From assembly GCA_013001755.1 (NCBI GenBank), contig JABDLY010000055.1, positions 1 through 38,461 on the forward strand: a stretch of 38,461 nucleotides of DNA, written 5' to 3'. The DNA is from Sphingomonadaceae bacterium (lineage in GTDB: Bacteria > Pseudomonadota > Alphaproteobacteria > Sphingomonadales > Sphingomonadaceae). Positions 1 to 38,461 of this stretch are shown here, piece after piece. The translations under genes were made by a program, and so were the position numbers. Position 1 is the first letter of the stretch; every line of letters begins with the position of its first letter. The notes under the pieces are model-generated. The model ran no database searches, was not told the DNA's origin, and saw only the letters and a list, made by a program, of their open reading frames with translations.

Positions 1-67
1 CCTTCTGAAATACAGCGTCAGCTATGGCCGAGCACCGCCCATTCCGCAACGCCAGCGGCGAAGATTC

Positions 68-382
68 TCAGTCGAGAAGAAGGATATGCTCGTCGTCGCC
101 GATCTGACCGGTGTTGCGGCGGACGAGTTCGTCGGCGAAATCGGGATCGACGCCGCGCGGATTGAGGAGGTCGACCCGGTTTTGCATTTCGGCGCGCTCG
201 ACCTCGAGCGCGGCAAGTTCGATCTGCCGCTGCTCATGCAGCCGCGAATAATCGCCCCAGGCGAACAGCCCGTTCGGACCCAGCAACGCATAGCCCGCGA
301 AATTGGCGATCACGAGAACCGCCAGCGCCGGCGCGATCGCGGCGCGCAAAATGTGGATAACTGTTCTTGGACGAGACGCCAT
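68..382 (-). CDS. ftsB: FtsB/DivIC-like septum formation initiator protein
   Basis: Short protein MASRPRTVIHILRAAIAPALAVLVIANFAGYALLGPNGLFAWGDYSRLHEQRQIELAALEVERAEMQNRVDLL: one N-terminal TM helix followed by a coiled coil; located next to eno as in many proteobacteria. ATG at 382 preferred over the longer ORF start (607), which would run into the upstream gene. Confidence 0.8.
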   Translation of the reverse strand: MASRPRTVIHILRAAIAPALAVLVIANFAGYALLGPNGLFAWGDYSRLHEQRQIELAALEVERAEMQNRVDLLNPRGVDPDFADELVRRNTGQIGDDEHILLLD

Positions 383-477
383 GTGGAACGTTGAATCAGA
401 ACCGACTCGGGGATGCAAGCGCGATTCGCCTTTGATGACAATTTTGCGACGAATGGAATCTGGCGGGCGATGAGTGG

Positions 478-1797
<1,320 letters not shown>

Positions 1798-1908
1798 CTA
1801 ACGTTGCTGCGCCTGCGAAGCAAATAGTGTATTAGCGAGAATATACGGAACGGATTGGCGTCTCGCGCGCTTGATGTATGAAGGACCAAAACTCGTTACG
1901 GAGACAGA

Positions 1909-2373
1909 ATGATGGCGACCAATGACAATCTTCCCGAAGGCACCGACACGGTGATCGACGAAGCCGCGAACGATGCCGAAAAAGGCACCGTTACCAAGGC
2001 CAAGGAGCGCATCAAAAGCGAAGCCGGCCAACTGAAAGATCAGGCCAGCGGCAAGGCGCGTGAATATGCGACGCAGGGCAAGGACAAGGCGACCGGCACA
2101 CTCAAGGACGTATCGGCCGCGATGGACGATGCCGCGAAATCGGTCGATCAACGGCTTGGCGAGAATTATGGCGAATATGCCCGCTGGGCTGCAGGCGCCG
2201 TATCGGGCTTCGCCGACAAACTCGACGGCAAGGAAGTCGACGACCTGCTACACGACGCCGAACAGTTCGTCCGCAAGAGCCCGGTCATGGCGATTGGCGT
2301 TGCGGCGGTCGCAGGTTTCGCGATCGCACGTCTGGTCAAATCGGGCATGGACGGCGCACAGGACGACGCATGA
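1909..2373 (+). CDS. DUF883/YqjD-ElaB-like membrane-anchored stress protein
   Basis: Lys/Ala/Asp-rich amphipathic N-terminus and a C-terminal short hydrophobic segment (KSPVMAIGVAAVAGFAIARLVKSG) typical of DUF883-type proteins. Confidence 0.7.
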   Translation: MMATNDNLPEGTDTVIDEAANDAEKGTVTKAKERIKSEAGQLKDQASGKAREYATQGKDKATGTLKDVSAAMDDAAKSVDQRLGENYGEYARWAAGAVSGFADKLDGKEVDDLLHDAEQFVRKSPVMAIGVAAVAGFAIARLVKSGMDGAQDDA

Positions 2374-2789
2374 CAGAGGCTGCGGGAGAAGGCCCTGACT
2401 ACAGCACGCTCTTCGGACGCGTGCTGAAAGACGGCGAGCGTTTTGCCAAGGCACGGATTAAACTATATCGCGCGCTCGCCTACTATCGTTTCGGGCAGGC
2501 GCGTGGGCCGCTGTTGCTTTTCCTCGCCGCCGGGGCGTTCGCGATCGGCGCCACGGTGTCGCTGCTCGTCGGCCTGGTTATCTGGTTGTCGGCAATGATC
2601 GGCGGGCTGGCCGCCGGTATCGCCATCTTCGTGGCAGGGCTCGCGATAGCGGGGCTATGCGGCTGGATCGGTATGCGGACGATGCCCGATCTCACCGAAC
2701 TACCCTTTGAGGATGACGATATCATCCGCACCAGCGATCACCTCGTCGAGCAGCAGTCGGCCGCAGCCGGTGAGTCGACAATCTTATGA
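2370..2789 (+). CDS. Phage holin family/YqjE-like (DUF1469) membrane protein
   Basis: 139 aa with two adjacent TM segments (LLLFLAAGAFAIGATVSLLVGLVIWL..., LAAGIAIFVAGLAIAGLCGWIGM); ATGA overlap with the preceding gene. Confidence 0.7.
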   Translation: MTEAAGEGPDYSTLFGRVLKDGERFAKARIKLYRALAYYRFGQARGPLLLFLAAGAFAIGATVSLLVGLVIWLSAMIGGLAAGIAIFVAGLAIAGLCGWIGMRTMPDLTELPFEDDDIIRTSDHLVEQQSAAAGESTIL

Positions 2790-3193
2790 CCACAGCAGAA
2801 GAACGACTGGCGCAGGCACGAATCGAGGAACGGATGGCGCGGGCGCGCTGGTTCGAAACCATCGACGAATTGCAAGGCCGCACATCGGCTTCCGGTCTCG
2901 CCGAGGAGGCGTGGGAAGGTGTCCGCAATGCCGGCAATGCGCTGGCCGAAAAGGCGGTCGATACCGCGAAGAAAAAGCCGGGCATCACGGTTGCGATCGG
3001 ATCGGGCCTGGCGTTATTTTTCCTGCGCAAGCCGATCGCGTCGGCGCTACGCAAGCGCATGGCGCGGCGCAAGGAAACCAAATTGCTGCCTGAGTCGTTA
3101 GACAGAAAAGAAAAACCGGCCGAACCGCTCAAATCGAGCCCCAAGCGGCGGCCCAGCAAGACCAAGGAGTTTGAAGATGAGTGTCAAGGATAG
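2786..3193 (+). CDS. DUF3618-like membrane protein
   Basis: RARWFETIDELQGRTSASGLAEEAWEGVRNAGNAL...KKKPGITVAIGSGLALFFL pattern; ATGA overlap with the preceding gene. Confidence 0.65.
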   Translation: MTTAEERLAQARIEERMARARWFETIDELQGRTSASGLAEEAWEGVRNAGNALAEKAVDTAKKKPGITVAIGSGLALFFLRKPIASALRKRMARRKETKLLPESLDRKEKPAEPLKSSPKRRPSKTKEFEDECQG

Positions 3194-3647
3194 AGCAACC
3201 GAAGTCAGCGAAAACGTGCGCGATTCCTATCGCGCGACAAAAGCCAAGGCGGAAGAGACCTATGAAGCCGCCGCAGCGCGAACGGGCGAATTCTACGCCG
3301 GAGCGCGCGAACGCGCCGGCGTTGCCGGAGAGCGCACCGCCGCCGCCGTCAAGAGCAATCCGATCGCCGCGGTTGTCGGCGGGCTCGGTATCGGCATGCT
3401 GCTCGGCGCGCTGCTGCCGCGCAGCCGCCGTGAAGCCGAGATGCTCGGCCCCTATGGCAGCAAGATCACCGATCGTGCGCGCGACGCCGCCAATGCTGCT
3501 CGTGCCGTTGGTGAGGAGAAGCTCGACGAGCTTGGTTTCGTGAAGGACAATGCCCGCGAAACCGCGAAGAAGCTCATGGATACGGCCAAGGAAGCGGCCA
3601 ATGAGGCCAGCTCGGCTGCGGCGGAAAAGGCGCGCGGGAGCGAATAG
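3177..3647 (+). CDS. Second DUF883/YqjD-like protein
   Basis: MSVKDRATEVSENVRDSYRATKAKAEETYEAAAARTGEF...VKSNPIAAVVGGLGIGMLLGALLPRSRRE; overlaps the preceding gene (ORF opens at 3171, better Met at 3177). Confidence 0.65.
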   Translation: MSVKDRATEVSENVRDSYRATKAKAEETYEAAAARTGEFYAGARERAGVAGERTAAAVKSNPIAAVVGGLGIGMLLGALLPRSRREAEMLGPYGSKITDRARDAANAARAVGEEKLDELGFVKDNARETAKKLMDTAKEAANEASSAAAEKARGSE

Positions 3648-3740
3648 CTTTCGCCGCGCTTGCCATGCAGTTCAAAGCCCGTTCAGGCGCAAGGCGCTAA
3701 CACCATTGGCAAGGTTAGAGAATTTCCGAATTTGGAGACT

Positions 3741-4346
3741 ATGATGAAGCGTATTTCCAAGGCGTTGATGGCGGCTGCACTGTCGATTGGCAGTTTTGCC
3801 GCGCCCGCGATGTTGGCACCCGCGCATGCGGCGGTGAGCCAGGCGAGCCCCGAAGCTTTCGTCGAAAGCCTTGCCGAGGACGGGTTGGGCGTTTTGCGAT
3901 CGGGCAGCGAAGCACAAAAGCGTTCGCGCTTCCGTTCGCTGTTGCAGCGGCATTTTGCTGTCGACACAATCGGCGATAGACTGATCCGCCGCTGGCGCAG
4001 CCGGATCAGCACCGCGCAGTACAGCTCCTATCAGCGCGCATTGCCCGGTTTCATCCTCGGTACCTATGCCGATAGGCTGTCCACCTATTCGCGTGCACGC
4101 GTCGAGGTGGTCAATGCACGGCAGAGCGGCAGTAGCTATCTCGTGCAAACGCGGATCACCAACCCGGGCTCGCGCTCGGTAACGGCGATCTGGTATCTGA
4201 CCCGCGCGGGCGGCCAGTATCAGGTCTACAATATGCGCGTTGCGGGGATTAACCTGACGCTCAACCAAGCACAGGATTTCGACAGCTATATCCAGCGCAA
4301 CGGTTTCGACCGGCTGGTCAGTTTCATGGAGCGCCGCGGCGCGTAA
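3741..4346 (+). CDS. MlaC/Ttg2D-like ABC transporter substrate-binding protein
   Basis: Signal peptide MMKRISKALMAAALSIGSFAAPAMLAPAHA; MlaC-like features FRSLLQRHFAVDTIGDRLIRRW, YQRALPGFILGTYADRLSTY. The upstream ORF extension from 3660 is probably not translated. Confidence 0.8.
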   Translation: MMKRISKALMAAALSIGSFAAPAMLAPAHAAVSQASPEAFVESLAEDGLGVLRSGSEAQKRSRFRSLLQRHFAVDTIGDRLIRRWRSRISTAQYSSYQRALPGFILGTYADRLSTYSRARVEVVNARQSGSSYLVQTRITNPGSRSVTAIWYLTRAGGQYQVYNMRVAGINLTLNQAQDFDSYIQRNGFDRLVSFMERRGA

Positions 4347-4365
4347 AAACATCCGGACACAAGGC

Positions 4366-4398
4366 AAAAGGCGGTGGCTTTGCTGCCGCCTTTTCTTT
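4366..4398 (+). terminator. Rho-independent terminator after the mlaC-like gene
   Basis: AAAAGGCGG-tggctttgctg-CCGCCTTTTCTTT: GC stem followed by a T-rich tract. Confidence 0.8.
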
Positions 4399-4647
4399 AT
4401 GGGCCGCGCCATGGGCGAGAATAAAATGCACTTGGTTTTTGGCGGTCATGTATCGGATCCGCGCACGCTGGATTTTGACGATTTTTCGTCGATGCACATC
4501 GTCGGCATCTATCCCAATTATGAAGAGGCCGAAGAGGCTTGGCGGGCTTGGGCTCAGCGGACGGTCGACGATGCGGGGATGAAATATGTCGTCGTTCATC
4601 TCCATCGGCTGCTTGAACCCGATGTCATCAAATCGGCGAAAAAATAG
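4399..4647 (+). CDS. DUF4170-like small protein
   Basis: MHLVFGGHVSDPRTLDFDDFSSMHIVGIYPNYEEAEEAWRAWAQRTVDDAGMKYVVVHLHRLL; the real start may be 4411 or 4426. Confidence 0.65.
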   Translation: MGRAMGENKMHLVFGGHVSDPRTLDFDDFSSMHIVGIYPNYEEAEEAWRAWAQRTVDDAGMKYVVVHLHRLLEPDVIKSAKK

Positions 4648-4652
4648 CGCCT

Positions 4653-5279
4653 TCAGGCGTTGCGGAAGCGCCATAGCAACAGCGGCTTGGCCAGCACGAG
4701 CCCGGCGATAAAGCCGAAGATATGCGCCATGATCGCGATCCGCGAAGGCGATCCCATGCTCGAAAGTCCGATCAACAGCTGGATCACGATCCACGCGGCG
4801 GCAAGCGAGGCGACATGGCGCCAGCCTCCCCTGCCCTCACGCGCCCTGGAGAAGAGCAGCGCATAGGCGCCCACTATCGCCGACACTGCGCCGCTCGCGC
4901 CGACCATCGGCCCGGCATCGTTCATATTGAAAAGATAATGTCCCGCCGCCGAAACATAGGCGCCGAAGCCGTACAGGATCAGAAGTCCGCGTACGCCGGT
5001 CGCCTCTTCGACGCCGCGGCCGCAAAACCACAGCAAGAGCATGTTGAACGCAATGTGCATGAAATCGGCGTGGAGCAATGTTGCCGATAGCGGCGTCAGG
5101 ATGACCGGGAGCGCGCCGGGAACGACCACATCGCCATTCACCCGCTCGGGGATAAAACCGCCAAAGCCATAGGCCCAATATTGCTGGCCAAGCGCAGCGA
5201 CGAGCGCCCACGCGACTACGGTTACCAGCGCGATTTTGGTCGATAGCGACGATTCGGAGAGGCGAGATAACCAGTTCAT
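4653..5279 (-). CDS. Rhomboid family intramembrane serine protease
   Basis: Multiple TM segments, HADFMHIAFNMLLLWFCG, catalytic GASGAVSAIVGAYALLF and C-terminal HIFGFIAGL. Confidence 0.9.
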   Translation of the reverse strand: MNWLSRLSESSLSTKIALVTVVAWALVAALGQQYWAYGFGGFIPERVNGDVVVPGALPVILTPLSATLLHADFMHIAFNMLLLWFCGRGVEEATGVRGLLILYGFGAYVSAAGHYLFNMNDAGPMVGASGAVSAIVGAYALLFSRAREGRGGWRHVASLAAAWIVIQLLIGLSSMGSPSRIAIMAHIFGFIAGLVLAKPLLLWRFRNA

Positions 5280-5305
5280 GACGCCATCCTAACCGCGGTC
5301 CGGAC

Positions 5306-5791
5306 CTAAACGAACTCGATCTTCTCGATCAGATAATATTTGTCGCCGGCGGGGACGGTGAACTCGATCTCGTCGCCCTTGTTGCGGCCGATCAAGGCGC
5401 GCGCGAGCGGCGAAGTGTATGAGATTCGGCCGTTGGTAGCGTCCGCTTCATATTCGCCGACGATCTGATATTTGATCTTCTTGTCGTTCTCGTCGAGCAG
5501 ATGAACCGTGGCGCCAAAGACGACCTTGTCGCCCGACAGCTCGGTGGGATCGATAACCTGCGCGCGCGTCAGCCGGTCCTCATAATCGCCGATCTGCGCT
5601 TCGATCTGGCCCTGACGCTCCTTGGCGGCGTGATATTCGGCATTCTCCGAAAGATCGCCGTGCGCGCGCGCTTCCTCGATCGCATCGATTACAGCCGGAC
5701 GCTCGATCTCCTTGAGCCGCTTCACCTCGGTGACCAGCCGCTCATGACCTTCGAGCAACATCGGCATCTGTTCAATCGTCGCCATTCCCAT
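5306..5791 (-). CDS. greA: Transcription elongation factor GreA
   Basis: [31 protein letters not shown]...[20 protein letters not shown]; start may be the internal Met ([10 protein letters not shown]). Confidence 0.95.
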
Positions 5792-5862
5792 AGCCTTTCG
5801 TCAAAAACTTGCCTTGGGGCGGCTTTCGCAAGCCCGCCTTTGTCAGGGTCAAGTTGTCGGGA

Positions 5863-9129
<3,267 letters not shown>

Positions 9130-9142
9130 TTGTTCAACTTGC

Positions 9143-9182
9143 AAAAAGCCGCGCCGTCTTCCCTTGGGATGGCGGCGCGGCT
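9143..9182 (-). terminator. Rho-independent terminator between the small lipoprotein gene and carB
   Basis: Minus-strand AGCCGCGCCG-N16-CGGCGCGGCT followed by TTTT: 10-bp perfect GC stem with T tract. Confidence 0.85.
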
Positions 9183-9198
9183 GTTATGGTGGAGCGTT

Positions 9199-9459
9199 CT
9201 AGCTGTCGAGTTGGCCCGACATCGCATCGCTGATGCACTGTTGGGCGCGTTCGGCCAGTTGCTGCTGATCGGCGGCGCTCGAGGCGGTAAGCCCTTCGGT
9301 CGCGCAAGCGCAATATTCGTCCATGTCGACACCCGCTGCTGCGAGCTGGTCGGCATATTGCGCGCCTTGCTCCTGGCATTGTGCGCGAGCCTGGTCTTCG
9401 ATCGAACCACCGCAGCTCGCCAAGGCGGCAGCCGCCGCGACAACAATAAGATATTTCAT
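9199..9459 (-). CDS. Small putative lipoprotein
   Basis: MKYLIVVAAAAALASCGGSIEDQ: signal peptide with LASC lipobox; 86 aa; between carA and carB. Confidence 0.65.
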   Translation of the reverse strand: MKYLIVVAAAAALASCGGSIEDQARAQCQEQGAQYADQLAAAGVDMDEYCACATEGLTASSAADQQQLAERAQQCISDAMSGQLDS

Positions 9460-9542
9460 GATCTTTCCCCTCTATTGGACATCGGCGCCAATCATTCGAC
9501 ACCGCAATATGCGACCGCATTCCTTATGCTTGGAAATCCCTC

Positions 9543-10706
9543 CTACAACATCCCGACGAACTTTTCGAACAGATAGGCGCTGTCCTGCGGGCCAGGACTG
9601 GCTTCGGGATGATATTGCACACCGAAGACACGGCCGCCCTCCATTTCGAGCCCGCACAGGCTACCGTCGAACAGGCTGACATGCGTCACGGTGACGCTTT
9701 TGGGCAGGCTGTCGATATCGACGGCAAAGCCATGGTTCATGCTGGTGATCTCGACACGGCCATCGGAGAGTCGCTTGACCGGATGGTTGGCCCCGCGATG
9801 CCCCTGGTGCATCTTCACGGTCTTCGCGCCCGCCGCGATGCCGAGCATTTGATGGCCGAGGCAAATACCGAAGATCGGTTTGCCGCTGTCGATCAACTCG
9901 CGGATCACCGTCACGGCATAATCGCCCGTTGCAGCCGGGTCGCCGGGGCCATTCGCGAGGAAGACGCCGTCGGGCTCATGCCGCATCACATCTTCGGCCG
10001 ACACTGTCCCCGGCACCACCGTCACCCGAGCGCCGGCGTTGACGAGATGGCGCAGGATGTTGCGCTTGGCGCCATAATCGATCGCGACGACATGAGGGCG
10101 GCTTTCGTCACCCCCCTGCCCTTCGGCATAACCTGCCTCGATCGTCCAAAGCCCGTCGCGCCACGCATATTGCTGCGCCGTCGTGACATCCTTGGCGAGA
10201 TCCATACCTTTCAGCCCCGGCCAGTCCGCCGCCTGTTTCGCGAGCGCTTCGATATCAATTTCGCCGACCGCATTATGCGCGATCACGCCATTGGGCGCGC
10301 CCTCCTCGCGGATCAGCCGTGTCAGCGCGCGCGTGTCGACGCCTGACAGGCCGATCCGGCCGTTGTTCTTGAGCCATTGGTCGAAATGTTGCGTGCTGCG
10401 AAAGTTCGACGGATCGGTGACGTCCTCGCGCACGATGCAGCCGAGCGCGTGCGGGTTGGTAGCTTCGATGTCATCGGCATTGGCACCGACATTGCCGATA
10501 TGCGGGAAGGTGAAGGTGACGATCTGACCCGCATAGGAGGGATCGGTCATCACCTCCTGATAGCCGGTCATCGCGGTGTTGAAGCAAACCTCGCCGACCG
10601 CATGGCCCTCGGCGCCAAAGCCCCTGCCCCACACGCATGTGCCATCGCCCAAAACCAATACGCCCGTCGCTCCGTCAGGCGCGTGGGTTTGGCTGGCGTT
10701 AGCCAT
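9543..10706 (-). CDS. carA: Carbamoyl-phosphate synthase small subunit
   Basis: LVLGDGTCVWGRGFGAEG, glutaminase motif FGICLGHQMLGIAAGAKT, QYHPEASPGPQDS. Confidence 0.98.
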   Translation of the reverse strand: MANASQTHAPDGATGVLVLGDGTCVWGRGFGAEGHAVGEVCFNTAMTGYQEVMTDPSYAGQIVTFTFPHIGNVGANADDIEATNPHALGCIVREDVTDPSNFRSTQHFDQWLKNNGRIGLSGVDTRALTRLIREEGAPNGVIAHNAVGEIDIEALAKQAADWPGLKGMDLAKDVTTAQQYAWRDGLWTIEAGYAEGQGGDESRPHVVAIDYGAKRNILRHLVNAGARVTVVPGTVSAEDVMRHEPDGVFLANGPGDPAATGDYAVTVIRELIDSGKPIFGICLGHQMLGIAAGAKTVKMHQGHRGANHPVKRLSDGRVEITSMNHGFAVDIDSLPKSVTVTHVSLFDGSLCGLEMEGGRVFGVQYHPEASPGPQDSAYLFEKFVGML

Positions 10707-10857
10707 CGTTTTGGATCCTCGATTTCGGGTCTGGCCGGATGCGCAAACGGCTGTCAGCTAGGGTGCGTGCCAGACAGGGTCAATGGGTGGTCAGCAACAT
10801 TATCCCCAGCTAGAAAATGGCTATTCCCATCGAGCCCCGATTCAGCAAGGAAGAGAC

Positions 10858-11313
10858 ATGCTCCGCGACGATATCAAGGCCGCCCAGATTGCCGCGATGA
10901 AGGCCAAAGACGGCGATCGCACCGCTGCGCTGCGGCTCATCCTGTCGAAGATCAAAGACCGCGATATCGAATTGCGCACCGAAGGCGGCGCGAAGGATGA
11001 CGAGGCGATGGTCGTCGAAGTGCTGCAGAAAATGATCAAGCAGCGCCGCGAATCGATATCGATGTATGAAAGTGGCGGGCGGCAGGAACTGGCCGACAAG
11101 GAAAAGGCCGAAGTCGGCGTGATCGAGGAATTCCTGCCTGCGATGATGAGCGGAGCCGAGGCCTCGGCGGCGATAGACGCGATCATCGCCGAAACCGGCG
11201 CGACCAGCGCAAAAGATATGGGCAAGGTGATGGGGCTGTTAAAACAGAGACATAGTGGCGAAATGGATTTGGGCGCGGCGAGCGGGCTGGTAAAATCGAA
11301 GCTTTTGGGTTGA
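10858..11313 (+). CDS. GatB/YqeY domain-containing protein
   Basis: MLRDDIKAAQIAAMKAKDGDRTAALRLILSKIKDRDIE...MGKVMGLLKQRHSGEMDLGAASGLVKSKL. Confidence 0.92.
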   Translation: MLRDDIKAAQIAAMKAKDGDRTAALRLILSKIKDRDIELRTEGGAKDDEAMVVEVLQKMIKQRRESISMYESGGRQELADKEKAEVGVIEEFLPAMMSGAEASAAIDAIIAETGATSAKDMGKVMGLLKQRHSGEMDLGAASGLVKSKLLG

Positions 11314-11354
11314 CGTATGGGAACCCGACCACGACATCTCCTGTTTCCCAACCT

Positions 11355-12071
11355 ATGTTGAGTCTTGAAATGGGTCGCACCACCATATTTTTATTGGCGC
11401 TCGCCGTTACGGCCTGCGCACAGAATCCGTCTTCCAAAGGCGACGATCCGGCCGAGGAAGGCACGACGGCCGATCCCGAAGATATCATCACTCCGACCGA
11501 CTTCGCCTCGCTGACGCTGGGCGGCACGGTTCAGGGGCCGCTCGGCCCCGAGGTCGAAGCGTCGTTCGTCACCGAGGATGGAGTCGCGCTTGGCGATATC
11601 GCAAGCCGCGTCCAATGCCCCGAAGGCGTCGATCCGTGCGATCCAGAGACCGCCGAAGACGGTACGATCTACACCTATATCTACGAGGTCCGTCCCGGCT
11701 TTGACGGCCCCAATGACGAACCCTTTCCAAACCCGGAACGGGTCGTCCCGGTCGAGAGCGGGCAGAGCTTCGCCCTCAACTTTCCGGCGCACGGCTTTAC
11801 CGGCGTCGCCGGCTATTCGGTCCTCGATGCCCAGGAAATCCTCGCCGACGGCTTCAACGCATCGATCAGTTGCGAGGGCGACAGGCTGACCTGGACGCTG
11901 CCCGCGCAATCGGGCTGGAGCACGGGCGAGACGATCACCTTCTTCTGGCAATCGACCCAGCCGCCAACCGGCCCCGACGGCGAATATCGCTTCGTCGGCG
12001 ATGATATGGAGTCTACCGGCATGGGCCCGATGCCGCGCGAAGGCGGCGAAATCGCGGCTGTGTGTGAATAA
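11355..12071 (+). CDS. Hypothetical lipoprotein
   Basis: Signal peptide and lipobox-like TTIFLLALAVTACAQNPSS; the ORF opens at 11310 but Met at 11355 or 11370 fits the signal peptide better. Confidence 0.6.
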   Translation: MLSLEMGRTTIFLLALAVTACAQNPSSKGDDPAEEGTTADPEDIITPTDFASLTLGGTVQGPLGPEVEASFVTEDGVALGDIASRVQCPEGVDPCDPETAEDGTIYTYIYEVRPGFDGPNDEPFPNPERVVPVESGQSFALNFPAHGFTGVAGYSVLDAQEILADGFNASISCEGDRLTWTLPAQSGWSTGETITFFWQSTQPPTGPDGEYRFVGDDMESTGMGPMPREGGEIAAVCE

Positions 12072-12129
12072 TCAGGCGCCACCAGATTGAATTTTCCCGC
12101 GTTTGGGGTTAACGCATTATAATAGGGCC

Positions 12130-13965
12130 ATGTCGCTCAGCCCCGCTTTCCTGGATGAACTCCGGATGCGCACGACTTTGTCGAGCGTTATCTCGCGTCA
12201 TACCAAGCTCCAGAAAGCCGGGCGCGAATGGAAGGCCTGTTGCCCCTTTCACAAGGAAAAGACGCCGTCCTTCACCGTCAATGACGAGAAGGGCTTCTAT
12301 CATTGCTTCGGCTGTGGCGCGCATGGCGATGCGATCAAATTCCTCACCGAAACGCGCGGGCTACCGTTTATCGATGCGGTCAAGGAACTCGCCGACACTG
12401 CCGGGATGCAGGTCCCTGCCCCCGATCCGCAGGCACGCGAGCGGCAAGAAAAATCGGCGTCGCTGCGCGATGTCGTCGAGGCGGCGGCCGACTGGTATGT
12501 CGAACAGCTTCATAGCAATGCCGGCGCAGAAGCGCGCGCCTATCTCGAAGAACGCGGTATCGCAGATGCGACGCTGCGCGCCTTCGGGCTTGGCTTTGCG
12601 CCTGACGATCGCGGCAAGCTCGAAGAGGCGCTCAAGGAATTCGGCAAGGACAGATTGCTCGAGGCCGGGCTGATCGCCCAGCCCGAAGATGGCCGCGCGC
12701 CCTATGATCGCTTCCGCAGCCGACTGATGTTCCCGATCCGCGACCGGCGCGGGCGCGTCATCGCGTTCAGCGGGCGGATCATTGGCCTAAAAGAAGAAAC
12801 AGGGGGCAAGCCGAAATATCTAAACTCCCCCGACACGCCGATTTTCGACAAGGGCCGCGAACTCTACAATTTCGACCGCGCCGGCGCCGCTTCACGCGAT
12901 ACCAAGCGGATCATCGTCGTCGAAGGCCAGATGGACGTTATCGCGCTCGACCAGGCGGGCTTCGGCGAGGCCGTCGCGCCGCTCGGCACCGCGCTGACCG
13001 AAAACCAGCTGGCGCTGCTCTGGCGCGTCGACGAAGCTCCGATCCTCTGTTTCGATGGCGACAGCGCGGGCCAGAAGGCCGCGATGCGCGCCGTCGAACG
13101 CGCGATGCCGGCGATCCGACCGGACCGGACGCTACGCTTTGTCGAACTGCCCGCAGGGCAGGATCCCGACGATGTCATCCGGGCCGGCGGCCTCGAAAGC
13201 CTGCGCCGCGCCTTTGACGGCCCGCTCAGCCTCGATGCGTTCCTGTGGAATTACGAAACAGCACGAGCCGAAACGGCGTCGCCCACGGGCCGTGCCAAGC
13301 TGAAGGCCCGCCTCAACGAACTGGCGAACGCGATTGGGGACTCCGAATTGCGCGCCGAATTCGGCCGCGAATTCCGCCAGCGTCACTGGAACGCCTTTGG
13401 CTGGAAGAAGAAGGAAGTCGATTTTGTCCGCCGTGCGATCGCCGACACGGCAGGCCGCAGCGCACTGACCGGTCACGATCTTTATATCCGCGCGGTGCTG
13501 CTTGGTCTTTCACGCTATCCGTCGGTCATCGCCGATCGTCTCGATCAGGTGCAGGCCCTCGCCGCAAACGACACTATGCTGGGGCGTTGGCGCGATCTTC
13601 TCGTCGCAGCATCGGTTGAGCGCCCGGGGCTTGATGCCGACATGATCGAGACCATATTAAGCCAGTCCGGCATTGAAACGGTCGATCAGCGCGATCTTGG
13701 CCGCGGCTTGGGATTTTCGTTCTTTTTCGGGAAGTCGGAACCGGAGGTCGCAATCAGGGATTTGGAAGCGGCGATCGATACGATCGCAAGGAGCCAGGAA
13801 CTCGATGCGAATCTCGAAACGGTAAAGGCGGCGCTGGCCGCCGCGACCGAGGAAGAGGATTTCGAAGGCATCTGGAACAGGGAATCGCAGCGTCGCAAGC
13901 AGCTGATCGAGGAAAAGCAGCGCTTGCATGACGAGTTGGAAACATTAGGGGAAGCGGCCGAATAG
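12130..13965 (+). CDS. dnaG: DNA primase
   Basis: CHC2 zinc finger [37 protein letters not shown] region [16 protein letters not shown]...[12 protein letters not shown]. Confidence 0.97.
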
Positions 13966-14000
13966 GTGGCCGAACGCACAGAAAGACCACAGGGATAATC

Positions 14001-16037
<2,037 letters not shown>

Positions 16038-16190
16038 CCCACCACGCCGGCCATTTGCCTCTTGGGCTGCGCGAAACGCTTCCTAGCTATTGGTGAAATT
16101 CCCCATATTTTAGGATGCCGATGATTGCGTTCCGGTGCCGCAAGACAGTGTTCTTGGTGCAAACCCTTCTAGAAACTAGCTTTATCGGTT

Positions 16191-16208
16191 CTGGCACGCT
16201 TCGTGCTT
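16191..16208 (+). promoter_or_regulatory. Putative sigma-54 (-24/-12) promoter upstream of pspC
   Basis: CTGGCACGCTTCGTGCTT: GG-N10-GC spacing, close to YTGGCACGRNNNTTGCW. Confidence 0.55.
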
Positions 16209-16261
16209 AGTGTGTGGGGAATGGCCGCTCGCCGGTCCCGCCACACCAAAGGAGTTATGAA

Positions 16262-16552
16262 ATGTCGACTGCCCAACCCGCCCGCCCCTCGCTCATCGCC
16301 CGCCACGATACCTTGCTCGGCGTCTGCGAAGGGCTAGGCGAAGACTTGGGCATCAACGGCAACTGGTTCCGGATCGCGTTCGCGCTGGCGCTGTTCTTGA
16401 ACCCTTACGCTACTGTTGCGGCTTATTTTGTCCTCGGGGCGCTCGTCTTTTCGGCCCGCCTGCTCATCCCCGTTCGCCGCGCGGACGCCGATATTGTCTC
16501 GCTGCCGAGCGAGAAACCGGTCGAGCAGGAAGCGCTGCAGCTCGCTGCTTGA
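16262..16552 (+). CDS. PspC domain-containing protein
   Basis: PARPSLIARHDTLLGVCEGLGEDLGINGNWFRIAFALALFLNPYATVAAYFVLGALVF. Confidence 0.85.
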   Translation: MSTAQPARPSLIARHDTLLGVCEGLGEDLGINGNWFRIAFALALFLNPYATVAAYFVLGALVFSARLLIPVRRADADIVSLPSEKPVEQEALQLAA

Positions 16553-16679
16553 TCCGAGGCTTTCTCGACCGGCCGCCCTTAACTTCCGTCAACCGCGTCC
16601 TAACGCGGCATAAACCCGGTCTTTACGCCCGCCCGTTATACCGGCCCCTCACACTCACCCGGGTTGGAGTTTTAGGGAT

Positions 16680-17351
16680 ATGCAGCAACGAACGGTAGAA
16701 TCCGTTGAACAGTCGGGCGTGGGCGCCACAATGGCGTCGATGGCCGCCTCCGACGGATCTTCCGGGCACCGCTATCTTTCGAGCGCCGAGTTCAACACCG
16801 ACGCCTTCGCCGCGCGCAATCTCGCCGACGCGGTACATTATCTCTGCTTGCTCCATGGCCGCTATCCCGGCGTCGTCGATTTCGCCGCCGAGCGCACCGC
16901 CAATCCCGGATCGCACGACTGGCTGACGAGTGCCGTCGACGGCTTCGCGCACGAGCGGATTTTCCTTGCGCAGCTGATCTCCGCCGCAGGTCCGCAGCCG
17001 AGCACCGCCGGGCACACCCAGGCCGAACAGGCCGTGCTCGCCCAGCGCCATGCCATCGAAACGCTCGCCCAGTCCGAACGGACAGGTTGCGCACTCGGCG
17101 CCGCCGTTGCCCTCGTCCTCGACTGGCACGAAATCCGCGCGGTGCTCAATGCCGCCGCTGCCAAGCTATCGGTAGACATACCCGAATTGACCTTGCCCGA
17201 TGGCGATGCGGCATTGGCCGTTGTCGACGCGATCGGCGAAACCTCCGCGATCCGCCGCGCCATCGTCTTTGGCGCCGAACAAGTGTTTACCCAGCAACGC
17301 GGCCTTTGGGATTTGCTCGAAGCCCGCGAAGCCGCCCGCGAGGATTGGTAA
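16680..17351 (+). CDS. Conserved hypothetical protein (possibly a sphingomonad DUF6975-type family)
   Basis: 223-aa ORF with SAEFNTDAFAARNLADAVHYLCLLHGRYPGVVDFAAER; family name from memory only. Confidence 0.55.
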   Translation: MQQRTVESVEQSGVGATMASMAASDGSSGHRYLSSAEFNTDAFAARNLADAVHYLCLLHGRYPGVVDFAAERTANPGSHDWLTSAVDGFAHERIFLAQLISAAGPQPSTAGHTQAEQAVLAQRHAIETLAQSERTGCALGAAVALVLDWHEIRAVLNAAAAKLSVDIPELTLPDGDAALAVVDAIGETSAIRRAIVFGAEQVFTQQRGLWDLLEAREAAREDW

Positions 17352-17367
17352 GGGTCAGATTAAAAGC

Positions 17368-17447
17368 GTCATTCCAGCGAAAGCTGGAATCTCCATCCGC
17401 ATGTGACGCGCTTGCCGCACGAGATCCCAGCTTTCGCTGGGATGACG
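17368..17447. repeat. BIME/REP-like inverted repeat pair
   Basis: GTCATTCCAGCGAAAGCTGGAATCTC and, inverted, GTCATCCCAGCGAAAGCTGGGATCTC (24/26 identical), separated by about 27 bp. Confidence 0.85.
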
Positions 17448-17560
17448 ACTCAAAGGCGGCACGCCAACCGCTCCCCCCTCACTATCGAAACCAAGGTTGC
17501 ACCCTTCCGCCCCATTCCGTATCGCTTGCGTAGATTGACGTTTACGGAAAGGACAGCTGC

Positions 17561-18406
17561 GTGCGCTTCGAGGGAACCAAGGATTATATCGCAACCGAAG
17601 ACCTTCGGGTCGCCGTCAACGCCGCGGCAACGCTGCGCCGGCCGCTGCTCGTCAAGGGCGAGCCCGGCACCGGCAAGACCGTCCTCGCGCATGAAGTCGC
17701 CAAGGCGATGGGCGCCCCGCTAATCGAGTGGAACATCAAATCCTCGACCAAGGCGCAGCAGGGTCTCTACGAGTACGACGCCGTCGCCCGGCTGCGCGAC
17801 GGTCAGCTCGGCGACGAGCGCGTCCATGACATTTCGAACTACATCAAAAAGGGCAAGCTGTGGGAAGCGTTCACCAGCGAAGAGCTCCCCGTCCTGCTGA
17901 TCGACGAAATCGACAAGGCCGATATCGAATTCCCGAACGATCTCCTCCAGGAACTCGATCGGATGCGCTTCTACGTCTACGAGACCAAGGAAGAGATCGT
18001 CGCGGCGGAACGCCCGATCGTCGTCATCACCTCGAACAATGAGAAAGAACTGCCCGACGCCTTCCTGCGCCGCTGCTTCTTCCACTACATCAAATTTCCC
18101 GATCGCGAGACGATGCAGGAGATCATCAACGTCCACTTCCCCGACATCCAGAAGATCCTCGTCGGCAAGGCGATGGATATCTTCTACGAAGTCCGCGATG
18201 TTCCCGGCCTCAAGAAGAAACCGAGCACGAGCGAATTGCTCGACTGGCTCAAGCTGCTGCTCCACGAGGACATGCCGCTGGAGGTTCTCCAGTCGCGCGA
18301 CCCCAAGACCCTGATCCCCCCGCTCCACGGCGCGTTACTCAAGAACGAGCAGGATGTGATGCTGTTCGAACGGCTGGCTTTTATGAGCCGGCGGCAGGAG
18401 AACTAG
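17561..18406 (+). CDS. MoxR-type AAA+ ATPase
   Basis: Walker A GEPGTGKT, Walker B LLIDEIDKAD, sensor VVITSNNEKELPDAFLRRCFFHYIKFP. Confidence 0.93.
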   Translation: MRFEGTKDYIATEDLRVAVNAAATLRRPLLVKGEPGTGKTVLAHEVAKAMGAPLIEWNIKSSTKAQQGLYEYDAVARLRDGQLGDERVHDISNYIKKGKLWEAFTSEELPVLLIDEIDKADIEFPNDLLQELDRMRFYVYETKEEIVAAERPIVVITSNNEKELPDAFLRRCFFHYIKFPDRETMQEIINVHFPDIQKILVGKAMDIFYEVRDVPGLKKKPSTSELLDWLKLLLHEDMPLEVLQSRDPKTLIPPLHGALLKNEQDVMLFERLAFMSRRQEN

Positions 18407-18435
18407 AGTATCGGCTTGTCCTGCGGCTCTGGAGC

Positions 18436-19152
18436 CTAGTGCAGCACCAGCCCGCCATCGACGATCAGCGATTGGCCGGTGATGTAGCTCGCGCCGCCTG
18501 ACGCAAGGAACAGAATAACCGGCGCGATTTCATCGGGCGTGCCCATGCGGCGCATCGGAATCGTACGCAGCAGCTTCGCCTTGAACGCTTCGTTTTCATC
18601 GAGCCCCGAGGTCATCCGCGTCTCGATAAAGCCCGGCGCGACCATGTTGGCGCGCACCCCCGCTTTGGCGCCCTGGTCCGCTTGCGCGCGCGTGATACCG
18701 AGCACCGCCGCCTTGCTCGTCGTATAGGCTGGCGCGTTGGGGATGCTGAGGAAAGAAGCGCAGGAACCGATGTTGACGATATTGCCGCCGCTTTGATCGA
18801 GCAGCGGGAACAAGCGGTTGGTGATGTCGTGGATCGCCATCAAATTGACCTCCAGCACGTGCCGGAAGGTCTCCATTTCGAACTCTTTTTCGCCGCCGCC
18901 AAGCCCGGCGTTGTTGACGAGCACGTCCAATTTTTCGATCCCGTCGCACAAGGCGGCGCGTTGTTCGGCGTCGCTGACATCGCAGGAAATGTAGGCAAAA
19001 CCGGACAGGTCGTCGTCATAATCGGAGACAGCGGCGCGCGTCCCGGTAATCTTTACCTCGGCGCCGGCGTCCGCAAAGGCCTTGGCGGTTTCATAGCCAA
19101 TGCCCTGGCTTCCGCCAGTCACCAGAACATGCTTGCCGGTAAATTCGATCAT
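18436..19152 (-). CDS. SDR family oxidoreductase
   Basis: GKHVLVTGGSQGIGYETAKAF; NNAG; YTTSK; MRRMGTPDEIAPVILFLASGGASYITGQSLIVDGG. Confidence 0.93.
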   Translation of the reverse strand: MIEFTGKHVLVTGGSQGIGYETAKAFADAGAEVKITGTRAAVSDYDDDLSGFAYISCDVSDAEQRAALCDGIEKLDVLVNNAGLGGGEKEFEMETFRHVLEVNLMAIHDITNRLFPLLDQSGGNIVNIGSCASFLSIPNAPAYTTSKAAVLGITRAQADQGAKAGVRANMVAPGFIETRMTSGLDENEAFKAKLLRTIPMRRMGTPDEIAPVILFLASGGASYITGQSLIVDGGLVLH

Positions 19153-19278
19153 GTCATTGTCCTTCCTCTCCGAGCCGCTTTCCTACACGGTTTCGATCTG
19201 CCATAGTTGCCGTTAACGGAAACCTCCGCAGGCGGAAAGCGATTCCTCTGCTTAGGGGCTGAGAACCGTGTGAAGTTC

Positions 19279-19292
19279 CGTTTTAGGAAACG
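19279..19292. promoter_or_regulatory. Small perfect inverted repeat upstream of the VWA gene
   Basis: CGTTT-TAGG-AAACG, 23 bp upstream of the ATG at 19316. Confidence 0.3.
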
Positions 19293-19315
19293 TTCAATGA
19301 CAAAGAGATAGCCGA

Positions 19316-20500
19316 ATGTTCTTTTCCTTCATCGACGAGCTTCGCGAGGCCGGGATTCCGGCGACAGTCAAGGAGCATCTCACCTTGCTCGATGCGCTCG
19401 ACAAGGATGTGATCGAGCGCAATCCGGAAGATTTCTACTATCTCGCCCGCGCGACCTTCGTGAAGGATGAGGGGCTGCTCGACCGTTTCGACCAGGTGTT
19501 CGGCAAGGTCTTCAAGGGCATCATCACCGATTATGGCGAGGAGACTGCCGAGATCCCCGAAGAGTGGCTGCGCGCGGTCGCCGAGAAATATCTTTCCGAA
19601 GAAGAGATGGCCGAGATCGAGAAACTTGGCTCATGGGAAGAGATCATGGAGACGCTCAAGGAGCGGCTCGAGGAACAGCAGGAGCGCCATGAGGGTGGCA
19701 ATAAATGGATCGGCACCGGCGGCACGTCGCCTTACGGGCATTCGGGCTACAATCCCGAAGGCGTTCGGATCGGCGGCAAGGGCAAGCATGGCAAGGCGGT
19801 GAAAGTCTGGGAAAAGCGCGAATTCCAGAATCTCGACCACACCAAGGAACTCGGCACGCGCAACATCAAGGTCGCGCTCCGGCGGTTGCGCAAATTCGCC
19901 CGCGACGGCGCGCAGGACGAACTCGATATCCCATCGACGATCGACGGCACCGCGAAGAAGGGCTGGCTCGATATCCATATGCGCGCCGAGCGCCGCAACG
20001 CGATCAAGGTCCTGCTCTGCCTCGATGTCGGCGGCTCGATGGATCCGCATGTGAAGATTTGCGAGGAATTGTTCAGCGCGGCGACGAGCGAGTTCAAAAA
20101 TCTCGAATTCTTCTACTTCCACAACTGCCCCTATGAAGGGCTATGGAAGGACAACCGCCGGCGCTTTTCCGAGCGCACGCCGACCTGGGACGTGCTTCAC
20201 AAATACGGCCATGACTATAAGCTCGTCTTCGTTGGCGACGCCTCGATGAGCCCCTATGAAATCACCCATCCGGGCGGTTCGGTCGAGCATTTCAACGAGG
20301 AATCCGGCTCCACCTGGATGCACCGTCTCACCAACACCTACCCCGCTGCCGCCTGGCTCAACCCCGTGCCCGAAGATCACTGGGCCTATTCGCAAAGCAC
20401 CAAGATCATCCGCGAACTGATGAACAACCGCATGTACCCGCTAACGCTCGATGGATTGGACGATGCGATGCGGGAGTTGACACGCAAGCACGGGGCTTAA
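19316..20500 (+). CDS. VWA domain-containing (CoxE-like) protein
   Basis: MFFSFIDELREAGIPATVKEHLTLLDAL...LCLDVGGSMDPHVKICEELFSA...KLVFVGDASMSPYEI. Confidence 0.88.
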   Translation: MFFSFIDELREAGIPATVKEHLTLLDALDKDVIERNPEDFYYLARATFVKDEGLLDRFDQVFGKVFKGIITDYGEETAEIPEEWLRAVAEKYLSEEEMAEIEKLGSWEEIMETLKERLEEQQERHEGGNKWIGTGGTSPYGHSGYNPEGVRIGGKGKHGKAVKVWEKREFQNLDHTKELGTRNIKVALRRLRKFARDGAQDELDIPSTIDGTAKKGWLDIHMRAERRNAIKVLLCLDVGGSMDPHVKICEELFSAATSEFKNLEFFYFHNCPYEGLWKDNRRRFSERTPTWDVLHKYGHDYKLVFVGDASMSPYEITHPGGSVEHFNEESGSTWMHRLTNTYPAAAWLNPVPEDHWAYSQSTKIIRELMNNRMYPLTLDGLDDAMRELTRKHGA

Positions 20501-20531
20501 AGCATCTCCTAAAATGACGACGGCGCGGTAG

Positions 20532-21284
20532 CTATTGAGGCCGCTCGCTTCGCGCAATCGCTTTCGCCATCCTGCGTGCGGCAATTTCGTGGCTCTGCGG
20601 TGTCAGATGAACGGTATCGCGCAACGGTAGATCGAACGTCGACGTCGCGACCTCGATACCCGGCATCGCCGCGGCAACACGGCGCTGCGCAGCACGGACG
20701 AGGACAGCGCCTGCGTCCGCCCTTCCTCCGGGCGGCAACAGCTGGCCAAGCTCCTGGATATAAACGCATTCGCAATCGCAAAGCCGCTGCAATCGGCGCA
20801 AGACCGTTTCGAGCGTTCGCACGTAGATTTCGAAATGCGCGTCGCCGAGATGAATCGCATCGGCTTCGCCCTGCGCCCAGATGATCCCACGAAAGGCAAT
20901 GCCCTGTTTTTTCCGCCATCGTTCAATACGCGCCAACGCCATTTCCATCGGCCGACCGAATCGGCCTGATGCCGGATCGAACCAGAAATTCTCTTTCATC
21001 TGTGCGCAGAGCTTCCGATCCGCAGCATATTCCTGCGCGTTAAGCCGCGCGAACTCGGCAAGCAGCGCCGATCCTCCGCGAAACGCCGGGAAGAATTCAA
21101 CCGCCGAGCAATTCGGCGACAACGAGAGAAATTGCTCCCTAAAGGCGGCGAGCGCCGAAGCGTTTTCCGGCTCCTGCCACGCGCCGATATTCGATTGACC
21201 GGCGAGCAGGAAATTCGCCTGCCGATCGCCCGCTCTTGCGTTTCGAGCGTGGGGCAACATGGTGAAGAGGTCCCGAAAGCGCAT
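20532..21284 (-). CDS. SGNH/sialate O-acetylesterase (SASA)-like hydrolase
   Basis: LLAGQSNIGAW, IIWAQGEADAIHLGD, LRDTVHLTPQSHEIAARRM: GQSN, QGE(A/S)DA and DxVHL motifs. Confidence 0.7.
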   Translation of the reverse strand: MRFRDLFTMLPHARNARAGDRQANFLLAGQSNIGAWQEPENASALAAFREQFLSLSPNCSAVEFFPAFRGGSALLAEFARLNAQEYAADRKLCAQMKENFWFDPASGRFGRPMEMALARIERWRKKQGIAFRGIIWAQGEADAIHLGDAHFEIYVRTLETVLRRLQRLCDCECVYIQELGQLLPPGGRADAGAVLVRAAQRRVAAAMPGIEVATSTFDLPLRDTVHLTPQSHEIAARRMAKAIARSERPQ

Positions 21285-21326
21285 TCCGAATCAGCGTGTG
21301 TGGATTTCGAACGACACCCGGTGTTC

Positions 21327-21612
21327 TCACCGCGATTCTTTGTCGGGAGAAAACAGGATATAGTGATCGCCTGTCACTATTGTATCGTCCACCCATTCGC
21401 GAAGAACCGGGCTGGGGTTGATCGCATCGGTCGCCAGCATGCCGCGTTCATGTTCAGAAGGAAAATCGTGCCACAGCTCGTAATCGAAATAAATCCCCCG
21501 GATCGTCTTGAGCGCCAGCGCATGGAGTTGCCGGGGCTTGGTGGTCGCGGGCCGGGCCTTCGGGATCGATATCGCCGCCATGACAGAGTTCGCCGACAGG
21601 TTTGCGGCAAGC
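21327..21612 (-). pseudogene. Truncated, frameshifted C-terminal remnant of a DUF1343/NamZ-like gene
   Basis: Reading from 21612 on the minus strand: RKPVGELCHGGDIDPEGPARDHQA, then after a frame change RQLHALALKTIRGIYFDYELWHDFPSEHERGMLATDAINPSPVLREWVDD; compare the intact gene HKHAGELCNGVHIHAEGRAYDHQAFKPWRLQALAFKAIRRLYPDYELWRGKDFKYEYTKDVLAIDVINGGPQLREWVDD. Confidence 0.85.
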
Positions 21613-23055
21613 TCAGGCAGGCGGAAAAGCCTCGATCAGCGGGCCGATATGCTTCTCGTAATTGCGCCAGCGTCCGGAAGAGCTCTTATAGAGCGGCTGC
21701 CTGACTTGCCAGGCGCTCGCCGTGCGCACAGCGGTATCGGCCTTGTGCGGTTCCAGGCACGCATCCTCCCATTCGAGGCCGCAGAAATCGACGAGCGCGC
21801 GGATATGCGGTTCGGGATCGGCGACCAGCGCGTCGTAATCGAGCGTGTGGATGCTGTCCGGGTAGATTTCTCGCCAATGTGCCATCAGCCTCCGATAGTC
21901 GCGATACCAGTGGACGATTTGGCCGAGATCGATCGCGAAGGGCACGCCCGGCCCGAGGTTCGCGAAATACATGGCGAGACCATTATCGAGCGGATTGCGC
22001 GTCGTGTCGATGATTCGTGCGCCCGGGAACAGCCGCTTGATCAACCCGATATGGCGAAAATTATATGTCTGCTTATCGGTGACAAGATCGGCGCCGGGGC
22101 GAATCTTTTCCAGTTCGTCGAGATAATATCGGCGAAGCTCTTTGATCTTGCGATCGTCGGCGGCAGCGACATCGTCAGGATAGCGCGGGAAGCCCGTTTC
22201 GACGATCGCCAGGATCAGTTCGAGTTCGCCCCCCGTTGTGACCCGGCTGTGCCGCCCCAGAATTCGCTCGGTGAGGGTCGAGCCGGAGCGGAACATGCCG
22301 CAGATGAAGATCGGCCGTTCCGCTTCCGCGCCGCGCGGCTCGGGCGTCGAAAACGTCCTGATGATCTGCTTGGTAAATCGCGTTTCGAGCAAAGGATCAT
22401 AGGCGGCCTGCCCACGCTCCGCCTGGGCGGCTTGGTTGCCGGTGCGATAGGCGGCAAAGGCTTCGTCGTAATGGCCGGGAGAATCGAGAGCACGGCCCAG
22501 CGCGAAACCGATACCCGCCTTGTTGTCCAGCGAAACCCGCGAATCGGCGAGCAACTCCTGCATCCGTTTCAGCTTCGGGTGATCAGCGTCGTCAAAATCC
22601 GTCAGCTCGGCGAGGCGTGTCAGCGCAAGCGTATCGTCGGGATTTGCAGCCTGCGCCCTTTCGTAGGCCGCTTTGGCAGCTTCTTTGTCGCCGAGTTCCT
22701 CACAGGCCATGCCGAGATTGAGCAGCGCCGAAAAATAATCGGGCACGATCGCGAGCGCGGCGTCGAGCTCGGCCTTCGCTTCTTCGGGGTTGCTGAAGTG
22801 CTGGGCGCAAATAATAGCGCGGTTGAGGTGAATTTCCTCGGGCTTGTCGCCGCCGTGGTCGAGCGCTTGCTGGTAGGCGTCAAGCGCCTCGTCGAAGCGC
22901 CGGAGTTGACGCAGCGAATAGGCAAGGCGATGCCAGTGATTGCCCTTGTCCGGATCGATTGCGAGCAAACGCTCGAAGGCCTCCACCGCCTCTGAAAAGC
23001 GTCCGCTGTTGAAGTGGCCGAGCGCCGTGTTCTCCAAGTTTTCGACTTCACTCAT
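21613..23055 (-). CDS. TPR repeat plus sulfotransferase domain protein
   Basis: TPR-like N-terminus (GHFNSGRFSEAVEAFERLLAIDPDKGNHWHRLAYSLRQL) and sulfotransferase PAPS-binding motif PIFICGMFRSGSTLTERILGRH. Confidence 0.9.
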   Translation of the reverse strand: MSEVENLENTALGHFNSGRFSEAVEAFERLLAIDPDKGNHWHRLAYSLRQLRRFDEALDAYQQALDHGGDKPEEIHLNRAIICAQHFSNPEEAKAELDAALAIVPDYFSALLNLGMACEELGDKEAAKAAYERAQAANPDDTLALTRLAELTDFDDADHPKLKRMQELLADSRVSLDNKAGIGFALGRALDSPGHYDEAFAAYRTGNQAAQAERGQAAYDPLLETRFTKQIIRTFSTPEPRGAEAERPIFICGMFRSGSTLTERILGRHSRVTTGGELELILAIVETGFPRYPDDVAAADDRKIKELRRYYLDELEKIRPGADLVTDKQTYNFRHIGLIKRLFPGARIIDTTRNPLDNGLAMYFANLGPGVPFAIDLGQIVHWYRDYRRLMAHWREIYPDSIHTLDYDALVADPEPHIRALVDFCGLEWEDACLEPHKADTAVRTASAWQVRQPLYKSSSGRWRNYEKHIGPLIEAFPPA

Positions 23056-23106
23056 ATCGCGGCGCTATCTAGGTTGCGGCAGGGAAACTGTCTACCGATG
23101 CTCCGA

Positions 23107-24312
23107 TTAGTAGAGCAGATGCGCTTTTCGCTTTTCAAGCCACGCCGTTTCGTCGGCTGATGTCATGCGCTCCAAGTCTTTCACCTCGGCCTCACTGTCA
23201 TCGACCCACTCGCGCAATTGCGGACCGCCATTTATCACATCGATCGCCAGCACGTCCTTGGTGTATTCATATTTGAAATCCTTGCCGCGCCATAGCTCAT
23301 AGTCCGGATAAAGCCGCCGGATCGCCTTGAAAGCCAGCGCCTGCAACCGCCAGGGTTTAAACGCTTGGTGATCATAAGCGCGGCCTTCGGCATGGATATG
23401 GACTCCATTGCAGAGTTCGCCCGCATGTTTGTGGAAAGTCGGTTCGAACCAGATTTCACGCAATGTACAGCCCGTGAGCCATTCGGGCGCGACGCGCTCC
23501 ATTTCGTTCAACACCGCCCGCGCATCGATATCGGGTGCGCCGAAGATTTCGAGCGACCGCGTCGTCCCCCTGCCCTCGCTCAGCGTCGTGCCTTCGAGCA
23601 TTACAGTCCCGGCATAGGCGCGCGCCATCGAGAGGTTGGGCGCATTGGGACTGGGGTTGACCCAGATGCGCTCGCCCAACGGCCATCCGAAGCCCGGCGC
23701 GACCTCGGGTGCCCAGCCCTCCATTTCGATGACGCGATAATCGACATCGAGGCTGAGGTGATCGATAAACCAGTGGCCAAGCTCACCCATCGTCAGCCCA
23801 TGCCGCATCGGCAGCAGCCCCGCGCCAACAAAGCTCTCCCATTCTTCGTGCAGCGTCAGCCCCTCGACCGGGCGCCCCGCCGGATTGGGGCGATCGAGCA
23901 CCCAGACAGCTTTGCCATGCTCGGCGGCGGCTTCGAGGGTGTAGCGCAGCGTCGTGATGAAGGTGTAGATACGGCAGCCAAGATCCTGGAGATCGATCAG
24001 GATCGTGTCGAACGTCCCCATCGATTGCCCCGTCGGGCGGCGGACTTCGCCATAAAGGCTGAACACCGGGATATTGTGAACCGGATCGGTGAAGTCATCG
24101 GTTTCGACCATATTATCCTGCTTGTCGCCCTTGAGGCCGTGCTGCGGGCCGAAAGCTGCGGTCAAATTGACGCCCGCCGCGACCAGCGCGTCGAGACTAT
24201 GGCTGAGGTCCGTGGTGACGGAAGCCGGATGGGCGAGCAAGGCGACGCGCTGGCCTTCGAGCGGATTGCGCAAGTCGGCGTCTTCGAGGAGGCGATCGAT
24301 ACCGAATTTCAT
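23107..24312 (-). CDS. DUF1343 / NamZ-like exo-beta-N-acetylmuramidase family protein
   Basis: MKFGIDRLLEDADLRNPLEGQRVALLAHPASVT...FGPQHGLKGDKQDNM...VFSLYGEVRRPTGQSMGTFDTILIDLQDLGCRIYTFITTL. Start at 24312 preferred because the upstream extension runs into an intergenic repeat. Confidence 0.9.
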   Translation of the reverse strand: MKFGIDRLLEDADLRNPLEGQRVALLAHPASVTTDLSHSLDALVAAGVNLTAAFGPQHGLKGDKQDNMVETDDFTDPVHNIPVFSLYGEVRRPTGQSMGTFDTILIDLQDLGCRIYTFITTLRYTLEAAAEHGKAVWVLDRPNPAGRPVEGLTLHEEWESFVGAGLLPMRHGLTMGELGHWFIDHLSLDVDYRVIEMEGWAPEVAPGFGWPLGERIWVNPSPNAPNLSMARAYAGTVMLEGTTLSEGRGTTRSLEIFGAPDIDARAVLNEMERVAPEWLTGCTLREIWFEPTFHKHAGELCNGVHIHAEGRAYDHQAFKPWRLQALAFKAIRRLYPDYELWRGKDFKYEYTKDVLAIDVINGGPQLREWVDDSEAEVKDLERMTSADETAWLEKRKAHLLY

Positions 24313-24342
24313 GGAAATTGCGTTAGCCGCCTTCGACCATCT

Positions 24343-24432
24343 CGTCACCCCGGCGCAGGCTGGGGTCTATCCCAACTACACAATCGCAAGACCGACATCT
24401 GGGATAGATGTCAGCCTTCGCTGGCATGACGG
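24343..24432. repeat. Second BIME-like inverted repeat pair
   Basis: CGTCACCCCGGCGCAGGCTGGGGTCTATCCCA and, inverted, CGTCATGCCAGCGAAGGCTGACATCTATCCCA. Confidence 0.8.
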
Positions 24433-24444
24433 ATAAGTTAGATT

Positions 24445-25005
24445 TTATGATGCGTCAGGCGCAGGAAGTTCGAGAGTAAAGCTATCAGGATGGTGGAAAT
24501 CGGGTTTATCCGTCGGATGGGAGAGTGCCCAATAGGACTTGTTTCCATTTCGCTCCTCGATAACGGCCGCAAGACCCAGTTCCCAGTTCATGTCGCGATA
24601 TGTTCGGGGCAGTTGCAGCAACGCATGAAGCTCCGCGTGCCGTTCCCTGACCCGCCAATTGGCTTGGATCAGACGTATATCGTCAACCCGCCGCATGCCC
24701 TCCCGATAGTCATAGAAAGCGTAAGCGGCCCAATCGCCCGACGTTGCAAAGTTGGTCTCAAGATAACACGGTTCCCCCACAGCCCGCCCGAATGCTTCGA
24801 AACAGCTATGCTTCCAGAGATCGTCGGATCGCTTCCAATTTTCGTGCCCGCTTCGATTGTCTCCCGGCCACCTTACTCTTTCCATACCCCCCGCTGCGAG
24901 GAAGCTTATAGCGATATGGTCGGGATCGCGTCGCGCGACATTTGCGCATAACGAAATCAACGCGTCCTGCGGAGTTTTTGGATGGGTTTCGAGCCAGATT
25001 TTCAT
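24445..25005 (-). CDS. DOMON-like domain-containing protein
   Basis: RSDDLWKHSCFEAFGRAVGEPCYLETNFATSGDWAAYAFYDYREGMR...ELGLAAVIEERNGNKSYWALSHPTDKPDFHHPDSFTLEL. Confidence 0.7.
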   Translation of the reverse strand: MKIWLETHPKTPQDALISLCANVARRDPDHIAISFLAAGGMERVRWPGDNRSGHENWKRSDDLWKHSCFEAFGRAVGEPCYLETNFATSGDWAAYAFYDYREGMRRVDDIRLIQANWRVRERHAELHALLQLPRTYRDMNWELGLAAVIEERNGNKSYWALSHPTDKPDFHHPDSFTLELPAPDAS

Positions 25006-25056
25006 AGATTGCTCATCTAGCCGCTATCATTCGCCCATGCTAACCGCGCGCGCAGC

Positions 25057-26286
25057 ATGACCGAATATAAATCCGATCTCCTCCGCCTCCTAAACGAACG
25101 CGGCCATATCCACCAGTTGACCGATGCCGAGGGGCTCGATGCGCTGGCACAGCGCGAGGTGGTGACCGGCTATGTCGGTTTCGATCCCACTGCGCCGTCG
25201 CTCCATATCGGCAACCTCGCCTCGATTATGCTGCTCCGCCGCGTCCAGCAGGCGGGACATCGGCCGATCGTGATCATGGGCGGCGGGACGGCGAAGATCG
25301 GCGATCCTTCGGGTAAGGACGATGTCCGCAAGCTGCTGACCAACGAGGTTCTCGACGCGAACATCGCTTCGATTCACGATAGCTTCGCGAAAATCCTGCG
25401 CTTAGACGACAGCGAAACCGGCGCCACGCTGATCAACAATGACGAGTGGCTTTCTGAGCTCGGCTATATCGAGCTGCTGCGGGATATCGGCAAGCATTTC
25501 ACGATCAACCGGATGCTGGCCTTCGATTCGGTCAAGCTGCGGCTCGACCGCGAGCAGCCGCTGACCTTCCTCGAATTCAATTACATGATCCTCCAGGCCT
25601 ACGACTTCCTTAAGCTGTCGCGCGATCATGGCTGTTTGTTGCAGCTCGGCGGATCGGATCAATGGGGCAATATCGTCAACGGCATCGAGCTTGCCCGGCG
25701 GCTCGATGGTCGCGAGCTCTACGGCGTCACCGCGCCGCTGATCACGACCGCCGATGGCAAGAAGATGGGCAAATCGGTCTCGGGCGCGGTCTGGCTCAAC
25801 GAGGAACAGCTGCCCGCCTATGATTTCTGGCAATTTTGGCGCAACACCGACGACCGCGACGTCGGTCGCTTCCTGCGACTGTTCACCGATGTCCCGCTCG
25901 ACGAGATTGTGCGGCTAGAAGCGCTCGAAGGCGCAGAGATCAACGAGGCGAAGAAGCTGCTGGCGGATGAGATTACAGCAGTATGTCGCGACGAGGAAGC
26001 TGCACGAGACGCCGCCGAGACAGCGCACAAGACGTTCGAGCAGGGCGCGACCGGGGACGACCTGCCGAGTGCAACTGTGGCTTCTGGCGAAATCGGCCTG
26101 CTCGATGCGATGGTCGAGCTGGGGCTGGTGGCGTCGAAGGGCGAGGCCAAACGGCTGGTCAAGGGCGGCGGTGCGCGGATCGACGGCGAACAGGTCGGCG
26201 ATATCGGAGCGATGGTGGCAGTCGGCGACGCTCCCGTGCGGATTTCGGCGGGCAAGAAGAAGCACGGAGTGCTCGTCCGGGGCTAG
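25057..26286 (+). CDS. tyrS: Tyrosyl-tRNA synthetase
   Basis: GYVGFDPTAPSLHIGNLASIMLLRRVQQAGH; KKMGKSVSGAVWL; C-terminal S4-like domain. Confidence 0.97.
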   Translation: MTEYKSDLLRLLNERGHIHQLTDAEGLDALAQREVVTGYVGFDPTAPSLHIGNLASIMLLRRVQQAGHRPIVIMGGGTAKIGDPSGKDDVRKLLTNEVLDANIASIHDSFAKILRLDDSETGATLINNDEWLSELGYIELLRDIGKHFTINRMLAFDSVKLRLDREQPLTFLEFNYMILQAYDFLKLSRDHGCLLQLGGSDQWGNIVNGIELARRLDGRELYGVTAPLITTADGKKMGKSVSGAVWLNEEQLPAYDFWQFWRNTDDRDVGRFLRLFTDVPLDEIVRLEALEGAEINEAKKLLADEITAVCRDEEAARDAAETAHKTFEQGATGDDLPSATVASGEIGLLDAMVELGLVASKGEAKRLVKGGGARIDGEQVGDIGAMVAVGDAPVRISAGKKKHGVLVRG

Positions 26287-26606
26287 TGGGCACAAAGCCT
26301 TGTCCTGTGCAGGAAATAGACCGAAGCGATACCGCGATAAGCGCCCGTCGCGGCGAAGGCAGCCTCGCTATGCCGAGCGACCGGATAAGCTGCTATCGCA
26401 CCGAACCCTGGGTCAGCCCGCGCTCATTCGCCATTAACCAGCCTGTCATCGGCTCGCTTCGCCGTTGGTAAGCCTGAACGCCGTATTTGTCCCGAAATCT
26501 TGGAAAACTCTTAGGGTGAACAGTACTTTAAGCAGTTCGATTGTCCAACGCTTAAACGTTAACGAGCACTATGCGCAGGCTAAAGCCAGCAGTGGGAGTT
26601 AATACC

Positions 26607-26945
26607 ATGGGAGCGCAGCCCCTCGCCCAACATCTCTTCGACGTCGAAAAGCGGCGCGCGGAACGTGATGCAGTGTCTATCAAGGCCGAATTGCACGAAT
26701 CGGGCCAGGACGGCCATGAAGTGCTGATCGGCAATCTTTCGCCCTTCGGCTTTATGGCGATCTCGCCCGAAAGCTATCGTGAAGGTACGCTGGTCCGGCT
26801 CGAACTGCCGATGATCGGCGCGGTCAATGCGAAGATCGTCTGGTCGCTCAGCGATCGGATCGGTGCAGAATTTATCCGCCCGTTCGATGCCCGCGGCTAT
26901 CGCGAACTTCTCGATTCAACGCCGCGGCAGGCTGTCAACGACTAG
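26607..26945 (+). CDS. PilZ domain protein
   Basis: RRAERDAVSIKAEL (RxxxR) and GNLSPFGFM (NxSxxG); small single-domain protein. The ORF opens at 26571. Confidence 0.8.
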   Translation: MGAQPLAQHLFDVEKRRAERDAVSIKAELHESGQDGHEVLIGNLSPFGFMAISPESYREGTLVRLELPMIGAVNAKIVWSLSDRIGAEFIRPFDARGYRELLDSTPRQAVND

Positions 26946-29002
26946 CCCGAACGTAGCAAAGGCACAGCGGTATCGCGCTTGAACAGATAAAGTGCGATCC
27001 GCGCTGCCTCGCCGCGCGGACTATCGAGTCCGCCTTCGCGTTCGATCAGCAGCCGCGCATCGTCATTCGCCATCGGGGCAAGTTCCGCGACCAATTCGGG
27101 CGTCGCAAGCCGGAAGCCGACATCGCCCGACTGGCGCGTACCCAAAATCTCACCAGCGCCGCGTAACCGCAAATCCTCTTCTGCGATCCGGAAGCCGTCA
27201 TTGGTCTCGCGCATCAGCGCGAGACGCGCCCGCGCAGTTTCGGTCAGCGCCTCGCCGCGCAGCAACAGGCAGACCGATTTTGCGTCGCCGCGACCGACGC
27301 GGCCGCGGAGCTGGTGGAGCTGCGCAAGGCCGAAACGGTCAGCGCCTTCGACCACCATCAGCGTTGCGTTGGGGACATCGACACCGACTTCGATCACCGT
27401 CGTCGCCACGAGTACGGCTATCTGGCCGCGCTGGAAGGCGTCCATCACCGCGTCCTTTTCCGGCCCCTTCATCCGTCCATGGACAAGGCCGATGCGTTCA
27501 TCGCCGAAGCGCATTTTAAGCTCGCGCGCGCGTTCCTCAGCCGCTGCCTGGTCGATGGCCTCGCTCTCTTCAACGAGCGGACAGACCCAATAGGCCTGTC
27601 CATCGCTCGCAATATGCCGCCCCAATCCATCGACGACATCGGCAAGCCGAGCGCCCGAAATGACGCGCGTCTCTATCGGCTCGCGGCCTGGCGGCATTTC
27701 ATCGAGCCGCGACACATCCATCTCGCCATAATGGGTCAGCGTCAACGTGCGCGGGATCGGCGTCGCCGTCATCACCAGCAGATGCGGTGTCCGCTCGGCC
27801 TTTTGCGTCAGCATCATCCGCTGCGCGACACCAAAGCGATGTTGTTCGTCGACGACGGCGAGCGCGAGCTTCTTGTAGCGCACGGCCTCCTGGAAAATCG
27901 CATGCGTTCCGATCAATATGTCGATCGAACCATCGGCCAACCCCATCAAGGTGGACTCGCGTATCTTTCCCTTGTCGCGCCCGGTCAGCACCGCGATGTT
28001 GACCGGCAGACCCGCGAGCATCGCCGTCACTGTATCGAAATGCTGGCGCGCGAGGATTTCGGTCGGCGCGAGCAACGCTCCCTGCCCGCCCGCCTCGACC
28101 GCCATAAGCAGCGCCATCACCGCAACCAACGTCTTGCCCGAACCGACATCGCCCTGGAGCAGCCGCAACATCGGCTGTTCCTGCCGTACATCGGCTTCGA
28201 TCTCCGACACGGTCCGGCTCTGCGCGCCGGTTGGCGCATAGGGTAGCTGCAATGCGTCGCGCAGCTTGGGTTCGCCGAGCAGCGCTTCGCCTTTCCTGCT
28301 GCGCGACGATTGCCGAACGAGCGCCAGCGCCAACTGGTTGGCGAATATCTCGTCGTAGGCGAGGCGGCGGCGCGCGCCTTCGTTCGCCGGGTCGGCATGG
28401 ATTGCTTCGAGTGCGGCACGCCATGCCGGCCAGGTCTCGCGTTCGACCAGGCTCGGCTCGATCCATTCGGGCAGATCGACCAATCGCTCGCTCGCCTGCT
28501 CGATCAGCTGGCGCAGGCGGTTATTGGTGAGGCCATCGGACAGCGCATAGACGGGTTCACGCACCGGGATCGTACCGATCTTATCGGGCTCGAGTACGGT
28601 ATCGGGATGGACGATCTGGAGCTCCTGTCCATACATCTCCATCCGCCCCGAAATCGCCTTGGGCTCACCGAGCGGCAGCTGCTTGCGCGCCCAGCCCGGA
28701 TTGTTGAAATAGACAAGACTGAGATAATTGCCCGCCGCGTCGGTCGTCTGGACACGCAGCGGACTGCGCGGGCCACCGGCCTTATAGTCGACCGGCGTCA
28801 CGATCACCGCCACGACGCGCCCGGCATCTTCCATATCGAGCGTTTCGACGCGTTTGCGATCGATCCAGCCGGACGGCAGGTGGAACAGCAGATCGATGAT
28901 CTGCTCGAGCTTCAACCGGCCAAGCGGTTTGGCCAGAGCCTTGCCGACGCCCTTGAGCAGCTGAATTTCGGCAAACAGCGGATTGAGAATCTCCGGGCGC
29001 AT
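26942..29002 (-). CDS. recG: ATP-dependent DNA helicase RecG
   Basis: LLQGDVGSGKTLVAVMALL, VVDEQHRFGVAQRMML, VMTATPIPRTLTLTHYGEMDVS, LHQLRGRVGRGD. Confidence 0.97.
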   Translation of the reverse strand: MRPEILNPLFAEIQLLKGVGKALAKPLGRLKLEQIIDLLFHLPSGWIDRKRVETLDMEDAGRVVAVIVTPVDYKAGGPRSPLRVQTTDAAGNYLSLVYFNNPGWARKQLPLGEPKAISGRMEMYGQELQIVHPDTVLEPDKIGTIPVREPVYALSDGLTNNRLRQLIEQASERLVDLPEWIEPSLVERETWPAWRAALEAIHADPANEGARRRLAYDEIFANQLALALVRQSSRSRKGEALLGEPKLRDALQLPYAPTGAQSRTVSEIEADVRQEQPMLRLLQGDVGSGKTLVAVMALLMAVEAGGQGALLAPTEILARQHFDTVTAMLAGLPVNIAVLTGRDKGKIRESTLMGLADGSIDILIGTHAIFQEAVRYKKLALAVVDEQHRFGVAQRMMLTQKAERTPHLLVMTATPIPRTLTLTHYGEMDVSRLDEMPPGREPIETRVISGARLADVVDGLGRHIASDGQAYWVCPLVEESEAIDQAAAEERARELKMRFGDERIGLVHGRMKGPEKDAVMDAFQRGQIAVLVATTVIEVGVDVPNATLMVVEGADRFGLAQLHQLRGRVGRGDAKSVCLLLRGEALTETARARLALMRETNDGFRIAEEDLRLRGAGEILGTRQSGDVGFRLATPELVAELAPMANDDARLLIEREGGLDSPRGEAARIALYLFKRDTAVPLLRSG

Positions 29003-29070
29003 GGCTAGATGCCTACACCCAAGCCGACAGGCCCGAAAGCGCCCGTCGGCCTTTTGCTGTTGGAGTCGTC

Positions 29071-29337
29071 ATGGACCGCGAAACCCGTCTCAAGCGCCTG
29101 TACTTCCGTGCCTGGCACCGCGGCACCAAGGAAGCCGATATGTTGATCGGCGGCTTTTTCGATACATATTCAGCGAGTTGGGGCGATGACGAGATCGACT
29201 GGTTCGAAGCGCTGCTCGATGTCGACGATGTTTCGATCATGGCTTGGGCGATCGGCACCGAGACACCGCCCGAAGCATTCACCGGCGCGATGATGCAGCA
29301 AATGCAGAAGCTCGATTACATTGCGGTACCCAAGTGA
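29071..29337 (+). CDS. sdhE: Succinate dehydrogenase assembly factor 2 (SdhE)
   Basis: MDRETRLKRLYFRAWHRGTKEADMLIGGFFDTYSASWGDDEIDWFEALLDVDD: RGxxE-like motif (here RGTKEAD). Confidence 0.92.
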   Translation: MDRETRLKRLYFRAWHRGTKEADMLIGGFFDTYSASWGDDEIDWFEALLDVDDVSIMAWAIGTETPPEAFTGAMMQQMQKLDYIAVPK

Positions 29338-32300
29338 ACGACATCCAGAAAATTCTCGACGCCAAAGAACCGCTGACGCTGTCGAGCGCGCCGGCCGGGT
29401 TCCTGCCCTGGTTGATGGCCGACATTGCACGCTCGGCGGCTTTTGCGGGCGGCCGGGCCATCTACATTGCGCCCGACGAAGCCGCGATGCGCGGACTCGC
29501 CGATGCCGCGCGCTATTTCGCGCCCGAACTCGACATCGTCGAATTCCCCGGCTGGGATTGTCTGCCTTATGACCGCGCGAGCCCGAGCCTGCGCATCTCG
29601 TCCGAACGCCTGGCAGCGCTTCACCACCTGCAGAAAAAAAGCCAAGAGCCGCAGATTCTGGCGACGACGATCAGCGCGATCAGCCAGAGGACGCTTTCGC
29701 CTTTCCGTATTCGCCAGCTTGTCGCAACGCTAGCGCCCGGCGAGCGGATCGAGCGCGACGCGCTGACCGCCAAACTTCAGGCCAATGGCTATATCCGCAC
29801 CGATACCGTCGCCGATGCCGGCGAATATGCCGTGCGCGGCGGGATCGTCGATCTGTTTCCGTCGGGCGCGAAACAGGGATTGAGGCTCGATTTCTTCGGC
29901 GACGAGATCGATAGCATGCGCCGTTTCGACCCGGCCGATCAGCGGACCACCGGGCGCGTCGAGAGATTTACCCTGCTTCCCGCGTCCGAAGCCTTGCTCG
30001 ACGAAGAGAGCATAAAACGTTTTCGCGGCCGCTATCGCGAGATTTTCGGCGCGACGGCGACGGGCGATCCGCTCTATCAGGCGATCAGCGAAGGTCGGCG
30101 CCTTGCCGGTATGGAGCATTGGCTGCCGCTGTTCGAGGAATCGCTCGCGACGCTGTTCGACCACATCGATCCCGAGGATGTTCTTGTTCGCGATCCCGGC
30201 GTCGCAGCCGCAGCCGACGCGCGTTTCGATGCGATCTCAGATTATTACGCCAATCGCGACGCCGCGCGCAGCGCCGATCCCGGCAGCTACCGCCCGCTCG
30301 AAACCGCTTCGCTATACTTGTCGGCCAGTGATTGGGCACAGCGCATTGCCGAAACTCCGCTCCATATCGCAAGCCCCTATCGCGAACCTGATGCCCGGGC
30401 TGTCGTCGATTTCAACGTCAGCGGCGCTCGCGATTTTGCGCCGGAGCGCCAGGCCGGCGGGAATATCTACGAAGCCATTGTCGCTCATGTCGGCGCGCTG
30501 GAGAAGGATGGCAAGAAGGTTGTCCTGGCGAGCTACAGCATTGGCGCCCGCGAAAGGCTTTCCGGGTTGCTTGAGGAGCATGGCCTTAGCGGCGGCGCCC
30601 TTGTCGATAACTGGCAAGCAGCGCAGGGCAACAGCCCCGCACTCGCCGTCCTCCCGCTCGATCACGGTTTTACGACGCCCGATATCGCTCTGCTGACCGA
30701 GCAGGATATGCTCGGCGACCGGTTGCGCCGCCGCACGACGCGCAAGAAGGACGCCGACGCGTTTCTCAACGAACTGGCAACGCTCTCGCCGGGCGACCTC
30801 GTCGTTCACACCGAACACGGCATCGGGCGCTATGAGGGACTGACCTCAATCCCGGTCGGCAGCGCGCCGCATGATTGCGTGGCGCTCGAATATGCCGGCG
30901 GCGACAAGCTCTATGTGCCGGTTGAGAACCTCGATGTACTCTCGCGCTTTGGTTCTGCCGAAGGCGGCGGCACGCTCGACAAGTTGGGCGGCGAGGGCTG
31001 GCAGCGGCGCAAGGCGCGGATGAAGGACCGTATCCTCGAGATTGCCGGCGAGCTCGTCGCGACCGCCGCCAAGCGCGCGCTACGCAAGGCACCGTCGGCC
31101 GAACCGGATACGAGTTATGCCAGCTTTGTCGACCGCTTCCCCTATGCCGAAACCGACGATCAGGACCGCGCCATCGCACAGGTTATCGACGATCTCGGCA
31201 AGGGTACGCCGATGGATCGGCTCGTGTGCGGCGATGTCGGTTTCGGCAAGACCGAGGTTGCGTTGCGCGCGGCCTATGTCGCCGCGATGGCGGGTCTGCA
31301 AGTCGCCATAATCTGCCCGACGACCCTGCTCGCACGCCAGCATTATACCAGTTTCACCGATCGTTTCTCGGGATTCCCGATGAAGATCGGGCGGCTCTCA
31401 CGCCTTGTCCCGGCAGCCGAAGCTAAAAAAACACGCGAAGGGATCGCCGATGGTTCGATCGATATCGCCATCGGCACCCATGCCCTGCTCGCCAAATCGA
31501 TCGACTTCAAACGCCTCGGGCTCGTCGTGGTCGATGAGGAGCAGCATTTCGGCGTCGTCCACAAGGAACGCCTCAAGGCGATAAAATCGGATGTCCATGT
31601 GCTGACGCTGACGGCAACGCCGATCCCGCGGACGCTGCAAATGGCGATGAGCGGACTGCGCGAGCTTTCGGTTATCCAGACTCCGCCGATCGACCGGCTC
31701 GCGATACGAACCTATGTCATGCCCTGGGATCCGGTAGTGCTGCGCGAAGCCTTGCTGCGCGAACATTATCGCGGCGGGCAGAGCTTTTTCGTCGCTCCGC
31801 GCATCGGCGACCTTCCCGAGCTCGAAGATTTCCTGCGCGAATATGTCCCCGAAATCAGCTTCATCACCGCCCATGGCCAGATGCCGCCAACCGCAGTCGA
31901 AGAGCGGATGAGCGCCTTTTACGACAGGAAATACGATGTGCTGCTTTCGACGACGATCGTCGAGAGCGGGCTCGATATTCCATCGGCCAACACGATGATC
32001 ATCCATCGCGCCAATCATTTCGGCCTTTCGCAGCTTTACCAGCTGCGCGGGCGGATCGGGCGATCGAAGGAGCGTGCTTACGCCTATCTCACAACGCCCG
32101 CCGATCGCATTGTCACCGAAGCGGCGGACAAGCGCCTCAAAGTACTCTCCGATCTCGAAACGCTTGGCGCGGGTTTCCAGCTGGCGAGTCATGATCTCGA
32201 CCAGCGCGGCGCCGGCAATTTGCTCGGCGACGAGCAATCGGGCCACATCAAGGAAGTCGGCTTCGAACTCTACCAGTCGATGCTCGAGGACGCGATTGTA

Positions 32301-32792
32301 GCGGCCAAGGCCGGCGATGCGGGTATCGATTTGCCGGACGGCGATTTCTCGCCGCAGATCACCGTCGACGCGCCGATCCTGCTACCCGAAAATTACGTCC
32401 CCGATCTCGATCTGCGCATGGGGCTCTATCGCCGAATGAACGATCTCGAGGACCGACAGGAGGTCGAAGCCTTTGCCGCCGAACTGATCGACCGGTTCGG
32501 GCCGATTCCGGCACCAACGGAAAACCTGCTCAAGATCATAGAGACCAAGCTCAACGCCAAAGCCGCGAATGTCTCCAACATCGACGCCGGTCCGCGCGGC
32601 GCGCTGGTCAGTTTCTTCAACGAGAGCTTCCCCAATCCCGCCGGGCTGGTCGACTATGTCAAACGTCTCAAAGGCACGGCAAAGCTGCGGCCCGATCACA
32701 AGCTCGTCATCACGCGAAACTGGGGCGATCCGCAGGCGCGGCTCAACGGCGCGCTCCAGCTTTCCAAGGGGTTGGCCAAAGCTGCTGGTTAG
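29334..32792 (+). CDS. mfd: Transcription-repair coupling factor Mfd
   Basis: UvrB-like N-terminus, RNAP-interacting region (DLVVHTEHGIGRYEGL), helicase LVCGDVGFGKTEVALRAAYVAAMAG, LYQLRGRIGRSKERAYAYL. Likely GTG start at 29334 overlapping the sdhE stop. Confidence 0.97.
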   Translation: MNDIQKILDAKEPLTLSSAPAGFLPWLMADIARSAAFAGGRAIYIAPDEAAMRGLADAARYFAPELDIVEFPGWDCLPYDRASPSLRISSERLAALHHLQKKSQEPQILATTISAISQRTLSPFRIRQLVATLAPGERIERDALTAKLQANGYIRTDTVADAGEYAVRGGIVDLFPSGAKQGLRLDFFGDEIDSMRRFDPADQRTTGRVERFTLLPASEALLDEESIKRFRGRYREIFGATATGDPLYQAISEGRRLAGMEHWLPLFEESLATLFDHIDPEDVLVRDPGVAAAADARFDAISDYYANRDAARSADPGSYRPLETASLYLSASDWAQRIAETPLHIASPYREPDARAVVDFNVSGARDFAPERQAGGNIYEAIVAHVGALEKDGKKVVLASYSIGARERLSGLLEEHGLSGGALVDNWQAAQGNSPALAVLPLDHGFTTPDIALLTEQDMLGDRLRRRTTRKKDADAFLNELATLSPGDLVVHTEHGIGRYEGLTSIPVGSAPHDCVALEYAGGDKLYVPVENLDVLSRFGSAEGGGTLDKLGGEGWQRRKARMKDRILEIAGELVATAAKRALRKAPSAEPDTSYASFVDRFPYAETDDQDRAIAQVIDDLGKGTPMDRLVCGDVGFGKTEVALRAAYVAAMAGLQVAIICPTTLLARQHYTSFTDRFSGFPMKIGRLSRLVPAAEAKKTREGIADGSIDIAIGTHALLAKSIDFKRLGLVVVDEEQHFGVVHKERLKAIKSDVHVLTLTATPIPRTLQMAMSGLRELSVIQTPPIDRLAIRTYVMPWDPVVLREALLREHYRGGQSFFVAPRIGDLPELEDFLREYVPEISFITAHGQMPPTAVEERMSAFYDRKYDVLLSTTIVESGLDIPSANTMIIHRANHFGLSQLYQLRGRIGRSKERAYAYLTTPADRIVTEAADKRLKVLSDLETLGAGFQLASHDLDQRGAGNLLGDEQSGHIKEVGFELYQSMLEDAIVAAKAGDAGIDLPDGDFSPQITVDAPILLPENYVPDLDLRMGLYRRMNDLEDRQEVEAFAAELIDRFGPIPAPTENLLKIIETKLNAKAANVSNIDAGPRGALVSFFNESFPNPAGLVDYVKRLKGTAKLRPDHKLVITRNWGDPQARLNGALQLSKGLAKAAG

Positions 32793-32861
32793 TTGGTCGA
32801 AAGCGATTTCGCGTTGACCGCCAAAATCGTGTACTCTCACCGGCAAACGGGAGAGATAGCC

Positions 32862-33890
32862 ATGGGTTTCGCGCGAGCAATCGGCCTTGCATGTCTTTTG
32901 GCAACAGCAGCACCCGCGGTCGCCGATGCGCCGCTCGTCGACCCCGCGCCCGATCCGTCGGAAACCGAGACATTCGGTTACGACGAAGCGCGCGACGACC
33001 GGATGACGATAGCGGTCAGTATCGGTGGCGACGGGCCGTATCGCTTCATTATCGATACCGGATCCGAGCGTACGGTGATTTCGCGCGAACTCGCGGATTC
33101 GCTAGCCCTCGTCGCGAGCGACGATGTCATGCTCTCTTCGGTGCTAGACATTCGGCGGGTGCCGACAGTCGTCATTCCCGAGCTCGGCTTTGGCCGGCAA
33201 ACGATGGAAGAAGTGCAGGCGCCAGCGCTCGCTCGCCGCAATATCGGCGCTCACGGCGTTCTCGGCATCGACGCGCTGGAAGATCATCAGGTCGTGCTCG
33301 ATTTCGGGCAAAGGGAAATGACGCTGACCCGATCGCGCTACTCCGACCGGCGCTCAAGCGATAACAACGTCATCGTCGTTCGCGGGCGTACGCGCCTCGG
33401 CCGCCTCGTATTGGCCGATGCCCGGATCGACGGAACCCGCATTCTCGCGATCGTCGATACCGGATCGAGCTTTTCGATCGGCAATATGGCCTTGCGCGAC
33501 CGGCTCGTCCGCCGCGGCCGGATCGATCCCGCTCAATCGATCAACGTCACCGCCATCACGGGCACATCGATGGATATCAATTATACGCTGGCCGACCGCG
33601 TGCAGATCGGCCGCATCGAGCTTCGCGACCTGCCGATTGCATTCGCCGAGTCGGAGCTGTTCCGCCAGCTGGACCTCGTCGATCGGCCAGCCATGCTGCT
33701 CGGGATGAACGCGTTGAGAGCCTTTGATCGCGTCTCAATCGATTTCGGCAATCGGGCGCTGCGGCTTGAGATCCCCCTGCGCGGCAGACCGGCGGATCGT
33801 CAACTCGCCTGGTCGGTCCCGGACGTCTCGGAGACGAGCCTGGAAAGCGCGTCGGTCGATATCGGCGGCGAACACAGAAACCCCTGGTAG
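32862..33890 (+). CDS. Secreted aspartyl protease family protein with two retropepsin-like halves
   Basis: Signal peptide MGFARAIGLACLLATAAPAVA; FIIDTGSERTVIS and AIVDTGSSFSIG catalytic motifs; GVLGIDALEDHQVVLDF and MLLGMNALRAFDRVSIDF second motifs. Confidence 0.85.
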   Translation: MGFARAIGLACLLATAAPAVADAPLVDPAPDPSETETFGYDEARDDRMTIAVSIGGDGPYRFIIDTGSERTVISRELADSLALVASDDVMLSSVLDIRRVPTVVIPELGFGRQTMEEVQAPALARRNIGAHGVLGIDALEDHQVVLDFGQREMTLTRSRYSDRRSSDNNVIVVRGRTRLGRLVLADARIDGTRILAIVDTGSSFSIGNMALRDRLVRRGRIDPAQSINVTAITGTSMDINYTLADRVQIGRIELRDLPIAFAESELFRQLDLVDRPAMLLGMNALRAFDRVSIDFGNRALRLEIPLRGRPADRQLAWSVPDVSETSLESASVDIGGEHRNPW

Positions 33891-35878
33891 AGGCTGCAGC
33901 CTTGTTCGGCGAGCATATCGAGCTGGTCTTCAGTCTCGACGCCTTCGGCGATCACCGATAGCCCCAGTGAACGCGCCATCTCGATAACGCCGCGCACCAC
34001 CACACGGTCGCGCACATCGCCGGTAATGTCCTGGCTTAACCGGCGGTCGATCTTGAGATAATCGAGCGGCAGCGATTTCAGATAAGCGAGGCTCGAATAG
34101 CCAGTCCCGAAATCGTCGATCGCGACCCGAAAGCCGCCCGATCTGAGCTCCGCCAGCCTTTCGCCCGCCGCGCCGAGGTCGGCAATCAACCCGCTTTCGG
34201 TGACTTCGGCGGTCAGGCGATCGCGCGGAAAGCCGCTCTCATCCGCCATCGCCGAGAAGCGCTCGACGAAATTCGGATCGGCGATGTCGCTCGCCGTGAC
34301 ATTGACCGCCAGACGAAGCTCACCGAGCGCATCGGGCCATCTTGCCGCAAGCTCGACGGCCTTACGCTGAACATGCGCAGACAGCTCGGAAAGATAATCG
34401 GCGCGGTCCGCAGCCGCGAACAGCGCCGCCGCGCCGAGCTCTCCAAAGGCCGGGTGGTGCCAGCGTGACAGCGCCTCGACGCCGATGACGCGGCCATTGG
34501 CGGTCGAAACCTGAGGCTGGAACAGTATCTCGATCTCATCATTATCGAGCGCGGGACGGAGATCGATTTCGAGCCGGTTGGCGCGCGCAGCGGCGCTGCG
34601 TTGTTCATCGCCATGAACGCAAATCGCGCCGCCGTCCTTTTCGCGCGCTTCGGCGAGCGCGGTGCTCGCCCGGCGCAATATGGTCCCAGCATCGCTGTCC
34701 TTGTTGTGCCCGAGAACGATCCCGCAATGCGCCTTGATCTGGACGGTCTGGTTGCCGGTAACGAAGGGCTGTTCGATCGCATCGCAAAGCTGACGAGCCA
34801 GAACTTCGGCCTCGTCGAGCGAAGTCGGCGACGTCAGCCCGATCGCGAATTCGGCGCCTGCAAGACGCGCTATCAGCCGCTTGCGACCCGGCGTCGGGCC
34901 GACCAGTTTTTCGATGCGCCGCGCCATACCGCGCAACACATCATCGCCAGCCCCCTGCCCGTAGCTCGCATTGATCATATCGAACCGTTGTATCGAAATC
35001 AGGATAAGCGCGAGGGCCGGATCGATTGCTCCCGCAGCTTCTGTCTGAGCGGCGATCCACTGACGCGCCATGTAACCATCGCCGAGCCCGGTCAGCGCGT
35101 CGCGATGAGCCAGCGCCTTTGCCTGCGTCATGCGATCGGGCTGCTCGACCCGCGCATGCACGACATTGTCGGTAACGCTGATGTGATGGACGAGTCTGCC
35201 GGTTTCCTCGCCCGGGGTCCGGTGCGCAAAGGCCGTCGGCTTGCCATCGTCGCGTAACCGCGCCAGCGCGGCATGCGCGGCAGATTGTCCGGAATCGCCC
35301 AAAGCTTTCAGAAAGGACCCCAAATCGGGTGTCAAATTCTTGAGACCGAGCAATTCGCCAAGCGCGGTGCTCACCGAAATCTTTTCATCTGCCAGCACGT
35401 GCCGCCAGCTCAGCGCATGGGACAGCGCATTTTCGGGCGGAGTTCGCAATGTGCGGCCAAGTCGCGAGGTATAGCGTTCGGCAAAGCGCAACGCCTGGGC
35501 GAGTTCGGCTTCGCCAAAGGGGCTGGCGAGATAATGCGTCGCGCCCGCCGCCAGCATCTCATCGATCCGTTCGACATCTTTTCGCGAAACGAGCACCAGC
35601 AGCGCTGCCGCATTTGCCTCGGCCGCATTATCGAGCAGCTGCACCGCTGCCAGTCCGTCGTCGAATGCGCCTCGCGCATCGACGATTGCGATGGCAGCGC
35701 CCGACATGATGAACCGGCGCTCGGCATTATCGGCGCGGCGCGCCGCAATCGGTTCCCACCCCGCACGCTCGGTCATCGCCGCCAGCTCATCGCGCTGTCG
35801 AAAGGACAGGACGAAAAGCGGGTTGCTCAATGCAGGCGAAGCGGATGGCAAGTCGGCGGTCTCCAGGCGGGCCTGCAA
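33800..35878 (-). CDS. Receiver-like/GGDEF/EAL domain protein
   Basis: EAL domain IGVEALSRWHHP...IDDFGTGYSSLAYLKSLPLDYLKIDR...VIAEGVETEDQLDML; degenerate GGDEF (RLAGAEFAIGL); N-terminal receiver-like fold. Confidence 0.93.
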   Translation of the reverse strand: MQARLETADLPSASPALSNPLFVLSFRQRDELAAMTERAGWEPIAARRADNAERRFIMSGAAIAIVDARGAFDDGLAAVQLLDNAAEANAAALLVLVSRKDVERIDEMLAAGATHYLASPFGEAELAQALRFAERYTSRLGRTLRTPPENALSHALSWRHVLADEKISVSTALGELLGLKNLTPDLGSFLKALGDSGQSAAHAALARLRDDGKPTAFAHRTPGEETGRLVHHISVTDNVVHARVEQPDRMTQAKALAHRDALTGLGDGYMARQWIAAQTEAAGAIDPALALILISIQRFDMINASYGQGAGDDVLRGMARRIEKLVGPTPGRKRLIARLAGAEFAIGLTSPTSLDEAEVLARQLCDAIEQPFVTGNQTVQIKAHCGIVLGHNKDSDAGTILRRASTALAEAREKDGGAICVHGDEQRSAAARANRLEIDLRPALDNDEIEILFQPQVSTANGRVIGVEALSRWHHPAFGELGAAALFAAADRADYLSELSAHVQRKAVELAARWPDALGELRLAVNVTASDIADPNFVERFSAMADESGFPRDRLTAEVTESGLIADLGAAGERLAELRSGGFRVAIDDFGTGYSSLAYLKSLPLDYLKIDRRLSQDITGDVRDRVVVRGVIEMARSLGLSVIAEGVETEDQLDMLAEQGCSLYQGFLCSPPISTDALSRLVSETSGTDQAS

Positions 35879-35959
35879 GCCTACAACCGCCCGCGCCGCG
35901 CGCCAATCGCCGTTTTCACACTCTTGCCGCGAGACGGGCTGCCCCCTAGGTGCATAGAT

Positions 35960-36976
35960 ATGGCGGAAACGCTCACCACACCCCGCACGCTTGTCGACGG
36001 TTTCGGCCGCACGATCAGCTATTTGCGTATCTCGGTTACCGATCGCTGCGACCTCAGGTGCCGCTATTGCATGGCCGAGAATATGACGTTCCTGCCGCGC
36101 AGCGAAGTGCTGTCGCTCGAAGAGACCAGCGAGCTGGCCGACATCTTTATCGAGCGCGGCGTTCGCAAGATCCGCCTAACCGGCGGAGAACCATTGGTCC
36201 GCAGCGACGCACCGAAGCTCGTGCGCATGATCGGCCGGCATCTCGTCGGCGGCGGCCTCGACGAACTGACGATAACGACCAACGCAACGCGGCTCGCGCG
36301 CTATGCCGATGAATTGGCCGATGCAGGCATCAGGCGCGTCAACGTCAGTCTCGATAGCCGCGATCCTGAAACCTTTCGCTATGTCACACGGTGGGGCGAG
36401 CTGGAGAAAACGCTTCAAGGCATAGAAGCGGCAAAATGCGCCGGGCTTTCAGTCAAGATCAACATGGTTGCGCTCAAAGGGCTGAACGACGCCGAAATTG
36501 TGCCGATGCTGCGCTGGTGTGGCGATGAAGGCTTCGATCTCACGCTGATCGAAACGATGCCGCTCGGCCAGATCGATGACGACCGCCACAATCGCTATTT
36601 GCCGCTCGACAGGGTGAAGGAGAAGCTCGCCGATCGCTTCACGCTGATCCCGCTGACCGAACGTACCGGCGGGCCTGCTCGTTATTGGAAAGTTGCGGAA
36701 CTCGGCGCCAAGCTCGGTCTCATCACGCCGCTTACCAACAATTTCTGTGCCGGATGCAATCGCGTGCGGATTACCGCATCGGGCAAAATTTACATGTGTC
36801 TCGGCCATGACGATCATCTCGATCTCAAAACAGCGCTCCGCACCGGTGGCCGCGCGGCGGTCGACGATCTGCTCGACCGTGCAATGGTCCTCAAGCCCGA
36901 ACGCCACAATTTCGAAATATTACCCGATGACACCGCGCCCGCTATCGAGCGGCATATGAGCGTTACCGGCGGATGA
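35960..36976 (+). CDS. moaA: GTP 3',8-cyclase MoaA
   Basis: Radical SAM motif RCDLRCRYCMAE; C-terminal cluster FCAGCNRVRITASGKIYMCLG; C-terminal GG. Confidence 0.97.
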   Translation: MAETLTTPRTLVDGFGRTISYLRISVTDRCDLRCRYCMAENMTFLPRSEVLSLEETSELADIFIERGVRKIRLTGGEPLVRSDAPKLVRMIGRHLVGGGLDELTITTNATRLARYADELADAGIRRVNVSLDSRDPETFRYVTRWGELEKTLQGIEAAKCAGLSVKINMVALKGLNDAEIVPMLRWCGDEGFDLTLIETMPLGQIDDDRHNRYLPLDRVKEKLADRFTLIPLTERTGGPARYWKVAELGAKLGLITPLTNNFCAGCNRVRITASGKIYMCLGHDDHLDLKTALRTGGRAAVDDLLDRAMVLKPERHNFEILPDDTAPAIERHMSVTGG

Positions 36977-37749
36977 CCGCGGTAGACGGCTTCGCGCTGG
37001 TTGCATCGCCCGTCGACGTCGCCCAAGATGCGGCGCGGCAGCTGCAGGAACTGTATGAGTTCGTTCCGATCGAGGAGGCCGATGCGGTCATAGCGCTCGG
37101 CGGCGACGGCTTCATGCTCCAGACGCTTCATGACATGCTTGGAAACCAGCGAATTCGTCCCGTCTTCGGCATGAACCTCGGAACCGTCGGTTTCCTTATG
37201 AACGAATGGCGGCCCGGCGATCTGCGCGAGCGGATAAGCGGGGCGAAGAGTTTCAAAATGTCTCCGCTCCGCATGGACGCCGAAACGGTAGGTGGAGAAA
37301 GAATATCGAGCCCGGCGATCAACGAAGTGTCGCTGCTGCGTGAGACCCGGCAAACCGCCAAACTCGAAGTGTCGGCGGGCGGCAATGTGGTGATGGAGGA
37401 ATTGTTCTGCGATGGCGTCCTCGTTGCAACGCCGGCGGGTTCGACTGCCTATAATTTTTCGGCGCGCGGGCCGATCCTGCCGCTCGATTCGAAGATGATC
37501 GCGCTGACCCCGATCAGCCCGTTCCGTCCGCGTCGCTGGAACGGCGCGATCTTGCCGGAAAAAACCGCGGTGCGCTTCCGAGTGCTCGAACCCGTAAAAC
37601 GTCCCGTCAGCGCCGTGGCCGACCAGCTCGAGGTTCGCGATGTCGCGAGCGTCGAAGTGCAGCTCGATCCCGATCTCAGCCTGACATTGATGTTCGATCC
37701 CGAACACGCGCTCGACGAACGAATCGCGATGGAGCAGTTCATTGTTTGA
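36973..37749 (+). CDS. nadK: NAD kinase
   Basis: ALGGDGFMLQTLH, FGMNLGTVGFLMNEW, ATPAGSTAYNFSARGPILP. Confidence 0.95.
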   Translation: MTAVDGFALVASPVDVAQDAARQLQELYEFVPIEEADAVIALGGDGFMLQTLHDMLGNQRIRPVFGMNLGTVGFLMNEWRPGDLRERISGAKSFKMSPLRMDAETVGGERISSPAINEVSLLRETRQTAKLEVSAGGNVVMEELFCDGVLVATPAGSTAYNFSARGPILPLDSKMIALTPISPFRPRRWNGAILPEKTAVRFRVLEPVKRPVSAVADQLEVRDVASVEVQLDPDLSLTLMFDPEHALDERIAMEQFIV

Positions 37750-37754
37750 ATTGG

Positions 37755-37783
37755 TTGATAGGTGCAAAACGCATTGCTATAGG
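37755..37783 (+). promoter_or_regulatory. Putative sigma-70 promoter for tRNA-Asn
   Basis: TTGATA-N17-TATAGG followed by a GC-rich discriminator, about 39 bp upstream of the tRNA. Confidence 0.45.
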
Positions 37784-37821
37784 CCCGCCTTCGCCGCTAA
37801 GAGATGCGGCATTCACAGTGT

Positions 37822-37896
37822 TCCCCGGTAGCTCAGCGGTAGAGCAATCGACTGTTAATCGATCGGTCGTCTGTTCGAATCAGACCCGGGGAGCCA
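37822..37896 (+). tRNA. tRNA-Asn (anticodon GTT), CCA encoded
   Basis: TCCCCGG acceptor pairs with CCGGGGA; D-arm GCTCAGCGGTAGAGC; anticodon loop CTGTTAA; TTCGAAT T-loop; ends GCCA. Confidence 0.97.
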
Positions 37897-37909
37897 CTGT
37901 TTCTCGCGC

Positions 37910-38461
37910 CTAGCGCGCCACATCCGACAGCCTGCTCAATTTGTACATCGCAAGCTCGCCATAGCCTTTGTGGAGCTGCACCCGCCCGACATAATGCGTG
38001 CCAAACCGCCGCGCCGTTTCGAGAGCGAGGATCGCTGCGAAAGCCTCTGTCGCATAGACCTCGCCGGTCGGCGTAACGGGTTCGATCCGCGCCGTCCGGG
38101 TAACTTCGGTGCCGTAGAACGAATCGCGCCCCGTGACTGCGTCATAGCCGCGGTAGATCGGCCCGTGATGGATACCCATTCTGATGCCGCAATGCGCCCC
38201 GGCGCAATCCTTCAGAACATCGGGAATTTCTGCGAGCTCTGACTGCACGTTTAGCGCGATTTCGGCGGCATCGACGGGGTTCTCTATCACGGCATAGAGC
38301 GCATCGCCCCAGCTGTTGCGATAGAGTACGCCATCGCAATAATTATCGAGAACGTGCCCCATCCGGCCCAATATGCTTTGCGCGAAAACCGGCAGCGCGG
38401 TTTCGCTGAGCTGCGAAAAACCTGCAAAATCGGCGAAGATCATCGAGTGGGCGACGCGCGC
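37910..38461 (-). CDS. Adenylate/guanylate cyclase-like domain protein (partial; N-terminus outside window)
   Basis: ARVAHSMIFADFAGFSQLSE...YRNSWGDALYAVIE...GIRMGIHHGPIYRG...YGTEVTRTARIEPVTPTGEVYATEAFAA; reading frame open at the window edge. Confidence 0.8.
   Translation of the reverse strand, partial: ARVAHSMIFADFAGFSQLSETALPVFAQSILGRMGHVLDNYCDGVLYRNSWGDALYAVIENPVDAAEIALNVQSELAEIPDVLKDCAGAHCGIRMGIHHGPIYRGYDAVTGRDSFYGTEVTRTARIEPVTPTGEVYATEAFAAILALETARRFGTHYVGRVQLHKGYGELAMYKLSRLSDVAR

Follow-up and report, generated by a model that had tools for sequence, protein, structure and literature searches.

The locus described here lies on contig JABDLY010000055.1 of a Sphingomonadaceae bacterium (GCA_013001755.1), of which positions 1 to 38,461 were analyzed as one stretch of 38,461 nucleotides (the window). 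Three genes follow one another on the minus strand: an intact resident NamZ gene (DUF1343; 23107-24312), an intact TPR-sulfotransferase gene (ST; Sulfotransfer_3; 21613-23055), whose C-terminus resembles that of the ST in congener G008, and a gene for a SASA-type carbohydrate esterase (PF03629; 20532-21284). Directly past the ST stop codon, on the same strand, a second NamZ gene is represented by a damaged 3' end (21291-21611), referred to below as the remnant. The junction between the two is abrupt and falls at the ST stop. Behind it, the first frame of the remnant reads GELCHGGDIDPEGPARDHQA, and after a frame change the second frame reads RQLHALALKTIRGIYFDYELW...LREWVDD. Both peptides match residues 295-373 of the intact NamZ.

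Homology between the remnant and NamZ was seen in several searches. Using the intact protein as a query, tblastn recovered both peptides, with 61% identity over 23 amino acids and 56% over 55 amino acids in the other frame (joint E 9e-17). By blastn, the remnant matches the intact gene at 71% over 153 nt (E 3e-18). The preliminary description of this DNA had reported a truncated, frameshifted second NamZ-like gene of old divergence, and these searches and the alignments agree with it. Its statement that little nucleotide identity is left was mistaken, since the identity is 69-71%. In a whole-genome search, the remnant was the only second NamZ match in its own genome (E 4.7e-12), and matches to NamZ genes of other family genomes reached an E value of 4.9e-19. 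The NamZ_N and NamZ_C Pfam profiles gave no match to the remnant, which is detectable only against close relatives, whereas the intact gene scores above the Pfam cut-off with both.

The homology extends from about 21611 to 21291, roughly 320 bases and slightly beyond the span first described. An in-frame premature TGA is found at 21327-21329. Past it, a weak alignment runs on to a ghost stop codon at 21291-21293, which corresponds to the NamZ terminus. The remnant aligns with the final ~110 residues of NamZ_C in members of the NamZ exo-beta-N-acetylmuramidase family (DUF1343; PF07075 and PF20732). Unlike these members, it lacks the N-terminal domain, is frameshifted, contains a stop codon and has lost invariant residues.

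The remnant has decayed substantially. In a codon alignment with the intact NamZ, the frameshift is caused by a deletion of 8 nt between 21536 and 21537, rather than by the loss of about 5 nt near 21530-21540 that was first proposed. Of 41 invariant residues, 15 are lost in the remnant, compared to three in the worst of 42 intact homologs. At conserved nucleotides, the remnant has 8 private changes at first and 11 at second codon positions, while the intact genes printed have 0-2. Differences between the remnant and the intact copy amount to 0.28, 0.24 and 0.39 at codon positions 1, 2 and 3. The corresponding values for an intact pair are 0.11, 0.08 and 0.46, and intact congeners at equal third-position divergence show about 0.12 and 0.08 at the first two positions. 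Together with the loss of invariant residues, this pattern indicates that constraint on the remnant has been relaxed across much of its history. Truncation, a disrupted frame and signs of relaxed constraint are all present, and on this sequence evidence we classify the remnant as a pseudogene. It has no function itself and leaves the picture of NamZ biology unchanged.

Gene content at the same position was then compared among relatives. All nine congeners carry one NamZ each, 77-83% identical to the intact copy in the window, and no second complete NamZ was found in these nine or among the 282 matching family genomes. On one side, the congener NamZ is flanked by a variable small gene, like that at 24445-25005 in the window, and farther out by a conserved gene (25057). 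The small gene gave no Pfam match. Window and congener versions of it share only 29-46% identity, compared to 65-90% for the adjoining genes, and the alleles of G001, G004, G007 and G008 are alike and differ from that of the window. On the other side, wherever the contig extends far enough, a conserved VWA gene is found (19316 in the window).

What lies between NamZ and the VWA gene varies. In G008, the gap contains ST alone (order NamZ-ST-VWA), and ST and VWA are separated by about 15 nt. It contains ST in G005 and G006, and the esterase plus another gene in G003. In other congeners, the gap genes are presumably a VIT1-like transporter or methyltransferase-type genes. No NamZ-like remnant was detected in this slot in the congeners, which have unrelated genes there. 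Adjacency of NamZ and ST recurs in G008, G005, G006, three Qipengyuania species and L130, so ST is an ordinary neighbor of the intact NamZ. The reverse order, ST followed by NamZ, was absent from 80 ST loci. Across this gap (20500-23107 in the window; L017-L025), many congeners carry differing genes, and no mobile-element gene was noticed inside it. A literature search on NamZ in sphingomonads returned nothing useful.

The esterase is rare. It was found in 2 of 401 family genomes, the window genome and G003, and the order and phylum samples beyond the family contained none. The G003 esterase, 47% identical to that of the window, is the single close relative among roughly a thousand genomes searched. 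In G003, the esterase sits directly behind NamZ and its ATG overlaps the NamZ stop codon. In the window, the esterase ATG (21284-21282) lies 6 nt after the ghost stop of the remnant. Given this overlap and the 6-nt spacing, the remnant and the esterase look like the end of one NamZ'-esterase unit, where NamZ' denotes the gene from which the remnant derives.

The origin of the remnant was assessed from clade-specific characters and trees. A 6-nt insertion (LWRGKDF versus LWRDF) is common to eight core-clade NamZ genes, among them the intact copy in the window, and is missing from the remnant at 21467/21468. At positions diagnostic for core versus non-core NamZ, the remnant has the non-core residues DFP, E (for T) and G (for D), and about ten substitutions would be needed to reach this state from a core NamZ. 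The missing insertion and these residues suggest that the remnant probably comes from outside the core-genus clade. In a DNA tree from which the insertion columns were left out, the remnant falls just outside the core clade (82/77; the core itself, 97/88). Grouping the remnant with the NamZ of its own genome is 12 log units worse and is not rejected by the AU test (p 0.11, DNA), nor is grouping it with the core in the protein data (p 0.30). In the protein tree, the remnant branch (4.99) is too long to be informative.

The species tree was made from 22 selected non-overlapping ORFs, a few of which may be antisense or weakly conserved frames, and its minor branches are not relied on. It places the window genome, G003 and G008 at the base of the core clade, with 100/100 support against G005 and G006 and the branching among the three unsettled. 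The intact NamZ groups with those of G008 and G003, in agreement with this basal position. No mosaic breakpoints were detected in the intact NamZ or the VWA gene. From the tree placements and the non-core characters, the best reading is that the intact copy was inherited vertically and that the remnant is foreign, with the AU tests indecisive.

We consider it probable that the remnant is the 3' end (~110 codons) of a NamZ gene of foreign origin, that this xenolog came from a sphingomonad not belonging to the core-genus clade, and that the piece was imported together with the esterase behind ST and then decayed. The resident order would have been NamZ-ST-VWA, as in G008, and the incoming DNA from a related sphingomonad would have carried NamZ'-esterase, possibly followed by VWA. 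On one side, the incoming segment would have been joined illegitimately at the stop codon of ST; on the other, the exchange would probably have been completed by homologous pairing within the conserved VWA gene. The esterase would have been retained after joining. The 3' end of NamZ', lacking the catalytic N-terminal domain, would have been functionless and free to decay through the 8-nt deletion, the stop codon and many amino acid changes. The homology, the decay, the gene order of relatives and the non-core characters are observed, and around them we infer the direction of transfer, a single event and the anchoring role of VWA. A scar of this kind should show one homologous and one illegitimate junction around a foreign insert. 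The remnant is of foreign type and adjoins the ST stop abruptly, while the VWA gene shows no visible recombination break. Searches with the esterase and remnant DNA found no donor of a NamZ'-esterase pair in the family, order and phylum samples, plasmids or viral contigs, with two viral matches at 23% identity. This lack of a donor counts against import, as do the unbroken VWA gene, the moderate tree support, the AU tests that do not reject alternatives and the position of the G003 esterase behind a core-type NamZ.

The main competitor, which we regard as unlikely though well short of negligible, is that the remnant is the resident gene's own end. A resident NamZ-esterase-VWA order, as seen in G003, would have received an incoming NamZ-ST. 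After recombination within NamZ or upstream of it, the incoming DNA would have been joined illegitimately inside the resident NamZ, so that the 3' end of the latter and the esterase came to lie further downstream. One event would yield the observed gene order, the logic is that published for displaced 3' ends at T6SS and Rhs loci (PMC5361080), and the exact branching of the window genome relative to G003 and G008 is not settled by the tree. However, the remnant is non-core, yet a core-type NamZ is present in all core-clade genomes, G003 and G008 among them, and the intact NamZ shows neither a foreign placement nor a mosaic.

The preliminary description had envisaged a former tandem pair of NamZ-like genes, with one copy destroyed when ST arrived or was rearranged. 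A tandem duplication of NamZ, or of NamZ-ST, within the lineage, after which one copy lost its 5' two thirds, would fit two similar sequences lying near each other on the same strand at 69-71% nucleotide identity. We nevertheless consider it improbable. Neither a second copy of the same lineage nor a relative with two copies was found, and the insertion would have to be lost and about ten substitutions would have to restore non-core residues. The likelihood deficit noted above also speaks against it, though at p 0.11 the phylogenetic side is not decisive. Destruction by an arriving ST is possible and is not favored, since NamZ and ST are recurrent neighbors. The truncated, frameshifted gene and its age stand, while the non-core characters and the esterase linkage point to import and not to a resident paralog that was lost. 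It is very improbable that the remnant encodes a short functional protein or serves as a retained leader of the esterase mRNA: the second frame does form an 84-aa ORF with an ATG start at 21581 (21327-21581), but G003 and all other relatives lack such an ORF, invariant residues have been lost and the frame arises from NamZ via the frameshift.

Import behind ST would be the same type of event as that proposed for displaced 3' ends at Vibrio T6SS and Rhs loci, which leave orphan immunity genes after homology-facilitated illegitimate recombination (PMC5361080). Common to both are a 3' end stranded behind a newly joined neighbor and a variable slot beside a conserved anchor gene. In contrast to the Vibrio loci, the stranded piece here is a dead enzyme fragment rather than a retained immunity gene, and this is one case only. 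More tentatively, the NamZ-VWA gap may be a recombination slot whose conserved flanks anchor repeated exchange of cargo (ST, the esterase, the presumed VIT1-like transporter and the methyltransferase), with the remnant as the fossil of one exchange. The remnant is an ordinary kind of genome scar whose history is partly readable. Most likely it marks the import of a gene into a variable slot of the chromosome, next to which no mobile-element gene was noticed.

Elsewhere in the window, the large ORF at 29244-32792 shows 37-40% identity to the region of G003, G006 and G008 in which the homolog of 26942-29002 is encoded. From this match, the window genes 29244-32792 and 26942-29002 may have a domain in common.
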